A DNA stretch of 64,000 bases from Sandaracinaceae bacterium (lineage in GTDB: Bacteria > Myxococcota_A > Polyangia > Polyangiales > Sandaracinaceae). Shown here one piece after another: positions 1 through 64,000 of this stretch (positions are counted from its first letter, which is position 1; every line of letters starts with the position of its first letter). The DNA lies in assembly GCA_040218145.1 (NCBI GenBank), contig JAVJQK010000007.1, positions 62,001-126,000 on the forward strand. The letters are read 5' to 3'. Both the position numbers and the translations under genes were made by a program. The notes under the pieces are model-generated. The model made no database searches. It was not told the DNA's origin and worked only from the letters and a program-made list of their open reading frames with translations.

Positions 1-503
1 TGGCTGAGAGCCTCTGCACGTCCTGCGGGGCGTGCTGCGACGGCAGCCTCTTCCGGTTCACGCCGATCTCCGAGGAGGAGGCGGCGTGGGCCCGGCGGCG
101 CTCCCTCGCGCTCCTTCCGTCTCGCGAGCCGAGGATGGTCCAGCCGTGCGGGGCCCTCGAGGGCGCGCGCTGCCGCGTCTACGAGGAGCGCCCCGAGACC
201 TGCCGACGCTTCCGCTGTCGCGTGCTGAAGCGCCTCGAGAGCGGCGACATCGACCGGGCGGAGGCGGAGGCGCGCGTCGCCCGCCTGCGCGAGCTCATCG
301 CGCGCGTGCGGCTCCGAACCGGACCCGGGCCGCTCTGGGAGCGCGTCCGCGAGAGCATCGCGCAGCAGACGCCGACCGCGATGGACGCGGCGTTCCTCGC
401 CTGGATGCTCGACGTGGCCGAGCTGCGCGCCTACGCGCGGACCACGTTCTTGCCCGAGGGTCACCCCGGCGCGTTGGACGAGCTGCCGCCCGGGCCGACC
501 TGA
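1..503 (+). CDS. YkgJ-family cysteine-cluster protein, 5' end outside window
   Basis: The reading frame is open from base 3 and ends at a TGA at 501-503, so the N-terminus lies upstream of the window. The visible part begins with a CxxCGACC cluster, followed by QPCGALEG, a Cys in GARCRVYEERPETCRRF and a further Cys in FRCRV. This spacing of eight or so cysteines is the signature of the YkgJ/UPF0153 family, predicted to bind a zinc ion or an Fe-S cluster. Family members have no firmly established biochemical role. The C-terminal 70 residues are helical and charged. A second, longer member of the same family lies at 1107-2126 on the opposite strand, so the two may have related jobs; that is inference. 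It converges on the lipoprotein gene at 536-955. Confidence 0.85.
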   Translation, partial: AESLCTSCGACCDGSLFRFTPISEEEAAWARRRSLALLPSREPRMVQPCGALEGARCRVYEERPETCRRFRCRVLKRLESGDIDRAEAEARVARLRELIARVRLRTGPGPLWERVRESIAQQTPTAMDAAFLAWMLDVAELRAYARTTFLPEGHPGALDELPPGPT

Positions 504-535
504 CCTCGCTCGAACACGCGCCCCGGGGGCTCCGG

Positions 536-955
536 TCAGCGGCAGATGCCGCCGCCCGTGCCGCGTGGGTCACAGAGCGCGACGCCCTCGCACGCGGTGC
601 ACGCTCGACCCGCGTGGCCGCAGGCGAGGTCATCGGTGCCGCTGCGACAGGTGTCCGTCTCATCACAGCAGCCGTCGCAGTTGAAGGGGTTGCACATCTC
701 GCAGGTGCCGCCGCCGACACCCGTCTCGCCGCACATCGCGGGCGACGAGCACTCCACGCAGCGGTTGCCGGAAGAGCCGCAGGCGAGCGTCGAGAGCCCG
801 TCGACGCACCGACCGTCGTCGGTGCAGCATCCCTCGCAGTTGAAGGCCGAACAGGCCTCCCCTGCGTCGGTCATGGGGGCTGGCTCACGTCCGCTGTCGC
901 CGCCGCAGTCGAACAGGCCGAGGGCGAAGAGGCAAAGCAGTCCAATGATCTTCAT
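536..955 (-). CDS. Small Cys-rich secreted lipoprotein with two tandem repeats
   Basis: This 139-residue protein starts with a hydrophobic signal sequence (MKIIGLLCLFALGLFDCGG) whose Cys17 is a plausible lipid attachment site, although the residues before it (LFD) are not an ideal lipobox. The mature part holds two copies of a roughly 45-residue repeat with the pattern FNCxGCC, then C, then LACGxxGxxC, then C. All spacings between cysteines are conserved, which suggests two small disulphide-bonded modules on the cell surface. An AAGGA Shine-Dalgarno sequence lies 7 bases before the ATG. Similar Cys-rich surface repeats are frequent in myxobacterial lipoproteins; no binding partner can be named. 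It is convergent with the gene ending at 503. Confidence 0.75.
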   Translation of the reverse strand: MKIIGLLCLFALGLFDCGGDSGREPAPMTDAGEACSAFNCEGCCTDDGRCVDGLSTLACGSSGNRCVECSSPAMCGETGVGGGTCEMCNPFNCDGCCDETDTCRSGTDDLACGHAGRACTACEGVALCDPRGTGGGICR

Positions 956-1106
956 GGTGAGTCCTTCTCACCGCACCGGCGCGACCCCCAGGCAAACCTC
1001 GCGCCATCGTGGAAGCACGGTAGCCGTAGGCGCGGCCCCGTACGGCGTGAACAGCGCTTCACGGTTCGTCGCGACGTCGCGTCACGCCGCAGCCTCTCGC
1101 CCGTCG

Positions 1107-2126
1107 TCACTCCGGACGGTCAGCGGGCTCGTCGCCACGTCCCAGCGACTCGAGGAACGCGCGGTAGTCGTCGGCCACGCCGACCGCCTCCACCACCGCG
1201 ATCGCCTCGGCCATGGCGCGATCCGCGCGGGCGCCGTCCTGCTCGAGCTCGCCCGCGATCTGGCGCGCGATCGCCACGCGCGACGACAGCTCGGACCGCG
1301 CGGCGCGGAAGGTGCCGAAGAACGCCCACTCGAGCGACCACACGTAGTCGGCCACCCAGTCGCGCAGCATCTCCTCCGGGTCGCCCGGCTCGGACCGCGC
1401 CTCGGCGCGATCGAAGGCGTCACCCCACGGGAGCGCCGCGTCGATGTCGTCGGTGGGCCGCTGGCGGAGGGCGAGGATCGCGGCGCCGAAGCGACGGATG
1501 GCCGCGCCGAAGCGTCCGCCGCCCTCCTCGCTCGCGAAGTCCACCGCGAGCGCGTCCCATCGCTCCGCGTCGCCCGAGAGCGGCGCCGCGTCGAGCACGT
1601 CGAGCGGATCCTCTCGCTGAAGACGCGCGATCAGCGGCGCCTCCATGATCTCCCACTCCTCGACGCTGACGGAGCGCTCGTCGTCGAGCCAGAGCGGGCC
1701 CGCGATGTGGCGGGTCGCGTGCGTCGTCGAGGCGAGCGCGGCGTCGGAGGTGAGCGGCGCGCGCTCCCCCATGCTCCGACACGGGCAGCGGTGCTCGGTC
1801 GTCACGCGCCCGCCCGTCGGGGTGGTCACGAGCATGAACGGGAACTGCTTGCAGCTCGCGGGCTTCACCTCGGGGCCGAGCCGCGCGTGCAGCTCACACA
1901 CGCCCGGGCCCGCGAACATGCAGCGCCCGTCGACGGTGGTCACGAGCACGCGGTCGTCTCCGCTCCACGCGAGGATGCGCTCGTCGATCGCGTTCAGGAC
2001 CCGCGCCTCGTCCCCGGTCACGGGCCCGAGCAGGTGCACGTCGCTGCAGCAGAGGCCGTCGCCGTGACAGGTGAAGCGGGCGCCGGGGCGAACGCGCAGG
2101 GGGTGCAGCTTCGTCTCACCGGTCAT
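1107..2126 (-). CDS. YkgJ-family cysteine-cluster protein, long form
   Basis: A 339-residue cytoplasmic protein without a signal peptide. The N-terminal 125 residues contain CHGDGLCCSDVHLLGP, GRCMFAGPGVCELH, ASCKQFPF and HRCPCRS, the full cysteine set of the YkgJ/UPF0153 zinc- or iron-chelating family. The remaining two thirds are helical and have no motif I recognise, so the protein is about twice the usual family length. The ATG at 2126 is the first in frame and is followed at once by the family domain. Upstream lies the G-rich repeat at 2261-2323 and then the divergent cox operon. The metal content and the role are unknown. Confidence 0.8.
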   Translation of the reverse strand: MTGETKLHPLRVRPGARFTCHGDGLCCSDVHLLGPVTGDEARVLNAIDERILAWSGDDRVLVTTVDGRCMFAGPGVCELHARLGPEVKPASCKQFPFMLVTTPTGGRVTTEHRCPCRSMGERAPLTSDAALASTTHATRHIAGPLWLDDERSVSVEEWEIMEAPLIARLQREDPLDVLDAAPLSGDAERWDALAVDFASEEGGGRFGAAIRRFGAAILALRQRPTDDIDAALPWGDAFDRAEARSEPGDPEEMLRDWVADYVWSLEWAFFGTFRAARSELSSRVAIARQIAGELEQDGARADRAMAEAIAVVEAVGVADDYRAFLESLGRGDEPADRPE

Positions 2127-2260
2127 GAGACCCCGTACCGCATCGAATCGCGCCTGTCACTGCAGGGCTACAGCGCGGACCGCGGCTCTGTCGCCTTCCG
2201 TGGCGCGTCGCGAACGCGGGACCCGGGCTCTTCGAATCGCATCGCGCCCCTGAGAACACG

Positions 2261-2323
2261 CGGGCAAGGGCACGGGCAGGGGCAGAGGCAAGGGGAGCAG
2301 GCTGCTTCTTCAGCCGCCTGCTC
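2261..2323 (+). repeat. G-rich tract plus hairpin, copy 1 of a dispersed intergenic element
   Basis: About 35 bases of GGGCAA/GGGCAC/GGGGCA units (2261-2295) run into a hairpin with perfect outer arms GAGCAGGC (2295-2302) and GCCTGCTC (2316-2323). The element lies between the divergent starts at 2126 and 2356, G-rich strand reading towards coxB. Related copies are at 27408-27483 and 58258-58325. Confidence 0.6.
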
Positions 2324-2355
2324 GGGACGCCGTTTCGACCCGAGCCGCCGGGCCT

Positions 2356-3354
2356 ATGGGCTTCCGGCGGACCATGCGGTGGGCTCTCATACGCGCGGGC
2401 GTCTGGGTATCGTGCGCGGCGATCTCGTCGTGCGACGGGCCGCAGTCCGCGCTCGCCCCGGCCGGCCGCGACGCGGCGCGCATCGCCGATCTCTTCTGGT
2501 GGATGTCGGGAGGCGCCTTGCTCGTGTGGGGCGCGGTCATGGTCGCCGCGATCTACGCCGCGCGCTCCAACCGCGAGCACGATCCGAGGCTCGCGTCGCG
2601 CTTCATCGTCGGGGGCGGCGTGGTGTTCCCCACCGTGGTCCTCGCCGCGCTGCTGAGCTTCGGCCTCGCGCTGATGCCGGACCTCCTCTCGCCCGGCGCG
2701 GCCTCCGCGCCGCGCGTCCGGGTGAGCGGTGAGCGCTGGTGGTGGCGCGTGACCTACGAGGTGAACGGCCGCCCGGTGGAGCTCGCCAACGAGCTGCGGC
2801 TGCCCGTGCGAGAGCGGAGCGGGCTGACCCTCGTCAGCCCCGACGTGGTGCACGCGTTCTGGGTCCCCTCGCTCGCGGGCAAGGTCGACATGATCCCGGG
2901 GCGCGAGAACCGGCTCGCGCTCGAGCCCACGCGCACGGGGCTCTTCCGGGGGGCCTGCGCCGAGTTCTGTGGCGGGGCGCACGCGATGATGGCGTTCCAC
3001 GTCGAGGCGCTCGAGCGCCCGGCCTACGACGCGTGGCTCGCCGCGCAGGCGCGCCCGGCGGCGGCGCCCGTGGGCGAGCGCGCGGAGCGCGGCGCGGCGA
3101 TCTTCGACGCGCGCGGCTGCGGCGCCTGCCACACCGTGCGGGGAACACGCGCGGAGGGGACGGTGGGACCGGACCTGACGCACGTCGGCGGCCGGCATCG
3201 CATCGCCGGCGTGCTCGCCAACGACGTCGACGGCTTCAGGCGCTTCGTGCGCGACCCGGAGGCCGTCAAACCCGAGGCCGAGATGCCCGGCTTCGCGATG
3301 CTCGCGGCCGAGGAGCTCGACGCCCTGGCTCACTATCTGGATGGCCTGGAATGA
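2356..3354 (+). CDS. coxB: Cytochrome c oxidase subunit II with fused cytochrome c domain
   Basis: Subunit II of an aa3/caa3-type haem-copper oxidase; it takes electrons from cytochrome c and passes them to subunit I. The 332-residue protein has an export signal with a possible lipobox (AISSC, Cys26) and two membrane helices near 45-68 and 82-107. A periplasmic cupredoxin domain follows, with the complete CuA set His166, Cys201, Glu203, Cys205, His209 and Met212, and the aromatic stretch GERWWWRV used for electron entry. A C-terminal class I cytochrome c domain carries CGACH at 255-259 and a likely axial Met310. First gene of an operon in which every later gene overlaps its predecessor by 4 bases. 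An internal ATG at 2374 is an alternative start. Confidence 0.95.
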   Translation: MGFRRTMRWALIRAGVWVSCAAISSCDGPQSALAPAGRDAARIADLFWWMSGGALLVWGAVMVAAIYAARSNREHDPRLASRFIVGGGVVFPTVVLAALLSFGLALMPDLLSPGAASAPRVRVSGERWWWRVTYEVNGRPVELANELRLPVRERSGLTLVSPDVVHAFWVPSLAGKVDMIPGRENRLALEPTRTGLFRGACAEFCGGAHAMMAFHVEALERPAYDAWLAAQARPAAAPVGERAERGAAIFDARGCGACHTVRGTRAEGTVGPDLTHVGGRHRIAGVLANDVDGFRRFVRDPEAVKPEAEMPGFAMLAAEELDALAHYLDGLE

Positions 3355-5888
3355 AGACGGCGAAGGACGACGTCGAGCCGCTCGAGGCGCCCTTTCCGGA
3401 GTCGGTACAGGAGGCGCAGAGGGCGCGCCTGCGCGCGGCGTGGAAGGCGCCGTCCGGCTTCCGCTACTGGTCCGCGGTGAACAACACCGAGGTCGGCGTC
3501 TGGTACACGGCGACCGCGTTCGGCTTCTTCCTCTTCGGCGGTCTGCTCGCGCTGGTCATGCGGGTGCAGCTCGCCGTGCCCGACAACACCCTGCTCGACG
3601 CCCAGACCTACGACCAGTTCTTCACCATGCACGGCTCGGTGATGATGTTCCTCTTCGCGGTGCCCGTGTTCGAGGCCTTCTCGATCATGGTGCTGCCCGA
3701 GATGCTGGGCGCGCGCGATCTGCCCTTCCCGCGGCTGAGCTCGTACGGCTTCTGGTGCTACCTCATCGGCGGCGTCTTCGTGTGCGGCTCGCTCTTCTTC
3801 GGGCACGGGCCACAGGGCGGCTGGTTCATGTACCCGCCGCTGACCACGGAGTACTCCGACGGCTACGGCGTCGACATCTGGCTGCTCGGCCTCTCCTTCA
3901 TCGAGGTCGCCTCCATCGCGGCCGCGGTCGAGCTCATCGTCGGGGTGCTCAAGTGCCGCCCGCCCGGGATGCGCATCAACCTCATCCCGCTCTACAGCTG
4001 GTACATCCTCGTGGTCGCGGCGATGATCCTCTTCGCCTTCCCGCCGCTCATCGCGGGCGACATCCTGCTCGAGGTCGAGCGCGCCTTCGACTGGCCCTTC
4101 TTCGACGCGTCACGGGGCGGAGATCCGCTGCTCTGGCAGCACCTCTTCTGGATCTTCGGCCACCCCGAGGTCTACATCGTCTTCCTGCCCTCCATCGCGC
4201 TGGTGGCGATGATCGTGCCCACCTTCGCGAAGACCCCGATGGTCGGCTACGGCTGGGTCGTCCTCGCCGCGGTGGGCACGGGCTTTCTGAGCTTCGGTCT
4301 CTGGGTGCACCACATGTTCACCACGGGGCTGCCCGGGATCTCGCTCGCGCTCTTCAGCGCCGCGAGCGAGGCGATCGCGATCCCCACCGGCGTGCAGCTC
4401 TTCTGCTTCATCGCCACCCTGCTCGTGGGCCGCGTGACCATGAAGGTTCCGATGCTCTATGTCATCGGCGGGCTCAGCACCTTCGTCATCGGCGGGCTGA
4501 CGGGCGTGATGGTCGCGCTCGTCCCCTTCGACTTCCAGGCGCACGACTCCTACTTCGTGGTGGGTCACCTCCACTCGGTGCTGATCGGCGGGACCATCTT
4601 CCCCATCGTCGGCGCGGCCTACTACTTCTTCCCGCTCATCGGCGGCAAGCACCTCTCCGAGAAGCTCGGCCGGCTCGCGTTCTGGCTGATGTTCGTCGGC
4701 TTCAACGTGACCTTCCTGCCGATGCACTTCACCGGCCTGCTCGGCATGCCGCGCCGCGTGTTCACTTACCCGGAGGAGCTGGGGCTGGGCTGGCTGAACA
4801 TGATCTCCACCGTCGGCGCGTTCATCCTCGGGCTCGGCGTGCTGGTCTTCGTGATCGACGTCCTGCGCCCGAAGAAGAAGCAGCCCTACGCGGAGCGCAA
4901 CCCGTGGAACGCGGGCACCCTCGAGTGGCTCGGCACCATGCCCGACGAGGCGTGGGGGGTGCGCTCCATCCCCGAGATCGACTCGCGCTACCCGCTCTGG
5001 GATCAGCCGAACTTCATGCGCGACGTGGACGAGGGGCGCTTCTATCTCCCCGACGCGGAGGAGGGTCTGCGGGAGACGCTCGTCACGAGCGCGATCGACG
5101 CCAAGCCCATCCAGTGTCTCCGCGTGGCCACGCCGACCTTCCTCGGCATGCTGGCCGCGATCTTCACCGGCGGCGTCTTCATCTTCTCCACCTTCCACCT
5201 GTGGTGGCCCGCGATGGCCAGCGGCGCGCTCGCGTTCGTGGTCATCGTCACGTGGCTCTGGACGGGCACCGCGGTCATCCCCGAGAAGCCCGCGAAGGCG
5301 GTCGGCCTCGGGCTGACATTGCCGCTCTACAGCTCGGGCCCGAGGTCGGTGGGCTGGTGGGGCATGATGATCATGATGCTCGGGGACATGACGGCGTTCC
5401 TCGCGCTCGTCTTCGGCTACTTCTTCTACTGGACGGCCGACACCGACTTCATCCCGCCCGACGCGCCGGAGATCGGATGGCTGTGGCCCTCGGTGGGGCT
5501 GGGCGCGACCCTGCTCGGCTGGCTCGCGACGGTGGCCGCGCGGCACCTGAACCGCACCAGCGCGGCCGGCTTCTACGGCGCGATCCTCGCCGCCATCGTC
5601 TCCAGCGGCGTCGGCGCGTGGGCGCTCCTGCACGGGCCGAGCGCCGACGGGCTCGACCCGACGTCGCACGTCTATCCCGCCATGGTGTGGCTGCTCTTCG
5701 GCTGGGCCGCGCTCCACGGGATCGTCGGCGTGGTCATGCAGGTCTACTGCCTCGCGCGCCGCGTCGCGAAGCGCATGGACGCCGAGCACGACATCGACAT
5801 CGTCAACGTCACTCTCTACTGGCACTTCGTGGCCGTCACCGCGCTGATCACGGTGGCCACGCTCGCCGGCTTCCCGAGGTTGGTGTGA
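3351..5888 (+). CDS. coxA: Cytochrome c oxidase subunit I fused to subunit III
   Basis: An 845-residue membrane protein, the catalytic proton-pumping core of the oxidase. Residues 40-510 are subunit I: haem a ligands His94 and His408, haem a3 ligand His406, CuB ligands His271, His320 and His321, and the His-Tyr pair in GHPEVY (Tyr275) with the D-channel Glu273. Residues about 590-845 form a subunit III module starting near SVGWWGMMIMMLGDMTAF. I/III fusions are known in several phyla. Asp123 at the D-channel mouth is present, but the usual Asn-Asn that follows (PRMNN in Rhodobacter) is PRLSS (Ser130-Ser131). The ATG overlaps the coxB stop codon as ATGA, so translation is probably coupled. Confidence 0.95.
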   Translation: MKTAKDDVEPLEAPFPESVQEAQRARLRAAWKAPSGFRYWSAVNNTEVGVWYTATAFGFFLFGGLLALVMRVQLAVPDNTLLDAQTYDQFFTMHGSVMMFLFAVPVFEAFSIMVLPEMLGARDLPFPRLSSYGFWCYLIGGVFVCGSLFFGHGPQGGWFMYPPLTTEYSDGYGVDIWLLGLSFIEVASIAAAVELIVGVLKCRPPGMRINLIPLYSWYILVVAAMILFAFPPLIAGDILLEVERAFDWPFFDASRGGDPLLWQHLFWIFGHPEVYIVFLPSIALVAMIVPTFAKTPMVGYGWVVLAAVGTGFLSFGLWVHHMFTTGLPGISLALFSAASEAIAIPTGVQLFCFIATLLVGRVTMKVPMLYVIGGLSTFVIGGLTGVMVALVPFDFQAHDSYFVVGHLHSVLIGGTIFPIVGAAYYFFPLIGGKHLSEKLGRLAFWLMFVGFNVTFLPMHFTGLLGMPRRVFTYPEELGLGWLNMISTVGAFILGLGVLVFVIDVLRPKKKQPYAERNPWNAGTLEWLGTMPDEAWGVRSIPEIDSRYPLWDQPNFMRDVDEGRFYLPDAEEGLRETLVTSAIDAKPIQCLRVATPTFLGMLAAIFTGGVFIFSTFHLWWPAMASGALAFVVIVTWLWTGTAVIPEKPAKAVGLGLTLPLYSSGPRSVGWWGMMIMMLGDMTAFLALVFGYFFYWTADTDFIPPDAPEIGWLWPSVGLGATLLGWLATVAARHLNRTSAAGFYGAILAAIVSSGVGAWALLHGPSADGLDPTSHVYPAMVWLLFGWAALHGIVGVVMQVYCLARRVAKRMDAEHDIDIVNVTLYWHFVAVTALITVATLAGFPRLV

Positions 5889-6283
5889 GCGAGCCGAAGG
5901 ATCCGCACGAGCACCCCGCGGAGGCGGCGGAGAGCCTGTGGTGGCTCACCGTCGGGCCCCTGGCGTGGATCGCGCACTTCCTCGCGTCGTACCTCACCGT
6001 CTCGCTCTGGTGCGCGAAGGTGACCGACCGCGACGGCGCGCTCGGAGACGCGCGCCTGCTGATCGCGGGCTACACCGTCGTCGCGCTGACCGTGATCGCG
6101 GGCGTGGCCTGGCGCGGCTATCGCCGACATCGCTTCGGTGACCAACCGCGCCCTCACGACTTCGACACCCCCGGCGACCGACACCGCTTCCTGGGGTTCT
6201 CGACCTTCCTGCTCTCCGCGGTGAGCGCGGTGGCCACCGTGTTCGTCTCGCTCGCGGTGGTCTTCATCGGGAGCTGTCGATGA
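5885..6283 (+). CDS. Small three-helix membrane protein of the cox operon
   Basis: A 132-residue protein starting at a GTG that overlaps the coxA stop (GTGA). After a short acidic N-terminus it has three hydrophobic segments at roughly 20-40, 62-82 and 103-128. No cofactor ligands stand out. Its place between the catalytic subunit and ctaG, with 4-base overlaps on both sides, argues for a role as an accessory subunit or assembly aid of the oxidase, but this is inference from position only. I do not recognise a named family. Confidence 0.8.
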   Translation: MSEPKDPHEHPAEAAESLWWLTVGPLAWIAHFLASYLTVSLWCAKVTDRDGALGDARLLIAGYTVVALTVIAGVAWRGYRRHRFGDQPRPHDFDTPGDRHRFLGFSTFLLSAVSAVATVFVSLAVVFIGSCR

Positions 6284-6888
6284 TCTGGGCCGGCCTCGCG
6301 GTGCTCGCGCTGGCGTGGCTCTGGCCGCTGCCGCAGCTCGGCTTGCCACCGTTCTCCACGCACATGACGATGCACATGGCGGTGGTGGCGGTCGCGGCGC
6401 CGCTGCTCGCGCTCGGGCTCTCGGGCACGCGGCTGGACCTCGTGACGCGGCGGCCGGGGTGGATGGCGGCGATCCCCGCGTCCTTCGCCGAGCTGATGAT
6501 CGTGTGGGTGTGGCACGCGCCCGCCCTGCACGATCTCGCGAGGGAGCTCCTCTGGGTGCGCGCCCTCGAGCAAGCGAGCTTCCTCCTCGCGGGGCTGTGG
6601 CTCTGGCAGTCGGCCCTCGGCGGGCGGGCCGAGCAGCGTCGCGCGCGCGCCACGGCCGGGGTCACCGCGCTGCTCCTGACCGCGATGCACATGACGCTGC
6701 TCGGCGCGCTCCTCGTCGTGGCGCCCCGCGTGCTGTACCCGTGCGCGCCCCTCTGCGGCGGCTTCGACCCGATCACCGACCAGCACGTCGGCGGCGCGAT
6801 CATGCTGCTCGTCGGAGGCGCGGCGTACCTGGCGGGCGGGGTGGGGCTGACCGCGGACGCGCTCGCGCATCGGAGCGAGGCCCGATGA
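6280..6888 (+). CDS. ctaG: CtaG-type cytochrome c oxidase assembly factor
   Basis: A 202-residue polytopic membrane protein of the Caa3_CtaG family, thought to help copper insertion into haem-copper oxidases. It has about six hydrophobic segments. Conserved His and Met residues lie in the membrane parts (HMTMHMAVVAVAAPLLALG, VWVWHAPALH, TAMHMTLLGAL, and the DQHVGG segment near the end), which fits a copper-handling role. The ATG overlaps the previous stop by 4 bases. This is not the Cox11-type CtaG, which has a single helix and a large soluble domain. Confidence 0.88.
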   Translation: MIWAGLAVLALAWLWPLPQLGLPPFSTHMTMHMAVVAVAAPLLALGLSGTRLDLVTRRPGWMAAIPASFAELMIVWVWHAPALHDLARELLWVRALEQASFLLAGLWLWQSALGGRAEQRRARATAGVTALLLTAMHMTLLGALLVVAPRVLYPCAPLCGGFDPITDQHVGGAIMLLVGGAAYLAGGVGLTADALAHRSEAR

Positions 6889-7955
6889 AGCGACGCTGGC
6901 TGATCCGGGCCGCGGTCGCGGCCCTCGCGCTGGCGGCGCTGGGCGCGGGCGTGATGTTCTCCGGCGTGATCCCGGTCACCGCGAGCTCGGGGCACTGGGA
7001 CATCACGAAGTGGGTGCTGCACACCGCGATGCGCCGCTCGGTCGCGACGCACTCGATGGGCATCACGCCGCCCGACGATCTCGACGACGAGGCTCTCGTG
7101 TTGCTCGGCGCGGGGCACTACGAGCACGGCTGCCGCTACTGCCACGGCGCGGTCGGCACCCGCATGCCCCGCGTGCCGGGCGCGATGACCCCCGCGCCCC
7201 CGTGGCTCCCTCCGCGGATCGAGGGGCTCGACGACGCGGAGCTATTCTACGTCGTCAAACACGGCGTGAAGTTCACGGGCATGCCCGCCTGGCCGGCCCA
7301 GGAGCGCGACGACGAGGTCTGGGCGCTCGTCGCCTTCCTCCGCCGCGTGCCCGAGATGTCGCAGGCGGAGTACCGCCGGCTCACCCAGGCCTCCTCGGAG
7401 AGCGCCGAGGCGCCGCCCGTCGTCTCGCGAATGTGCGCCCGCTGCCACGGCGCCGACGGACTGAGCCGGGGCGTCGACGGCGCCGCGCCACGCCTCGCGG
7501 GCCAGCGCGTCGACTACCTCGACGCCGCCTTGCTCGCCTACGCGGAAGGCCACCGCCCGAGCGGCATGATGGAGCCCCTCGCGGCGGAGCTCTTCGAGGA
7601 GGACCGCCGTCTGATCGCCCGGTGGTATGCGTCGCGGCCCGGCATGCCCGCCGCGCCAGCTCTGCCCGACGCGTCGATCGAGCGCGGCGCCGCCATCGCC
7701 GAGCGCGGCGTGCCCGAAGAGCGCGTCGCCGCCTGCAGCGAGTGCCACGGCCCGAGCCCCACGGACCGCGCCGACAGCTACCCGATCCTCTCCGGCCAGT
7801 GGGCCGGCTACCTCCGCGATCAGCTCCAGCTCTTCGCCCGCGGCGTCCGCGGCGGCGCCCCCCAGGCCGAGCTGATGGAGGAGGTCGACCCGCACCGTCT
7901 CAGCCCCGAGGAGATCCGCGACGTCGCCTCCTACTACGCGCGGTCCGGCGGCTGA
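6885..7955 (+). CDS. Membrane-anchored triheme cytochrome c
   Basis: A 356-residue protein with a positively charged N-terminus and one hydrophobic segment (residues 6-27), likely a membrane anchor or uncleaved signal. Three CxxCH haem sites follow: CRYCH at 83-87, CARCH at 184-188 and CSECH at 284-288, about 100 residues apart, so three class I domains in a row. Each domain has downstream Met residues that could be axial ligands. As the last gene of the cox operon (ATGA overlap with ctaG) it is probably an electron donor to the oxidase, or a link from another donor complex. After the stop there are 45 bases before the next gene and no clear terminator. Confidence 0.88.
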   Translation: MKRRWLIRAAVAALALAALGAGVMFSGVIPVTASSGHWDITKWVLHTAMRRSVATHSMGITPPDDLDDEALVLLGAGHYEHGCRYCHGAVGTRMPRVPGAMTPAPPWLPPRIEGLDDAELFYVVKHGVKFTGMPAWPAQERDDEVWALVAFLRRVPEMSQAEYRRLTQASSESAEAPPVVSRMCARCHGADGLSRGVDGAAPRLAGQRVDYLDAALLAYAEGHRPSGMMEPLAAELFEEDRRLIARWYASRPGMPAAPALPDASIERGAAIAERGVPEERVAACSECHGPSPTDRADSYPILSGQWAGYLRDQLQLFARGVRGGAPQAELMEEVDPHRLSPEEIRDVASYYARSGG

Positions 7956-8000
7956 CGTGACGGCCGTTGACTGTGCGCGGGCGCGCCTCACCCTGACCTC

Positions 8001-8426
8001 ATGAGCAGCCTGGACCTCCTCGCCGATCGACTGAGCCTGGGTGACCTGCTGGAGACCCTGCGCGCCGGCTGGGGCGAGTACGAGCTCGTCGCGCACTGGA
8101 AGCAGGGGGAGTTCCACCACGACGTCGTCCTCCGCGTCGAGGACCCCAAGAGCCTGCCCGGGCGCTATCTGGTCGTCGCGACCAACTGCAACGGCGGGGT
8201 CAAAGAGGTCCTCTCGCTCGACGAGGCACCGGACCGCGAGGCGCTCTGGCACTGGCGCTGCCCCGAAGGCGAGTTCGAGGCGCGCACGCTCGGCCCCGTG
8301 CTCTCGAGCGTGCGGACCTGCCACTGGTTCGACCCCTGCGAGCTGTTGACCGTGGACGCGCGGAGCGAGCTGCGCCCGGAGCACCGCCGCCGTCAGCGCG
8401 GAGGCGGCTGGGAGCCCGCGTTCTGA
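8001..8426 (+). CDS. Conserved-looking hypothetical protein
   Basis: A 141-residue soluble protein with no signal peptide. It has a mixed alpha/beta look: a helical N-terminus, then strands around HHDVVLRVEDP and GRYLVVATNCNGG. Four cysteines (NCNG, WRCPEG, RTCHWFD and PCELL) are scattered rather than paired in a clear metal motif. The C-terminus is basic (RPEHRRRQRGGG), which could contact nucleic acid. Codon use matches its neighbours. I do not recognise the family. It is 45 bases from the cox operon and may have its own promoter. Confidence 0.6.
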   Translation: MSSLDLLADRLSLGDLLETLRAGWGEYELVAHWKQGEFHHDVVLRVEDPKSLPGRYLVVATNCNGGVKEVLSLDEAPDREALWHWRCPEGEFEARTLGPVLSSVRTCHWFDPCELLTVDARSELRPEHRRRQRGGGWEPAF

Positions 8427-8547
8427 AACATGAACGTTTCGTCGCGGTTGAGTCCAAGTGCTCGCAACTTCAGATGAAAGCACGCGTTTCAACGCGAGTG
8501 GCTCGTCGATCGTGAGGTCGTAGGCTCTTCTCCTTTCGGGGGAAGAG
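8427..8547 (+). promoter_or_regulatory. Promoter region with a dyad, upstream of the 8548 gene
   Basis: This gap holds a 14-base dyad (CGCGTT-TC-AACGCG, 8483-8496), a possible operator, and a -10-like TAGGCT at 8521-8526. A transcript starting near 8533 would carry the GGGGGAAG Shine-Dalgarno just before the ATG at 8548. Confidence 0.4.
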
Positions 8548-9210
8548 ATGAGCGAAGACGGTCTGCCGGGGGGGCTCCGGCATCGAGTGCGACCGCGGTT
8601 CCTGACGCCGCGTCGCAGCAGCTGGATCGGCACGGTCATGGACGGGCTGGGCCACGACGCCGCGGCCGCATCGATCGTGCTACCGGAGGAGCCGCGCCGC
8701 GCGATCCAGGGCCTGCCCTACGAGGTCGGCTACGTGCTCGAGCACCGCGAGGCGCGCATCCGGATCGGCTGGTGGTGGGCGCGCCAGGAGGGCCTCGGGG
8801 AGCGCGGGCTCTACACGCTGGCGGTGCACAACCTCTGGAGCGAGGGGCTGCTGCGCGCGTTCGACCGCTATCCGGATCACGGCGCGCCGATCGTCGTCGA
8901 CGATCCCCTCGGCTACGCGGCGAGCGCGGCCCTGCTCCTGCCCGACGTGCTCGCGGACGGCGAGGCGGTGATCGTGTTCTCGCTCCGCCCCGAGCAGCTG
9001 GTGATCTTCCCGGACGACGAGCCGGACCTGGACCTCTCGCTGCTGGAGCTGCGCCAGGGGGGCTTCGACTTCGACGTCGCGCCGATCCCCGAGCCGGTGC
9101 GCGTGAGCCGCCGCGGCTTCGAGAGCCTCGTCCCGCTCCAGGACGCGCTGCGCGAGACCGTGCGTGAGCGCCTGCCCGGAGACCTCGCGGACACGCCCTC
9201 GCCGAACTGA
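8548..9210 (+). CDS. Hypothetical soluble protein
   Basis: A 220-residue acidic protein without membrane segments. The middle part (ARIRIGWWWARQEGL, then YTLAVHNLW) reads as beta strands; the second half has IVFSLRPEQLVIFPDDEPDL. Nothing matches a catalytic motif I know. A strong Shine-Dalgarno sits directly upstream, unlike many genes in this window. A stem-loop covers its stop codon, which suggests that it is a single-gene transcript. Confidence 0.6.
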   Translation: MSEDGLPGGLRHRVRPRFLTPRRSSWIGTVMDGLGHDAAAASIVLPEEPRRAIQGLPYEVGYVLEHREARIRIGWWWARQEGLGERGLYTLAVHNLWSEGLLRAFDRYPDHGAPIVVDDPLGYAASAALLLPDVLADGEAVIVFSLRPEQLVIFPDDEPDLDLSLLELRQGGFDFDVAPIPEPVRVSRRGFESLVPLQDALRETVRERLPGDLADTPSPN

Positions 9211-9228
9211 CCGAGACGCTCAGTTCGG
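9202..9228 (+). terminator. Stem-loop over the stop codon, terminator-like
   Basis: Perfect 9-base arms CCGAACTGA (9202-9210) and TCAGTTCGG (9220-9228) with a 9-base loop. There is no U-tract, as is common in GC-rich genomes, so the terminator call is tentative. Confidence 0.45.
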
Positions 9229-9250
9229 GGATTGCGGTCGAGGTCCTCCG

Positions 9251-9274
9251 TTTTATGAAGTGCTCATTCCAAAA
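9251..9274 (+). promoter_or_regulatory. Candidate TetR operator upstream of the SDR gene
   Basis: An imperfect, AT-rich inverted repeat with core ATGA-AGTGC-TCAT and outer TTTT/AAAA arms, in an otherwise GC-rich region. It ends 26 bases before the ATG at 9301. The downstream operon encodes a TetR regulator, so autoregulation here is plausible. An AGGAGG ribosome site follows at 9291-9296. Confidence 0.4.
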
Positions 9275-9300
9275 CTCGCCGGAGGGCGGCAGGAGGCAAG

Positions 9301-10044
9301 ATGAGCAGATTTCAGGGACGCCATGTGGTCATCACGGGAGGATCGGGAGGCATCGGGAAGGCCACGGCCGCTCGCGTCGTGGCCGAAGGAGGCCGGGTGC
9401 TGATCACCGGCACCAATCAGGGGAAGCTCGACCAGGCGAGGAGGGAGATCGACGGGCTGATCGCCCTCGTCAACGACGCGGGAGATCCGGAGAGCGCCCC
9501 CGCGCTGGCGGCCGCGGTCGAGACACACCTCGGGCGCGTCGACGGACTCTTCCTCAACGCGGGGTACGGGGAGATGGTGTCGCACGACCAGGTGACCGCG
9601 GCGCAGTTCGACCGACAGTTCGCGGTCAACGTACGCGGACCCATCCTTCAGGTCCGCGCGCTCGCAGGGCTGCTCACGGAGGGCGCCGCGATCGTGCTCA
9701 ACACCTCGGTCGTGCAGGAGATCGGTATGCCCGGTGGCATCCTCTACGGAGCGTCCAAGGCCGCGCTCCGAAACGTCACCCGTGTCCTGGCCGCGGAGAT
9801 GGCGCCGAAGGTCCGCGTCAACGCCGTCAGCCCTGGACCGGTCTCGACCGATTTCTTCGCGCGCACCGGTCTCCCCGAGGAGCAGACCGCCGCCCTGGCG
9901 CAGGGCATCCTCTCGCAGGTCGCGCTCCAGCGCTTCGGCCAGCCGGGCGAGATCGCCAGCGCGGCCGCTTTCCTCCTCTCCGCCGACGCCTCCTTCATGA
10001 CCGGGAGCGAGCTGGTGGTCGACGGTGGCATCACGCAGGTGTAG
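9301..10044 (+). CDS. SDR-family oxidoreductase
   Basis: A 247-residue classical short-chain dehydrogenase/reductase. It has the Rossmann nucleotide site TGGSGGIG (12-19), NAG (86-88), the catalytic Asn110, Ser136, and Tyr149-xxx-Lys153 (YGASK), then the PGPVSTDF turn typical of the family. Asn38 and nearby polar residues after strand 2 (TGTNQGK) suggest NADPH rather than NADH, but this is weak. Substrate unknown. AGGAGG lies 4 bases from the ATG. The TetR gene follows 3 bases after the stop, so the two form one operon; such SDR/TetR pairs are often induced by xenobiotics or aldehydes. Confidence 0.9.
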   Translation: MSRFQGRHVVITGGSGGIGKATAARVVAEGGRVLITGTNQGKLDQARREIDGLIALVNDAGDPESAPALAAAVETHLGRVDGLFLNAGYGEMVSHDQVTAAQFDRQFAVNVRGPILQVRALAGLLTEGAAIVLNTSVVQEIGMPGGILYGASKAALRNVTRVLAAEMAPKVRVNAVSPGPVSTDFFARTGLPEEQTAALAQGILSQVALQRFGQPGEIASAAAFLLSADASFMTGSELVVDGGITQV

Positions 10045-10047
10045 CCA

Positions 10048-10638
10048 GTGACGGTGGGTCGGCCCCGTAAGATGTCGCTCGAAGAGACCCTCGAGGTGGC
10101 CCTCGAGCTGTTCTGGCGGCGCGGCTTCGAGGGCACGTCGATCGGCGAGCTCTCCAGGGCGCTCGGGGTCGGCCCGTCGAGCCTCTACAACACCTTCGGC
10201 AGCAAGAACGAGCTCTACTGCGCGTGTCTCGACGCGTACACGCGGCGCGAGGGTGAGTTCGTGCGCCGCTGCCTGGAGAAGCCGCACGCGGTGGAGGCGT
10301 TGAGCGCGCTCCTCGAGAGCGCGGCCCAGCGGTTCACGCGGCCCGACCTGCCCCGGGGCTGCGCGGTGCTGACCGCGCCGCGCCCCGACCGGGTCGAGAA
10401 CGCCGACGTCGAGGCGCTCCTGCGCGGCCTGCGGAGCGAGACGCTGACGCTCATCACCGCGCGGGTCGGGCGCGGTGTCGAAGAGGGAGATCTGGCGCCG
10501 GACACGGACGAGGCGAGCCTCGCCCGCTACGTCTTCGGCGTGATGCAGGCCCTGTCGGCCCAGGCGCGCGACGGCGCCGACGAAGAGGATCTCGCCGCGG
10601 TCGTCGCGATCGCGCTGCGGGCTCTCGAGCGCGCCTGA
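10048..10638 (+). CDS. TetR/AcrR-family transcriptional regulator
   Basis: A 196-residue protein starting at GTG. The N-terminal helix-turn-helix domain (residues about 10-55) includes the typical FEGTSIGELSRALGVGPSSLYNTFGSKNEL pattern, of which GVGPSSLYNTFGSK is the recognition helix. The C-terminal ligand domain has PRGCAVLTA, as in TetR_C subgroups near YxaF/AcrR-like proteins. It most likely represses the SDR gene in front of it through the AT-rich dyad at 9251-9274. Convergent with mutY. Confidence 0.9.
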   Translation: MTVGRPRKMSLEETLEVALELFWRRGFEGTSIGELSRALGVGPSSLYNTFGSKNELYCACLDAYTRREGEFVRRCLEKPHAVEALSALLESAAQRFTRPDLPRGCAVLTAPRPDRVENADVEALLRGLRSETLTLITARVGRGVEEGDLAPDTDEASLARYVFGVMQALSAQARDGADEEDLAAVVAIALRALERA

Positions 10639-11643
10639 TCAACGCGCGGCGTCGAGGATCTTGCGCGTGAGGGAGGAGATCCCCACCTGGGAGAGCTCCT
10701 CCACGGAGAAGAGCCGCGCGGCGATCGATCTCGCGCCCGTCGCTCGCCAGACGCGCACGTCGAGGCGGCGGTGCGTCAGCACGTGCTCGAGCCTGGCCAC
10801 CGGCTCCTTGCCGAGCCGCGCGCTGACCTCCGCCTCCTTCAGCGCCGCGCGCGCCTCGGCGCGGGTCTCGCCCTCGGCCGTCGGCACGCCGTGCAGCCCC
10901 CCGAAGAGCGCGCCCGCGCGCTTGGTCAGCGCGACGCGATCGCCCCGGCGCGCGACCACCGCGCAGAGCGCCACCCGCTTGGGCGCCTTCTTGGGACGCG
11001 GCACAGGCAGGGAAGACTGCTTGCCCGTGTCACGCGCCACGCAGCGCGAGACGGGGCAGTCGTCGCAGCGCGGGCTCGTGGGCGTGCACACGCGCGCGCC
11101 GAGCTCCATCAGCGCCTGGTTGAGATCCCCGGGGCGGGGGCCGTCGGCCAGCGCCTCGGCCTCGGCCCAGAGCCGCTTCTCCGTGTCGCGACGCCCGAGC
11201 GGGGTGTCGACGCCGTGGACCCGCGAGAGCACCCGGGCGACGTTCCCGTCCACGATGGGCTCGGGGCGATCGAAGGCGATCGATCCGATCGCGCCGGCCG
11301 TGTAGCGTCCCACACCGGGCAGCCCGAGCCGCTCGTCCGCCCCCTCCGGGACCGCGCCGCCGTAGCGCGCGACGACCTCCTTGACCCCCGCGTGCAGCAG
11401 GCGCGCGCGCCGGTAGTAGCCGAGCCCGCTCCACATGCTGAGGACCTCGTCCTCGCTCGCCTCGGCCAGGGCCTCGGTGGTGGGGAAGCGGTCGAGGAAG
11501 CGCGTCCAGTACGGGATCACCGTCTCGACCCGCGTCTGCTGGAGCATGATCTCCGAGACCCAGATCGCGTACGGATCCTTCGTCTCGCGCCACGGCAGCG
11601 CGCGCTTGTGGGCGTCGTACCAGTCGAGCAGGGCCTGACGCAT
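10639..11643 (-). CDS. mutY: A/G-specific adenine DNA glycosylase
   Basis: Removes adenine mispaired with 8-oxoguanine. The 334-residue protein has the catalytic Glu31 (SEIMLQQTRV), the helix-hairpin-helix LPGVGRYTAGAI (108-119), the catalytic Asp132 (VDGNVARVL), a four-Cys Fe-S loop (Cys186, 193, 196, 201) and a C-terminal NUDIX-like 8-oxoG recognition domain (about 225-334). The last loop spacing is C-x4-C, against C-x5-C in E. coli MutY. The ATG shares a base with the kinase stop (ATGA on the minus strand), so mutY is translated from the kinase mRNA. Confidence 0.93.
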   Translation of the reverse strand: MRQALLDWYDAHKRALPWRETKDPYAIWVSEIMLQQTRVETVIPYWTRFLDRFPTTEALAEASEDEVLSMWSGLGYYRRARLLHAGVKEVVARYGGAVPEGADERLGLPGVGRYTAGAIGSIAFDRPEPIVDGNVARVLSRVHGVDTPLGRRDTEKRLWAEAEALADGPRPGDLNQALMELGARVCTPTSPRCDDCPVSRCVARDTGKQSSLPVPRPKKAPKRVALCAVVARRGDRVALTKRAGALFGGLHGVPTAEGETRAEARAALKEAEVSARLGKEPVARLEHVLTHRRLDVRVWRATGARSIAARLFSVEELSQVGISSLTRKILDAAR

Positions 11644-12950
11644 CAGCTCATCAGGAAGATGGCGAGGGCGATCACCACGACCAGCGCCGCGAGCCCGAAC
11701 GAGCCGACCGCGATGGCGATGAGCACCCAGAACATGGGGCTCCGCTTCGGCGCCGCCGCGACCGCGGCCCGCGGACCGGTCTGTCCGATGGGAGGCGGCG
11801 GGGGGACGCGGTGCGCGCCCGTGATGAGCGGCGCCGGCTGCACGTCGGGCGTGGTCTGCACCGCCGCCGCGTGAGGCCTCGGCTTGGTTGACGCGTTCGG
11901 CATCGAGGCCCGCGCCATCGCCTCCGCCGCGGGGACCTGCGGCATCGAGAGGCGCTCCTCGGCCGAGGGCTGCCTCGCCGTCGCGTGCGGCTCGTCCATC
12001 TGCCAGCCGCGCTCGGGGAAGGTCCAGCCGAGCAGCCGCGCGAGCTGATCGCGCCCATAGCCCGGGGCGATCTCGTGCAGCATCTCGCGCAGCTGCATGC
12101 CGAACGCCTGCGCCGAGGGCGTGCGCGCCGCGACGTCCGGGCTGAGGCAGCGCATCACGATCGCGTCGAGCTCGGCCGAGACCTTCGGGTTGTAGGCGCT
12201 CGGCGGCGCGAAGTTGCACGCCTTGAGCATCTGCGCCGCCGTCATCGGGTCGTTCGGCGGCATCAGCGTGCGCATCGTGAGCATCTCCCACACGACGATG
12301 CCGAGGCTGAACACGTCGGCGCGCGCGTCGACCTCACTGTGCTCGGCCTGCTCGGGCGCCATGTAGCTCATCTTGCCGATGGGCACCCCGCTCCCGGTCT
12401 GCACGACGTTGTCCGCCGCCTTGACAAGGCCGAAGTCGCTGACCTTCACCGCGCCCTCGTTCGATAGCAAGACGTTCTGCGGGGACACGTCGCGGTGCAC
12501 GATGCCGAGCGGGCTGCCCTGCTCGTCGCGCTTGCGGTGCGCGTGGTCGAGCCCCGCCGCCGCCTCGGCGCCGATGAAGAGGGCCGCGGCGATCTCGAGC
12601 GCGTGCCGCTTCTCGACCAGCTGCTGCAAGAGGAGCGCGAGGGTGACCCCCTCGACGAACTCCATCACCAGGTAGGGCTCGGGCTCGATCCCGAAGTCCA
12701 CGACCGCGACGAGGTTCGGGTGGTCGAGCCGCGCGTTGGTGCGGGCCTCCGCCGCGAAGCGCTCGAGGAGCGAGGGGTCGCGCCGGTACTGGGGCAGCAT
12801 GCGCTTGAGCGCGACCTTCTTGCGAAAGCCGGCCTCGCCGGAGCGCTCGCCCCGGTAGACCATGGCCATCCCGCCCTGCCCGAGCTTCTCGAGCAGACGG
12901 TACTCACCCAGCTGCACGGGCTCCGCGGACACCGGCGAATCCTTTACCAC
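11643..12950 (-). CDS. Hanks-type Ser/Thr protein kinase with C-terminal membrane anchor
   Basis: A 435-residue kinase. The N-terminal catalytic domain (15-295) has the glycine loop LGQGGMAMVY, VALK with Lys49, the catalytic loop HRDVSPQN (Asp154), SDFG (Asp172) and APE. A Pro/Ala-rich linker follows (about 320-400), then one hydrophobic helix at the very C-terminus (about 407-433), so the kinase domain faces the cytoplasm and no sensor domain is left outside. GTG start. It sits between a flavoprotein gene 19 bases upstream and mutY, which overlaps it; a link between kinase signalling and DNA repair is possible but unproven. Confidence 0.92.
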   Translation of the reverse strand: MVKDSPVSAEPVQLGEYRLLEKLGQGGMAMVYRGERSGEAGFRKKVALKRMLPQYRRDPSLLERFAAEARTNARLDHPNLVAVVDFGIEPEPYLVMEFVEGVTLALLLQQLVEKRHALEIAAALFIGAEAAAGLDHAHRKRDEQGSPLGIVHRDVSPQNVLLSNEGAVKVSDFGLVKAADNVVQTGSGVPIGKMSYMAPEQAEHSEVDARADVFSLGIVVWEMLTMRTLMPPNDPMTAAQMLKACNFAPPSAYNPKVSAELDAIVMRCLSPDVAARTPSAQAFGMQLREMLHEIAPGYGRDQLARLLGWTFPERGWQMDEPHATARQPSAEERLSMPQVPAAEAMARASMPNASTKPRPHAAAVQTTPDVQPAPLITGAHRVPPPPPIGQTGPRAAVAAAPKRSPMFWVLIAIAVGSFGLAALVVVIALAIFLMS

Positions 12951-12969
12951 GCGTGGGGCCGGGAGGCCC

Positions 12970-13647
12970 TCACCGGATCTCGGCGATCTCCTCCAGCGGC
13001 TTGCGCCCGATATCGGGCACCTCGCAGTCCTCGGCCGGGTAGCCGACGGGCATGATCACGAAGGGCTTCTCGCTCTCCGGCCGGCCGCAGATCTCGCGCA
13101 GGAAGGTCATCGGCGCCGGGGTGTGCGTGAGCGTCGCGAGGCCCGCGCGATGGAGGGCCGAGATGAGGAAGCCGACCGCGATGCCGACCGACTCGTTCAG
13201 GTAGTAGCCCTTGAGCTTCGTCCCGTCGGGCAGCCTCTCCCAGTCGCGCCGGAACACCACCAGCAGCCACGGCGCGTCGGTGATGTGCTCCTTGACGGTG
13301 TCGGTGCCGAGCGGGGCGAGCGCGTCGAGCCACTCCTTCGGGGCGCGCCGCTCGTAGAACTCGCGCTCCTCCTTCTCGGCCGCTTCCCGGATCTGGCGCT
13401 TCAGCTCCGGGTCCGAGATCGCCACGAAGTACCAGGGCTGCCGATGCGCGCCGCTCGGCGCGGTGCCGGCGATCCGGATCGCGTCCTCGATCACCGAGCG
13501 CGGCACGGGATCGGTCGAGAAGTGCCGCACGCTCCGCCGCTCCTCCATCACGCGGTAGTCGTCGGCGATGCGCCGCGCCGACTCCTCGGGCGGCACCGGA
13601 GCGGGTCGATAGGGCACGGGCTGATAGCGCGGGTCGTCTTCACTCAC
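12970..13647 (-). CDS. Nitroreductase-superfamily flavoprotein, iodotyrosine-deiodinase-like
   Basis: A 225-residue FMN enzyme that matches the iodotyrosine deiodinase (IYD) branch along its whole length: RRSVRHFS (37-44), GTAPSGAHRQPW (61-72), GRPESEKPFVIMPVGYP (188-204) and VPDIGRKPL (210-218). By alignment from memory with human IYD, the three lid residues that grip the zwitterion of halotyrosine (human Glu157, Tyr161, Lys182) are present as Glu94, Tyr98 and Lys119. Bacterial IYD homologues are known, but a physiological substrate is not settled. GTG start supported by TAGCAT at 13655-13660. First gene of a flavoprotein-kinase-mutY unit. Confidence 0.85.
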   Translation of the reverse strand: MSEDDPRYQPVPYRPAPVPPEESARRIADDYRVMEERRSVRHFSTDPVPRSVIEDAIRIAGTAPSGAHRQPWYFVAISDPELKRQIREAAEKEEREFYERRAPKEWLDALAPLGTDTVKEHITDAPWLLVVFRRDWERLPDGTKLKGYYLNESVGIAVGFLISALHRAGLATLTHTPAPMTFLREICGRPESEKPFVIMPVGYPAEDCEVPDIGRKPLEEIAEIR

Positions 13648-13654
13648 GCGGTGA

Positions 13655-13660
13655 ATGCTA
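13655..13660 (-). promoter_or_regulatory. -10-like TAGCAT, leaderless spacing
   Basis: Seven bases upstream of the GTG at 13647, with no ribosome site between. Confidence 0.45.
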
Positions 13661-13686
13661 ACCGAATCCCGCGTCTCGCTCCGCGA

Positions 13687-16600
13687 TCAGGGCTTCTGAC
13701 GTCGGAGGAGCGCGAGCCCGAGCAGCAGCAGCCAGGCGAGGCCACCCCCTCCGCGGACGGTGGCGCGGCAGCCGCAGCCAGCCGTCGGGGGCCGCGCTCC
13801 AGGGTCGACGGCGCCCGCGTCATGGGCAGGCGCGCAGCGCGTGTCCCGGCACCGCGACCCAACGCCGCAGTCCGCGTCGACGGTGCAGCAGCCCTCCACT
13901 CGCCTGTGCGCGCAGTCGCCGTCACCGCACCGATCCACGGTGCACGCGTCCCCGTCATCGCAGTCGCGGTGCGTTCCGCAGCAGGGCTCGACGGGCGTGT
14001 GCGTGCACCCGAGCGCCGCGTCGCACGCGTCGGCCGTGCACCGGTCCCCGTCGTCGCAGCGGAGCGGTCGGCCCTCGGCGCACACGCCCCGGGCGCAAAC
14101 CTCCTCCCCGTTGCACGCGTCGCCGTCGCCGCAGGCGGCGCCGTCCGCGGCGCGCGCGTCGAACCCGCAGTGGAGCGCCAAGCCGTCACACACGTCGTCG
14201 ACGTCGCACGCGCCGCTCGCGGGCCGGCACACGGTTCCCGGCGCTTCGACCCAGTCGGCGGGGCACTCCGCCATCAGCCCGTCGCACACCTCGTCCGCGT
14301 CGCACGCGCTCACCGCGCGTCGGCAGACCGCGCCGGAATCGTCGAACCCATCCTCAGGACACCACGTGCTGCTCCCGCATCGCTCGGGCACGTCGCAGGG
14401 GCCGGCGCTGGGTCTGCAGATCTCGCCTGGTGGGATCCGAGCGTCCGGCGGGCAAGCGGTCGAGGTGCCGTCGCACCGCTCCTCGAGATCACATCCCTCG
14501 CGGGCCGTGCGACACGTCCAGCCAGCGGAGACAGGCGTACAGCGCCCGTCCTCCACGCCGCCCCACGCAGCGCTGCAGGCCTCGCATCCGCCTTCGCACG
14601 CGCTCTCACAACACGCGCCATCCACGCAGAAGGCGCTCGCACACTCCGCGCCCGTGAAGCACGGCTCGCCCTGCGCGCGTCCGACCTCCAGGGGCAGCGC
14701 CAGCAGCCGCCTGCGGACTATGTCCGGGTCGGTTTGCAGGATGGCGACCGCGTGCTCGGCGTCGAGCACACCGATCTCGACGAGCCCGACATCGTCGCCG
14801 ATCCCGAACGTCGTCGGGCTCGGGCCCGAGATCGTGCGGCCCCCCTCGTCCAACGCGGTGAGCCCGTCTCCCAGGAGCCAGCATCCCCCGCCCGCACAGG
14901 TGAGCTGCCTGGTTCTGCCGGGGTCTGCGAGCGGGTGTGCGGAGATCACCGTGCCATCCGGGGCGAGCACGAGGGCACGGCGCTCTGTCGGCGACTCGGA
15001 CGTGAGGAGAAGCCATCCGTTCGACACTCCGTCGCCCGCAAAGGCCGGCCCCATGGGCGGAAGCGCGAGCGAGCGCGAGGACCCGTCGTGTTCGATGACC
15101 GTCGCCACGCCGCTCTCGATCAGCAGGTGGCCCGCGGCGCCGGACACCAAGCGGTGAGGGCGGGACGGCGCGAACGCGACGGGCGTGGTCAGGGCACTCC
15201 GGTCGAGATCGAGGTGAGCCCGCGACCCAACGCCGAAGAGCATGCACGAGCCGCCGCCACACCGGACCTCATCCGGCGTGAAGCCGGGCGGCAACGACAC
15301 GGTCGAGGCGGATCCGTCCACCAGCACGTCCACCGATCCGAGCGCCGGGTAGAGGACGACGACATGTTCGTCCGTCGCAGCGAGCACGTGCATGGAGTCG
15401 CGCAACCAAAATGGCGAGCCGGGCCGACCCGACGCGTCGATCCACGCGGCACGCGCACGGAACGGGCCCGGGCCGCCTACGCTGAACTCCAGCCAGGTCG
15501 CGAGGCAGCGTCGAGCGGTGCAGGCGAAGTGACGGCTGAACAGCTCGGCCGGCGCCGAGGCGGTGTCGTTCTCGTGCTCCACGGTCCCATCCGTTCGCAG
15601 GCTGAGCACCGATCTCGTGGGTTCGCGCGCGACCAGCCACCGCGAACCGTTCCAGCCCGCGCTGGCACGCTTCCACGGGACGCGGTGACGCAACCCCAGG
15701 GGCGCGCTGCTCGATACGAGCCCATCCCGCCGAATACGCGTGGCGGTTCCCTGCAGCACGAGGAACATCCCAGGTCCCCCGACGACCTCGGCGGGCTCCC
15801 CGGAAGCGCTGAGGAGGAGCGGCGGGCTCGCGCCTCCCCCATCCGAGAGCCGGAACGCGCGCGTTCGCTCACGTTCGGTGGAGACCACCATGAACACGTC
15901 ACCATCGGCAGCGACGGCGGCGGAGGGATCGGTCGCGTCGCCTGCGAGGGTGGTCGGGCTCGGATCGAGCGGCCGACCGGTCCAGTCCACCCGCAGCACG
16001 CGGAGCTCCGAGCCGCGCGTGTAAGCCAGCAGGCAAGCCCGTGGTCCACACGCCAGGTCGGGAAGCTCGCCATCGTCGACGCGGCGGCGCGAGCGGAGCT
16101 CGGCGTCCGGGGAGAGCTCGAGCAGCTCGACCCCGCGCGACACGACCGCGAGCAGGTAGCCGTCTGGCGTCGCGACGAGCCCGCCATGGAACAGCCCCGA
16201 GAGGACGCCGCGAGGCGAAGGATCGAGCCACGCCCCGTCGGCCCACCGTCGCACCGCCACTTGCGCCTGGCGCTGCCAGACGACGAGGACCTCTCCGCGC
16301 CGAACCGCCAGCCCCGTGTCGGGGGCGAGGCCGAGTTCGACGATATCCTCGTCCACGAGCCAGTCGCGCTCCTCGACCGGCGCACCCGTGTCGTGCAGCT
16401 CTCTCAAGCGGAGGGCGTCGGCGTAGGGCAGGTGATGGACGTAGAGCCAGCGCCCTCGGTCGGGGTCCCACGCGAGCGCCACGGGCAGCGCCCGCTCTTC
16501 GGTCCACGAGCGCGGGAGCCCGACCTCGTGCACCGGTCGCAGGATGGGATCGAGGATCGCGGGGTACCGGGTCGCGCCGAGCACCGACTCGGGGACCACG

Positions 16601-16986
16601 AGCCGTGCGCCGGACGGCCCTGCTCGGACGGGCACGTGGTGCCTGCGCCCATTCGCCTCGATCCAGGTGCCGTGCCCGTAGTGGAACGCGGCCCGGTCGG
16701 TGCGGATCGACAGCCCCGTCGCGTCGGGCTCGATCGAGCGCGCGCCCTCGAACGGCACGTGAACTTCGAGCGGCCCCGCGCCTTCGGGACGGGAGGGGAC
16801 GTGCCAGCGCTGCTCGATCCCCTGACGGCGCGGAAGCCGCTCCTCCTCGAGCGCGAGCGAGAGCGCTCCTCGGTGGACGGTGGCCTCTCCCAGCAACGAA
16901 GGGGACGGCGGGTGCGGCGGCGCCTCGGGCGAGCACGCGAGGAGGAGGCCTGCGAGGAGGAACGGCGAGAGGGGATCGCGGCGCAC
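13687..16986 (-). CDS. Large exported lipoprotein, disintegrin-like Cys repeats, MYXO-CTERM tail
   Basis: A 1099-residue surface protein. The N-terminus is a signal with a good lipobox (AGLLLACSPE). Residues 35-170 resemble the N-terminal module of other large myxobacterial surface proteins (HYGHGTWIEANGRRH, RYPAILDPILRP). Residues 170-760 read as a beta-propeller-like series of short repeats. From about 770 a long Cys-rich region follows, including four copies of a CD-x3-C-x7-CP-x-D unit (such as CDLEERCDGTSTACPPD), close in spacing to ADAM/snake-venom disintegrin loops, then CxxGDACxxxxC units. The end (GCGCRATV...WLLLLGLALLRRQK) is a MYXO-CTERM-like Cys, helix and Arg tail. GTG start with TAGCCT 7 bases upstream. 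Confidence 0.82.
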   Translation of the reverse strand: MRRDPLSPFLLAGLLLACSPEAPPHPPSPSLLGEATVHRGALSLALEEERLPRRQGIEQRWHVPSRPEGAGPLEVHVPFEGARSIEPDATGLSIRTDRAAFHYGHGTWIEANGRRHHVPVRAGPSGARLVVPESVLGATRYPAILDPILRPVHEVGLPRSWTEERALPVALAWDPDRGRWLYVHHLPYADALRLRELHDTGAPVEERDWLVDEDIVELGLAPDTGLAVRRGEVLVVWQRQAQVAVRRWADGAWLDPSPRGVLSGLFHGGLVATPDGYLLAVVSRGVELLELSPDAELRSRRRVDDGELPDLACGPRACLLAYTRGSELRVLRVDWTGRPLDPSPTTLAGDATDPSAAVAADGDVFMVVSTERERTRAFRLSDGGGASPPLLLSASGEPAEVVGGPGMFLVLQGTATRIRRDGLVSSSAPLGLRHRVPWKRASAGWNGSRWLVAREPTRSVLSLRTDGTVEHENDTASAPAELFSRHFACTARRCLATWLEFSVGGPGPFRARAAWIDASGRPGSPFWLRDSMHVLAATDEHVVVLYPALGSVDVLVDGSASTVSLPPGFTPDEVRCGGGSCMLFGVGSRAHLDLDRSALTTPVAFAPSRPHRLVSGAAGHLLIESGVATVIEHDGSSRSLALPPMGPAFAGDGVSNGWLLLTSESPTERRALVLAPDGTVISAHPLADPGRTRQLTCAGGGCWLLGDGLTALDEGGRTISGPSPTTFGIGDDVGLVEIGVLDAEHAVAILQTDPDIVRRRLLALPLEVGRAQGEPCFTGAECASAFCVDGACCESACEGGCEACSAAWGGVEDGRCTPVSAGWTCRTAREGCDLEERCDGTSTACPPDARIPPGEICRPSAGPCDVPERCGSSTWCPEDGFDDSGAVCRRAVSACDADEVCDGLMAECPADWVEAPGTVCRPASGACDVDDVCDGLALHCGFDARAADGAACGDGDACNGEEVCARGVCAEGRPLRCDDGDRCTADACDAALGCTHTPVEPCCGTHRDCDDGDACTVDRCGDGDCAHRRVEGCCTVDADCGVGSRCRDTRCAPAHDAGAVDPGARPPTAGCGCRATVRGGGGLAWLLLLGLALLRRQKP

Positions 16987-16993
16987 GAAGGAG

Positions 16994-16999
16994 AGGCTA
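16994..16999 (-). promoter_or_regulatory. -10-like TAGCCT for the 16986 start
   Basis: Seven bases from the GTG. A TTGACA lies upstream on the same strand but 24 bases away, too far for a normal -35. Confidence 0.45.
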
Positions 17000-17025
17000 C
17001 ATGCGCAATCAACGGTTCGCGAGTG

Positions 17026-17898
17026 TCAACCTGACGAACCGTCGCCTGCGTCGGCGATGTCCCAGTCCATGCGCTTGACCACGATGGCCGAGACGACGCC
17101 GACCGCGAAGCCGCCGAGGTGGGCCCAGTGGGCCACGCCGTCTTCGAACGCGAGGAGCGCATAGAAGAGCTGGATGCCGGCCCAGAGCGGGATCAGCAGC
17201 CACGCGCGCACGTAGAAGTGCCCGAAGCCGAACGGGATCGCGGCCCAGAACATGCGCACGCGGGTCTTCGGGTAGCCGACGACGAAGGCCCCCAGCAGGC
17301 CGCTGATCGCGCCGGACGCGCCGATGATCGGGACGAGGCTGTCCGGCTCGGCGAGGTGCTGCGCCGCGGTCGCGCCGAGGCCGGCCAGGAAATAGACGCC
17401 CAGGAACAGGCCGCGGTCCCAGAAGCACTCGATGACCGCGCCCGCGAGCCAGAGGAAGAGCATGTTGCCGAAGAGGTGCCAGAACCCGCCGTGCACGAAG
17501 AGGCTGCTCAGGGCGGTCAGCGCCGAGGGATCGCCCGGGCGGTAGCCGAGGCGCTGCTCGGGCAGGGCGCGGAACGTGTCGAGCAGGTCCGCGGTCGCGT
17601 TCTCGAGCGCGAGGTCACCTTCGGTCAGCGGCGAGTCGGGGTCGGGCTCGACGAGGTCGCCGAGCACGGCTCGGATGCCGGCCGGGGTGTCCTCCAGCAG
17701 CGCGGCGTCGATGTGCGCGTCCGGATACGCGATCAGGACGGCCTCGACGTCGCTCATGCGATGCGACAGCTCGTCGTCCATGCCGAAGCCGCTCGCCCAT
17801 GTGTAGAGGAACACGAGCAGGTTGAGCGCGATCAGCCCGTAGGTCGCCCACTGCTTGCCGTAGACCGACTGATCGTGACCGTAGGGGAGGAGGATCAC
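17026..17898 (-). CDS. Rhomboid-family intramembrane serine protease
   Basis: A 290-residue polytopic membrane protein. It has the rhomboid core: HGGFWHLFGNMLFLW (His141, Asn145 in the oxyanion region), the catalytic serine in GASGAISG (Ser195) and the catalytic histidine in AHLGGFAVG (His260). The first helix (20-36) is followed by an unusually long charged loop (about 40-125) before the core, larger than in GlpG. Substrates unknown; MYXO-CTERM-type tails are thought to be cut by dedicated rhombosortase-like proteases, and a protein with such a tail is encoded next door, but this rhomboid does not look like a typical rhombosortase. GTG start. Confidence 0.92.
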   Translation of the reverse strand: MILLPYGHDQSVYGKQWATYGLIALNLLVFLYTWASGFGMDDELSHRMSDVEAVLIAYPDAHIDAALLEDTPAGIRAVLGDLVEPDPDSPLTEGDLALENATADLLDTFRALPEQRLGYRPGDPSALTALSSLFVHGGFWHLFGNMLFLWLAGAVIECFWDRGLFLGVYFLAGLGATAAQHLAEPDSLVPIIGASGAISGLLGAFVVGYPKTRVRMFWAAIPFGFGHFYVRAWLLIPLWAGIQLFYALLAFEDGVAHWAHLGGFAVGVVSAIVVKRMDWDIADAGDGSSG

Positions 17899-17907
17899 CG
17901 CGCCCAG

Positions 17908-17962
17908 AGCCTACGCGTGTGACCGCGCATCCTTCCAGGCGGCTGTTCGCGTGGGCTACGCT
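17908..17962. promoter_or_regulatory. Divergent leaderless-type -10 boxes
   Basis: On the minus strand TAGGCT (17908-17913) precedes the rhomboid GTG (17898) by 9 bases; on the plus strand TACGCT (17957-17962) precedes the ATG at 17971 by 8 bases. Confidence 0.45.
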
Positions 17963-17970
17963 GGGGCGCG

Positions 17971-18411
17971 ATGACCCTCGTGCCCTGCGACGGCTGCCGC
18001 CGCCACGTCCGCGCGGCGGACACGCGCTGCCCCTTCTGCGCCGCCCCCGTCCCGACCGCGCCTCCGGAGTCCTCGAGGCGGGTCTCGAGGCGCGGGAACC
18101 TGACGCGCGCGGCGATCTTCTACCTCGGCGCGTCCGTCGCGTCGGCGTGCGGCGGCGAGGCCCCGTGGGAGGAGCCGATCGCGCAGCCGTACGGCGCCCC
18201 GCCCGACCCGGAGCCGGATCCCGACCCGGAGGAGCCCGAGTCGCAGGAGCCCGAATCGGAGGAGCAGGACCGCGGCGCCGTCGCGGCTCCGTACGGCGCG
18301 CCGCCCGAGCCCGAGCCCGAGCCGCTTCCGCCCGAGCCGCTGCCCGAGAGCGCCGAGGATGACGCGATCCAGCAGGGCGCGGGCGCGTACGGCGCGCCGC
18401 CGATGCCCTGA
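17971..18411 (+). CDS. Zinc-ribbon / YGAPP-repeat envelope protein
   Basis: A 146-residue protein in three parts. Residues 1-25 contain CDGC and CPFC, a short zinc-ribbon-like pair. Residues about 45-62 are hydrophobic and end in ASACGG, which looks like a lipobox although it is far from the N-terminus. The rest is acidic, Pro/Glu-rich, with three YGAPP units (residues about 71, 98 and 140). The order cytoplasmic zinc knuckle, membrane segment, proline-rich tail is odd and suggests a type II membrane protein rather than a free lipoprotein. Function unknown. Confidence 0.65.
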   Translation: MTLVPCDGCRRHVRAADTRCPFCAAPVPTAPPESSRRVSRRGNLTRAAIFYLGASVASACGGEAPWEEPIAQPYGAPPDPEPDPDPEEPESQEPESEEQDRGAVAAPYGAPPEPEPEPLPPEPLPESAEDDAIQQGAGAYGAPPMP

Positions 18412-18456
18412 TCGCTTCCCGCCGAGCGCGAAAGGTGACCCGGCGCTGCGACGTTC

Positions 18457-18462
18457 TATGCT
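18457..18462 (+). promoter_or_regulatory. -10-like TATGCT for the 18469 start
   Basis: Six bases before the GTG; supports that start codon, which also begins a clean signal peptide. Confidence 0.45.
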
Positions 18463-18468
18463 TCGGCC

Positions 18469-19023
18469 GTGAGCTCTCGCGCGACCCTCGCCCTGATCGC
18501 CTCTTGCCTCGTCATCGCCGGCTGCGGCGGCGGCTGCTCCGGCTCGTCGGAGGAGCGCGGTTCGTCCAGCAGCCAGGCTCAGCGCACGGAGGGGAGCGGC
18601 GACGAGCGCCCCGCGGTCGAGGAGCCGCCGCCCGTCGATCCGGGCCCCGTGCCGCAGATCAGCGTGCTCGCGCTGGTCGACGATCACGAGCGCTCGGTGA
18701 CGCCGCGGGTGGAGAGCCGCGGGGACGAGCCGGCGGAGCTCTCCTCGCGCGTGGCGCTCCAGCGCCGGTCCGGAGAGGCGTGGGAGGACGTGGACGGCGG
18801 AGAGCTGCATCTGCGCTTCGGGTGTGACGAGGCCGTCCCCGAGTGCCTCACCCTCGCGCCCGGCGCCGTGCTGCTGCCCCCGGCCTGGACGGGCAAGACG
18901 GGCACGACCCAGTGCGAGTGCGAGGGCCCCTGCCCCGACGCGCCGGCAGGCACCTACCGCTTCGTCGTCCGGAGCTGCAGCCGCGCCCACGCGATCGAGG
19001 GCGAGCCCTTCGAGCTGCCCTGA
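18469..19023 (+). CDS. Lipoprotein of unknown function
   Basis: A 184-residue lipoprotein with GTG start, signal helix and lipobox VIAGC. A low-complexity Ser/Glu/Pro linker (residues 22-60) leads to a beta-rich domain with six cysteines, among them FGCDEAVPEC and CECEGPC, probably disulphide-bonded. The C-terminal strand TYRFVVRSCSRAHAIEGEPF is typical of an immunoglobulin-like or inhibitor-like fold, but I cannot assign a family. Convergent with the next gene, 5 bases apart. Confidence 0.7.
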   Translation: MSSRATLALIASCLVIAGCGGGCSGSSEERGSSSSQAQRTEGSGDERPAVEEPPPVDPGPVPQISVLALVDDHERSVTPRVESRGDEPAELSSRVALQRRSGEAWEDVDGGELHLRFGCDEAVPECLTLAPGAVLLPPAWTGKTGTTQCECEGPCPDAPAGTYRFVVRSCSRAHAIEGEPFELP

Positions 19024-19028
19024 CGCCT

Positions 19029-19850
19029 TCAGCGCGCGAACCGGATGCCGATGTCCTCGCTGCGGTCGAGCCGTATCGTGCAAGGGTCGTTGGTGCCGCA
19101 GGCCCCGTCGATCCCGGTGAGCGTACCGTCCGGATCCGCCTCGGCGTCGATCGTGAGCACGAACCCCACGTAGGCCTCGAGGCGCAGGCGCGTGCGGGGG
19201 CGGAGCGGCTGGGGCCCGATGCCGCGGCCCGTGTCCGCCTCCGTGATCCACGCAGCTCCGGGCCCGAAGACCTCGAAGTGCACGACCACCGGGGTGCCGA
19301 AGGGGAGCCCCGCGTCGCCGCGCGGCGGCCCGGCGTCGAGGGGAGGCCCGGCGTCCGGAGGTGGCCCCCCGTCGCGATCCGCACCCGCGTCCGGAGGCGG
19401 GCCCGCGTCGAACGGAGTCCCCGAGTCCATCCGCCCCGCGTCGAGCTCCACGCGCGGGGTCGGCGCGCACTGCCGCACGATCACGCGGCCTTCGTCGATC
19501 GGGCTCAACGTCACCTCGATAGGGCCGCCGCCGACCTCCGCGACCGTGCACCCGATGGCGTAGGCGCGGCCCTCCTCGTCGAGCGCGGTGCCGAGGAAGC
19601 AGTAGCGCTCGCCCGCCACGAGCCCGGTGGGCGGCGTGCCGCGCTGGCCGCGCTCGAGCTGCTCGCAGTACGTGCGCTCTCCGGGCGGCGCGCACGCGAA
19701 GCCGCACTCGGCCCCGGTGTAGACCTCGGCGATCAGCTGCGCGGGCGCCGTGCCGTCCAGGCCCGTCCCGTTCCGGAACTGCCAGGGCTGCGTACCTTCG
19801 CACCCGACGGCGCTGGCGAGCAGGAGGCAGCATGCCGCGAGGCGCTTCAC
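19029..19850 (-). CDS. Lipoprotein with Asp-Ala-Gly-Pro linker
   Basis: A 273-residue lipoprotein (SAVGC lipobox, GTG start). The N-terminal domain (20-130) has Cys pairs in AECGFACAPPGERTYC and a strand-rich body. A linker of about 45 residues repeats DAGPPPDAG-like units, a hallmark of myxobacterial lipoproteins. The C-terminal domain (185-273) ends in DPCTIRLDRSEDIGIRF, as in bacterial Ig-like/FlgD-like beta domains. TAACGT 6 bases upstream of the GTG (19857-19862) suggests its own leaderless transcript, although the gene upstream on the same strand ends only 9 bases away. Confidence 0.72.
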   Translation of the reverse strand: MKRLAACCLLLASAVGCEGTQPWQFRNGTGLDGTAPAQLIAEVYTGAECGFACAPPGERTYCEQLERGQRGTPPTGLVAGERYCFLGTALDEEGRAYAIGCTVAEVGGGPIEVTLSPIDEGRVIVRQCAPTPRVELDAGRMDSGTPFDAGPPPDAGADRDGGPPPDAGPPLDAGPPRGDAGLPFGTPVVVHFEVFGPGAAWITEADTGRGIGPQPLRPRTRLRLEAYVGFVLTIDAEADPDGTLTGIDGACGTNDPCTIRLDRSEDIGIRFAR

Positions 19851-19856
19851 GCCCCC

Positions 19857-19862
19857 ACGTTA
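19857..19862 (-). promoter_or_regulatory. -10-like TAACGT for the 19850 start
   Basis: Six bases from the GTG; it overlaps the stop codon of the upstream membrane-protein gene. Confidence 0.35.
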
Positions 19863-20753
19863 CTGCATGCCGGCTTCGAACGCCTCGCGCGTGGCCTCGG
19901 CGTCGGGCAGGAGCGGCGCCAGCTGCTGGCCGAGCAGCGGCTCGCCGACGCTCATGAGGAGAAAGGCCACCAGGACCACCACCATCGACGCGACCGGGCC
20001 CACCCCCGAGACGCGCGCGGTCGCGCTCATCGCCCACAGCAGCATCAGGAGCGGCACGATCGACACCACCTCGGCCAGCGCGATGAGGGTCGCGTCCTCG
20101 CCGATGGGGATGGCCCAGATCAACGCGCTCAGCAGCACGCCGACGTGACCCGACATGGGGACCAGCCAGGCGCGGTAGAGCATCACCTGCCGCGCGGGCT
20201 CGCTCTCGACGGGTTTGCCGTAGGCCCGGCTCAGGCTGACGTAGGGCAGGGCGAGCAAGGCGAGCAGCGCGAAGTTCACCAGCAGCCCGAGCCCCGCCGC
20301 GCCGGCCACGTCCAGGGCGAGCTCGGTCGCGCTCGGGTCGTTCAGCGGCACCACCCGGAACGGAGGCGCGAACATCAGCCGATGCGTGAACGGCACGACA
20401 CCCGAGAGCAGCGCGAGCGGGACGAAGGTCAGCAGCGCGAACGAGATGGCGCTGCGCCAGCCTCCGCTCGCGAAGCCGGCCGCGGAGCCGGTGGGGCGCG
20501 CGGCGTCGATCACCGTCGAGGCGAAGCGCGCGAAGAGCCCGCGGCTCCGGTCGGCCCACGGCGTCACGCCCGGCGGATCGAGCACGAGGCAGCGATGGCA
20601 GCGCTGCGAGGTGGGCTGCCAGCACGCGATGCAGCAGTAGCTGCCGCAGCGCGGACACGTCACCAGCGCGCCACGCTCCGGGTGCTCCGCGCAGCTCGCG
20701 CCCTCCGGCGCTCCTTCGATCTGCTCGTCCGGATCGCTCACCGCGCCCACCAT
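19860..20753 (-). CDS. B-box-zinc-finger-like, Yip1-like multi-pass membrane protein
   Basis: A 297-residue protein. The cytoplasmic N-terminus has CAEHPERGALVTCPRCGSYCCIACW and CHRC, cysteine and histidine pairs spaced like a B-box zinc finger. Six hydrophobic helices follow between about 100 and 275. The arrangement is like bacterial Yip1-domain membrane proteins with zinc knuckles. It begins 25 bases after the E2 stop on the same strand and may be the last gene of the lipA-E1-E2 transcript, though no functional link is evident. Confidence 0.7.
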   Translation of the reverse strand: MVGAVSDPDEQIEGAPEGASCAEHPERGALVTCPRCGSYCCIACWQPTSQRCHRCLVLDPPGVTPWADRSRGLFARFASTVIDAARPTGSAAGFASGGWRSAISFALLTFVPLALLSGVVPFTHRLMFAPPFRVVPLNDPSATELALDVAGAAGLGLLVNFALLALLALPYVSLSRAYGKPVESEPARQVMLYRAWLVPMSGHVGVLLSALIWAIPIGEDATLIALAEVVSIVPLLMLLWAMSATARVSGVGPVASMVVVLVAFLLMSVGEPLLGQQLAPLLPDAEATREAFEAGMQ

Positions 20754-20778
20754 GGCATGCGGTGGGCGGGTCGGCCCG

Positions 20779-22224
20779 TCACGCCATCTCGAGGAAGAGG
20801 CGGTCGGGGTTCTCGAGGTAGGCGATGATGTCGTAGGCGAAGGCGGCGCCGACGTGGCCGTCGACGATGCGGTGGTCGAACGACAGGCTGAGCAGCATGA
20901 TCTCGCCGATCTCGATCGAGCCGTCGCGCACGACCGGCTTCTGCTTGATCTGGTGCACGCCCAGGATGCCGACCTCGGGGAAGTTCAGGACGGGCGTCGC
21001 GAAGAGGCCGCCCTGCCGACCGAGGCTGGTGATGGTGAAGGTGGAGCCGCTGAGGTCCTCGCCCGCGATCTTGCCTTCCTTGGCCGCCGCGCCGAGGCGC
21101 GCGATCTCGGCCGCGATCTCGACGATCGACTTCCGGTCGGCGTCCTTGACCACCGGGACCATCAGACCCTGGTCGGTCGAGGCCGCGATGCCGATGTTGT
21201 AATAGCGGCGGTAGACGAGCTCGTTCGTGCTCTCGTCGAGCGCGCTGTTCAGCACGGGGTGCTTCTTGAGCGCCGCGACGACGGCCTTGACGATGAAGGG
21301 GAGGAACGTGAGCTTGACGCCCGCCTCCTCCGCCGCGCCCTTCAGCCGGCCGCGCAGCTCCTTGAGCTGAGCGACGTCGCACTCCTCGACGAACGTGAAG
21401 TGCGCCGCGGTGTTCGTCGACGTCTGCATGCGCTCGGCGATCTTGCGGCGCATGCCGACGAACGGTTTGCGATCCTCCAGGGTGGTCTGCGCGGAGCTCG
21501 GCGCCTGGATCTTGGTCGGCGCGCGGCCGCTGACCCCGGGCGTGCCGACGACGCGGGTCTCGGCGGTGGGCGCCCTGGTCGTGCCGGGCGTGGTGGGCGC
21601 GTTCTCGCCCGAGGCGAAGGACTTCACGTCGTCCTTGGTGACCCGGCCGCCGTCGCCGGTCGGCGTGACGTAGCGGAGGTCGACGTCGAGGTCGCGCGCG
21701 AGCTTGCGGGTCGCGGGGGTGGCCAGCGGCTTGTCCGAGACGAGCTCGCCGGACGCGGCCACGCGCGCCGGGGCGGGCGCCGCGCCGTCGGTCTTGGCGA
21801 AGTAAGACGAGCCGGGCAGGCTCTCCTTGATGTCGCCCACCGCGGTGGCCGCCGGGCCGTCGTCCTTTTTCTTCGCGTCCTCGAGGGGCGCGGGCTCGGG
21901 AGGCGGCGGGGCGGCGTGCTTCTTGGTGCCGGCTGGCTCGGGCTTGGAGGGCTCGGGCTTCGACGGCGCGGCCGCGCCAGCGCCGTTCGTCGCGAGCGTC
22001 ACGATCACCGAGCCCACCTCGACGACGTCCCCGACGCCGGCGAAGAGCTCCTGGATCGTGCCGGTCTTGGGCGCGCCGATGGTGACGGTCGCCTTGTCGG
22101 TCATGACCTCGACCATGGGATCGTCTTCGAGGACGTCCTGGCCTGGCTCGACCAGCCAGCTGACGATCTCGCCTTCCATGACGCCTTCACCGATGTCGGG
22201 CAGCTTGAACTCGAACGTGGACAA
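20779..22224 (-). CDS. 2-oxoacid dehydrogenase E2, dihydrolipoyl acyltransferase
   Basis: Transfers the acyl group from E1 to CoA through a swinging lipoyl arm. The 481-residue protein has one lipoyl domain (1-77) with the lipoylated Lys44 in VMTDKATV, an Ala/Pro/Glu-rich linker, a peripheral E3/E1-binding domain (about 165-205, TPATRKLARDLDVDL), a second linker and the C-terminal catalytic domain with SFDHRIVDGHVG (His451, Asp455). The partner genes resemble branched-chain dehydrogenase more than pyruvate dehydrogenase; substrate not certain. No E3 (lpd) gene in the window. Follows E1-beta by 32 bases. Confidence 0.93.
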   Translation of the reverse strand: MSTFEFKLPDIGEGVMEGEIVSWLVEPGQDVLEDDPMVEVMTDKATVTIGAPKTGTIQELFAGVGDVVEVGSVIVTLATNGAGAAAPSKPEPSKPEPAGTKKHAAPPPPEPAPLEDAKKKDDGPAATAVGDIKESLPGSSYFAKTDGAAPAPARVAASGELVSDKPLATPATRKLARDLDVDLRYVTPTGDGGRVTKDDVKSFASGENAPTTPGTTRAPTAETRVVGTPGVSGRAPTKIQAPSSAQTTLEDRKPFVGMRRKIAERMQTSTNTAAHFTFVEECDVAQLKELRGRLKGAAEEAGVKLTFLPFIVKAVVAALKKHPVLNSALDESTNELVYRRYYNIGIAASTDQGLMVPVVKDADRKSIVEIAAEIARLGAAAKEGKIAGEDLSGSTFTITSLGRQGGLFATPVLNFPEVGILGVHQIKQKPVVRDGSIEIGEIMLLSLSFDHRIVDGHVGAAFAYDIIAYLENPDRLFLEMA

Positions 22225-22256
22225 GGTGGCTCCTCAGCTCAGATGGCGGGCGAAAA

Positions 22257-23231
22257 TCAGTAACGGGCGGTGGTCATGACCGCGGGCGCGATGCGGTGCG
22301 CGAGCGGCAGGTATTCGTTCTCGAGCGTGTACGGGAACGGCGTGTCGAAGCCGGTCACCCGGACGGGCGGCGCCTCGAAGTGGAGGAACGCCTTCTCGCT
22401 GACGAGCTGCAGCACCTCGGCGCCGAAGCCGCACGCCTTGGGGGCCTCGTGCACCACGACGAGCCGCCCGGTCTTCTTCACGCTCTCGACGATGGTGTCG
22501 AGGTCGAGCGGCCAGAGGGTGCGCAGATCGATCACCTCGCAGTCGACGCCGTCCTTGGCGACCTGCTCGGCGGCGCTGAGCGCCTCGTAGACCATCGCTC
22601 CCCAGCTGACGACGGTGACGCCCTCGCCCTCGCGCACGACCTTCGCCTTGCCGAGCGGCACGGTGTAGTCGTCCTCCGGCACGTCCATCTTCACCGCGCG
22701 GTAGACCCGCTTGGGCTCCATGAAGAGCACCGGGTCGTCGTCGCGGATCGAGGCGAGCAAGAGCCCCTTCGCGTCGTACGGGTTCGAGGGGCAGACGACC
22801 TTGAGGCCGGCCGTGTGGATGAAGAGGCTCTCGGGCGACTGCGAGTGGTAGAGGCCGCCGCGGATGCCGCCGCCGACGGGCGTGCGGATCACCATCGGGC
22901 AGCTGTACTCGCCGCCGGAGCGCCAGCGCATCTTCGCCGCCTCGCTCACGATCTGGTCGAAGGCGGGGAAGATGAAGTCCGCGAACTGGATCTCCGGCAC
23001 CGGGCGCAGGCCGTAGAGCGCCATGCCGATCGCGGTGCCGATGATGCCGCCCTCGGCGAGCGGAGTGTCGATGCAGCGATCTTCGCCGAACTCGTCGTAG
23101 AGGCCCGCGGTCACGCGGAAGACGCCGCCCACCTTGCCGACATCCTCACCGAGCACCACCACGCGATCGTCCTTGCGCATCTCGCTCGCGAGCGCGCCGT
23201 TGATCGCCTGCACCATGTTCATCTCAGCCAC
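22257..23231 (-). CDS. 2-oxoacid dehydrogenase E1 component, beta subunit
   Basis: A 324-residue transketolase-like subunit that completes the ThDP site at the alpha/beta interface. It keeps the conserved GEDVGKVGGVF (with the Glu that activates ThDP), the potassium-site region around GGGIRGGLYHSQSPES, EPKRVYRA and the C-terminal domain with DLRTLWPLDLDTI and HEAPKACGFGAE. LYHSQSPE and EPKRVYRA are closest to branched-chain 2-oxoacid dehydrogenases. 33 bases downstream of E1-alpha. In contrast to the alpha subunit, nothing here looks degenerate. Confidence 0.93.
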   Translation of the reverse strand: MAEMNMVQAINGALASEMRKDDRVVVLGEDVGKVGGVFRVTAGLYDEFGEDRCIDTPLAEGGIIGTAIGMALYGLRPVPEIQFADFIFPAFDQIVSEAAKMRWRSGGEYSCPMVIRTPVGGGIRGGLYHSQSPESLFIHTAGLKVVCPSNPYDAKGLLLASIRDDDPVLFMEPKRVYRAVKMDVPEDDYTVPLGKAKVVREGEGVTVVSWGAMVYEALSAAEQVAKDGVDCEVIDLRTLWPLDLDTIVESVKKTGRLVVVHEAPKACGFGAEVLQLVSEKAFLHFEAPPVRVTGFDTPFPYTLENEYLPLAHRIAPAVMTTARY

Positions 23232-23264
23232 GGTCTTCTCCGATCGGTCTGTTCTGAGGAGCCG

Positions 23265-24191
23265 CTAGCGGACGATCTCGTCGCGCTGGCGGTCGAGGTG
23301 AGGCGGGATGGCCTCGTAGACGTCGCTGAAGAGCGTGCCGAGGGCCGGCTCGCTCGCGCGGGAGGCGGCGTCGATGGCGCTCGCCAGCTCTTCTTCGACC
23401 CTGCGCGCGATGGCCGCCTCGTCGAGGTCGCCCGAGCCCAGCTCGGCGCGCGCCTTCTCCATGGCCGCGTCGTCGCCGCCGACCACGAGGTCGATCAGGG
23501 TCGCGCCGTCGCCGGACAGCGCCCGCTCGCGCGCCTCGCGCACGGCCGCGATCACCTCGCGGAGATCCGTCGCGTCGCAGCGGGTCGCGGCCACGCCGTA
23601 GGCCACCGCGTGCTCCGCCGCGCCGGGCTCGCCGTCCTTGACCCGGCAGAGGAAGAGGGTCGGCGCCTTCATCACGCCCGCGAAGTTCACGCCGGTGTGG
23701 AAGTCCGCCGCGTCGACCTCGGGGCCGTCGAAGAGCGCCGCGCTCACCAGCGCCTCGCCGCGCTGCCGCGCGCTCCACGCCAACCCGACCGCGTGCGGGA
23801 GATGCGTGGCCGCGGGGGCGCTCACGGACGCGATCTTCAGCCCCTTCGCGCTCAGGCCGCTCGGGATGTCGCGACCCTTGAGCGGATCACTCGCGGTGCC
23901 GAAGACCCGGTGCGCGAAGCTCGCCGCGTCCATGCCGCGCAGGAGCGCGACGGGCCAGTCGCCGTGGGTGGGGAAGAGCCAGTCGCCCGCCTCGAGCGCG
24001 TGGAGCGCGCCGGCGAGGGCGGCCTCCCGGCCGAGCGCGCGGGGCAGGAAACCGACGCGGCCGGCGTCGCCCAGGGCCGCGAGGCGCGCGTCGACGGTGC
24101 GGACGCGCACCATCTGCTCGAAGAGCACGCGCAGCTCCTCCCGGGCCAGCTCGGGGGCGCTCGGTGCGCTCGAAATCGCTTCGGCTTCCAT
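23265..24191 (-). CDS. 2-oxoacid dehydrogenase E1 alpha-like subunit, degenerate cofactor motifs
   Basis: A 308-residue protein with the E1-alpha fold: ATHLPHAVGLAWSARQRGE leads into DFHTGVNFAGVMKAPTLFLC, both typical of the family. The key ThDP/Mg signature is altered. The GDG (or GEG) start reads F154-D-G, and the Asn-Asn at its end, about 28 residues on, reads Val184-Lys185. The Tyr-Arg that holds the ThDP diphosphate (YREHG) reads THGDW, and the conserved HS loop near GGHS is missing. It is also shorter than usual. So it may be a catalytically weak or structural alpha subunit, or bind ThDP in another way. It sits 7 bases after lipA. Confidence 0.82.
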   Translation of the reverse strand: MEAEAISSAPSAPELAREELRVLFEQMVRVRTVDARLAALGDAGRVGFLPRALGREAALAGALHALEAGDWLFPTHGDWPVALLRGMDAASFAHRVFGTASDPLKGRDIPSGLSAKGLKIASVSAPAATHLPHAVGLAWSARQRGEALVSAALFDGPEVDAADFHTGVNFAGVMKAPTLFLCRVKDGEPGAAEHAVAYGVAATRCDATDLREVIAAVREARERALSGDGATLIDLVVGGDDAAMEKARAELGSGDLDEAAIARRVEEELASAIDAASRASEPALGTLFSDVYEAIPPHLDRQRDEIVR

Positions 24192-24198
24192 GCTCTCC

Positions 24199-25143
24199 TC
24201 AGCTCACCACCGACAGGCGGGTCTTCTTTCCGTAGCGGTCTTCGTAGTCGCCGGCGCCCTTCAGGATCCCCTTCAGGAACGCCTCCGCGGCGCGGTAGCT
24301 CGAGCGGACGAGCGGGCCGGAGGCGACGTAGCGGAAGCCCATCTCGAGGCCTCGCGCGCGATACCGATCGAACTCGGCCGGCTCGACGTATCGAATCAGC
24401 TCCGCGTGCTTCTTCGTCGGCCGCAAGTACTGGCCGATGGTCAGCACGTCGACGTCGTTCTTCCGGAGCGACTCCATCGCCTCGTAGACGTCGCCCTCTT
24501 CTTCGCCGCAGCCGACCATCAGCGAGCTCTTCGTGATGTTCGCGCCCGCCTCCTTGGCCCAGCGGAGCACGTCCATCGAGCGCTCCCAGCTGCAGCGCGC
24601 GTCGCGCATCTTGCGCTGGAGGCTCGGCACCACCTCGACGTTGTGGGCGAAGACGTCCGGCACGCCGTCGCGAACCACGGTCTCGACGTCGCGCCGCACA
24701 CCGGCGAAGTCGCCGACCAGCACCTCCACGAGCATCTCGGGGCTGTAGTGCTTGATGCGGCGCACGGTCTGGGCGACGTGCTGCGCGCCTCCGTCGAGGA
24801 GATCGTCGCGGTCGACCATCGTCAGGACCACGTAGGCCAGGTCGAGCTGCGAGAGCGCGCGGCCCACGTTCTCCGGCTCGCGCGGGTCGACCATGCCGCC
24901 CGGGTCGCCCGTGTTGACGGCGCAGAAGCGGCAGCCCCGGGTGCAGGTCTCACCGAGGATCATCAGCGTCGCGGTGCCCTCGCCCCAGCACTCGCCCACG
25001 TTCGGGCAGCGCGCCTCCTCGCAGACGGTGTGCAGATCGAGCTTGCGAAAGGTCTCCTTCAAGCGCTGATAGCGCTCTCCTCCGGGGAGGCGGACCTTGA
25101 GCCACTCGGGCTTTCGCTCTCTCTTGGGGGCGGGCTGCGACAT
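24199..25143 (-). CDS. lipA: Lipoyl synthase
   Basis: Radical-SAM enzyme that inserts two sulphurs into octanoyl-lysine on lipoyl domains such as that of the E2 next door. The 314-residue protein has the auxiliary cluster motif CEEARCPNVGEC, the radical-SAM motif CTRGCRFC, GDPGG, and the C-terminal RSSYRA with the serine that ligates the auxiliary cluster. AAGGAAA lies 4 bases before the ATG. It is the first gene of lipA-E1alpha-E1beta-E2, which couples cofactor synthesis to the enzyme that uses it. No lipB is seen. Confidence 0.96.
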   Translation of the reverse strand: MSQPAPKRERKPEWLKVRLPGGERYQRLKETFRKLDLHTVCEEARCPNVGECWGEGTATLMILGETCTRGCRFCAVNTGDPGGMVDPREPENVGRALSQLDLAYVVLTMVDRDDLLDGGAQHVAQTVRRIKHYSPEMLVEVLVGDFAGVRRDVETVVRDGVPDVFAHNVEVVPSLQRKMRDARCSWERSMDVLRWAKEAGANITKSSLMVGCGEEEGDVYEAMESLRKNDVDVLTIGQYLRPTKKHAELIRYVEPAEFDRYRARGLEMGFRYVASGPLVRSSYRAAEAFLKGILKGAGDYEDRYGKKTRLSVVS

Positions 25144-25319
25144 TCGTTTCCTTCGTCCGTGCTCGACGGTGAGCAGCTGTACGGGATCTAGGACGCGCGG
25201 GGGTCTGCGCCCAGCCCCGCTCGGACGAGCGGCCGAGCGTGTTCTACGGACGCCCCCCGAGGCGTGTCAACCCAACGCGCCGAGAGCGCGTTCTTCGCGC
25301 GATGTCGCGGGGTTGTGCC

Positions 25320-25335
25320 CGTGCGCTAGCGCACG
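25320..25335. promoter_or_regulatory. 16-base perfect palindrome CGTGCGCTAGCGCACG
   Basis: Lies in the 260-base gap between the divergent lipA and 25404 genes, 69 bases before the latter. It could be an operator; the gap otherwise holds a GGGAGGA ribosome site next to 25404 and no other feature I can name. Confidence 0.35.
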
Positions 25336-25403
25336 CGATCCATCGCGACCGGGGCCTTCCCGCCGGGGGCATCTGACACAGGACCCGACGCGGGAGGACG
25401 ACG

Positions 25404-26150
25404 ATGAGCGACTGGGTGCAACCTTCGCCGGGCTCGACGATCGCGTTCGTGGCCATCGTCGCGGCGGTCGTGGTCATGATCCTGGCCGGGACCGCGTGGG
25501 CGGGACGAAGAGCGTCCGAGCCCGCGCCCCGGACGCGTAGCCGGGTCCTGGGCGTCGGGCTCGGGGCGGGCCTCTGGCTCGCGCTGACCGCGTGGCTCTC
25601 GGAGAGCGGCGCGCTGAGCTGGCCCGGCCCGCCGCCGGCGCTGATGCTCTTCTTCGCCGGGAGCATGGCCGTGGCGCTCGGGTTCGCGCTGTCGCCGCTG
25701 GGACGCCGGCTGGCGGAGCTGCCGCTCGCCGCGCTGCTTGGCTTTCAGGCGTTTCGGCTGCCCCTCGAGCTGGTCCTGCACGCCTGGTACGGGGAGGGCG
25801 TCATCCCGGCGCAGATGACCTTCGAAGGGCACAACTTCGACATCGTCACGGGCGTCCTCGCGGTCGCCATCGCGCTCGGGGGATGGCGGGGCCGGCCGCC
25901 GCGCGCCGCCTACTGGGTCGTGAACGTGTTGGGCAGCGCGCTGTTGCTGGCCGTGATGGTCATCGCGGTGCTCTCCGCGCCTCTGCCCATCAAGGCCTAC
26001 GCGGGGCCGGACCTGCTGATCGCGCTCCACGCGCCGTACGGCTGGATCGTGCCGTTCTGCGTGGGAGGGGCGCTGGCGGGGCACGTCATCACCTTCCGCG
26101 CGCTCCTGCGCCCGGGCGGATTCGACGCGCGCGCCGTCGAAGTCGGTTGA
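25404..26150 (+). CDS. Seven-helix integral membrane protein, unknown
   Basis: A 248-residue protein of about seven hydrophobic segments, with short loops and no soluble domain. Histidines and acidic residues lie at helix ends (RLPLELVLHAWYGEG, FEGHNFDIVTGVLAV), a pattern seen in small-molecule carriers and membrane enzymes, but I recognise no family. GGGAGGA ribosome site. Its last bases contain the -35 of the histidine kinase promoter. Confidence 0.7.
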   Translation: MSDWVQPSPGSTIAFVAIVAAVVVMILAGTAWAGRRASEPAPRTRSRVLGVGLGAGLWLALTAWLSESGALSWPGPPPALMLFFAGSMAVALGFALSPLGRRLAELPLAALLGFQAFRLPLELVLHAWYGEGVIPAQMTFEGHNFDIVTGVLAVAIALGGWRGRPPRAAYWVVNVLGSALLLAVMVIAVLSAPLPIKAYAGPDLLIALHAPYGWIVPFCVGGALAGHVITFRALLRPGGFDARAVEVG

Positions 26151-26174
26151 TCAGAACCCGATTCAACCTAGCTT
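26147..26174 (+). promoter_or_regulatory. sigma70-like promoter TTGATC-16-TAGCTT
   Basis: TTGATC at 26147-26152 and TAGCTT at 26169-26174 with 16 bases between; the -10 ends 8 bases before the GTG at 26183, so the mRNA would start at or near that codon. The best two-box promoter I see in the window. Confidence 0.55.
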
Positions 26175-26182
26175 TCGCCCTG

Positions 26183-27394
26183 GTGGCCCAGCTCGACGAT
26201 CCCGACCGTCTCGAGGCGCTCCGGCGCACCGGGTTGCTGGACGCCCCGCCCGAGGAGATCTTCGATCGGCTGACCAAGCTCGCGGCCAGGGCGCTCGGCG
26301 CGCCGGTGGCGCTCGTGTCCCTCGTCGACGACCACCGCCAGTTCTTCAAGAGCCAGGTGGGGCTCGCCGAGCCGTGGGCGTCCGACCGCGAGACGCCGCT
26401 GAGCCACTCCTTCTGTCAGCACGTGGTCCTGAGCGAGGCGCCGCTCGTCGTCTCGGACGCACGCGAGCACCCGGTCGTGTGCGACAACCTCGCCGTCCGG
26501 GACCTCGACGTGGTGGCGTACGCTGGCGTGCCGATCCGGCTCTCGCGGGGGGAGCTGCTGGGCAGCTTCTGCGTCATCGACACCCAGCCGCGCGAGTGGA
26601 CCGAGCAGGACCTCGACGTGCTCTCCGGGCTCGCGGACGCCGTCATCGCCGAGATCGAGCTGCGGCTGCAGGTCGACGCCCAGACCTCGCGTGGCGCCGA
26701 GTTCGAGCGCCAGCGCGACGCCGAGCGTCGCCGGGCGCGGAGCGTCACGCACGATCTTCGGTCACCTCTCAGCGTGGTCGTGAGCGGGAGCGAGCTGCTC
26801 CTGGATCACCGCCAGGTGATGGACGACCCCGGGCTCGCCCGGATCGCGCAGCTGATCCACCGGAACGCGGTCCGCGCCGCTCGCATGATCGAGGACCTGC
26901 ACGACCTGCACCGGCTCGAGCACGGCTCCATGACCTTCGACTTCCGCGAGGCGGATCTGGTCCTGATGGCGCGCGAGCTGATCGAGGATCTGCACGACGA
27001 CCGGCTGCAGCTCGGCGAGGCGCCGCGCGTCCTGCCCCACCGCGTGGATCTCCACTCGGTGGAGCGGGTGGTGATCAACCTCGTCACCAACGCGCAGCGC
27101 TTCGCGAAGGATCGGGTCCAGGTGCACCTGCAGCGACGCGGGCAGAAGGCCCACATCCTCGTCGACGACGACGGCCCCGGCGTGCCCCCCGAGCAGCGCG
27201 AGCAGGTGTTCGAGGCGTACGCCCGGTTGCACGACGAGGGGCTGTCCGGCTCGGGGCTCGGGCTGGCCGTCGTGCGGGAGCTGGCCCGGGCCCACGGGGG
27301 GACGGTGCGTGTGACCGAGAGCCCGCTCGGCGGCGCGCGGTTCGAGGTGGTCCTGGGGGTGCTCACGCCCGTGGAGGCGGTCGAGGGGGGTTGA
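26183..27394 (+). CDS. GAF-domain sensor histidine kinase
   Basis: A 403-residue cytoplasmic kinase. It starts PDRLEALRRTGLLDAPPEE, the usual lead-in of single-GAF signalling proteins, followed by a GAF domain (20-165) with FCQHVV and SFCVIDTQPREW. The HisKA helix has His in SVTHDLRSPLS (about 195), and the ATPase domain has the N box NLVTNAQRF, G1 DDDGPGVPP and G2 GSGLGLAVV. No receiver or partner regulator is adjacent, so its output is unknown. I chose the GTG because a full promoter ends 8 bases in front of it and because it gives the standard family N-terminus; the frame is open further upstream. Confidence 0.88.
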   Translation: MAQLDDPDRLEALRRTGLLDAPPEEIFDRLTKLAARALGAPVALVSLVDDHRQFFKSQVGLAEPWASDRETPLSHSFCQHVVLSEAPLVVSDAREHPVVCDNLAVRDLDVVAYAGVPIRLSRGELLGSFCVIDTQPREWTEQDLDVLSGLADAVIAEIELRLQVDAQTSRGAEFERQRDAERRRARSVTHDLRSPLSVVVSGSELLLDHRQVMDDPGLARIAQLIHRNAVRAARMIEDLHDLHRLEHGSMTFDFREADLVLMARELIEDLHDDRLQLGEAPRVLPHRVDLHSVERVVINLVTNAQRFAKDRVQVHLQRRGQKAHILVDDDGPGVPPEQREQVFEAYARLHDEGLSGSGLGLAVVRELARAHGGTVRVTESPLGGARFEVVLGVLTPVEAVEGG

Positions 27395-27407
27395 GGCTTC
27401 TTGCTTG

Positions 27408-27483
27408 GAGGCGCGGGCGCGGGGCAGGGGCGCGGGCGCGCGGGGCGCGGGGCAGGGGCACGGGCACGGGCACGGGGCAGGGG
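27408..27483 (+). repeat. G-rich tract, copy 2 of the dispersed intergenic element
   Basis: About 75 bases of GGGGCA/GGGCGC/GGGCAC units, with more than four G3-4 runs in close series, so strong G-quadruplex potential. G-rich strand reads towards the gene at 27557. The strong hairpin of copies 1 and 3 is not evident here; a related GGCTTCTTGCTTGGAGGC segment precedes the tract. Confidence 0.6.
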
Positions 27484-27540
27484 TCTCGCCCTGGCGGGCT
27501 CGATCCCTGCGGCGGAATAGGTGAACGGGGCTGGAGGTCG

Positions 27541-27546
27541 TAGACT
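27541..27546 (+). promoter_or_regulatory. -10-like TAGACT for the 27557 start
   Basis: Ten bases before the ATG; it favours that ATG over the GTG at 27521, which lies upstream of the box. Confidence 0.4.
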
Positions 27547-27556
27547 CCGCGCGCTC

Positions 27557-28318
27557 ATGGCAGCCTCCTCCAAGAAGCCCGTCCTCCTCGTGGTGATCCT
27601 GGTCGTCGTCCTCGGGATCCCTGCCGCGCTGTGGCTCGCGCGCGGCGTCATCGCGACCTCGATCGCGAGAGACGAGCTCGATCGGCGCGGGTTGGTCTGC
27701 GACGAGCGGTTCTCGCTCGAGGTGTCCGCGCTCTTCGATGAGGCGACGATCGGCCCCACCCGCTGCACGCGCGCGGAGGGCATCGTCGAGGCGATCGAGC
27801 TGCTCGAGCCGGTCACGGTCCAGCTCGACGGGGTGAGCCCCGAGTCCGTCGCCGCGTCGAGCGTGCGCCTCACCCTCCGCGATCGGGACGTTCGGGGCGG
27901 CGAGTCCTGGGCGCGCGAGCTGTCGCGCCTGCGGCTCGAGCAGCGCGTGGCGGGCCTCATCAAGGGCTTGAGCGAGCTGAGCGCGATGAGCCTCCCGCCG
28001 ACCACCGTCGGTCAGGTCGAGGTGATCCGGGCTGGCGAGCGCATCGCCACGGCCGAGCAGATGGTCCTGCGCCCCGGCGCGTCGCTCGGCGCGGACGCGC
28101 GGCGGATCTCCTTCGTCGCGGGCCCGGGCGGCGTGGGCCGCCTCGAGCTGACCGCGGTCACCGGCCAGGCCACGCGCCCGAGCGTGCACCTGGAGGGAAG
28201 GGCGTCTGCCTCGGCGGGGATCGGTCCCCTCAGCGTCACCCGGAGCGGCACGTTCGCCATCGACGCCACCGCGCTCGACACCGCGAGCCCCCGCTTCAAC
28301 CTCGACGCGCGTCTGTAG
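27557..28318 (+). CDS. Membrane-anchored, probably periplasmic protein
   Basis: A 253-residue protein with one N-terminal membrane helix (residues 7-30) and a beta-rich exported body. Two cysteines (LVCDERF and PTRCTRAEG) may pair. The long run of amphipathic strands (VTVQLDGVSPESVAASSVRLTLRD) resembles AsmA/LEA-type lipid-transfer or substrate-binding beta folds; this is a weak impression only. The 3' end overlaps the convergent gene at 28296 by 23 bases. Confidence 0.65.
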   Translation: MAASSKKPVLLVVILVVVLGIPAALWLARGVIATSIARDELDRRGLVCDERFSLEVSALFDEATIGPTRCTRAEGIVEAIELLEPVTVQLDGVSPESVAASSVRLTLRDRDVRGGESWARELSRLRLEQRVAGLIKGLSELSAMSLPPTTVGQVEVIRAGERIATAEQMVLRPGASLGADARRISFVAGPGGVGRLELTAVTGQATRPSVHLEGRASASAGIGPLSVTRSGTFAIDATALDTASPRFNLDARL

Positions 28319-28706
28319 TGCCCGGGATCGGCTCCCGCGCGATGGCGAGCGCCTCGTCCATGCTCCCACAGACGAGCTCGGTCTTCTGAAAGCGCTTCGC
28401 CTGGAGCCGGCCCACGGCGCTGCGCACGACCACGATCATGCGACCGAAGACGGCGATCAGGCGATCGCGCGCCGCCTGAACCGCGGCCTCGGTCCCGGGA
28501 TCGTTGCGCGGGGGCGCCGACCGGCTGTCCACGATGACCGTCCAGCGGGCGTGATCGGCCGGCGGGTCCGCGACGACGCGGAGATAGGAGTCCCTCAGCG
28601 CTTCGGGCGTCGGCGCCACGGCGGGCTTCCGCGTGATGATCAGGACCTTCTCACCTGGGCGAGGCTCCGCGTGGAGAAGGTCGTCGTCGAAAGGCGCAAA
28701 CGCCAT
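28296..28706 (-). CDS. Small STAS/SpoIIAA-like protein of unknown function
   Basis: A 136-residue soluble protein beginning MAFAPFDDDLLHAEPRPG. Alternating strands and helices (KVLIITRKP, WTVIVDSRSAPPRND, GRMIVVVRSAVGRLQAKRF) fit the SpoIIAA/STAS-like fold that several myxobacterial response proteins carry, but there is no decisive motif. The last 23 bases overlap the 3' end of the opposite gene, which is unusual; both frames stay open with good codon use up to their stops. Confidence 0.6.
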   Translation of the reverse strand: MAFAPFDDDLLHAEPRPGEKVLIITRKPAVAPTPEALRDSYLRVVADPPADHARWTVIVDSRSAPPRNDPGTEAAVQAARDRLIAVFGRMIVVVRSAVGRLQAKRFQKTELVCGSMDEALAIAREPIPGTTDARRG

Positions 28707-28769
28707 GAGAGGCTCTAACCCCCATACGGCCCGCTCGCCCGCTTTTTGGGGGTGTCTGCTCAGCAGCGA

Positions 28770-28775
28770 TAGCCT
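28770..28775 (+). promoter_or_regulatory. -10-like TAGCCT for the 28782 start
   Basis: Six bases before the GTG. Confidence 0.45.
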
Positions 28776-28781
28776 GGACGC

Positions 28782-29501
28782 GTGACCCGTGACGCGTTTC
28801 GTGAGGCGCTCCTCTCCGTGATGGAGCGCAAGATCCACTGGGCCTGGCCGCGCTTCACGTCGGGCGACGTGCCGGCCGAGCGCCTGCACATCCACCTCGA
28901 GCACGAGTACGAGGTCTACGTGCGGGACTTCCCGGTGCTGGTGGCCCGAGCGTACGTGCAGTGCCCGATCGCCGAGGTCCGTCGGGAGCTCGCGGAGAAC
29001 ATCTACGAGGAGGAGACGGGCGGTCTCGTGGCCGGCCGGCCGCACCCCGAGCTCTTCCTGGAGTACCCGAAGGGCCTGGGCATGGATCTGTCGCGCTTCG
29101 AGCAGGTGGAGCTGCTCCCGGGTGCGGCGCGCTATCGCGCGTTCCTCGACGAGGCCACGCAGGCGCGGGGCTGGTCGGTCGCGGCCGCGGTCACGACGCT
29201 CTTCCTCGAGGGCACGCCCTACGACCGGAGCGTGCTCGATCCCGACGCGCCGCCCCGTCCGGAGCCGGACCTGAACGAGCACCCCCTCGTGAAGCACTAC
29301 GGCCTCGACGTGGAGCACCTCGCCCTCACCAAGGCCCACCGGAGCGTGGAAGGCGAGCACCGCGCGGCGGCGTGGAGGGTGATGCTCGATCACGTCCCGG
29401 AGGGAGACCGGCCGGCCGTGGTCGAGGCGATGGAGCAGGCGCTGGCACGCTGGCTTGCGTACCGCGACGCCGTCGCCGAGGCGTGCGGGCTGACGCGCTG
29501 A
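28782..29501 (+). CDS. Haem-oxygenase-fold diiron-type enzyme (TenA/PqqC/CADD-like)
   Basis: A 239-residue all-helical protein of the haem-oxygenase-like diiron oxidase (HDO) superfamily. The ligand set of the Chlamydia CADD and UndA enzymes can be placed: Glu76/77 in NIYEEE, His88 (RPHPELF), Glu143 (TLFLEG), then His186-xxx-Glu190-xx-His193 (AHRSVEGEH), where CADD has His-xxx-Asp-xx-His. Family members cleave or oxidise small molecules with O2. TenA proper lacks the iron set and uses Cys, absent at that place here. GTG start with a -10 box 6 bases upstream. Convergent with the winged-helix gene, 4 bases apart. Substrate unknown. Confidence 0.8.
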   Translation: MTRDAFREALLSVMERKIHWAWPRFTSGDVPAERLHIHLEHEYEVYVRDFPVLVARAYVQCPIAEVRRELAENIYEEETGGLVAGRPHPELFLEYPKGLGMDLSRFEQVELLPGAARYRAFLDEATQARGWSVAAAVTTLFLEGTPYDRSVLDPDAPPRPEPDLNEHPLVKHYGLDVEHLALTKAHRSVEGEHRAAAWRVMLDHVPEGDRPAVVEAMEQALARWLAYRDAVAEACGLTR

Positions 29502-29505
29502 ACGA

Positions 29506-29763
29506 TCAGGCCGCGGCCGTGGCGCGGCTCGCCTCGAGCATCGTCGCGACCGCGAGGCCGGCGAGGCTCAGGCGGCATCGACCGCGATCCGCCAGGCCCT
29601 TCTTCTCGAGATGAGAGAGGACTCGGATGACGCGGCCGACACCCCAGCCGAGCCGACCGGCGAGCACGCCGAGGTCGATGGGCAGGTTGGCGCGGCTCAG
29701 CTCGTGGACGCTGCCGAGCAGGGCGATGGCTTCTTCGGAGGTGGTGCGCTTGTGGGTGGTCAT
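29506..29763 (-). CDS. Small winged-helix DNA-binding protein
   Basis: An 85-residue protein that is almost entirely one winged-helix domain: a first helix (EEAIALLGSVHELSR), a helix-turn-helix (IDLGVLAGRLGWGVGRVIRVLSHLEKKGL) and a short wing (ADRGRCRLSLAG), as in MarR/DtxR-like regulators without an effector domain. The ATG at 29763 is preferred over an upstream GTG, which lies inside the spacing to the operator repeats. Three copies of ACTGAACG lie 20-60 bases upstream, strongly suggesting autoregulation, perhaps also control of the divergent gene at 29920. Confidence 0.75.
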   Translation of the reverse strand: MTTHKRTTSEEAIALLGSVHELSRANLPIDLGVLAGRLGWGVGRVIRVLSHLEKKGLADRGRCRLSLAGLAVATMLEASRATAAA

Positions 29764-29782
29764 GGGTCGACCCTGCCCGAGC

Positions 29783-29822
29783 ACTGAACGTGGGTCCAGT
29801 TTTCTGCGTTCAGTACTGAACG
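29783..29822. promoter_or_regulatory. Operator array: ACTGAACG half-sites and a perfect 16-bp palindrome
   Basis: ACTGAACG at 29783-29790, CGTTCAGT at 29807-29814 and ACTGAACG at 29815-29822. The last two form the perfect palindrome CGTTCAGTACTGAACG. Located just upstream of the winged-helix gene and inside the divergent region shared with the gene at 29920. Confidence 0.65.
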
Positions 29823-29907
29823 AAGATCGCCGATCGCCTGAGAAATCTCACATGCGGCTCACTCGACACGCGAAATCAAAGGGGTTTCGTCTGCGGCTCG
29901 CGCACCC

Positions 29908-29913
29908 TATGGT
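29908..29913 (+). promoter_or_regulatory. -10-like TATGGT for the 29920 start
   Basis: Six bases before the ATG and inside a small dyad GCACC-CTAT-GGTGC (29902-29915). Confidence 0.4.
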
Positions 29914-29919
29914 GCAGCA

Positions 29920-30408
29920 ATGGCCGACGAAGTGGATCTGCCGCCCTGCGGCATCTACCGAACCCGCGTGGCGCTGGGCAGCGTGCCCGAAGAGCGCCTC
30001 GTCTACTTCCACAACCACGGCGACCCGGGCCCGGGGCTCTATCTGCCCTCCGAGTGGCGCGGGAATCGTGCGCGGTTCTCGGCCCGCGGCCACCTGCTGC
30101 CTTCGCCCGACGACGTGCGTCATCTGGCGCCGCTCGCGGCCGAGGGCTTCTACCGTGTGGTCTCGCCGTTCCACTGCTGCGCCAAGCAGTGTCGCCTGTT
30201 CGAGACCGACTCCCTGGTCCAGCTGGGCTACGACGGTCAGGCGCGCGCGATCCTCTTCGTGCCCGAGTGGGTCGACGGGCAGCTGGCGCTCCCCGAGCGA
30301 GGCACGCGGGTCGACCCGGACCGCATCGATCTCTTGAAGCGCCTGCGCGTGCCCGTCGCGAACACGCCCGTGCACGACGACGGCGCGGACGAAGTGCTGC
30401 TGCACTGA
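29920..30408 (+). CDS. Hypothetical protein
   Basis: A 162-residue soluble protein. It looks like a compact beta-barrel: GIYRTRVALGS, RLVYFHNHGDPGPGLYLP, FYRVVSPFHCCAKQC, ARAILFVPEWV. A CCAKQC cluster near residue 90 plus His and Cys nearby could bind a metal. No family recognised. Its promoter region contains the ACTGAACG operator array, so the winged-helix protein next door may control it. Confidence 0.62.
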   Translation: MADEVDLPPCGIYRTRVALGSVPEERLVYFHNHGDPGPGLYLPSEWRGNRARFSARGHLLPSPDDVRHLAPLAAEGFYRVVSPFHCCAKQCRLFETDSLVQLGYDGQARAILFVPEWVDGQLALPERGTRVDPDRIDLLKRLRVPVANTPVHDDGADEVLLH

Positions 30409-30424
30409 GACGGCCGAGGCCGGC

Positions 30425-33400
30425 TCACTCGCGCTGGTCGCGCGGGGTCTGATCGCGCTGGCCGACGTGCACGCGGATCAGGATGAACTTGTTGTCGAAG
30501 CGCTCGTCCGTGACCTCTTCGATCGTGCTCGTGGAGAGCACCGAGCGGAGGTTGGCGAGCCTCGAGTGCTCGAGCAGGAAGTACGCGGTCGTGCCCTGGT
30601 TCTGGCCCACCCAGGTGCGGAGCGCCTGGTTGTCGAGCTGCACGAACACGCTGACCCGGTTGCCCGTGTAGAAGTTCTCGCCCTTCCAGTTCATCTGCCA
30701 GGCGACGAGCGGCTCCTCGGGCCCCGTGCGCAGCTCGTAGTAGCGCTGCACCTGCTCGCGCTGCCCCCAGTGCGGCGACAGCTCGATCATGTAGACGTCG
30801 AGCGCCCACACCGCGAAGAGCAGGGCCACGCCGAGGAAGGCGCGGGTCGCCACGTCGCGCAGCGGCTTGATGGCCGCGATCAGGACCACGCAGACCGCCA
30901 CCACGGCGAAGCCCGTCAGCGCGGGCCGGAAGTCGAGATACTCGGGCCAGGGGCGGCCGTAGTTGTAGACGAAGAGGTGGATCAACCGCTCGTAGCCCTG
31001 CGGCCGCGCGTCGGTGACCCAGCTCAGATCCCGGCCCACGAGCGCGAGCACCGGCGGCGCGACGAGGAGCCCCGTGGTCACCGCGCCCTTGGCCCACACG
31101 TCCCGTGGGTCGGCCGTCTTCGGCGAAGTGCGCTGCATGAGGCGCCACGCGCCCGCGAGCAGGAGGCCCGCGATCAGGATCGCGAAGACGCTCTGCCCCG
31201 TGCTCCAGGCCTGAGCGCTGACCCAGCCCTCGACCGCGGCCTCGTCCACCCCCTCGGGCACGACGCCGTGCAGGTCGCCCCACATGCCGCCCACGCCCGC
31301 GATGGCGGGCAGGGGCGCGACGAGCGCGAGCGCGGTGGCGCCGATGCGCCTCCAGTCGGTCTTCTTCGGCGCTCGGCTCAGCAGCCGATCGACGGCGAGG
31401 CCCACCAGGATCCCCGCCGGCGGGACGGCCGGGAAGATGTAGTGGTGAAACTTCGTGGTCATCGCGCTGAAGAGCGTGAAGGCCGACGCGAGCCAGAGCG
31501 CCACCAGGATGAGCACCTGTCGGCGCGCCTCGTCGTCGGGCGCGGTCTGGCGGCGCCACGGCGCGAGCCACGCGGCCAGCGCGAGCGGGGCCAGCGCGAT
31601 CCACGGGAACAGGCCGTAGCCCATCTGCTCGATGAAGTACTCGATCGAGCCGGTGTCGCCGTGCACGCCCGCGGTGAGGCGGTTGATGTGATCGTGGATC
31701 AGCAGCCGATCGGTGAAGGGCTGCCCGTGGCGGATGTACATCGCCACGTACCAGGGCATGCCCACCGTGAGCACGGTGAGGATGCCGGCGCCGACCCGCA
31801 GCTTGCCCTCGAGGAGCAGATCCCAGCGCCGCGTCCCGATCAGGAAGAAGAGGGCGACCAGCCCCGGCAGCGCGAAGCCCGGGATGCCCTTGGCCATGAA
31901 CGCGAGGCCACAGAAGAAGTAGAACGCGAACATGTAGAGCGACTGCGAGCGCGTCTCCTTGCGGAGCAGCCACAGCAGGCCGAGGTAGCCGAGCAGCCAG
32001 ATCAGCGCCTGCACCACGGGCTGGGCCCCGACCGCCGCGAAGGCGGGCTCGACGTCGTGCACCGGCGAGTTGCCCGGGATGCCGTTGTTGCCGGCCGAGC
32101 CGCTCATGAACATGTCGCCGTGCCAGCCGAAGGGGGCGCCCGTGTCCATCCACGTGACGTTGCGGCTGAGCAGGTAGAGGATCTGCGGGACGACGACGAC
32201 GGTGATCAGCCCGATCACCAGGTGGCGCAGGCTGAAGGTCACCGGGCCGATGCCGAAGCGCTTCACCTCCCGGTCGGGGGCCGCCGTCACCGCCAGGCCG
32301 AGCATCGCGATCGCCATCGTCATGTTGGAGACGAAGGGCATGTCGGTGATGGCCTGGTGGGCCAGGAAGAAGAAGTGCGGCAGGGTCGCGACGACGGTCG
32401 CGGTCACGAGCCCGGCGCGCTTGCTGAACCGCTGCGAGACGAGCGCGTAGATCGCGTAGAGCGCGCCCGTGGCGAGGATGAAGTGCGGCAGGCGGATCGC
32501 CCACTCGGGGTGCGCCGGGTTGGCGTCCGCGTGGAAGTCGACCCCGAGCGCGCCCATGCTCAGCGCCTCGGACCAGAAGATCAGGATGGGCTTGGACCAG
32601 AACCAGTCTTCTTGCGCCCACCAGAGGCTGATCCAGTCGTCCCGGGCGAGGATCTCTCGGGCGACCTCGCCGTAGTGGGTCTCCCACGGGTCCCACAGGC
32701 CGTAGACCCCGAGGAACGGCAGGTAGAGCCCGCCGGCGACCAGCAGGACCATCAGGCCCGGGCGGGTCAGAGCGGCCGGAAGGAGGCAGGCGAGCGCGGC
32801 GACGATCGTGATCGGCAGCCCGTCGTAGCCTCCGACGGCGGCTCCGATCGCGAGCACGGCGAGGGCGACGGGGGCGGCGATGAGAGGGCTCGTCCACGGC
32901 GCCTCGCCTTCACGGGCGAAGAGCGCGGTCTCGCGCAGCTCGGTCCGCCCCGCGGCTCCGTCGTGCCAGAGACCGAGCAGGTCGAGCAGGCCGGCCGTCC
33001 CGAGCAGCATGGTGAGCATGCCCCAGAGCGGCCCGTGCGAGACCTGGGACTCGTTCGCCATCATCAGGAAGCTGGCGAAGAAGCCGACGAACGTGAGCAC
33101 GCCGCCGCGGATGAGGTGGGTCCGGCTGGCGGGAGCGGCGGTGGCCTTCACGGGCGGCGCGGCCTTCGACTCGGCGCCCTTCGACTCGGTGTCGTTCGAC
33201 TCGGTGTCCTTCGATACGGCGGCGTCTGACTCGGCGGCGTCCGGCTCGGCGTCCGGCTCGGCGTCCCTGGACGCGTCGGCCTTCGCCTCGTCGTCCTCCG
33301 ACGGTTCGCCCTCGTCGCCCTCCGAGTCGTCGTCTTCCGAGTCCTCGGGCGCCGAGTCGGCTTCAGAGCCGGCCTCGAGCTCGGGTCCCGTGCCTTCCTC

Positions 33401-33457
33401 GACCGCCTCTTCCTCGGCGTCGAGGTCCTCGTCATCGTTACGCTTCTCGTCGCTCAC
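30425..33457 (-). CDS. ArnT/PMT-like membrane glycosyltransferase with acidic N-terminal tail
   Basis: A protein of about 1010 residues of the GT-C class, which moves sugars from polyprenyl-phosphate donors to lipids or proteins on the outer face of the inner membrane. The first 110 residues are a low-complexity Asp/Glu/Ser/Ala segment. About twelve membrane helices follow, with the GT39/GT83 signature region in the first loop: LWDPWETHYGEVAREILARD and DWFWSKPILIFW. The C-terminal soluble part (after about 910) resembles the ArnT periplasmic domain (TAYFLLEHSRLANLRSVL). It is longer than ArnT (about 550) because of extra helices in the middle. GTG at 33457 chosen as the first codon after which the acidic tail begins. 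Confidence 0.83.
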   Translation of the reverse strand: MSDEKRNDDEDLDAEEEAVEEGTGPELEAGSEADSAPEDSEDDDSEGDEGEPSEDDEAKADASRDAEPDAEPDAAESDAAVSKDTESNDTESKGAESKAAPPVKATAAPASRTHLIRGGVLTFVGFFASFLMMANESQVSHGPLWGMLTMLLGTAGLLDLLGLWHDGAAGRTELRETALFAREGEAPWTSPLIAAPVALAVLAIGAAVGGYDGLPITIVAALACLLPAALTRPGLMVLLVAGGLYLPFLGVYGLWDPWETHYGEVAREILARDDWISLWWAQEDWFWSKPILIFWSEALSMGALGVDFHADANPAHPEWAIRLPHFILATGALYAIYALVSQRFSKRAGLVTATVVATLPHFFFLAHQAITDMPFVSNMTMAIAMLGLAVTAAPDREVKRFGIGPVTFSLRHLVIGLITVVVVPQILYLLSRNVTWMDTGAPFGWHGDMFMSGSAGNNGIPGNSPVHDVEPAFAAVGAQPVVQALIWLLGYLGLLWLLRKETRSQSLYMFAFYFFCGLAFMAKGIPGFALPGLVALFFLIGTRRWDLLLEGKLRVGAGILTVLTVGMPWYVAMYIRHGQPFTDRLLIHDHINRLTAGVHGDTGSIEYFIEQMGYGLFPWIALAPLALAAWLAPWRRQTAPDDEARRQVLILVALWLASAFTLFSAMTTKFHHYIFPAVPPAGILVGLAVDRLLSRAPKKTDWRRIGATALALVAPLPAIAGVGGMWGDLHGVVPEGVDEAAVEGWVSAQAWSTGQSVFAILIAGLLLAGAWRLMQRTSPKTADPRDVWAKGAVTTGLLVAPPVLALVGRDLSWVTDARPQGYERLIHLFVYNYGRPWPEYLDFRPALTGFAVVAVCVVLIAAIKPLRDVATRAFLGVALLFAVWALDVYMIELSPHWGQREQVQRYYELRTGPEEPLVAWQMNWKGENFYTGNRVSVFVQLDNQALRTWVGQNQGTTAYFLLEHSRLANLRSVLSTSTIEEVTDERFDNKFILIRVHVGQRDQTPRDQRE

Positions 33458-33561
33458 CGGGTGCTCGCCAGCTGGGGCGGCGGAGCATAGCCCACGCGCC
33501 CCCGGGCTGCCCGTCCCAGCCGCGCTGGATCGCCCCCCCGCTCGCATGCGAGGCTGAGCCC

Positions 33562-33888
33562 ATGTCCAAGAAGGGCTCGACCATCGAGAACCGCGTCTAC
33601 ATCTTCGACACGCTCGCCGAGGCGCTGCTCAACAGCGGCGGCGCCGAGCTGCTCGCGTCGCCCAAGGACTCCGAGCGGGCGCGCGCGATGAAGGCGCTGG
33701 CGGACCTCGCCTACGTCAGCTGCGTGGTGAGCGACACCTCCGACCTCGACGCGGCCGAGGTGCGCGACGCCGTCCTCGCCGGCCTGGCCGGGCCCGACGC
33801 CGAGGGCAGCCCAGCCGTGCCGCCCGTGCCGAGCGGCAGCGCGAAGCCCAAGAAGCGTCGCCGCGGCAAGGGCGACAAGCGCAGCTGA
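33562..33888 (+). CDS. Small protein with basic C-terminal tail
   Basis: A 108-residue protein. Residues 1-75 are helical (NRVYIFDTLAEALLNSGGAELL, ALADLAYVSCVVSD); the end (KPKKRRRGKGDKR) is strongly basic, like tails that bind RNA, DNA or acidic partners. No known domain. A hairpin at 33927-33942 follows and may end its transcript. Confidence 0.6.
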   Translation: MSKKGSTIENRVYIFDTLAEALLNSGGAELLASPKDSERARAMKALADLAYVSCVVSDTSDLDAAEVRDAVLAGLAGPDAEGSPAVPPVPSGSAKPKKRRRGKGDKRS

Positions 33889-33926
33889 CGCAGGTCGGCG
33901 GCGTCGAACCGAGGGCCGGCGACTTT

Positions 33927-33942
33927 GGGGGCTACTGCCCCC
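33927..33942 (+). terminator. GGGGGC-TACT-GCCCCC hairpin
   Basis: Perfect 6-bp GC stem with tetraloop, 39 bases after a stop codon and just before the next promoter. No U-tract. Confidence 0.4.
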
Positions 33943-33951
33943 GCGCTGAGC

Positions 33952-33957
33952 TATGAT
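33952..33957 (+). promoter_or_regulatory. -10-like TATGAT for the 33966 start
   Basis: Eight bases before the ATG. Confidence 0.5.
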
Positions 33958-33965
33958 GCGCGTGG

Positions 33966-34355
33966 ATGTGGGCCACCCTCAAAGCGCTGTATCAGAAGCA
34001 CCGGAGGCGCCTGTCTTTCCTCGCGCTCGGCATCTTCCTCGTCGCGGTCGCGATCGAGGTGGACGGCGTGATCCCGCGTGAGGTCGAGGTGGACTTCCCG
34101 ATGGGAGAGGCGCACTCGGACGTGACCGAGGCCCGCATCGAGTACTGGCAGGAGGACGAGATGGTCCGCGCGGTGCAGCGGAATTTCCCGAGCGGCGCCC
34201 CGCGCGCGGTCCGCGACACGGTGGAGCTGAGCTCCGGCGACTACGAGGTCACCGTGCTGCTCGTGCGGAGCGGCGGCGTGAGCGAAGAGCTGCGCGGCCG
34301 GCTCACCGCGCCCGCCGAGGGCGTCGTGCGCATCTCGCTCGGGAGCGGCTCGTGA
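33966..34355 (+). CDS. Small single-pass membrane protein
   Basis: A 129-residue protein with a basic N-terminus, one helix (residues about 17-33) and a small exported beta domain ([42 protein letters not shown]). Its stop overlaps the GTG of the sigma54 regulator, so the two are co-translated; it might supply or sense an envelope signal for that regulator, which is inference from arrangement only. Confidence 0.68.
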
Positions 34356-35722
34356 CGCAGCCGCGCACCGCGCACGTCGGCGATCCGCGCGTCCTCGAGC
34401 TGCCGCGCTGCGCGCTGGTGATCCTCAGCGGCGACGACCGTGGCCGCGAGCAGATCATCGAGGGCGACCTCTTCCGGATCGGCAAGTCCAAGGGCAACGA
34501 CCTGGTGCTGCCCGACGAGACCGTCTCGCGCGCGCACTGCGAGATCGTGCGGGACGACCGCGGCTACCTGCTCCGCGACCTCGGCTCCACCAACGGCACC
34601 CTGCTCGACGGCGCCGAGATCAAGGAGGCGTGGCTCAAGACCGGCGCCGTGATCACCGTCGGCAAGGTCGAGCTCAAGGTCCGACCCTTCCACGAGCGCG
34701 TGGAGATCCTGCCGTCGGACGCCGCGAGCTACGGCGAGGTGGCGGGCAAGTCGGTCGGCATGCGGCAGGTCTTCGGCCTGCTCGAGCGGCTCGGCCCCAC
34801 CGACGCGACGGTGCTCATCGGCGGCGAGACGGGGACGGGCAAGGACGTGCTCGCGCGCTCGATCCACGCCCAGAGCCCACGGGCGAAGCGCCCGTTCATC
34901 GTCGTGGACTGCGGCGCGGTCGTCGGCTCGCTCATCGAGTCGGAGCTCTTCGGGCACGAGAAGGGCGCCTTCACCGGCGCGTCCGCGACGCGTCAGGGCG
35001 CGTTCGAGCTCGCCGACGGCGGCACGCTCTTCCTCGACGAGATCGGAGAGCTGCCGCTCGATCTCCAGCCCAAGCTCCTGCGCGCGCTCGAGACACGGGC
35101 GTTTCGCCGGGTGGGCGGCAACCAGTCCACCGCGGTCGACATCCGCGTGATCGCCGCCTCCAAGCGAAACCTCAAGATGGAGGTCGAACGCGGCAAGTTC
35201 CGTGAGGACCTCTACTTCCGACTGGCCGTCGTGCCCGTGGAGCTGCCGCCCCTGCGCGAGCGCCTCGACGACATCCCCCTCCTCGTGGGCACCCTGCTCG
35301 CGCGCATCGCCGAGGGGGACGCCACCGGCTCCACGCCGACCGACATCTCCCCTGAGACCCTCGACGCCCTGCGCGCCCACGACTGGCCGGGGAACATTCG
35401 CGAGCTGCGCAACGTGCTCGAGCGCGCCGCCTATCTCTCCCGCGCCGCCGGACACGACGAGGTCTCACTCGGCTTCGTGCCCCTGGCCGGTGCCGCCCAG
35501 CCGAACGTCACCAAGGAGATCCGGCTCGCGCCCGACTTCGAGCCCGGCAAGAGCTACCGGGACACCAAGAGCGAGTGGGAGGCGCTCTTCGAGAAGCAGT
35601 ACGTGGGCTGGCTCCTCGACCAGAGCGACGGGAACATCTCCGCCGCGGCGCGCGCCGCGGACATGGATCGCAAGTACCTCCACAAGCTGGCCCGCAAGCA
35701 TGGTCTGCACCCGAAGAAGTGA
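34352..35722 (+). CDS. FHA-domain sigma54-dependent transcriptional activator
   Basis: A 456-residue enhancer-binding protein. The N-terminal FHA domain (about 22-110) has [23 protein letters not shown] and DLGSTNGT, so it should bind a phosphothreonine peptide in place of an aspartate receiver. The AAA+ domain (130-370) has Walker A GETGTGKD, the sigma54-contact loop GAFTGA and Walker [13 protein letters not shown]. The Fis-type C-terminus ([25 protein letters not shown]) binds DNA. FHA-type activators paired with Ser/Thr kinases are typical of myxobacteria; a Hanks kinase follows at 36055. GTG start overlapping the previous stop. Confidence 0.95.
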
Positions 35723-35866
35723 GCCCCAGCCCCGGCTCGACGCGTCTCGGGACTTCAGCCGGCCCCCGCGAAACCGTTTGGATTTCCACTGGATGTCCAG
35801 CGCTCTCCCCGACCCGCACGCGTTGACACACGGGGTGGCCGATCGGACACTGCGTGCGTCGCTTGG

Positions 35867-36033
35867 CTAGCAGGCCGTTGAAGTACCGAGCCCGAAGGAT
35901 CTCGAAGCGCGACGGCCCGATTCTCGGTTCGGGGCGACGAGTAAATGCTTCAGCATTTGCGAGGAGGCGCGGGCCGAGAGGCGGGTCGTCCCGCCCGAGA
36001 GACGAGGAGCGAGGTTCTTCAACGGACTGCTAG
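35867..36033. mobile_element. 167-bp MITE-like element with 17-bp terminal inverted repeats
   Basis: Ends CTAGCAGGCCGTTGAAG (35867-35883) and CTTCAACGGACTGCTAG (36017-36033) are inverted copies with one mismatch. Inside is a perfect hairpin AAATGC-TTCA-GCATTT (35943-35958) and no ORF. It fills much of the 332-base gap 35723-36054; the remaining bases before it hold a lone TTGACA (35823-35828) without a convincing -10. The CTAG at each end could be part of the repeat or a duplicated target. The kinase start codon lies just beyond its right end. Confidence 0.65.
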
Positions 36034-36054
36034 GCCACGGTGACGGGGGACGAG

Positions 36055-37935
36055 ATGAATCCGAACGGCGCGCGGAGCGCGGAGAGCACGGCGACACGCG
36101 CCTACTCGCTGGCGGCGATGCCGCCGCAGGTGTTCGGCAAGTACACCCTGATCGGCAGGCTCGGGCACGGGGGCATGGCCGAGGTGAACCTCGCGGTCTC
36201 CGAGGGCAAGGGCGGCTTCCGCAAGCTCGTCGTCATCAAGAAGCTCCACCGCCACCTGGCCATGGAGCCGGGCTTCATCGAGATGTTCCTCGACGAGGCG
36301 CGCCTCGCCGCGCGGCTGAACCACCCGCACGCGGTCCAGACCTACGAGGTCGGCGAGAGCGACGGCAACCACTTCATCGCGATGGAGTACCTCGACGGCC
36401 AGGGCCTCGAGCGGCTCCTCCGGATGTCCGGGGAGCGCGAGGAGGTCATCAGCGTGGAGCTGGCGGCGCGCATGATCTCGGACGCGCTCGACGGCCTCGC
36501 CTACGCGCACGAGCTGACCGACTTCGACGGGACCGCCCTCAACGTCGTGCACCGGGACATCAGCCCGCAGAACATCTTCGTCACCTACAACGGCATGGTG
36601 AAGCTGCTCGACTTCGGGATCGCCAAGGCCGCGACCCACGTCGTCGAGACCAAGACCGGCGTCATCAAGGGCAAGTACGCCTACATCGCCCCCGAGCAGG
36701 CGCTCGGCGCGGACGTCGATCAGCGCTCGGATCTCTGGTCGATGGGCGTGGTGCTCTGGGAGGTGCTCACCGGACGCCGCCTCTTCAAGAGCGCGAACGA
36801 GCTGGCGACCCTGCACGAGACGTTGCAGGGCGACATCAAGCTCCCGTCGGCCTTCCGTCCGGACCTGCCCACCGATCTCGACACCATCTGCATGCGCGCG
36901 CTGCAGCGCGATCCGAACGATCGCTACCAGAGCGCGCAGGAGATGAAGGACGATCTCGATCGCTACCTGCAGATGCTGCCGAAGGCGCCGGGGAGGCGTC
37001 ACATCGGGCGGCTCATGAAGGACCGCTTCGCCGAGGTCATCGACCTGCACAAGACGACGCTCGCGGCCTGCCTCAAGGGCTCGGACCAGAGCGTCACCAG
37101 CAGCGCCATCGATCGCCTCGTCGCGCCCGCGTCGATCAGCGGCATTCACGCAAACCAGTCCGGCATGACGCCGACGCCGACGCCGACCCCGAGCCCCGCT
37201 CCCGTCAGCGTCACGCCGCCGCCCGGCCTCCCGAGCGTGACCCCGCCGCCGATGGCCACCAGCGCGCCGCGGCCGCAGGAGGGCGGCGGCTGGATGTGGA
37301 AGGCGGCGCTGATCCTGCTCGTCATCCTGCTCGCGGCGGTGGCGGCGCTGCTCCTCCCGCTCGGCCAGCCGGACGAGATCACGGTCGGCGCGCTGCCAGA
37401 CCGAGAGGACGGGACCGCAGAGCAGCCCGTGCCCGAGGCGGGCGGTGATGTCGTCCAGCTCCCCTCGGAGCCGGGGATGGAAGCGGCGCGGAACGAGGCG
37501 CCGCAGGCCGATGGCGTCGCCGACACGACCGAGCAGCCGCCGGCCGAAGAAGAGGTCGAAGCGCCGACCGAAGAAGAGGTCGAGGCGGATCGCCAGGCGT
37601 CGCGGACCCCCGAGCAGATCGCCCGCCTCCGCGCCGCTCGCGAGCGTCGTCAGCGTGAGCGCCGCGAGCGCGAGGCGAGGCAGGCGCAAGAGCGGGAGGA
37701 GGCGGCCACCCCGCCGCCCGCCGAGGAGCCGGGCAGGCTCACGCTCGCCACCACCCCGTGGACCCACGTGTATCTCGGCAGCCGCGACCTCGGCACGACG
37801 CCGATCGTGAACGTGGAGCTCCCCGCCGGCACGCACGCGCTGCGCTTGGTCAACCGCGAGGCGGGCATCGAGCAGACCTACCGCGTGACGATCCGACCAG
37901 GGCAGCGCCTGAGCCGCCGGCTCGGTCTGCGCTGA
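36055..37935 (+). CDS. Hanks-type Ser/Thr protein kinase with PEGA domain
   Basis: A 626-residue kinase. The catalytic domain (about 23-300) has RLGHGGMAEV, VVIKK, HRDISPQN and LDFGIAKA, then APEQ. A Thr/Pro linker (PTPTPTPSPAP) leads to one membrane helix (about 418-440). The exported part is acidic, then basic coiled-coil-like (ARERRQRERREREARQ), and ends in a PEGA domain (about 555-620: LTLATTPWTHVYLG, TPIVNVELPAGTH), thought to bind envelope ligands. I chose ATG 36055 because GGGGGA lies 4 bases upstream; a GTG at 36040 is in frame. The MITE-like element ends 21 bases before it and may supply its 5' region. Confidence 0.93.
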   Translation: MNPNGARSAESTATRAYSLAAMPPQVFGKYTLIGRLGHGGMAEVNLAVSEGKGGFRKLVVIKKLHRHLAMEPGFIEMFLDEARLAARLNHPHAVQTYEVGESDGNHFIAMEYLDGQGLERLLRMSGEREEVISVELAARMISDALDGLAYAHELTDFDGTALNVVHRDISPQNIFVTYNGMVKLLDFGIAKAATHVVETKTGVIKGKYAYIAPEQALGADVDQRSDLWSMGVVLWEVLTGRRLFKSANELATLHETLQGDIKLPSAFRPDLPTDLDTICMRALQRDPNDRYQSAQEMKDDLDRYLQMLPKAPGRRHIGRLMKDRFAEVIDLHKTTLAACLKGSDQSVTSSAIDRLVAPASISGIHANQSGMTPTPTPTPSPAPVSVTPPPGLPSVTPPPMATSAPRPQEGGGWMWKAALILLVILLAAVAALLLPLGQPDEITVGALPDREDGTAEQPVPEAGGDVVQLPSEPGMEAARNEAPQADGVADTTEQPPAEEEVEAPTEEEVEADRQASRTPEQIARLRAARERRQRERREREARQAQEREEAATPPPAEEPGRLTLATTPWTHVYLGSRDLGTTPIVNVELPAGTHALRLVNREAGIEQTYRVTIRPGQRLSRRLGLR

Positions 37936-37939
37936 GCGA

Positions 37940-39268
37940 TCAGCGACCGCCCAGGGTGCTCACGTCGAAGACGTACGCCGCGCCCGTCTGCGTCGCGACT
38001 CCCCCGCCGCTGAGCGGCGCGCCGATGACCACCGTTCCGCCGTTCGCCGCGCAGGCCCGCCCGAACTGACCTGCGTCCGTCGGCGGCGTCAGCTCCGCCA
38101 CCAGGACGAGGTCCGTACGCCCGTACGCGTAGACCGCACCCCGTCCCGCGCGCGCGAGCGGGGCTCCCACGAGCAGCGTCGTGCCCGCCGCGCACACCGA
38201 GGCCCCGAAGCGATCGCTGGATCCAGCCGACTCGATCGACCCCGCCGGCGCGCCCGTGGCGACGTCGTACAGGTAGACGCGCCCCACGCCGTCGGCGCTG
38301 CTCCCGCTGGTGTTCTGGTCGGCGCCGACCGCCAAGAGGTCTCCCCAGAACGCAACCGAGACGCCGAACTTGTCGCCCGTGGCGGGGCTCGTGATGCGCC
38401 GGCTGAGCCCGCTCATCAGATCGTGCAGCACCACGAACCCGGCCTGGCTGCCCCTCGAGGGCGCGCCGACCGCGAGCCAGCGCGCCGTGTCGTCCACCGC
38501 GAGTGACGAGCCGAAGACGTCGCCCATCACGGGCGGACCGTCCCGGCCGACCTCGGTGTCCGGTGTCCCGTCGAAGCCGAGCCGATAGACCGCGCCGACG
38601 TCCTCCTCCGCCGCGGGCGCGAAGCGGTAGGCGCCCACCGCGAGCTGGTCGGGCGCGAGCACCTCGACGCTGCCGCCGTAGAAGCCGCCGCCACCGCGCA
38701 GGGTGAAGACCTCCTCGCTGCGGGTGTCGAAGCGAAGTACCTCGTTCGCGCCGGGCCGGCCGGCGAAGACGTAGTCCTCCGAGAGCGCGACGTCGAAGCC
38801 CAGCTCCGCGCTGCCCGAGGACGCGATCGAGTAGCGCCCGACCTGGGCGAACCCGCTCGCCTCGAACAGATAGACCGCGCCCTCCGCCGAGGCGGCGCCA
38901 TAGCTCGGCGCTCCGATGGCGATGGCGCGCCCGCGGAAGTCCACCGCGCGCCCGAACTCGCTGCCCACCGCCGTGGCGTCGCTCGGCACGAGGGTCGCGA
39001 CGACCGGCAGCTCCATGCCCGTCCCGCCGTCTCCGCCCGCGTCCACGCCGGCGTCACCGTTCTCTCCGCCGTCCGTCCGGTCTCCGTCTCCGGCGTCCCG
39101 ATCGACGGCGCCGTCGGGGCTCGCGCTGGATCGACATCGTCCGGCCACGCAGGACCAGCCCTCCGGGCACTCGCCGGCCGAGTCGCTGGCGCAGCGGTAC
39201 TGCCCCTCCGGCAGGGTCGCGGTGCACGCGAAGAGCAGGCACGCCGAGAGTGAGATCCACGCGCGCAT
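37940..39268 (-). CDS. FG-GAP / integrin-alpha-like propeller lipoprotein
   Basis: A 442-residue lipoprotein (SACLLFAC lipobox). After a Cys-rich knot (YRCASDSAGECPEGWSCVAGRC) and an Asp/Gly-rich linker, seven repeats of about 48 residues follow, each with a pattern such as GSEFGRAVDFRGRAIAIGAP or GDKFGVSVAFWGDLLAVGA. These are FG-GAP blades of a seven-bladed beta propeller, usual in calcium-binding adhesion-type surface proteins, although the canonical DxDxDG calcium loops are mostly replaced by DGVG or DVG variants. Its ATG shares a base with the stop of the TPR gene upstream. Confidence 0.85.
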   Translation of the reverse strand: MRAWISLSACLLFACTATLPEGQYRCASDSAGECPEGWSCVAGRCRSSASPDGAVDRDAGDGDRTDGGENGDAGVDAGGDGGTGMELPVVATLVPSDATAVGSEFGRAVDFRGRAIAIGAPSYGAASAEGAVYLFEASGFAQVGRYSIASSGSAELGFDVALSEDYVFAGRPGANEVLRFDTRSEEVFTLRGGGGFYGGSVEVLAPDQLAVGAYRFAPAAEEDVGAVYRLGFDGTPDTEVGRDGPPVMGDVFGSSLAVDDTARWLAVGAPSRGSQAGFVVLHDLMSGLSRRITSPATGDKFGVSVAFWGDLLAVGADQNTSGSSADGVGRVYLYDVATGAPAGSIESAGSSDRFGASVCAAGTTLLVGAPLARAGRGAVYAYGRTDLVLVAELTPPTDAGQFGRACAANGGTVVIGAPLSGGGVATQTGAAYVFDVSTLGGR

Positions 39269-39987
39269 CAGAACCGCCCCCTGAGCTGGACGGTCCCCGG
39301 ACCGAACGCGACCTCGGCTTCTCCCCCGCCAGCGCTGGCCCAGAGGGCCACGCCGATCCCCGCCGCGGCGAGCCCGACCGCCAGGGCCGCGATGCCGACT
39401 CCGGAGAGGGCGGGCGCCCGCTCGTGCGCGTCCCTCACGCTCGGCCAGTCGGTCGCGCTCATCACCGCGTCGATGTCCGCGAGCGCTACCCCGAGGAGGA
39501 TGGCGCCGCCCACGACGAGGGCGCCGCCGCCGACGGTGAGCGTGATCCCCGCGACGGGAGACGATCCCGCCGCGGTCGGCGGTTCCGTCATCGCGTCGCC
39601 TCCGGGGTCTGGACCGAGCTCGGGCTCGGGATCGCCGAGCGCTGGCTGCTCCCGCTCGAGCGCGGTCTGGAGAGCGCGGATGCGCGCCTCGACCGCCTCT
39701 CGGTCTTCGGCCCCCGGCCGCGCGCTCAGGTAGGCCCGAAAGCTCGCGAGCGCCTCCGCGTCCTGTCGAAGACGGTCCTGCACGGTGGCGATGTTGTAGA
39801 GCAGGTCCGGCTCGCCGGTCATGTCGTAGCAGCGCTGGAAGTGCTCGAGCGCCTCGCCGAAGCGGCCTTGCTCGAAGGCCTCACGCCCCATCGCGAATTC
39901 CGCGCGCGCGTCGAAGGTCACCTGCGCCATCGCGGACGTCGGGAACGACACGGCGAGGACCATCCAGAACGCGAGCGCTCGACTCAT
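39268..39987 (-). CDS. TPR-repeat envelope protein with C-terminal helices
   Basis: A 239-residue protein with signal peptide (cleavage after SAMA). Residues 25-105 hold two to three TPR units (FAMGREAFEQGRFGEALEHFQRCY, PDLLYNIATVQDRL). A Pro/Glu-rich linker precedes two hydrophobic helices (about 150-170 and 193-214), so the protein is membrane-held with TPRs in the periplasm. Small TPR proteins of this build often pair with kinases or surface lipoproteins in myxobacteria. First gene of a two-gene unit with the FG-GAP lipoprotein. Confidence 0.78.
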   Translation of the reverse strand: MSRALAFWMVLAVSFPTSAMAQVTFDARAEFAMGREAFEQGRFGEALEHFQRCYDMTGEPDLLYNIATVQDRLRQDAEALASFRAYLSARPGAEDREAVEARIRALQTALEREQPALGDPEPELGPDPGGDAMTEPPTAAGSSPVAGITLTVGGGALVVGGAILLGVALADIDAVMSATDWPSVRDAHERAPALSGVGIAALAVGLAAAGIGVALWASAGGGEAEVAFGPGTVQLRGRF

Positions 39988-39993
39988 GGCGCG

Positions 39994-40046
39994 ATCATAC
40001 CCGACACCTCGTCCGCTGCGCCCACCGATGCCGGCTGTGGTACCTT
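39994..40046. promoter_or_regulatory. Divergent leaderless-type -10 boxes
   Basis: TATGAT on the minus strand (39994-39999) is 6 bases from the ATG at 39987; TACCTT on the plus strand (40041-40046) is 7 bases from the ATG at 40054. Confidence 0.5.
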
Positions 40047-40053
40047 CCACGCG

Positions 40054-41403
40054 ATGCACGGCACCGGTCCCCAGCCACGCTGGCTCGCGTCGTTGGCCGC
40101 GCTCAGCGTCGCGTCGTTGGCCGCGCTCACCGCCTGCGGACCGCAGCCGACCCTTCCCGAGGGGGCGCTGGCGCCGATCAAGGTCGGCGTCGTCACCTCG
40201 CTCACGGGCACCCTCGGGACCGACGGACCGGGCTGGGCGAACTCGGCGCGCGTGGCGGCCCGCGAGGTGAACGCGGCGGGCGGACCGATCGACGGTCGCC
40301 CGATCGAGCTCGTCGTGGTCGACGACGAGACGAACCCGGGGCGCGCCGAGGCCATCGCCACGCGCCTCGTGAACGAGGACGAGGTCGTCGCGGTGATCGG
40401 CGCGGCCGCGAGCAGCATCACGCTCGGCCTCGCCGCGGTGACCGGCCCGGCGCAGATCCCGCAGGTCTCCTGCTGCTCGACGTCGGACCTCATCACCTCG
40501 CGCGCGATGGGGCTGCCGGAGGAGGAGCGCTTCCTCTTCCGCACCGCGCCCTCGGACATCCTGCAGGCGAAGGTCGTCTCCATCGCGGCCACGCAGCTCG
40601 CGTGCTCCAGCCTCGCCGTCCTGCACCTCGACGACAGCTACGGCCAGCCCTTCGGGGACGCGATCGTCAGCGAGTTCCGCTCGGGCGGCGGCATCATCGC
40701 GGCGCAGGTGCCGTTCGCGGACGAGCAGGCGAGCTACACCGCGGAGCTGACGATGATCCGCGACGCGATGCCCGGCTGCATCGCCCTGGTCGCGTTCCCC
40801 GGCTCGGCGGGCACCATCGTGCAGAACTGGGCGTCGCTCAGCGGCACGCCCGACGTGACCTGGATCGGGACCGACGGCGTGCGCGCGCCCGGCCTCGTCG
40901 AGCAGGTGGGCGACCCCGCGCTCATCGACGGATTCTTCGGCACCTCGCCCGTCACGGACGGCTCCACCCGCGAGTACAACGCCTTCCGGGACCGCTACCG
41001 CGCGTTCTACGGCGAGGACCCGATCCCGTTCTCGTCCAACCAGTACGACGCGGTCGCGCTCCTCTCGCTCGCCATCGCGCGCGCCGGCACCACGGACGGA
41101 GTCGCGGTGCGGGACGCGCTGCGCGAGGTGGCGGGCGCGCCTTCGGACCCGGGCGGCCTGATCCTCCCGGGGCAGCTCGCCGAGGGCCTCGCCGAGGTCC
41201 GCGACGGCATCGACATCGACTACCAGGGCGCGAGCGGCAACGTGGACTTCGACGCGCTCGGCAACGTCGTCACCTCCTACGAGATCTGGCGCTACGACGC
41301 GCCCGGCTCGACCGCCAGCTGCGACGGTCCCCGCTCCGTGGTCCCGGGCGGCGGCGGCGCGTTCTGCCGTTTCCGCACCCTCAACGCGGAGGAGATCCGA
41401 TGA
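40054..41403 (+). CDS. Branched-chain-amino-acid-type ABC substrate-binding protein
   Basis: A 449-residue periplasmic-binding lipoprotein (LAALTACG lipobox) of the type I, LivJ-like fold. It has KVGVVTSLTGTLGTDGP, ELVVVDDETNPG, VIGAAASS and SYGQPFGDAI, all normal for the family. A CC pair (SCCSTSD) and two more Cys in the second half (SLACSS and MPGCIAL) are unusual in this family and may form disulphides. No permease or ATPase genes are near, so it may serve a distant transporter or act as a sensor. First gene of a three-gene operon. Confidence 0.88.
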   Translation: MHGTGPQPRWLASLAALSVASLAALTACGPQPTLPEGALAPIKVGVVTSLTGTLGTDGPGWANSARVAAREVNAAGGPIDGRPIELVVVDDETNPGRAEAIATRLVNEDEVVAVIGAAASSITLGLAAVTGPAQIPQVSCCSTSDLITSRAMGLPEEERFLFRTAPSDILQAKVVSIAATQLACSSLAVLHLDDSYGQPFGDAIVSEFRSGGGIIAAQVPFADEQASYTAELTMIRDAMPGCIALVAFPGSAGTIVQNWASLSGTPDVTWIGTDGVRAPGLVEQVGDPALIDGFFGTSPVTDGSTREYNAFRDRYRAFYGEDPIPFSSNQYDAVALLSLAIARAGTTDGVAVRDALREVAGAPSDPGGLILPGQLAEGLAEVRDGIDIDYQGASGNVDFDALGNVVTSYEIWRYDAPGSTASCDGPRSVVPGGGGAFCRFRTLNAEEIR

Positions 41404-41870
41404 GGGCCCTCTCGGCGCTCCTCACCTCGGCCCTGCTCGTCGCGTGCGCGCCCGAGCCCGTCGCGGTGGATCTCGGCTTCCCGCGCGAGGAGAACTTCCT
41501 CTTCACCGAGTCCGGCCGACTCGTCGTCTACGAGACCTCGGCGGATCTGGGCGCCTGCCCCGCGATCTTCGAGCGCATCGAGGCCGGTGACTTCGGCGAC
41601 CCGGTCATCGACAGCGACTGGCGCCCGATCTGCGAGCTGCGCGACGGGCTCCGCTTCGCCGCCCCCGAGGGCCCGCACGCCTACGTCGCGCTCGGACGCG
41701 ACGGCTCCAACCAGATCATCCTCAGCGGCTGCCGGGTCGCCGAGGCCTTCGCCGACGCGCCGGCGATCGAGGTGGAGCTCTACCCGACCGACGACTACGC
41801 GTCCTCGACGGATGGGCGCACGCCCGGCTGCGCGAACGCTCAGGACAAGTGCACGCGAGGTTGCCTGTGA
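41400..41870 (+). CDS. Lipoprotein co-transcribed with the binding protein
   Basis: A 156-residue lipoprotein (ALLVACAPE lipobox). A beta-rich body with Cys residues at GACPAIFERI, WRPICELRD and LSGCRV, then a Cys-rich end (PGCANAQDKCTRGC). No family recognised. The ATG overlaps the previous stop (ATGA), so it is translated together with the binding protein and is likely its partner at the membrane. Confidence 0.75.
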   Translation: MRALSALLTSALLVACAPEPVAVDLGFPREENFLFTESGRLVVYETSADLGACPAIFERIEAGDFGDPVIDSDWRPICELRDGLRFAAPEGPHAYVALGRDGSNQIILSGCRVAEAFADAPAIEVELYPTDDYASSTDGRTPGCANAQDKCTRGCL

Positions 41871-42697
41871 TGCGCGCCCTCCCCTGCGCGCTGATCGGCG
41901 CGCTCGCGTTCACCTTCGCCGCGGCCCCCGCGCTGGCCCAGACGGAGCTCGAGCAGGCGGAGAGCGCCTACCTGGAGGTCGACTTCGAGAGCACCCGGGA
42001 CCACGCGCTCGAGGCGCTCCGCGAAGGAGGGCACCCGCCGGAGGAGCTCGTCCGCATCTACCAGCTCCTCGGGACCGCCTCGTCCCTCATGGGCGAGGAG
42101 GACGCGGCGCGCGACTACTTCGTGCGCATGCTCGGCATCGACCGTGACGCCCAGCTCGACGAGAGCGTCCCGCCGCGGGCCCGCAACCCGTATCTCGAGG
42201 CGCGGGGCATCTGGGCCGCGCGCCAGGGGCGCCTCTCGATCTCCACCGGCCTCGACCGGGCCAGCTCCGCCGTGCGGGTCGAGCTGCGCGACCCGACCGA
42301 CATGGCGCGTCGGGTCCGCCTCGCCGCGCGGCTGGAGGGCCAGGCGGAGTACAACCAGCAGGAGTACCAGTCGCAGTCCGTGCTCGCGGTGCCCGTAGAG
42401 GGCGCGGCCGAGGCCGATCGCGTCGAGTACTACGTCGAGATCGTCGACATGCACGGCAACGTGCTGCTCGCCGAGGGCTCCCCCTTCGCCCCGCGCGTCG
42501 TCGGGCGCGTCCCGAGCGGCGGCGGGGGCGCCGAGGGGGAAGGCGGCGGCGGCCGGGTCACCTTCTTCGAGGAGCCGCTCTTCTGGATCCTCGTCGGCGT
42601 CGGCGTGCTCGCGGCCGGCGCCGTCACCGCCGCGGTCATCGTCGACCAGCGCAGCTCCGTCGCGCTCCAGACCGGCATCTCCTTCGGCGTCGACTGA
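41870..42697 (+). CDS. Periplasmic TPR-like membrane protein
   Basis: A 275-residue protein with a signal peptide ending APALAQ. A helical TPR-like region (20-90: LEQAESAYLEVDFESTRDHALEAL) is followed by a beta domain (about 105-205) and a C-terminal membrane helix (about 234-256) after a Gly-rich hinge. The ATG at 41870 shares its A with the previous stop. Architecture is close to the TPR protein at 39268-39987. With the two lipoproteins upstream it forms an envelope module of unknown purpose. Confidence 0.75.
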   Translation: MRALPCALIGALAFTFAAAPALAQTELEQAESAYLEVDFESTRDHALEALREGGHPPEELVRIYQLLGTASSLMGEEDAARDYFVRMLGIDRDAQLDESVPPRARNPYLEARGIWAARQGRLSISTGLDRASSAVRVELRDPTDMARRVRLAARLEGQAEYNQQEYQSQSVLAVPVEGAAEADRVEYYVEIVDMHGNVLLAEGSPFAPRVVGRVPSGGGGAEGEGGGGRVTFFEEPLFWILVGVGVLAAGAVTAAVIVDQRSSVALQTGISFGVD

Positions 42698-42703
42698 CCC
42701 GGA

Positions 42704-43867
42704 TCAGACCGTGACGCCGGTGAACTTCTCGGCGACCCAGCGGCGGAATTTCGGGAGGACGAGGCGGTCGAGGAGCGGGAGGAAGCTGCGCTCCACGCGG
42801 TCCTCGCGCGCGATGTCGGCGAACGCGCGCACGCCGCAGTCGTTGGCCGCGAGCACGTAGGGCATGACCTCGGTGCGGCCCTCGTCGAACGCGTCGAAGA
42901 GGAGCGAGACCTTCAGGTAGGCGGCGGAGATGTCCGCGAAGCCCGGGCGCACGCCGCGCAGGTAGCGGGTGAAGGGCTCGGCGATCACCCGGCGCTCGGG
43001 CTGGTCCTCGAGCCCGTGCGCGGCGAGCTGCTGGGCGAGGAACGCGCTCGCCGACGGCCGCGGATCCATCTTCTCGCGCCGCTCGCGCTCGTAGCCCTCG
43101 GCCACCACCACCAGGGCCGAGTCGAGCCCTCCGAGCCCGCGCGCGATCTCGGAGAGGACCTCGTCGGGCAGCGAGAAGAAGGGCAGCACGATCAGGTGCG
43201 CGCGCGAGGCGACCCCGCAGTGCAGCGCGTGGCGCCCGCTGCGGTTGCCCATCATCTCGAGCAGGTAGACGCGCTTGTGCGTGTAGCCGTCCTCGTAGAG
43301 CCCGCGCGCGATCTTCGCCCCCGCCTCGACACCGGTCAGGAAGCCGATCGCGCGGTCCCCCGTCAGGTCGTTGTCGATGGACACGTTCACGAAGCCCGTC
43401 CGGGGCCGCTCCCCCTCGAACGCCTCCATCCACGCGCGCGCGCCCTCGAGCGTGCCGTTGCCGCCCACCGCGATGAGGTGCGTGAAGCCCTGCTTCCGGA
43501 AGACCTTCGCCGCCTCTCTCCGCCGCGCCTCGTCGCGGAAGCCCTGGTAGCGCTCGCTCCGGAAGTCGCTCCCGGGGTCCTGCACGCGCCGGCCCATCGA
43601 GCGCGCGGGGATGCCCTCGGCGAGCAGGCGGTAGCGCTCCTTTCGCCCGACGGTGAGTCGCTCGAACGCGAGCTCCGCCGTGGCGTCCTTCGTCAGTGAC
43701 CGGAAGCCCTGCGTCGCGGCCCACAGCTCGTAGCCGCGCCGCTCGCACTCCTCCGTGATGGCGACCGCCACCGACGAGTATCCGGGCGCGTTGCCGCCGT
43801 CGAACACCGCGAGGAGCCGCCGCTCGCCTCGGGGCGCCTTGCTCGGTCGAAGAAAAGGCTCGGCCAT
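42704..43867 (-). CDS. Phosphofructokinase-like protein with altered active site
   Basis: A 387-residue member of the PfkA fold. The nucleotide-site motif GGDAPG reads GGNAPG (about 24-29), and the Mg/phosphate motif GGDGS/T reads GGNGT (135-139), so two usual Asp residues are Asn. The catalytic TIDND survives as SIDND (163-167, Asp165), and EVMGR reads EMMGN (204-208), losing the Arg that contacts fructose 6-phosphate. The C-terminal arginine and histidine set of true PFKs is not recognisable. It is probably not a normal PFK. ATG 43867 chosen since TACGCT lies 5 bases upstream (43873-43878); a GTG at 43888 is in frame but upstream of that box. Confidence 0.8.
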   Translation of the reverse strand: MAEPFLRPSKAPRGERRLLAVFDGGNAPGYSSVAVAITEECERRGYELWAATQGFRSLTKDATAELAFERLTVGRKERYRLLAEGIPARSMGRRVQDPGSDFRSERYQGFRDEARRREAAKVFRKQGFTHLIAVGGNGTLEGARAWMEAFEGERPRTGFVNVSIDNDLTGDRAIGFLTGVEAGAKIARGLYEDGYTHKRVYLLEMMGNRSGRHALHCGVASRAHLIVLPFFSLPDEVLSEIARGLGGLDSALVVVAEGYERERREKMDPRPSASAFLAQQLAAHGLEDQPERRVIAEPFTRYLRGVRPGFADISAAYLKVSLLFDAFDEGRTEVMPYVLAANDCGVRAFADIAREDRVERSFLPLLDRLVLPKFRRWVAEKFTGVTV

Positions 43868-43872
43868 GCCCG

Positions 43873-43878
43873 AGCGTA
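43873..43878 (-). promoter_or_regulatory. -10-like TACGCT for the 43867 start
   Basis: Five bases from the ATG. The rest of the 288-base gap up to 44155 holds the rel leader and no gene that I can see. Confidence 0.4.
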
Positions 43879-44122
43879 GCTCAGACACGAGTCACGCGCT
43901 GGACGGCCACAGAGCGTGACCCGAGACATTCCTCATACCGTGACCCTGACGAATCGATCCGGAGTCCGAACGTGGCTATCCTGTGATCACCCTGGATCCA
44001 CTATCTTGTCCCCGTTTTTCGGCAGTGATACCGTCTTCGCCCAATCCTTGCAGGATTCGGGCGTGAGCAGGGTCGACGTAGACGTGTTCGTCGCGAGCCA
44101 GACGCATGTGCGAAAGGATCAA

Positions 44123-44143
44123 CCTCCCCCAACGCCTGGGAGG
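44123..44143 (+). promoter_or_regulatory. Hairpin covering the rel Shine-Dalgarno region
   Basis: CCTCCC (44123-44128) pairs with GGGAGG (44138-44143) around a 9-base loop. The right arm is the only purine-rich ribosome site ahead of the ATG at 44156, so folding would hide it. Confidence 0.35.
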
Positions 44144-44155
44144 GGCTGAACAGGC

Positions 44156-46315
44156 ATGGCCATGGTCCGGCTGACCGACATCGTCGAGAAGGTGCGCAGC
44201 TATCATCCGGCCGCGGACGTCGACCTCATCAACAAGGCCTACGTCTACTCGGCCAAGGCGCACGACGGGCAGATGCGGAAGTCGGGCGACCCCTACTTCA
44301 TCCACCCCGTCTCGGTGGCGCACATCATCGCGGACATGCGCCTCGACCCGGCCAGCGTGTGCGCGGCGCTCCTGCACGACGTGGTCGAGGACACGGCGGC
44401 CACCAACGAGGAGATGGTGTCCCTCTTCGGCGAGGAGGTGGCCTTCCTCGTCGATGGCGTGACCAAGCTCGGCCGGATCAACTTCACCTGCAAGGAAGAC
44501 CAGCAGGCGGAGAGCTTCCGCAAGATGCTCGTCGCGATGGCGCGCGACATCCGCGTGCTGCTGGTGAAGCTCGCCGACCGGCTCGACAACATGCGCACCC
44601 TCCAGCACATGAAGCCGGAGAAGCAGGAGCGCATCGCCCAGGAGACGCTCGACATCTACGCCCCGCTCGCGGGTCGGCTCGGCATCTACTGGCTGAAGAG
44701 CGAGCTCGAGGATCTGAGCTTCCGCTACCTCCACCCCGAGGGCTACGGGGAGATCAGCCGCAAGGCCAAGCGCGCCGCGCGCGACCGCGACAAGTACATC
44801 CAGGACGTCACCAAGCGCCTGCAGAAGATGCTCATCGAGCGCGGCTTCGCGGCCGAGGTCGGCGGCCGGATCAAGCACAAGTACTCGATCTGGCGGAAGA
44901 TGCGTCAGAACAACTGCGAGTTCGAGCAGGTCCACGACTTCGTCGCCTTCCGCGTGATCATGGAGACCGTCGCGGACTGCTACGCGGCGCTCGGCGTGGT
45001 GCACTCGCAGTGGACGCCCATCCCGGGGCGCTTCAAGGACTACATCGCGCTCCCGAAGCCGAACATGTACCAGTCGCTCCACACGACGGTCATCGGCCCG
45101 GGCCAGCGCCGCATCGAGGTGCAGATCCGCACCCAGGAGATGCACCGCACGGCCGAGCTCGGCATCGCCGCGCACTGGAAGTACAAGGAGAAGACGGGCG
45201 GGCTGGACGCGAAAGACGCAGCGCAGTTTGCGTGGCTGCGACAGCTCATGGAGTTCCAGCAGGAGGTCTCGGACCCCGCGGAGTTCCTCGACTCGGTGAA
45301 GGTCGATCTCTTCAACGACGAGGTCTACGTCTTCACCCCGGCCGGCGAGCTGAAGGTCTTCCCGCGGGGCGCGACCCCGGTCGACTTCGCCTACGCGATC
45401 CACTCCGAGGTCGGCGAGCACTGCGCGGGCGCGCGGGTCAACGGGGCCATCGTCCCGCTCCGCTACAAGCTCCACAACGGCGACACGATCGAGATCATCA
45501 CCAGCCCGCAGCAGGCGCCCAACAAGGACTGGCTCGACTTCGTCGCCACCGGGCGCGCCCGCTCGCGCATCCGGGCCTTCATCCGCGAGGAGGAGCGCAA
45601 GAGCGCCATCAAGCTCGGCCGCGAGCTGGTCGAGCGCGCGTTCCACAAGCACGACCACTCCTTCTCCCGCTGGCTCAAGGGCAAGGACACGGGCGCGGTC
45701 GCGCGCGGCTTCGAGGTGGACACCACGGACGAGCTCTTCGCGCAGGTCGGCTACGGCAAGGCCAGCGCGCAGGAGGTCTACGACCGCGCCGTGCCGGCCG
45801 GGGACGAGGCGGCGCGCGAGTCGCTGCGGCCGAGCTTCTTCGAGAAGACCGTCCGCAAGGTCACGGGCAAGGACAAGACGAACGGCGGCATCCGCATCGC
45901 GGACGTCGACGACGTGCTCGTGCGCTTCGCCAAGTGCTGTAACCCCCTGCCGGGCGACCCGATCACGGGGTGGATCACGCGCGGGCGCGGCGTGACCGTG
46001 CACCGCCGCGGCTGCGCCAAGGCGATGGAGCTCGACCCGGAGCGCCGCCTCGAGGTCAGCTGGTCCGACGCGATCAAGGTCGACCGCCCCGTCGCGCTCC
46101 GCATCGCCACCGCGGATCGGCCCGGCATCCTGGCCAACGTCAGCGCCGCGTTCACCGAGATCGGCGTGAACATCCAGGAGGCGAACTGTCGGGTCGGCGA
46201 GGACGGCTCGGCCGTCAACCACTTCCAGTTCACCGTCAGCGACGTCGCCAAGCTCCGCACGCTCATGCGGCGGATCAGCCAGATCGAAGGCGTCTACGAC
46301 GTCGAGCGGGCGTGA
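44156..46315 (+). CDS. rel: Bifunctional (p)ppGpp synthetase/hydrolase
   Basis: A 719-residue RelA/SpoT homologue, maker and breaker of the stringent alarmone. The HD hydrolase domain (about 20-180) keeps HD in LLHDVVEDT (His74, Asp75). The synthetase domain (about 210-350) has RIKHKYSIWRKM, RFKDYIALPKPNMYQSLHT and EVQIRT, all intact, so both activities are expected. TGS (about 385-445, EVYVFTPAGELKVFPRGATPVDFAY), a zinc-finger/CC region (CCNPLPGD, HRRGC) and a C-terminal ACT domain (about 640-719) complete it. Its stop overlaps the GTG of the next gene, which begins the radical-SAM cluster. Confidence 0.97.
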   Translation: MAMVRLTDIVEKVRSYHPAADVDLINKAYVYSAKAHDGQMRKSGDPYFIHPVSVAHIIADMRLDPASVCAALLHDVVEDTAATNEEMVSLFGEEVAFLVDGVTKLGRINFTCKEDQQAESFRKMLVAMARDIRVLLVKLADRLDNMRTLQHMKPEKQERIAQETLDIYAPLAGRLGIYWLKSELEDLSFRYLHPEGYGEISRKAKRAARDRDKYIQDVTKRLQKMLIERGFAAEVGGRIKHKYSIWRKMRQNNCEFEQVHDFVAFRVIMETVADCYAALGVVHSQWTPIPGRFKDYIALPKPNMYQSLHTTVIGPGQRRIEVQIRTQEMHRTAELGIAAHWKYKEKTGGLDAKDAAQFAWLRQLMEFQQEVSDPAEFLDSVKVDLFNDEVYVFTPAGELKVFPRGATPVDFAYAIHSEVGEHCAGARVNGAIVPLRYKLHNGDTIEIITSPQQAPNKDWLDFVATGRARSRIRAFIREEERKSAIKLGRELVERAFHKHDHSFSRWLKGKDTGAVARGFEVDTTDELFAQVGYGKASAQEVYDRAVPAGDEAARESLRPSFFEKTVRKVTGKDKTNGGIRIADVDDVLVRFAKCCNPLPGDPITGWITRGRGVTVHRRGCAKAMELDPERRLEVSWSDAIKVDRPVALRIATADRPGILANVSAAFTEIGVNIQEANCRVGEDGSAVNHFQFTVSDVAKLRTLMRRISQIEGVYDVERA

Positions 46316-47274
46316 GCTTCGACGCCGAGCTCCGGCGTCACCTCCGAGACCACGGGGTGACGCTGGCGCAGCTCGAGGCGTCGGTCAGGCTGGAGGGAGA
46401 GGGCGCGCGGGCCGACCGCGTGATGATCGAGCGGGCGCCCCACGCATGCGTCGAGGGTCTGCGTCTCCTCCTGGGCGTGCCCGAGAGCCCCTGGATCACG
46501 CGGACCCTCGCCACCTGTGACGCGCTGGCGCTCCCGCTGATCGCGGGCTGGGACCGGACACGCGGGTGCCTGAAGCTCTACGTCAACGCGTCGGACGCCC
46601 CTGCGTCGGTGCGCCGAGAGGTCGCGGCGCGAGCCGAGCTCGACGGCGCGCCGCACGTGCTCGGCCTCAACCTCTTCGCAGGCGGGCAGGTCGAGCTGAA
46701 GCGCTATCTGCAGGCGCGCGACGCCGAGGGTCCCGCGCGGCGCCTGGTAGAGGCGGCGGGGGCGCTCTCGGCGGGCGTCGTCACCAGCCTCTACGCGGAC
46801 GGCTCCCCGCACGCGTATTTCGTCGCGCTGCGGCCCGCCTCTCCGGACGCGCTCGACGCCGCGTTCGGGTTCCTGCCCGGCTTCTCCTGGGACGCGATCC
46901 GCGCACACGCGCCCTTCGAGCCCGCGTCCCCGCGCTCGATCGGGGTCTCCGCCGCGGACACGGACCGGTGGACGGCCTACGTGAAGCCCCGCGACGCCGA
47001 CGCGCCCGCCCTCTGGTCGCTCGAGCCGGTGGTCGTGGTGCGCGCGGGAGAGACCGAGCTGGCGTTCTTCGTCGCGCCCGACGTGGAGGGCGCCCGCGCC
47101 TACGCTCGGCGCGGCGGCCGCGCGCTCTCGTACCGCAGCCACGGCCCCCCGCCCGCGCCGGCTTCCCTCGAAGGGCTCCTCGACTGGGCGCTCGGGCTCC
47201 TCGAAGACGACCCGCCCCCGGCCCCGCCTCCGCCCTGGCGCCTTCAGCGAGGGCGGAGCTCGTCGGCGCCGTAG
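46312..47274 (+). CDS. Unknown protein of the radical-SAM cluster, repeated strand pairs
   Basis: A 320-residue soluble protein with GTG start overlapping the rel stop. Its body repeats a strand-turn-strand pattern: LIAGWDRTRGCLKLYVN, HVLGLNLFAGGQVELKRYLQ, VTSLYADGSPHAYFVALRP, IGVSAADTDRWTAYVKP, VVVVRAGETELAFFVAP. Four or five such pairs alternate with helices, which recalls the ABBA fold of aromatic prenyltransferases, though I cannot show catalytic residues. The protein encoded at 52525-53388 shows the same pattern (WGAKHDGERLFWELYVYD). So a pair of related partner proteins flanks the cluster. Its 3' end overlaps the convergent dual radical-SAM gene by 31 bases. Confidence 0.65.
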   Translation: MSFDAELRRHLRDHGVTLAQLEASVRLEGEGARADRVMIERAPHACVEGLRLLLGVPESPWITRTLATCDALALPLIAGWDRTRGCLKLYVNASDAPASVRREVAARAELDGAPHVLGLNLFAGGQVELKRYLQARDAEGPARRLVEAAGALSAGVVTSLYADGSPHAYFVALRPASPDALDAAFGFLPGFSWDAIRAHAPFEPASPRSIGVSAADTDRWTAYVKPRDADAPALWSLEPVVVVRAGETELAFFVAPDVEGARAYARRGGRALSYRSHGPPPAPASLEGLLDWALGLLEDDPPPAPPPPWRLQRGRSSSAP

Positions 47275-49046
47275 AGCTCGACGTAGCCGCGGCGCACGCC
47301 GAAGCAGCGCGGTCGGAGCGCGCAGCCCTGGCAGGGATCGGGGTGAGACGTCTCGCCGTCGCCGTAGCCCTCGGGGACCTCGGCGATGGCGAAGGCGTCG
47401 AGGAGATCCTCGGGCGCGAGGCAGAGCGGCACGCCGCACATGGAGTCGAAGCCGCTCAGCCGGACCCCGAGGCGCGCGGCGGCGCGTACGCCGTCGGCGA
47501 GCCCGGGCATGACCTCTCCGTAGCGTGGGATCAGGGCCGTCGTGCGCGGGACCATGTCGGTCGACGGCGCGACGAAGGAGACGTTGATCTCCGCGCCTGG
47601 CCAGCGGGCCGCGACCGCCTCGACGTAGCCGGGGAAGGCGTCGACGTTGGCGCGGTGGAAGACGTAGCTGAGCCGGAGCCGGAGGCCGGCGCGCTGGATC
47701 GCGTCGAGCCCCTCCAAGGTCTGGGTGAAGGTGCCCGGCGCGCCCGTGATCGCGTCGGAGCGCGCGGCCTCCATCGCGTGCAACGAGACATGCATGATGT
47801 CGACGCCTGCGTCACGGAGCGTCGCGGCCAGCGCGTCGTCGACGCGGGTCGCGTTGGTCTGCACCTCGACGAGCGGGGCGCCCTCCGCCTTGGCCAGCTC
47901 CACGAAGCGCGTGAGGCGTGGGTGCAGGGTCGGCTCGCCGCCCGAGAGCGCGATGGCCGCGCCGCCGCTCGCCGCCTCCGTGATGGCGCGCTCCACGTCC
48001 GCGTCGGGCGCGCGGGGCAGGTGGGTGGAGACGAAGCAGAACTCGCAGGACTGGTTGCACGCGAAGACGATCCGGACCGTGCGCACGCGCTGCGCGGGGG
48101 CGCCTGGCGCGCGCATGATCTCGTCCTGGTAGAGCTCGCGCGCGACCTGGGCCTCGGGGGTGGAGATCAGGCTCAGCCGACGGCGCACCCGGTCGGCGTC
48201 GATCGGCCGCAGCGCCTGGTCCACCAAGACCTGGTCCAGCTCGCTCCCTTCGGGCACGCCCGGGCATCGGTCCGCGACCTGACAGCCGCCGCAGGCCGCG
48301 CGCTGCGCGAAGCCCGGTCGCGTCCGACCGCCCGGGGTGAGCGAGAACAGGTGCGCGTGGCGCGCGGGGTGCGCCAGGAGACAAGGGGGCAAGCTCGCGT
48401 GCGGGTCGAGGGTGAGCGAGAGGTCCACCCGCCGCGCCGCGTCGGCCACGCGCTCGAGGACCGTGGCCGCCTCGGGGAGCGGGAGCAGGGTGACGCGATC
48501 GGGCGCGTCCGTGGGCACCCCGACGCGCAGCGCGGCGATGGGGAGCGCGCGGAGCTGCGCGGGCAGGCGCGGGAGCGTCTCGGCGTTGGCCCGCACGATC
48601 GGCGCGCTCGCCTCCACCCGGAGGCCGGCCGCGGCGAGCGCCTCCACGCCGCGTCGCGTGGCCTCGTGTCCGCCCGGGTCCCGGGTGATCGCGTCGAGCG
48701 CCTCGCCCCAAGCCGGCAGGTGCACGCGCGCGGTGTCGAGCCCGGCCTCGGCCAGCGCCCGGGCGCGCCCGAGGTCGATCAGCGCGGCGTTGGTCTCCAG
48801 CTCCACGACCGTCGCGCGCGCCCTGGCGCGCCGGACCAGCGCGACGAGGTCTCGGCGCAGGGTCGGCTCGCCTCCCGTGAGCACCAGCGTCTCCGCGTCC
48901 GCCGCGTCGATGCGCGCCTCCACCGCGCTGCGCGCCACGAAGTCGGGCCGCTCGCGCGGCGCCCGCCGATCGCAGAAGGCGCAGTTCTGGTTGCAGGTCT
49001 CGTTCGTGTAGACCCGCGCCGTGTGGGCAATTCGCTCTTCAGCCAA
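47244..49046 (-). CDS. Tandem (two-module) radical-SAM protein
   Basis: A 600-residue protein with two complete radical-SAM modules. Module 1 has CNQNCAFC (Cys18, 22, 25) and GGEPT (58-62), and ends with a Cys cluster CGGCQVADRCPG (about 252-262). Module 2 has CNQSCEFC (Cys330, 334, 337) and GGEPT (369-373), and ends with CGVPLC and CQGCALRPRCFG near the C-terminus, like auxiliary [4Fe-4S] sites of SPASM/twitch enzymes. Both modules keep all core motifs, so both could be active. TTG start; its first 8 bases overlap the end of the His-rich protein gene, so the two are co-translated. Confidence 0.88.
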   Translation of the reverse strand: MAEERIAHTARVYTNETCNQNCAFCDRRAPRERPDFVARSAVEARIDAADAETLVLTGGEPTLRRDLVALVRRARARATVVELETNAALIDLGRARALAEAGLDTARVHLPAWGEALDAITRDPGGHEATRRGVEALAAAGLRVEASAPIVRANAETLPRLPAQLRALPIAALRVGVPTDAPDRVTLLPLPEAATVLERVADAARRVDLSLTLDPHASLPPCLLAHPARHAHLFSLTPGGRTRPGFAQRAACGGCQVADRCPGVPEGSELDQVLVDQALRPIDADRVRRRLSLISTPEAQVARELYQDEIMRAPGAPAQRVRTVRIVFACNQSCEFCFVSTHLPRAPDADVERAITEAASGGAAIALSGGEPTLHPRLTRFVELAKAEGAPLVEVQTNATRVDDALAATLRDAGVDIMHVSLHAMEAARSDAITGAPGTFTQTLEGLDAIQRAGLRLRLSYVFHRANVDAFPGYVEAVAARWPGAEINVSFVAPSTDMVPRTTALIPRYGEVMPGLADGVRAAARLGVRLSGFDSMCGVPLCLAPEDLLDAFAIAEVPEGYGDGETSHPDPCQGCALRPRCFGVRRGYVELYGADELRPR

Positions 49047-50103
49047 GGCCGGCCTCGCGCGCGAGCTCGTGTCGGAGGGCGGGGAAGTCCCGCTCGAAGC
49101 GCGCCGCGAACGCCTCCGGTCGGCGCACGTCGGCCCACGCGTCGACGCACGCGCGCGTGAGCCGCTCCTCGAAGAAGCGCGCCGCGCCCTCGGCCCGGCC
49201 TCGACGCAGCGCCGCGCGCGCCAGCCGGCGGAGCTCCGACATCTGCGAGGTCGGCACGCGGTGCATCGCGAGGGCGTGCATGCCCACGTCGTGGCCGAGC
49301 GCGTGGAAGTGGTTGTGCAGGTACGCGCGCGTCACGCCCGGGACCGGCAAGCGCCTCGACGCGGCGCCGAGCGCGCGCCCCAGCCGGCCGTCGATGTTGA
49401 CCGGGATCACCCCGCGCGAGAGCCGGCGCAGCCAGCCGCGCGGGGAGAAGATCGGCCAGCGGAGCCGGACCAGCTCGGGCTCGAGGCCGCCGAGCGCGCC
49501 GAGTCTTCGGCGGCGCCGCTGAAAGGAGGCGGGTAGCGGCACGGTGGAGACGCGGTGGTCGGCGTCGATCGCGAAGCCGAGGTCGCTGAGGTACGCCGCC
49601 ATGCGCGCGTCCTCCCGGAACGGGGCCGGCGCGTACATCAAGAGCTCCTGGTCGCGCACGACGACGGGGAAGCGCACGGAGGGCACGTCGTCTCCGGGGA
49701 GCGAGACCGCCTCGAGCGGCGCCCCGTAGTGGCGCGCGAACGCGTCGACGGTCGCCGCGAGCGCGGCGTCTCCCAGCAGCGCCTTCGCGTTGGACGCCGT
49801 GAGCGGGGTCGGCTGCGGCGGCTCGCTGCGGACCGCGTGGCGGAGGGTCGCGAGCGCCTCGTCCATCGCCTCGCGCGCGTCGGCCAGCCGCGGGCGCGCG
49901 GACTCCGGGTGGGCACCCTCGAGCCGCCAGTCGACCGCCCCGTCGCGCTCGACCGAGCGGAGCACGAGGTCCTCCGCGCTCGCCGTCACCGCGAAGCCGT
50001 TGTCGTCCGAGGTGACGCGGGTGCCGGTGAGCGACAGGCCCAGCCGTGGGGCGAGCGTCGCTTCGAAGCGATCGAACGCCGCCTCGATCGCCTGGGTCCG
50101 CAT
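49039..50103 (-). CDS. His-rich unknown protein of the radical-SAM cluster
   Basis: A 354-residue soluble protein. Residues 1-95 form a small alpha/beta domain (LGLSLTGTRVTSDDNGFAVTA...LRHAV) resembling the C-terminal extensions of two radical-SAM proteins of this cluster. Residues 120-215 are beta-rich (SVRFPVVVRDQELLMYAP). Near 263-281 is a striking stretch with seven histidines in 19 residues (HNHFHALGHDVGMHALAMH), a likely metal or haem site. The C-terminus is helical and basic. No family recognised. ATG 7 bases from TAGACT in the shared 24-base divergent promoter. Confidence 0.7.
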   Translation of the reverse strand: MRTQAIEAAFDRFEATLAPRLGLSLTGTRVTSDDNGFAVTASAEDLVLRSVERDGAVDWRLEGAHPESARPRLADAREAMDEALATLRHAVRSEPPQPTPLTASNAKALLGDAALAATVDAFARHYGAPLEAVSLPGDDVPSVRFPVVVRDQELLMYAPAPFREDARMAAYLSDLGFAIDADHRVSTVPLPASFQRRRRRLGALGGLEPELVRLRWPIFSPRGWLRRLSRGVIPVNIDGRLGRALGAASRRLPVPGVTRAYLHNHFHALGHDVGMHALAMHRVPTSQMSELRRLARAALRRGRAEGAARFFEERLTRACVDAWADVRRPEAFAARFERDFPALRHELAREAGLG

Positions 50104-50110
50104 GGCTCGC

Positions 50111-50120
50111 AGTCTATACT
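50111..50120. promoter_or_regulatory. Overlapping divergent -10 boxes in a 24-bp intergenic gap
   Basis: AGTCTATACT reads TATACT on the plus strand (50115-50120, 7 bases to GTG 50128) and TAGACT on the minus strand (50111-50116, 7 bases to ATG 50103). The two boxes share two bases, so only one polymerase can use them at a time. Confidence 0.6.
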
Positions 50121-50127
50121 GCGGCCC

Positions 50128-50853
50128 GTGGGCTCTCACGCGGCACAGATCCGAGCGCGCGGCTACGCGGTGTTCGAGGGCCTCCTCGATCCGGGGGAGA
50201 CCGCGACCCTGCGCCGCGAGGTCGAGGGCGTCATCGCGGAGATCGATCCGCCCGGCTTCTTCGCCCCGGACACCGTGCAGGTCGCCGACGGAGTGGCGGT
50301 GACCTCGACCGGGCTCGCGATCAGCCGCCTGTTGACCGCGCGCCCCGCGCTCCGGCCGCTGGTGCTCCGCGCCCCGGTCATCGAGGCGATGCGCGCCCTC
50401 CTCGGCCCGGACGCGCGGCTCGAGCTGCTCGGCGCGGTCGCGAGCGACGCGCGCCGCCCGTTCTTCAGCTGGCACACCCACATCGACGGAGAGGAGGAGG
50501 GCGAGCGGGTCAAGCGCGGCGTCTGGCCGCCCGTCGAGGGCATCTCGCGCGTGCTGACCCTGCTCTATCTCGACGACCTCGACGACGAGAGCGGGCCCCT
50601 CTACGTCTATCCGCGCCGCGAAGGCGACCCGACCCCACCCCCGCACCCGCTCGATGAGGAGGCGTGGCCGGACATGGTGGAGCTGCGCCCGAAGGCGGGC
50701 GACCTCGTCGCGCTCGAGCAGTGCACCTGGCACGCGGCGAAGTCGCTGCGCCGCCCGGGCCTGCGGCTCCTGGTGGGCGCCTACTTCGCCGCCGCGGACG
50801 CGCCCCGACCGAGCTGGCTGGACGAGGGTCTGGCCGCCGCGCCTTTGCTATGA
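50128..50853 (+). CDS. Phytanoyl-CoA-dioxygenase-like Fe(II)/2-oxoglutarate oxygenase
   Basis: A 241-residue double-stranded beta-helix enzyme. Metal triad: His118-Ile-Asp120 in WHTHIDGE and His202 in CTWHAAKSL; Arg213 (RPGLRLLVG) is placed to hold the 2-oxoglutarate carboxylate. All catalytic residues of a hydroxylating member are present. It starts at GTG, 7 bases from its -10 box, and leads the plus-strand operon 50128-54753. A paralogue that has lost the metal Asp is encoded at 54748-55503; both share EGLxD/Y at the start and GAYFA near the end. Confidence 0.85.
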   Translation: MGSHAAQIRARGYAVFEGLLDPGETATLRREVEGVIAEIDPPGFFAPDTVQVADGVAVTSTGLAISRLLTARPALRPLVLRAPVIEAMRALLGPDARLELLGAVASDARRPFFSWHTHIDGEEEGERVKRGVWPPVEGISRVLTLLYLDDLDDESGPLYVYPRREGDPTPPPHPLDEEAWPDMVELRPKAGDLVALEQCTWHAAKSLRRPGLRLLVGAYFAAADAPRPSWLDEGLAAAPLL

Positions 50854-52520
50854 TGGGCGCCGTGACGCGGTCGCCGCGAGTTGCCCTGGTGTCCGTCGAT
50901 CCGGTCTGGGAAGATCCGAGCGGCGACTTCACCCCGTTCACCTACTCGGTGCGCAAGCTCGAGGCGTCGCTGCGCGCGGACCCGAGCTTCGATGACGTCG
51001 AGGTGAAGGTCATCGACCTGCGCGAGCGCGACCCGGAGGCGTTCTTCGAGGCCATCGTCGACTTCCGGCCGACCCTCGTCGGCGCGTCGATCTATCTCTG
51101 GTCCATCGGACCCTTCCGGGACCTCGCGGCGCGCATCAAGCGCTGGGACCCGTCGGTGCAGGTCGTCGTCGGGGGCCCGCAGGCGCGTCCGTCGGTCTTC
51201 GCGCTCGAGCCGTATCGCCCGCTCCAGCGCACGGTCGACGCCGCGGTGACGGGCGAAGGAGAGGGCGTCTTCCGCGACATCGTGCGCGCCCATCAGCGGG
51301 ACGGCTGGACCTCGATGCCCGGGCTGCTCGTGCCGCACGCGCTCGGGTGGCGGAGCACTGGGCCGCTCGAGCGCGTGGACATCGAGGCCTTCCCCACGCC
51401 GTACCAGCTCGACATCGCGCCCCACGGGTTCACGGGCTACCTCGAGACCTATCGGGGCTGCCCCATTCACTGCAACTTCTGCCAGTGGGGCGAGCAGCGC
51501 GCGGACCGCGTGCACTCGGCCGAGTACCTCGCGCGTCACCTCGAGGGGCTCCGGCGCGCGGAGGTGCCGAACATCTTCTGCCTCGACGCGGCCTTCAACC
51601 TGAGCCCGCGCGCGTTCCGCAACCTCGCCGAGGCGGAGCGGCAGACGGGCGTGCTGGCCGACAGCCTCGTGCACGGCCACCTCTACCCGACCTTCCTGCG
51701 TGACGAGCACGTGGAGCTGCTGACCTCGTTCGGGCGCTGCCAGGTGGCGATCGGCGTGCAGAGCTTCGACGCGGAGGTCCTGCACGGGCTGGGGCGGCCC
51801 TTCGACCTCGAGCGCTTCGAGCACGTCTGCGACGTGGTGCGCGAGCACTGGCCGATCGAGCTCGAGCTGATGCTGGGGCTGCCGGGCGACAACCCCGCGT
51901 CCTTCCGGCGCACCTTCGAGAAGGCGGTCGAGATCGCCGACTCCGTGCGGGTCTTCTGGACCCTGGTGCTGCCCGACGCGCTGCTCGACCGGGCCGATCC
52001 GAAGCACGCGATCGAGTTCGATCCGGAGACCTGGCTCATCCGCTCGTGCAAGGGCTGGGCGCCCGAGGATCTCCGCCGCGAGCTCGACCACGTCAAGCAA
52101 GTGTCGTTGCAGCACGAGAACGCCGTGGTCGCTGATCACTGGGCCGGCTTCCAGGTGCGGCGCCGCGCGGAGCAGCGCCCGGGCCCGCGGAGCATCGACG
52201 ACGACGCGGACCGCCGCGTCATCGCGGTCGACCCGGAGCTGGTCGAGGAGCTGCGCGCGCGCGTCGGCGCGGTCGGCGGCTGGCGTCTGCGCACCATCCG
52301 CAATCGACACGACGGGCTCTTCTTCGACCTCGACTCGCCTGACGGGCGCGTGACCCTCGAGGTGGTGAAGGCGGCCGAGGGCCAGCCCCGCTTCGAGGCG
52401 CGCGACGGGCTCGCCTACTCACACCGCGGCGAGGTCAGCCGGCTCGAGGTCGAGCGGCTGCGGCGCGTGATCGCCGCCGTGCACCCCGACGCGCTGCCGC
52501 TCGTGCAAGAGAGCGCCTGA
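50850..52520 (+). CDS. Cobalamin-binding-type radical-SAM protein
   Basis: A 556-residue protein of the class that joins a B12-binding Rossmann domain (about 8-145, VGASIYLWSIGPFRDLAARIK, VVVGGPQARP) to a radical-SAM barrel with CPIHCNFC (Cys204, 208, 211) followed by QWGEQ. Such enzymes methylate unactivated carbons or rearrange rings. The B12 domain lacks a DxHxxG motif, as is common in this class. Residues 465-556 are an extra domain also seen in two neighbours. The ATG overlaps the previous stop, but a TATGAT (50849-50854) lies 7 bases before a GTG at 50862, an alternative start. Confidence 0.87.
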   Translation: MMGAVTRSPRVALVSVDPVWEDPSGDFTPFTYSVRKLEASLRADPSFDDVEVKVIDLRERDPEAFFEAIVDFRPTLVGASIYLWSIGPFRDLAARIKRWDPSVQVVVGGPQARPSVFALEPYRPLQRTVDAAVTGEGEGVFRDIVRAHQRDGWTSMPGLLVPHALGWRSTGPLERVDIEAFPTPYQLDIAPHGFTGYLETYRGCPIHCNFCQWGEQRADRVHSAEYLARHLEGLRRAEVPNIFCLDAAFNLSPRAFRNLAEAERQTGVLADSLVHGHLYPTFLRDEHVELLTSFGRCQVAIGVQSFDAEVLHGLGRPFDLERFEHVCDVVREHWPIELELMLGLPGDNPASFRRTFEKAVEIADSVRVFWTLVLPDALLDRADPKHAIEFDPETWLIRSCKGWAPEDLRRELDHVKQVSLQHENAVVADHWAGFQVRRRAEQRPGPRSIDDDADRRVIAVDPELVEELRARVGAVGGWRLRTIRNRHDGLFFDLDSPDGRVTLEVVKAAEGQPRFEARDGLAYSHRGEVSRLEVERLRRVIAAVHPDALPLVQESA

Positions 52521-52524
52521 AGCC

Positions 52525-53388
52525 GTGACGCTCCGAAGAACCCAGCCCGGCGATCGCTACTTCGACTACTGCCTTCAGCCCTACCGGCCGCGCCGCCCTC
52601 CCGAGGGCAAGCTCCGCGCGGACAACCTGCTCTTCCGCAGCCTGGAGCTCGCCGGTCTGCGCGCGGAGGCGCAGCCCGTGCTCGACGCGCTCGTGGAGGG
52701 GCTCGGGCGTGACATGGTGGTCTGGGGCGCGAAGCACGACGGCGAGCGGCTCTTCTGGGAGCTCTACGTCTACGACCCGCAGAAAGAGGACCCGCGCGCG
52801 ACGGTGACCGGGCTGACGGAGATCCTCGCGCCGCACCTGCGGATCGTGCCCGAGGTGCGCGAGACCGTGCCCTACATGATGGTCAGCTTCGATCTCGACG
52901 CGGAGATCCTCGCGCGCGGCGAGGTGCCCGAGCTGAACCTCTACCTGACCGGCACGGACGCGCACGAGGGCCGCAGCTACGTCGTGCGCGAGGACCGGCG
53001 CGAGCTGGCCAACACCTACCGGTTCCTGCGGCCCAAGCCCGAGATCGACACCGTGCTCGGCCTCTTGAAGAGCAGCCTCTTCCTCGACTACACCGACCCG
53101 CGCGTGCTGGCCGACGTGATGCCGCCCGAGCTGTTCGCGTGCAAACGTGTCTGCGTGGCGAAGAAGCGGCTCCGGGACGGCGTGTACTACTCGGGCGTGG
53201 ACGTGGACGCGCTGCTCTGGTTCCTCGAGCGCCGCGGCTGGCCGGCCGCGCTGATCGAGTTCACGCGGACGCACGCGGCGGAGCTCGACCACCTGTACTT
53301 CGACGTGGGGCTGGACTTCGAGCCGGACCTCTCGCCCAACTCGGACGGCGTGCGCGCGACGAAGACGAGCTTCTACGGGACGCTCTAG
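52525..53388 (+). CDS. Unknown protein of the radical-SAM cluster, repeated strand pairs
   Basis: A 287-residue soluble protein, GTG start 4 bases after the B12 radical-SAM gene. It opens with an aromatic stretch (GDRYFDYCLQPYRPRRPP), and then repeats strand pairs: MVVWGAKHDGERLFWELYVYD, YMMVSFDLDAEIL with VPELNLYLTG, CVAKKRLRDGVYYSGVDV, LYFDVGLDFEPDL. The pattern matches the protein at 46312-47274 and is reminiscent of ABBA-fold enzymes. It has no cofactor motif that I can see, so it may be a scaffold, a substrate carrier or an enzyme of new type. The next gene begins 3 bases after its stop. Confidence 0.65.
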   Translation: MTLRRTQPGDRYFDYCLQPYRPRRPPEGKLRADNLLFRSLELAGLRAEAQPVLDALVEGLGRDMVVWGAKHDGERLFWELYVYDPQKEDPRATVTGLTEILAPHLRIVPEVRETVPYMMVSFDLDAEILARGEVPELNLYLTGTDAHEGRSYVVREDRRELANTYRFLRPKPEIDTVLGLLKSSLFLDYTDPRVLADVMPPELFACKRVCVAKKRLRDGVYYSGVDVDALLWFLERRGWPAALIEFTRTHAAELDHLYFDVGLDFEPDLSPNSDGVRATKTSFYGTL

Positions 53389-53391
53389 CCA

Positions 53392-54753
53392 GTGCAGAGC
53401 TACAAAGGCAGATTCGAGCCGACGCGCTTCGAGGACCTGACGGTCACGGTGGACTTCCACTGCCACTCGGCGTGCCGCTTCTGCATCGTGCAGGAGGGCA
53501 TGAACCTCTACCGCGGCGTGCCCTTCGAGCGCTTCCAGCAAGCGGTCGACGAGAACGGGCAGGCCCCGCGCTACCACCGCGTCACGTTCACCGGCGGCGA
53601 GGTCACGCTCGAGAAGCGGCTCTTCGACTACCTCGACTACGCGCGCGAGCGCGGCGGCTTCTCGCACATCCGGCTGCAGACCAATGGCCGCCGCCTCGAG
53701 GACCGCGCGTTCGCGGAGCGCCTGGTCGAGGCGGGCGTGGACGAGTTCTTCGTCTCCCTGCACGGCCCGGACGCGGCGACCCAGGACTACATCTCGCAGC
53801 GCGAGGGCTCCTTCGACGAGGCGTGGCGGGGGCTGATGAACCTGCGCGATCTCGGCGTGACGGTCATGACCAACACCGTCCTGACCACGCTCAACGTCGA
53901 CCACCTCGCGCGCATCGTCGACACCGTGGCCGAGCTCGCCCCGGCCCGCATGGAGTGGTGGAACTACCTCCCGATGGAGGACAAGACCGACGAGCGCGGC
54001 CTCATCGTGCCCATGGAGCGGCTCGCGCCCGCGCTGGTCGAGGCGCTCGATCGCGCGAAGGCCCACGCGATCCCCTGCGCGGTGAAGTACGTGCCGCGCT
54101 GCCTGCTCGGCGAGCACGGCGACGTCATCGACAACACCCAGCCCGACGTCGTCATCGTCGAGGAGTTCTACGACCTCTACCCGAAGTTCGCGTGCCTCTG
54201 GGAGGCCAAGTGCGAGCACAGCGAGGCCTGCCTCGGGCTCACCCACGAGTACGTGCACAAGTACGGCTGGGAGGCCGACCGGCTCGTTCCCACCGCGCGC
54301 AGCACCCCGTGGGAGGAGCCCGAAGACGGCCTCGCCTTCGGCAGTGACGACCCTCGCGGCGCGGCCCGCGACGCGGCGCCGAGCGGCGATCACCCCGCCT
54401 GGCGCGCCCTCGTCGAAGGCGTCGCGGAGCCCCTCGGCGCGCGCCTCGAGGGGCTGCTCCTCGACCGGCGCCGCTGCACCTACCGCTTCGTCGTCGGCGA
54501 GGCCAGCGTGGACGTCGTCTTGACCAAGCGCAGCGACGAGCGGCCCGCGTTGGCCCGCACCCGCTCGTTCAACGTCTCCTACCGCAACCTCCGCCTGCCC
54601 GAAGGCGCCGAGCGAGAGCGCGCCGTGCTCGTGCGCGTCGTCGAGGCGGCCACCCGCGCCGTCGCCACCCGAGACGGCGGCGCCATGCTGCTCGACGAGC
54701 GCAAGGGCCTCATCGGCCCCGAGTCCCTGCGCCGTCCCCGAAAGCGTTCATGA
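53392..54753 (+). CDS. Radical-SAM protein with C-terminal accessory domain
   Basis: A 453-residue protein, GTG start. Radical-SAM core with CHSACRFC (Cys24, 28, 31), GGEVT and LQTNG. After the barrel, cysteines in PCAVKYVPRC and FACLWEAKCEHSEAC suggest one auxiliary Fe-S cluster. Residues 345-430 form the small alpha/beta domain also found at the C-terminus of the B12 protein and the N-terminus of the His-rich protein. Its stop and that of the convergent oxygenase gene interlock as TCATGA, leaving no intergenic space. Last gene of the plus-strand operon. Confidence 0.87.
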   Translation: MQSYKGRFEPTRFEDLTVTVDFHCHSACRFCIVQEGMNLYRGVPFERFQQAVDENGQAPRYHRVTFTGGEVTLEKRLFDYLDYARERGGFSHIRLQTNGRRLEDRAFAERLVEAGVDEFFVSLHGPDAATQDYISQREGSFDEAWRGLMNLRDLGVTVMTNTVLTTLNVDHLARIVDTVAELAPARMEWWNYLPMEDKTDERGLIVPMERLAPALVEALDRAKAHAIPCAVKYVPRCLLGEHGDVIDNTQPDVVIVEEFYDLYPKFACLWEAKCEHSEACLGLTHEYVHKYGWEADRLVPTARSTPWEEPEDGLAFGSDDPRGAARDAAPSGDHPAWRALVEGVAEPLGARLEGLLLDRRRCTYRFVVGEASVDVVLTKRSDERPALARTRSFNVSYRNLRLPEGAERERAVLVRVVEAATRAVATRDGGAMLLDERKGLIGPESLRRPRKRS

Positions 54754-55503
54754 GCGACGCGGTCGGCGCGCGAGCACGGACGCGAGCAGCGCGTCGTCGG
54801 TCTCGAGCGCGTCCAGGCTCGGGTCGTGTCCTTCCGTCGGGGCCGCGTGCTCGGACGCGAAGTAGGCGCCGATGAAGCGGCGGCGGCCCGGGCGCAGGCG
54901 CGGGATCACGCAGTGCCACACGCTCTCCTCGAGCAGGAGCACCGTGCCGGCGCGGAGCGAGAGCTCGACCTGACCCGGCCACTCGGGCTGATGGATGGAC
55001 GCGGGCGGATCGACGGGGTCCCCCACTGCGCGGGGCAGCACGCGCCACGGGCCGGTCTCGGGGCCCATGTCCTCCAGGAAGAGGAAGTGCACCACGCGGC
55101 GGATCGCGTCCTGTCGCGGTCGCTTGCCCGCGCGGCGCCAGCGCTCGTCGTCGATGCCGCCGAGGTGCGACTCCCACTCCGTGAACCCGCGGCCCTCGTC
55201 CGAGAGCACCGCGCCGACCAGCTCGAGGTGCATCGCGTCGCCGAGCACCTCGCGGAGCGCGTCGACGGCGGCGTCGGTGAAGAGCCGCGGGCCGAGCTCG
55301 GGCGCGAGGCCGAGCAGCGAGTAGAAGGCGAGGCCCGGCCCCGCGATCTCCACGCCATCGGCCAGCCAGACGGGCTCCTTCGCGTGCAGCGGCGGCGCGC
55401 CGAAGCGGGCGTGCAGCGCGTCGAGGGTGTCGCGCAGCTCCACGAGCGCGGCCTCGTCGTAGAGCCCCTCGAGGATCTGCCAGCCCTGCGTCCGGAGCGA
55501 CAC
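54748..55503 (-). CDS. Phytanoyl-CoA-dioxygenase-like protein with HxG metal motif, halogenase-like
   Basis: A 251-residue paralogue of the oxygenase at 50128-50853. Aligned by WxxH (WHTHIDGE against WESHLGGI), its first metal His113 is followed by Leu-Gly, so the Asp of HxD is Gly115. The distal His197 (SVWHCVI) and the 2-oxoglutarate Arg (RPGRRRFIGAYF) are kept. Loss of this Asp to Ala or Gly is the mark of Fe/2OG halogenases such as SyrB2 and WelO5, where halide takes the open site. Asp118 nearby might instead bind metal, or the protein may be inactive. Its GTG follows the upstream stop directly (TGAGTG). Confidence 0.8.
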   Translation of the reverse strand: MSLRTQGWQILEGLYDEAALVELRDTLDALHARFGAPPLHAKEPVWLADGVEIAGPGLAFYSLLGLAPELGPRLFTDAAVDALREVLGDAMHLELVGAVLSDEGRGFTEWESHLGGIDDERWRRAGKRPRQDAIRRVVHFLFLEDMGPETGPWRVLPRAVGDPVDPPASIHQPEWPGQVELSLRAGTVLLLEESVWHCVIPRLRPGRRRFIGAYFASEHAAPTEGHDPSLDALETDDALLASVLARRPRRS

Positions 55504-58239
55504 TCAGCGAGGCTCCCGGAACGAAGGCGAGGCGACGTGCTTCGGCGCGTTGGCGCGGGCGAAGGGCAGCCCCGCCGCCGCGAGCCGATCGATCACCTCG
55601 GCGCTCAGCGCGCTTGCCGCGTCCGCCACGTCCGGGAGCGAGGCGTCCGGGAGCGAGCCGCCCTCGCGCACGATGCGGACGAAGGACTCGAGCATGCGCG
55701 CGTCGGCCGCGTCGAGGGTCGCCGTCGCGTCTCCTCGATCCGCCGCCAGGTCGAGCCGCGGCGCGCCTCCATCCAGCTCCAGCGTCACGTCGATTCGGCG
55801 CTGCTCGCATCGCAACTGGAGCTGCACCCGCTCGGGGCGCGACGCGCCGACGAAGCGCGCATCCTCGAGCGCCGCGCCGGGGTGTCGCCACAGGACCAGC
55901 GCGAGCACGTCCTCGAGGAGCGGGGCGAGCCCGCGCCGAGACCAGGCGGCCGGCGCCCGCGGCCCCACGCGATGCACCACCCGGAGCAGCGGGCCCTCCA
56001 TGTCGTCGAGGCCGTAGCCGAGCAGGAGCGGGTGGGCCGGCGCGAGGGTCGGCACGCCGCGATCCCGCGCGAGCGCCGCCAGCGGTGCGCTCCGCCCCGC
56101 CACCACCACCGCGTCGGGGCGGATGGCGTCGAGCGCCTCGGTCGGGTCGGTCCAGCGCGGGCAGTCTCCGAACGCCGGGTCCACCACCTCCTCCGCGTGC
56201 GGGCCCACGACGGCGTCGAGGGAGGCGCCCTCGACCTGGCGCAGCGCCGCGGCCAGCTCCGCCGCGCGTCGCCCGTCACCGAACAGGGCGACGCGGACCG
56301 GGCGCGTGCCGCGGGCGATGGGCCGCGTGGGCAGCGCCCGAATCCCCGTGTCCGCCGCTGCGCCCCGCGCCTCGGCCTCGCGGTCTCGGAGGAACGACGG
56401 CAGCGCCTCGAAGTCGCTCGGCGGCAGCCCCCAGGGCTCGCGCTTGATCGCGCGGATCGCGGCCAGCTCGTCTTCTCCGAACGGCGCGCCCTCGATCGGC
56501 GTCAGCTCGTCGGTCCCGTGGCGCTCCGCGTACGGCCTCCACACCCCCGTGCAGACCCGCGTGTAGCGACACCGATCGCAGCCCGACGCGCGCGTCTTCT
56601 GGGGCGTGTCCTCCGCGATCCCCGCCGCCGCGTGCTCGAAGATGTCCGACCACGCGCGGAAGGCCCCGAGCCGGCACGGCGGGATCCCCTGGCGCGCGCC
56701 GATCCACGCGGGCTGATCCAGCGCGAGCGCCTCGCTCATCGCCGCCTCCAGGTGCGGCTGGAGCGCGCTCATGCGGGGCATCATCGCGAGATCCTCGAGC
56801 GCCTTGTACTGCGGGGTCACGAACGCGAACGAGATGGCCACCCGGCCCTCGAAGCGCCCCCGCACGAAGCGCACGAACGACGACAAGAAGCGCATGTTCT
56901 CGGTCGTGATCACGTGATTGACCGTGGTCTTGACGCCCGCGTCCGCGAGCAGTCCCGTGGCCTTCACGGTGCGATCGAAGTCGCCCTCCTTGCGCGTCAG
57001 GTGCCGGCTCAGCCGCTCGTCGTGCGCGTGCAGGGAGACGAAGGCGTGCGTCAGACCGGCGTCCGCCAGCGCGCGCACCTTCGCCTCCCGGTCGAGCAGC
57101 GTGCCGTTCGTGACCAGCTCCACCTCCGCGATCCCGAGCCGCCGCGCCTCCGCCACGTACCGCGGCAAGCCCTTGGCCAGCGTGGGCTCGCCCCCGCCGA
57201 ACGCGAGCCGCGAGACGCCGCGCTCGGCCGCGCGCACGATCTGCTTCAGCATCGCGTCGTCCGACGTCCACACGTTCGCCGACGTCTCGTTCGCGCTGCA
57301 GAACACGCAGTCCTGGTTGCAATTCACCGTCGGACGCAGGACGAGCAGCCCGGTCCGCTTCGCCGCCTCCCGCCGCTCCTCTGTCCACTCCTCATGCGGG
57401 GTGCTGCGCTGGTGGTAGAGCGCGCTCGGCCGCTCCGGAAACGGCCTCAGCCCCACCTCGCCGTGCGCCTCCACCTGCCTGCGCGGGACGCCCGGACACT
57501 GCGCGGCGCAGGCGCAGCCCGCGCACACGGCGGGCCGCACGCACCCGAAGGCCGGCTCGCGCTCGCGCTTGGGGTCGAAGCGGAAGACCTCGCCGCGCTC
57601 GGGCAGCGCGCAGAAGGGCACCCCCGCGTCGCGGTTCAGCGCCGCCTCGATCCCGGCCTCGGCGCACCAGGCGAGGGCCTCGTCGAGGAGCGGGCCGCTC
57701 TCGGTCCAGGGAGGGGTGACCAGCTGCGCGTGCACCTCACCGCGCGGAGCCACGAAGCGCGCCGCGGCCACCCGATCGCAGGAAGCCCGGGCGCGCTGCA
57801 CCACGGAGAGCGGGTGCGAGAGCCTCCGCGCGAGCACCGGCACCTCGATCTCCACCCGCAGACCCGCCGAAGCGAAGCGCTCGAGCGCCTCGAGGCTCTG
57901 TTCGAGCTGCCCCGGCGAGCCGACGATCCGGTCGTGCACCGCGGCCACGTGCGAGAAGAGCGGCACCCTCACCCCGCTCGCGCCCGCGTCGACGAGGTCC
58001 TCCGCCCGCCAGTTCCCGTGCGTGTGCACCACGCGCTCGGACCAGCTCGCCTCCGCCGACGCGACGAGCATCGCGCGCGCCCACGCCGCGTCGCCCCGCA
58101 GCGTCAGCCGCCCCCCTCCGTGCCGGGCCGCCGCCGCCGCGTCCGCCGACGCCGCCTGTCCCGTCGCGCGGCAGAGCACGCACGCCCGGTCGCACCCCGA
58201 CGGCGCGTGCAGCGTCACATCCCGTCCGCGCGACCTCAC
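55504..58239 (-). CDS. Triple fusion: two radical-SAM modules plus Gfo/Idh/MocA-like oxidoreductase
   Basis: A 911-residue protein. Module 1 has CDRACVLC (Cys16, 20, 23) but no GGE motif (LTLRGDA stands there), so it binds a cluster yet may be a degenerate barrel; it ends with CAGCACAAQCPG. Module 2 has CNQDCVFC (Cys307, 311, 314), GGGEPT and the terminal cluster CDRCRYTRVCTG (about 554-564). From about 646 a Rossmann domain (VRVALFGDGRRAAELA) and a beta-sheet domain follow, as in Gfo/Idh/MocA oxidoreductases. Modules 1-2 are related to the tandem protein at 47244-49046. GTG start 6 bases from TAGAAT. Confidence 0.85.
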   Translation of the reverse strand: MRSRGRDVTLHAPSGCDRACVLCRATGQAASADAAAAARHGGGRLTLRGDAAWARAMLVASAEASWSERVVHTHGNWRAEDLVDAGASGVRVPLFSHVAAVHDRIVGSPGQLEQSLEALERFASAGLRVEIEVPVLARRLSHPLSVVQRARASCDRVAAARFVAPRGEVHAQLVTPPWTESGPLLDEALAWCAEAGIEAALNRDAGVPFCALPERGEVFRFDPKREREPAFGCVRPAVCAGCACAAQCPGVPRRQVEAHGEVGLRPFPERPSALYHQRSTPHEEWTEERREAAKRTGLLVLRPTVNCNQDCVFCSANETSANVWTSDDAMLKQIVRAAERGVSRLAFGGGEPTLAKGLPRYVAEARRLGIAEVELVTNGTLLDREAKVRALADAGLTHAFVSLHAHDERLSRHLTRKEGDFDRTVKATGLLADAGVKTTVNHVITTENMRFLSSFVRFVRGRFEGRVAISFAFVTPQYKALEDLAMMPRMSALQPHLEAAMSEALALDQPAWIGARQGIPPCRLGAFRAWSDIFEHAAAGIAEDTPQKTRASGCDRCRYTRVCTGVWRPYAERHGTDELTPIEGAPFGEDELAAIRAIKREPWGLPPSDFEALPSFLRDREAEARGAAADTGIRALPTRPIARGTRPVRVALFGDGRRAAELAAALRQVEGASLDAVVGPHAEEVVDPAFGDCPRWTDPTEALDAIRPDAVVVAGRSAPLAALARDRGVPTLAPAHPLLLGYGLDDMEGPLLRVVHRVGPRAPAAWSRRGLAPLLEDVLALVLWRHPGAALEDARFVGASRPERVQLQLRCEQRRIDVTLELDGGAPRLDLAADRGDATATLDAADARMLESFVRIVREGGSLPDASLPDVADAASALSAEVIDRLAAAGLPFARANAPKHVASPSFREPR

Positions 58240-58245
58240 CCCGCG

Positions 58246-58251
58246 ATTCTA
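58246..58251 (-). promoter_or_regulatory. -10-like TAGAAT for the 58239 start
   Basis: Six bases from the GTG. The hairpin of the adjacent G-rich element (58258-58296) occupies the place where a -35 box would be. Confidence 0.5.
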
Positions 58252-58257
58252 GCCCAG

Positions 58258-58325
58258 CAGGCAGCCGAAGAACGCGAGCGTTCTTCGCCCTGCCTGCCCC
58301 TTGCCCTTGCCCCTGCCCTTGCCCG
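58258..58325 (-). repeat. G-rich tract plus hairpin, copy 3 of the dispersed intergenic element
   Basis: Read on the minus strand: GGGCAA/GGGGCA units (58325-58291), then a hairpin with outer arms CAGGCAG/CTGCCTG and inner GAAGAACG-CTCG-CGTTCTTC. It matches copy 1 in order and in the TTCTTC-GGC-TGCCTGCT arm. It stands directly in front of the triple-fusion gene. Confidence 0.6.
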
Positions 58326-58409
58326 CGAACCAGCGGTCGCTCGAGAAGAACGGGCTCGGGGGCTTCTCCGCGCGCGCGGCGACCCCGCGCCTGCTTCTTC
58401 GGCCGCGCC

Positions 58410-58889
58410 TCAGGTCGTCAACTGGATCTCCTTCGGGATCCGACCGAAGAACCGGAAGAGGCCCTTCGCGCAGCGATGAAAGCCGTCGGGTGCGCAGTAC
58501 ATCATCGGACAGCCGACCGAGATCACACGGAGGCCGGCGCGCCTGGCCGTCTCGAGCGCCTCGTCGTCGAACGATACCGGGCCCATTCCCTGGTGGAACC
58601 AGATCCACTCGGCCCCGGCTGCCGCCGCGTCCTCCGCGACCTGCCGCGCCTGCGCCGCCGAGGTGACGACGACCACACCCTCGACCCCGCCGGGTACGGC
58701 GTCCACCGAGGGGAAGGAGGGCTCGCCGTCGATGGTCTCGCCGCTCGGATTGATCGCGAAGACCTCGTGCCCGGTCTCGCGCAGGCGTCGAGCGATGGCG
58801 TTCGCGGGCGACTGAGCCTTGCGCGACACGCCAGCCACCGCGATCCGCCGCAGGGCGAGGAACGCGCGCGCGGCCTCTTGCATCTCCAT
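58410..58889 (-). CDS. CoA-binding-domain protein (YccU-like)
   Basis: A 159-residue Rossmann-fold protein of the CoA_binding family: RRIAVAGVSRKAQSPANAIARRL, then FAINPSGETIDG, VVVVTSAAQARQ and WFHQGMGP, ending with a CPMMYC pair. The family is related to the CoA-binding part of succinyl-CoA synthetase; function of stand-alone members is not settled. A GGAGG ribosome site lies upstream of the ATG. Between it and the triple-fusion gene are the G-rich element and a second CTGCTTCTTCGGCCGCGCCT segment (58387-58406) that resembles the hairpin arm of that element. Confidence 0.85.
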   Translation of the reverse strand: MEMQEAARAFLALRRIAVAGVSRKAQSPANAIARRLRETGHEVFAINPSGETIDGEPSFPSVDAVPGGVEGVVVVTSAAQARQVAEDAAAAGAEWIWFHQGMGPVSFDDEALETARRAGLRVISVGCPMMYCAPDGFHRCAKGLFRFFGRIPKEIQLTT

Positions 58890-58953
58890 CGGTGCCTCCG
58901 TTTGCTGCGCGACATCTACGCACCGAGTGAGCCGCGCAACCCGAGCCCGTGTC

Positions 58954-59913
58954 TCAGTGGCCGGGGTCGAAGGCGCCGATCGCGTCTCGCAGGCGCTCGC
59001 CCGCTTCGGGCTCGCGCTCGCTCGGTACGGACGCCTCGACGAGGTAGGCGACGCCGGGCGACAGGAAGAGGCCGAGGAAGAAGCGCCGCTCCTCGCTCCC
59101 CTCGCGCGTGACGACCTCCACCAGGAGGCCCGACGCGAGCTGCGTGCGCGACAGCTCGGCCACGTCGGTGTAGCGGCCGCGGAGGTCCCCGATGGCGAGC
59201 TCCGCGCGGTCCTCGAGGCGCTCCGTCCGGGACGAGATCCCCATCTGCGGCTTCACCGCGATGAAGGCGTCCAGCGCCGCGTGATGCGCGGCGACCTCTG
59301 CGCCCATCACGACCTCGGGGCCGGGGTCGACCTCGGTCCACCCCTCGCCCGGGAGCGCGAGGCGGTAGGGCAGGCGCTCCCCCTCGAGCGCGCTCGTCGA
59401 GAGCTGCATCGCGCTGAGGCCGGGGAGAAGGGACGGGAGGGCCACGGCGCCGAGCGCATAGACGGCGAAGACGGCCGCGCCAGCGATGAGCCGTCGCTGG
59501 GACGGGCGCCCGACGAGCACGAGCAGCAGCCCCGCGGCGCCCGCGATCTGCAGCGCGGTGAGCGCATACACCACCGGCCGCGGGAGGTCGTACGTGGACA
59601 GCTCGAGCAGCGAGAGCCCCGTGCCGAGCACGGTCCGCACGAGCCCGAGGGCGATGGCGTAGTCCCAGCCGACGAAGAGGGCGAACGCCAGCCCCGCGTC
59701 GATGGTCATGCCCACCAGCTCCGTGCCGCCGAGCTCCCCGCCCGTGGCCAACCAGTAGAGCCCGAACAGCGCCTCCACCGAGAAGAAGAGCGCTGCGACC
59801 CGATGGGCCGTGGTGGCGCGCGGAGGGCGCGCGACCTCCGGGTCGTCGACCGCGGCCGCTGTGTCGTCCACGACCGCTGTGTCGTCCACGACCGCTGTGT
59901 CGCCTTCTTGCAC
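58954..59913 (-). CDS. Multi-pass membrane protein of unknown function
   Basis: A protein of about 319 residues, GTG start (uncertain). The N-terminus carries the repeat VVDDTA from an 18-base tandem repeat in the DNA. About four to five helices follow (residues 35-165), then a soluble C-terminal domain (about 170-319) of strands and helices such as LPYRLALPGEGWTEVDPG and AELAIGDLRGRYTDVAELS, similar in style to periplasmic PsbP/DUF1795-type domains. No motif for catalysis. Ends just upstream of the CoA-binding gene. Confidence 0.62.
   Translation of the reverse strand: MQEGDTAVVDDTAVVDDTAAAVDDPEVARPPRATTAHRVAALFFSVEALFGLYWLATGGELGGTELVGMTIDAGLAFALFVGWDYAIALGLVRTVLGTGLSLLELSTYDLPRPVVYALTALQIAGAAGLLLVLVGRPSQRRLIAGAAVFAVYALGAVALPSLLPGLSAMQLSTSALEGERLPYRLALPGEGWTEVDPGPEVVMGAEVAAHHAALDAFIAVKPQMGISSRTERLEDRAELAIGDLRGRYTDVAELSRTQLASGLLVEVVTREGSEERRFFLGLFLSPGVAYLVEASVPSEREPEAGERLRDAIGAFDPGH
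59856..59902 (-). repeat. 18-bp tandem repeat inside coding sequence
   Basis: The unit CCGCTGTGTCGTCCACGA occurs twice (59856-59873, 59874-59891) plus 11 bases of a third, encoding VVDDTA repeats at the N-terminus of the membrane protein. Confidence 0.6.
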
Positions 59914-59951
59914 GGCACCATACCTAGCACGGTTCGCTGACCCGAGGCAGG

Positions 59952-60122
59952 TCACGGGGCGTCGTCGACGGCGTCGGCCGCGGCGGCCTCTCCGCCCGCT
60001 TCGTTGCAATTGACGACGACGGAGCGCGCGGGCTCGTCGGAGGGGAAGATCTCCCGAAGGAGCGAGCCGCAGCCGCCGAGCGTGAGGGCCGCGAGGAGGA
60101 CCAGAGGGAGCCAGTGTTTCAT
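59952..60122 (-). CDS. Very small lipoprotein
   Basis: A 56-residue lipoprotein: basic start, hydrophobic LPLVLLAALTLGGC lipobox, then a short acidic tail with one further Cys (VVNCNEAGGE). Almost nothing remains after lipidation apart from about 37 residues, so it might be a small membrane-tethered peptide. Codon use is normal for the region. Confidence 0.55.
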   Translation of the reverse strand: MKHWLPLVLLAALTLGGCGSLLREIFPSDEPARSVVVNCNEAGGEAAAADAVDDAP

Positions 60123-60162
60123 GCGAGACGGACGTCGAGCGCGCCCGCCGACTGACGGGATC

Positions 60163-60414
60163 TCACTCCCCGACGAGCGCTGGCTCACAGTACGCGACGT
60201 TGCCCGCTGCGCGTCCCGAGCAGACCTCTCCAGCCGGGCAGTTGGAGTCGTTCCCGCCGCAGGGGTCCTTGCACGTGGCGCCCAGGAAGGGCTCCATGAC
60301 GCACATGCCCGACGCGCACTGGCCGTCGCTCTGGCAGCGCTCCCCCACGGGGAGGTCTCTCGGCCCGCACGCGGCCAGCAGGAACACACGAGTGAGGAGG
60401 CTCCCGAAGCGCAT
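60163..60414 (-). CDS. Small Cys-rich lipoprotein
   Basis: An 83-residue lipoprotein with FLLAACG lipobox and one Cys-rich module: GERCQSDGQCASGMCV, then TCKDPCGGNDSNCPAGEVC and YCEPALVG. This is the common myxobacterial Cys-rich surface module. ATG chosen because it begins the signal peptide and because TACCAT (60421-60426) lies 6 bases upstream. Confidence 0.7.
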   Translation of the reverse strand: MRFGSLLTRVFLLAACGPRDLPVGERCQSDGQCASGMCVMEPFLGATCKDPCGGNDSNCPAGEVCSGRAAGNVAYCEPALVGE

Positions 60415-60420
60415 GCGCGA

Positions 60421-60473
60421 ATGGTACGGGCGCCGAGCCCGCCCTTCCCCTCCGGAGGTGGCGGGGCTACCTT
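60421..60473. promoter_or_regulatory. Divergent leaderless-type -10 boxes
   Basis: TACCAT on the minus strand (60421-60426) is 6 bases from the ATG at 60414; TACCTT on the plus strand (60468-60473) is 8 bases from the ATG at 60482. Confidence 0.4.
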
Positions 60474-60481
60474 CGCCCGTG

Positions 60482-60775
60482 ATGACCATTCGCAAGACCA
60501 GCCCCCACGAGCGCGTCGACATGATGCTGGCGCAGGCCGAGCGATTCATCGTCAACGATCTGCCCGGTGAAGCGATCGCGCGCGCCAAGCAGGCGATCGC
60601 CTACTGCGACGAAGAGGGCAAGCGCGCCGGAGGCGTCGGCCCTCAGCTCACGCAGCGGAAGCTCCTCGCGGAGTCGATCTTGATGCGGCTCGGTCACTCC
60701 GTGCGGAACCGCCAGGGCGACCTGAACGTGGACGCGGAGGACGCGCTCCATTTCGAGGCCTGGGCCGCGGACTGA
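60482..60775 (+). CDS. Small helical hypothetical protein
   Basis: A 97-residue protein made of helices (ERVDMMLAQAERFIVNDLPGEAIARAKQAI), similar to half a TPR domain or a four-helix bundle. No signal peptide and no motif. A GTG at 60479 directly before the ATG is an equal choice of start. The next gene begins 3 bases after its stop. Confidence 0.6.
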   Translation: MTIRKTSPHERVDMMLAQAERFIVNDLPGEAIARAKQAIAYCDEEGKRAGGVGPQLTQRKLLAESILMRLGHSVRNRQGDLNVDAEDALHFEAWAAD

Positions 60776-60778
60776 GCT

Positions 60779-61837
60779 GTGAGGCGCGCCGCGCTCGCTC
60801 TGCTGCTCGCGCTGGCCGCGCCCTCCGCCGCCGAGGCCCAGGGCGCGCCCGAGGAGCCCGCGGCGCCAGCGACGCCCGTCGCCCAGCCGCCGCCCCCGAC
60901 GGGGCCGCTCGCCATGCGCACGGGATACACGCCCGACCCGGTGCGCGTGCAGGGGAGGACGGTGGGGAGCCGCCCGCTGAGGGAGCTCGCCCCGAGCTGC
61001 CCCGGCCACGTGGGCGACGCGCCGAGCCATGTCCTGAACCTCGAGTCCAACTTCCCCTTCCTCCGCGTGTTCGCCATCGCGCCCCGAGACGTCACGCTCG
61101 CCGTTCGCGCTCCGGACGGGCGGTGGCGCTGCGGCGGCCGGAGGGTCGGCGAGGCGCCCCGCGAGCAGGGGGTCTTCGGCGCCGGGGAGTGGCAGGTCTG
61201 GGTCGGCAGCACCGAGCCCGGGGTCGACATCCCCTACGAGCTGGTCGTCACGGAGTTTCGCAGTGTCACTCCTGCTACGGGTCAGGGCGACACGAGCTCC
61301 CCGGTCGGTGGGGGGCGCGAGATCGGGCTCGAGGTCGAAGCCGAAGAGGGGCGGTATCGCGATCGACGCCTTCGTCGCGGCTTCCTCCCCGACCCGCGCG
61401 AGGACGGCGGTCGCGGCGGCGGCGAGATCGACGTGCGCAGCTTGGGCGGCCGATGCGAGGGCTACGTCGGCGCGGTCCCCAGCCACGTGCTGACCCTGCG
61501 CTCCCCCTTCGACTACTTCCGCGTCCAGCTCGGCGACGCGTCGGGCGAAGCGACCCTCATCGTGCGCACCCCGGGCGGTCGCTACCTCTGCGCCGCCCCG
61601 TCCGAGGTGAACCCGCACGTCGACCAGGACGCCTGGCCGGAGGGACGCTACGTCATCTGGGTCGGCAGCCGCGAGCCGGAGGCGACGCCGGAGTACCGCA
61701 TCTGCTACACCGAGGTGCGCCCCGCGGAGGGCTCGGTCGCGTGCGGCAGCGATCGCATGGGGCGGGACACTGGCACGCGCCAGCGCCGAGACCCGGAGCG
61801 CGCCCCGCCCCCGGACGAGCCCGTCGGCGACGAGTGA
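60779..61837 (+). CDS. Secreted protein with duplicated beta-sandwich domain
   Basis: A 352-residue protein with GTG start and signal peptide ending AAEAQ. Two related domains of about 90 residues follow: one at 73-160 (CPGHVGDAPSHVLNL, DVTLAVRAPDGRWRCGG, WQVWVGSTEPG) and one at 230-318 (CEGYVGAVPSHVLTL, EATLIVRTPGGRYLCAA, YVIWVGSREPE). Cys pairs are conserved between the copies. The pattern resembles pre-peptidase C-terminal type beta sandwiches. Linker and C-terminal tail are charged and disordered. Function unknown. Confidence 0.75.
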   Translation: MRRAALALLLALAAPSAAEAQGAPEEPAAPATPVAQPPPPTGPLAMRTGYTPDPVRVQGRTVGSRPLRELAPSCPGHVGDAPSHVLNLESNFPFLRVFAIAPRDVTLAVRAPDGRWRCGGRRVGEAPREQGVFGAGEWQVWVGSTEPGVDIPYELVVTEFRSVTPATGQGDTSSPVGGGREIGLEVEAEEGRYRDRRLRRGFLPDPREDGGRGGGEIDVRSLGGRCEGYVGAVPSHVLTLRSPFDYFRVQLGDASGEATLIVRTPGGRYLCAAPSEVNPHVDQDAWPEGRYVIWVGSREPEATPEYRICYTEVRPAEGSVACGSDRMGRDTGTRQRRDPERAPPPDEPVGDE

Positions 61838-61877
61838 CGCCCCTCGAGCCGCCGTATCGATCGGGGCCAACGCACGG

Positions 61878-61883
61878 TAAGAT
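61878..61883 (+). promoter_or_regulatory. -10-like TAAGAT for the 61889 start
   Basis: Five bases before the ATG. Confidence 0.4.
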
Positions 61884-61888
61884 GACCC

Positions 61889-62323
61889 ATGCGTTTCGCG
61901 TGGCTGCTCGCCTTCGGGCTCGCCTGCGTCTCGGCCGTCCCCCCGGCCGCGGCCTGTTCTTGCTCTCGCCCCTCCATCCGGTCGGCGCTCGAGGACGCGG
62001 TCCTCGTTGCCGACATGCGTGTGCTCGAGGTGCGCCCTCTCGACGACGCCCTGATGTCCGGGCAATACCTCCTCTACCGCGTCGAGCGTATCTACAAGGC
62101 GCCGCCGACGATCGCGGAGGGCGACGTGGTCTGGGTCTATCACCAGACCTGCAACAGCATGGGATACGAGCCCTCGGAGGTAGGCGGCCGTCTCATCTGG
62201 TTCATGTGGATGCGCCGCGGCCAGCTCGTCCACCACTACTGCTCCACCTCCCTCCAGTCCTCGGCGCCGACCCCACACGTGCTCCTCGAGTCCCGGTCGC
62301 GCTGGCTCGCGAGGCGCCGATGA
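61889..62323 (+). CDS. Secreted TIMP/netrin-like (NTR-domain) protein
   Basis: A 144-residue protein with a signal peptide, cut after PPAAA so that mature residues start CSCSRPS. A free N-terminal Cys-x-Cys followed by SALEDAVLVADMRVLEV, a long strand pair (YLLYRVERIYKAPP), a Cys in HQTCNSMGY, GGRLIWFMW and a late Cys (HHYCSTS) is the layout of the NTR domain in tissue inhibitors of metalloproteases. Bacterial homologues exist but are poorly studied. An inhibitor role would need the N-terminal Cys amine free, which the predicted cleavage allows. Its stop overlaps the start of the next gene. Confidence 0.7.
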   Translation: MRFAWLLAFGLACVSAVPPAAACSCSRPSIRSALEDAVLVADMRVLEVRPLDDALMSGQYLLYRVERIYKAPPTIAEGDVVWVYHQTCNSMGYEPSEVGGRLIWFMWMRRGQLVHHYCSTSLQSSAPTPHVLLESRSRWLARRR

Positions 62324-63603
62324 GGGGTTTTCGATCGTGGACGCTGGCTGCCGCGCTCGCGCTCACGTCCTCGTGCGTCGACGGGGCGTTGCCCCCCGTC
62401 GTCCCTGCCTCGGGCGACGCCTGGACCGTGACGGCGCTCGACGACGCGCTCGCCAGGGTCGGGGACAGCTGCCACGTCCGGTCGGTGACGATCGAGGGGG
62501 ACACGCGGCGCGTTCGCGAGCGGTGGGAGCGGCCGGGCTGGTCCCTGACGCTCGCGCACGTCGACCAGACGACCGTCCAGGTCCGCGCGCTCGTCACTCG
62601 AGGCCCAGCGCGCCTCGAGGCGTTCGCTTCGATGCCCGCCGAACAGACGATCGAACCCGCTTCGCTCCTCGCTTCGCTCGCGCATCCCCGAGGGGCGCCG
62701 CTTCCGGACTCGAGCACCCTCGCGCGCATCTATCGGGATGAGCGCGCCGGTGAGACCACGACGCTCGAGGAGTTCGGTGCGCCGCTGTTCCAAGCGCGAC
62801 ACCTGACCCGCGAGCGTGAGGGTGGGGAGGTGAGCGAGAGTCGGGCGGCCGGCCGAGCCGGATGCGCTGTGGAGTCTCGCGCCTGGGTGGACGGGCGCGA
62901 GCGTCATCTCGAGACCCGCTCTCGACGCGAGGACGGTGAGGTGATCAGCCGGTCGGTCGAGGAGCGCGACGCGAACGGGCGGGTGGTCCGGGTGCGCCGC
63001 TCGTGGCTCGGGCGCGGACGCACCCACGAAGCGACGACGACCTCTACGTACGACCGAGACGGGAGATTGACGAGCGTCGACGGAGTGACCTTCGAGTACG
63101 CCCGTGAGGGAGACACGATGACTCGCTGCACACCTGTGCGTTGCGTCCGGGAGGACACTCGGGGGCGGCTGCTCGCGGTGACCGACCGTCGGTCCTCGAT
63201 GAGCGTCACGCGGGACGAGGAGGGGCGCGTGGTCGAGGTGCGCCGCGAGTGGCGCGGCCGAACGACGACCACGTCGGTCACCTACGACGCCGAGGGGCGT
63301 CGGGTGCGCATCGCGACGGCCGGTCGTTCCGAGACCACCGGCAGCTGGGACCACGGCCGCCTGGTCCGCGCGACCACGCAGCTCCTCGAGGCCGAGGAGA
63401 CCATCGGCACCGTGAGTCTCGAGCGCACTTACGACGAGCACGGGCGCCTCACCGGCTCGGTCCTCGTGACCCGTCAGGTCGATGCCCCGGAGCTTCGCTC
63501 CGAGATGCAGATCACCTACGAGCAGTGCCCCCCGGACACGCGGGTGGTGCTGGACCCCGGTCACATCTCGTCGCTCGAGTCGCGGTTCGAGCCGCTGGAC
63601 TGA
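62320..63603 (+). CDS. Lipoprotein with RHS/YD-like repeats
   Basis: A 427-residue lipoprotein (LALTSSC lipobox). From about residue 180 on it is built from short repeated strands with YD-type signatures: YDRDGRLTSVDGVTFEYA, DTRGRLLAVTDRRSS, RDEEGRVVEVRREW, YDAEGRRVRIAT, YDEHGRLTGSVLV. Such YD repeats form the shell of RHS and Tc toxins, but this protein is far too short to enclose a toxin and has no RHS core motif. It may be a surface stalk or a degenerate relative. ATG overlaps the stop of the TIMP-like gene, so both are co-translated. Confidence 0.75.
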   Translation: MRGFRSWTLAAALALTSSCVDGALPPVVPASGDAWTVTALDDALARVGDSCHVRSVTIEGDTRRVRERWERPGWSLTLAHVDQTTVQVRALVTRGPARLEAFASMPAEQTIEPASLLASLAHPRGAPLPDSSTLARIYRDERAGETTTLEEFGAPLFQARHLTREREGGEVSESRAAGRAGCAVESRAWVDGRERHLETRSRREDGEVISRSVEERDANGRVVRVRRSWLGRGRTHEATTTSTYDRDGRLTSVDGVTFEYAREGDTMTRCTPVRCVREDTRGRLLAVTDRRSSMSVTRDEEGRVVEVRREWRGRTTTTSVTYDAEGRRVRIATAGRSETTGSWDHGRLVRATTQLLEAEETIGTVSLERTYDEHGRLTGSVLVTRQVDAPELRSEMQITYEQCPPDTRVVLDPGHISSLESRFEPLD

Positions 63604-63623
63604 GCACGCCTGCTTAAACGCCA

Positions 63624-63656
63624 CGAGGCCGCGGGGCTCTCGCCGCCGCAGCCTCG
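63624..63656. terminator. Bidirectional terminator-like hairpin
   Basis: Arms CGAGGCCGCGG (63624-63634) and CCGCAGCCTCG (63646-63656), one mismatch in eleven, loop of 11 bases, between the convergent ends of the YD-repeat gene and infA. Confidence 0.5.
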
Positions 63657-63674
63657 GCTCTCGCAGCCCGGACG

Positions 63675-63980
63675 TTACTTGGTCCGGTAGACGATCATGC
63701 CGTGGTTGAGATCGTAGGGAGAGAGCGCCACGGTCACTCGGTCTCCCAGAATCACGCGGATGCGGTACTTGCGCATGCGTCCGCAGAGCTTCGCGCGGAC
63801 CGTCGGGCCCGCGTCGGTCTCTACCTCGAACTGGCCTCCGGCGAACACGTTCGTCACGGTGCCTTCGAGCTTGACGTGATCGCTGCGCTCGTCGTCACCG
63901 TCGAAATCGCGATTTCCGCCTCCGCCTTTTCTACGGCCGCCGCCGCCTCGACGACCGCCGCCGCCCCTTCTTCTTGCCAC
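63675..63980 (-). CDS. infA: Translation initiation factor IF-1 with Gly/Arg-rich N-terminal extension
   Basis: A 101-residue protein whose last 65 residues are a normal IF-1 OB fold: LEGTVTNVFAGGQFEVE, GRMRKYRIRVILGDRV and SPYDLNHGMIVYR. Bacterial IF-1 is usually about 72 residues. Here some 36 extra residues precede it, opening ARRRGGGGRRGGGGRRKG, an RGG-box-like segment. The extension seems real: the GTG at 63980 has AGGAGG (63985-63990) 4 bases upstream, and there is no ATG or other good start inside the frame before the OB fold. IF-1 binds the A site of the 30S subunit; the extension would be free to bind RNA. Confidence 0.92.
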   Translation of the reverse strand: MARRRGGGGRRGGGGRRKGGGGNRDFDGDDERSDHVKLEGTVTNVFAGGQFEVETDAGPTVRAKLCGRMRKYRIRVILGDRVTVALSPYDLNHGMIVYRTK

Positions 63981-64000
63981 TGAGCCTCCTGGGATTGAGC

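Follow-up and report, generated by a model that had tools for sequence, protein, structure and literature searches.

A nine-gene cluster of a Sandaracinaceae bacterium with radical-SAM, ABBA-fold and Fe/2OG proteins and a C-terminal domain associated with His-Xaa-Ser peptide systems

Three enzymes of different classes, encoded in a nine-gene cluster of a Sandaracinaceae bacterium, end in a common domain that is found almost only in genomes with His-Xaa-Ser (Hxs) systems. The best explanation, to which we give about even chances, is that the cluster prenylates, oxidizes and halogenates aromatic residues of an Hxs ribosomal peptide, with the shared domain docking the three enzymes. The cluster lies within a window of 64,000 nucleotides (the whole stretch of DNA analysed) from a genome of 11.06 Mb in 148 contigs.

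Gene content of the cluster

All nine ORFs of the original prediction, here called g1 to g9, were found at 46312 to 58239, with spacings between neighbours of -31 to +24 bases. The first overlaps a preceding relA/spoT-like gene (44156 to 46315; name read from the sequence) by 4 bases, and the last is followed by 170 bases and then a short downstream gene.

g1, 46312 to 47274, plus strand: ABBA-fold prenyltransferase-like protein of 320 aa, shared domain at the C terminus
g2, 47244 to 49046, minus strand: double radical-SAM protein of 600 aa (PF04055 twice)
g3, 49039 to 50103, minus strand: protein of 354 aa with a conserved His/Asp-rich motif
g4, 50128 to 50853, plus strand: Fe/2OG (PhyH) protein with an HxD motif (PF05721, E 2.1e-5)
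g5, 50850 to 52520, plus strand: B12-binding radical-SAM protein of 556 aa (PF02310 and PF04055), shared domain at the C terminus
g6, 52525 to 53388, plus strand: second, divergent ABBA-fold protein, of 287 aa; marker of the cluster family
g7, 53392 to 54753, plus strand: radical-SAM protein of 453 aa (PF04055, E 8.7e-24), shared domain at the C terminus
g8, 54748 to 55503, minus strand: Fe/2OG protein with an HxG motif (SHLGG)
g9, 55504 to 58239, minus strand: double radical-SAM protein of 911 aa (PF04055, E 1.8e-29)

The six radical-SAM modules and four radical-SAM proteins originally predicted were recovered, with exactly six CX3CX2C motifs (two in g2, one in g5, one in g7 and two in g9) and PF04055 matches in the proteins at 47244, 50850, 53392 and 55504. 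Of the two proteins described as PhyH-like, the one at 50128 exceeded the PhyH cut-off, whereas that at 54748 gave a weak match below it. Two of the three proteins considered unassignable, g1 (46312) and g6 (52525), can now be given a predicted ABBA fold; the third is g3 (49039). The earlier interpretation is partly supported, and it missed the chemistry suggested by two ABBA-fold prenyltransferase-like proteins and one halogenase-type oxygenase.

The best curated model for g2, g7 and g9 was NCBIfam HxsC4, in all cases under the cut-off (g2 scored 118 bits where 500 are required). In g5, a B12-binding domain (PF02310) accompanies PF04055 and CX3CX2C, and its nearest PDB relatives were TokK (E 4e-19) and CysS (5.6e-10); the cut-offs of the curated B12 radical-SAM methylases (KedN5 and others) were not reached (KedN5, 74.6 bits; cut-off, 700). 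The enzyme likely methylates carbon with B12. Within g9 there is a weak GFO/IDH/MocA-like region (PF01408, E 0.13, under the cut-off). Among 57 fetched loci, a full-length g9 homologue was seen only in L032, a nearly identical contig from the MAG Sandaracinaceae bacterium MED-G138 (97 to 100% identity from the g3 start through g9), which places g9 outside the conserved core.

Of 96 related genomes, the window genome being one of them, 13 carried the g6 family. It was also present at 45 named loci in the species collection, which come from myxobacteria, Gammaproteobacteria, Methylobacterium/Methylorubrum and others. A g7 homologue was located at most 1.5 kb from g6, on the same strand and before or after it, in 47 of 48 distinct loci (the 57 fetched less 9 duplicates); in the exception, the sequence ends 23 bases past the g6 match. 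Of the 48 loci, 15 have a g5-like gene and 8 have g1; several contain genes for Fe/2OG and double radical-SAM proteins. The g1 family occurred in 10 of the 13 genomes with g6 and in none of the 83 without it (Fisher, 2.5e-11). In many genomes the core genes stay together in one neighbourhood and are not scattered, which supports the prediction of a new biosynthetic or modification system; the gene set varies, and the gene at 55504 is not conserved. Genes of relatives were called with a home-made GC-based caller, and their starts are approximate.

Tandem duplicates of the g6-g7 pair were seen in two strains of Enhygromyxa, in Paraliomyxa and in two MAGs (L041, L044, L045, L046 and L074). In a Sandaracinus amylolyticus-assigned genome (G001), a large region at about 414 to 451 kb (L022, L088 and L089) contains many additional radical-SAM genes; homologues of g1 and g2 lie there at 11 to 26 kb from g6. 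In Methylorubrum aminovorans (L066, 5831 to 11790), an O-methyltransferase, a P-loop protein, a Trp-halogenase, g6 and g7 form one run; the Trp-halogenase has a long C-terminal extension that appears ABBA-like by eye. The C termini of Methylorubrum and Methylobacterium Trp-halogenases in general resemble ABBA proteins by eye, but the matches in L062 and L064 reached only E of about 0.1 to 0.7.

Candidate prenylating and halogenating proteins

Confident predicted models and fold searches assigned the ten-strand ABBA barrel to both g1 and g6. The 50 matches listed by VIA-align for each of the two models were all prenyltransferases, the TM-scores to solved prenyltransferases being only 0.33 to 0.53; AmbP3, AmbP1 and FamD1 were the best Foldseek matches. 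The predicted fold is like that of the ABBA aromatic prenyltransferases (AmbP3/FamD1, LimF, PatF and DMATS). Unlike these, g1 and g6 matched no curated aromatic-prenyltransferase sequence model in Pfam or NCBIfam, and they would therefore constitute new ABBA-fold families, distinct from Trp_DMAT and Orf2; g1 also differs in its additional C-terminal domain. A PDB sequence search with the g1 profile returned nothing, and that with g6 only rows at E 0.16 or worse. No significant relation between g1 and g6 emerged from profile comparison. In reference ABBA enzymes, basic and Tyr residues serve the prenyl diphosphate. This basic-x-Tyr pattern is kept in g1, whereas g6 has a different set of conserved residues and lacks the pattern on its even strands and in the usual places, which makes its transferase activity doubtful. 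Of the two, g1 would transfer a prenyl group, and g6 perhaps too.

The two Fe/2OG proteins, g4 and g8, are 37% identical. An alignment of 25 rows gave WHTHIDG (HxD) as the g4 motif and SHLGG (HLG, hence HxG) as that of g8, and HxG was present in 11 of the 16 distinct PhyH proteins of the fetched loci (9 of the 25 rows were set aside as duplicates or nearly so). According to the excerpts of PMC11186838, an HXG/A motif picks out Fe/2OG halogenases. When a sequence of the WelO5 family from the locus of a relative (family match at E 5e-54) served as query, 6 of the 48 distinct loci gave matches. A halogenated product is thus predicted from the HxG motif of g8 together with the WelO5-family matches in relatives. 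In g8 and many relatives, HxG replaces HxD as in the halogenases of the WelO5, BesD, AdaV and SyrB2 types, from which g8 differs in being PhyH-like and in having no solved relative by sequence search. Going by the motifs, g4 likely hydroxylates, and g8 is a predicted halogenase that likely chlorinates.

For g3, the most likely start is the ATG at 50103, in agreement with most homologues in its alignment (A4). Fifteen homologues were found, and the conserved His/Asp-rich motif, HFHALGHD-x-G-x-HALAMH, is possibly a metal site. There was no Pfam match below E 0.06 and no PDB match, and the sole NCBIfam match was weak (PRK13373, E 0.0019; score 17.5 bits, cut-off 462).

The shared domain and the Hxs systems

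An iterated HMM search seeded with the C termini of g5 homologues alone revealed a domain of about 80 residues, absent from Pfam, that is common to the C termini of g1, g5 and g7.

Shared domain in g1, 47029 to 47190, plus strand: residues 240 to 293, partial
Shared domain in g5, 52251 to 52490, plus strand: residues 468 to 547, among the profile seed sequences
Shared domain in g7, 54409 to 54663, plus strand: residues 340 to 424

The search converged at 80 ORFs out of 3,996 (a count that includes duplicate loci), and over the rounds the best E value of the reversed decoys ranged from 0.011 to 0.99. Both g1 (round 2, E 8.6e-10) and g7 (round 3, E 1.1e-10) were reached before their own inclusion, and a g1 profile alone detected the domain in other proteins (domain E values, 2.3e-4 and 3.4e-4). 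Direct comparison of the g5 and g7 C termini was weak (P 0.017), so that the homology of these two rests on the iterated search. A search of the PDB sequences with the domain profile gave no match.

Further carriers included a PhyH-amidohydrolase (L025, 5248 to 7782), other B12- and radical-SAM proteins and a g3 homologue (L041, 11515 to 12723; round 4, E 8.6e-8). For the window proteins g3 and g9, the domain was not significant (0.17 and 0.094, respectively), nor was a profile comparison of the g3 family with it (P 0.06). A WelO5-like halogenase (L028, 6894 to 8201) carried the domain in the first search (E 4.2e-10), as did a relative (L071), but both failed at E < 1e-3 in the stricter iterated search; the two are among the 32 rows of the alignment (A3) used for the genome counts given below. 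The domain was also seen preceding another radical-SAM type (L120, 7540 to 9930; L024, 7241 to 8500; L074, 18948 to 20264), for a similar protein of which (L125, 14097 to 15497) the nearest models were PA0069/Rv2578c.

Fusion of one domain to unrelated enzyme classes of a single pathway suggests a common partner, as with the RREs of RiPPs and the carrier peptides of pearlin pathways (PMC9303977). The shared domain would dock the three enzymes onto the Hxs system. The genome counts (thresholds: domain, E ≤ 1e-6; HxsB, E ≤ 1e-30) were in agreement with such a link. HxsB, a maturase of the His-Xaa-Ser system, was found in 36 and the domain in 27 of 96 relatives, HxsB being present in 25 of the 27 domain-positive genomes (the exceptions were G015 and G056) and in 11 of the 69 domain-negative ones. 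For genomes of at least 5.5 Mb, the values were 23 of 25 and 9 of 34, respectively. In a phylum-wide draw of 207 genomes, all 38 domain-positive genomes, 29 of them outside the first 96-genome sample, had HxsB, compared with 35 of 169 domain-negative genomes (Fisher, 1.6e-21). HxsB is itself widespread (73 of the 207), and it occurs without the domain in 11 of 36 HxsB-positive relatives and in 35 of 73 genomes of the draw; a coupling at genome level can also reflect shared ancestry.

Domain matches 0.8 to 1.0 kb from hxsB were found in the window genome (G000) and in G061, G076 (two places), G136, G168, G208 and G274, those of the last four genomes sitting in open frames of 161 to 321 aa. In the three Hxs operons read out (G000 C70, G061 and G076 C154), a stand-alone domain protein precedes hxsD. 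These stand-alone copies (L123, L124 and L031) show a Tat-like twin-arginine stretch near the start, starts being approximate, which is odd for a partner of cytosolic maturases. On a wider scale, only 8 of 28 HxsB genes had a domain match within 10 kb and 20 had none.

Between the g6-g7 pair and HxsB, distances of less than 6 kb were observed in four loci: L022, L031 (/L076), L074 (Paraliomyxa miuraensis) and L045, the last with only the C-terminal end of HxsB. In L022 (assigned to Sandaracinus amylolyticus), a g5 homologue, g6, g7 and a PhyH gene are followed by hxsD, hxsB, hxsA4 and hxsC4, all on one strand with a 44-base gap between the enzyme and hxs genes, and HxsA4, HxsB, HxsC4 and HxsD are all above the curated cut-offs. 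The window genome has two Hxs operons on other contigs (L121, 10980 to 15686, C33; L123, 9641 to 14650, C70), which hold HxsA4 repeat peptides, from two hxsA4 genes, and HxsB. All eight HxsA4 sequences examined end in Trp. This holds also in a genome lacking g6 (G014, L126), and the terminal Trp is thus not specific.

The window cluster resembles the Hxs systems (HxsA4/HxsB/HxsC4/HxsD) in the HxsC4-nearest proteins g2, g7 and g9 and in the shared domain. It differs from them in lacking hxsA, hxsB and hxsD, in scores far below the HxsC4 cut-off, and in its additional ABBA, Fe/2OG and B12 enzymes; no Hxs model was above cut-off among the matches listed for the nine proteins. The statement that no precursor peptide lies inside the cluster was correct, there being no intergenic room for such a gene, and HxS repeats were absent from the window. 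The claim that the cluster falls outside RiPP logic is doubtful, since the domain found on three of its proteins is linked to Hxs systems for ribosomal peptides, the same genome has two hxsA4 genes elsewhere, and HxsB lies close to g6-g7 in four relatives.

Possible substrates and significance

The partner of the shared domain is most likely to be found in the Hxs system, which would make the cluster an Hxs tailoring arm. Its substrate and product are inferred as follows. The precursor would be HxsA4, of which the genome encodes two Trp-ended copies outside the cluster, and the radical-SAM proteins g2, g7 and g9 would activate it. B12-dependent C-methylation of the peptide would be due to g5, hydroxylation to g4 and chlorination to g8, while g1, and perhaps g6, would transfer a prenyl group onto it. 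Several results speak against this reading: the cluster itself contains no hxs gene, the non-myxobacterial genomes tested have g6-g7 but lack HxsB, 41 of 85 domain matches lie near neither g6 nor HxsB, and 20 of 28 HxsB genes have no domain match within 10 kb.

A less probable alternative is a small-molecule pathway in which a free aromatic compound derived from Trp or indole is prenylated and halogenated, the shared domain being structural or for assembly, with no peptide carrier. Among 21 genomes tested from the 45 named loci, all 13 non-myxobacterial genomes with g6-g7 lacked HxsB, and all 8 myxobacterial ones had it; the g7 proteins of the 13 showed no match to the domain. The core pair thus does not need Hxs. 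The Methylorubrum operon, which joins g6-g7 to an O-methyltransferase and a Trp-halogenase protein, also points to a small molecule, as do the WelO5-type halogenases of relatives and the best Foldseek matches (AmbP3/AmbP1/FamD1), which belong to hapalindole-type alkaloid pathways. However, a small-molecule pathway leaves unexplained the fusion of one domain to ABBA proteins and to radical-SAM proteins with and without B12, as well as the presence of HxsB in every domain-positive genome of the phylum draw. It may be that g6-g7 is an older core for prenylating indoles or peptides, which became linked to Hxs in myxobacteria.

We consider it improbable that the cluster is a RiPP pathway with a different, unrecognized precursor and Hxs merely a frequent neighbour. 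A domain common to several enzyme classes would fit leader-peptide recognition in general, and 41 of 85 domain matches in 23 genomes were near neither HxsB nor g6. Against this, called ORFs of at least 60 aa from the loci of 12 relatives (crude caller) yielded on clustering no common small-ORF family except an HxsD-like one in two loci, and the window cluster leaves no intergenic space.

It is very unlikely that the cluster makes the chlorinated 4-prenylindoles of Sandaracinus, the indiacens. According to the excerpts of PMC4660955 and PMC9306752, the producers are S. amylolyticus and S. defensii, and G001, assigned to the former, has the cluster; of its three PhyH proteins there, two are of the HxG type. 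This pathway was dropped because G001 and its genus-mate G006 have a separate Trp_DMAT gene above the curated cut-off, far from the cluster, whose flavin-oxidase-like, MFS-like and P450-like neighbours, in shared order, make it a better candidate; moreover, the cluster is present in many other families. The candidate indiacen clusters are at L128 4910 to 12708 (G001) and L130 5607 to 13459 (G006), with neighbours named from sequence reading. The window genome has its own Trp_DMAT gene, some 26 kb past the end of the window (G000:C7:152328-153095).

Viperin-like anti-phage defence is hardly credible and was dropped: the best matches of PADLOC pVip models (g2, E 2.3e-23; g9, 1.9e-18; g7, 1.2e-13) and of the candidate-defence model PDC-M51A (g5, 3.2e-16) look like generic radical-SAM matches, NCBIfam viperin gave 61, 53 and 38 bits for g2, g9 and g7, respectively (cut-off, 180), and g1, g3, g4, g6 and g8 matched no PADLOC model.

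A bolder and rather speculative version of the Hxs reading, less probable than a small-molecule pathway, is that the Trp-ended HxsA4 repeat peptide is a scaffold on which the enzymes dock via the shared domain. Its C-terminal Trp, or the His repeats, would be prenylated, methylated and chlorinated, and the decorated residue would then be cut off as a small natural product. By analogy, this would liken the cluster to the pearlin pathways, in which, in the excerpts of PMC9303977, many enzymes, a B12-radical-SAM enzyme included, act on one ribosomal scaffold; it differs from them in that none of the nine proteins had a PEARL-like or protease match in Pfam or NCBIfam. If true, this version would for the first time give Hxs systems a function, and the recognition domain would be of a new kind.

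The components taken singly, namely Hxs systems, ABBA prenyltransferases and Fe/2OG halogenases, are of known kinds. What did not turn up is the three in combination, the constant radical-SAM/ABBA pairing or the shared domain among the literature matches listed, which included no title or abstract describing this cluster or domain and no described product of an Hxs system; the excerpts of PMC9062424 mention HxsB and HxsC only as putative maturases. On the preferred reading, that of Hxs peptide tailoring, the occurrence of one Hxs-coupled domain on prenyltransferase-like, radical-SAM and B12-radical-SAM proteins offers a handle on the substrate and also on the missing recognition step. In addition, the cluster supplies new candidates for enzymes that prenylate and halogenate peptides or indoles.
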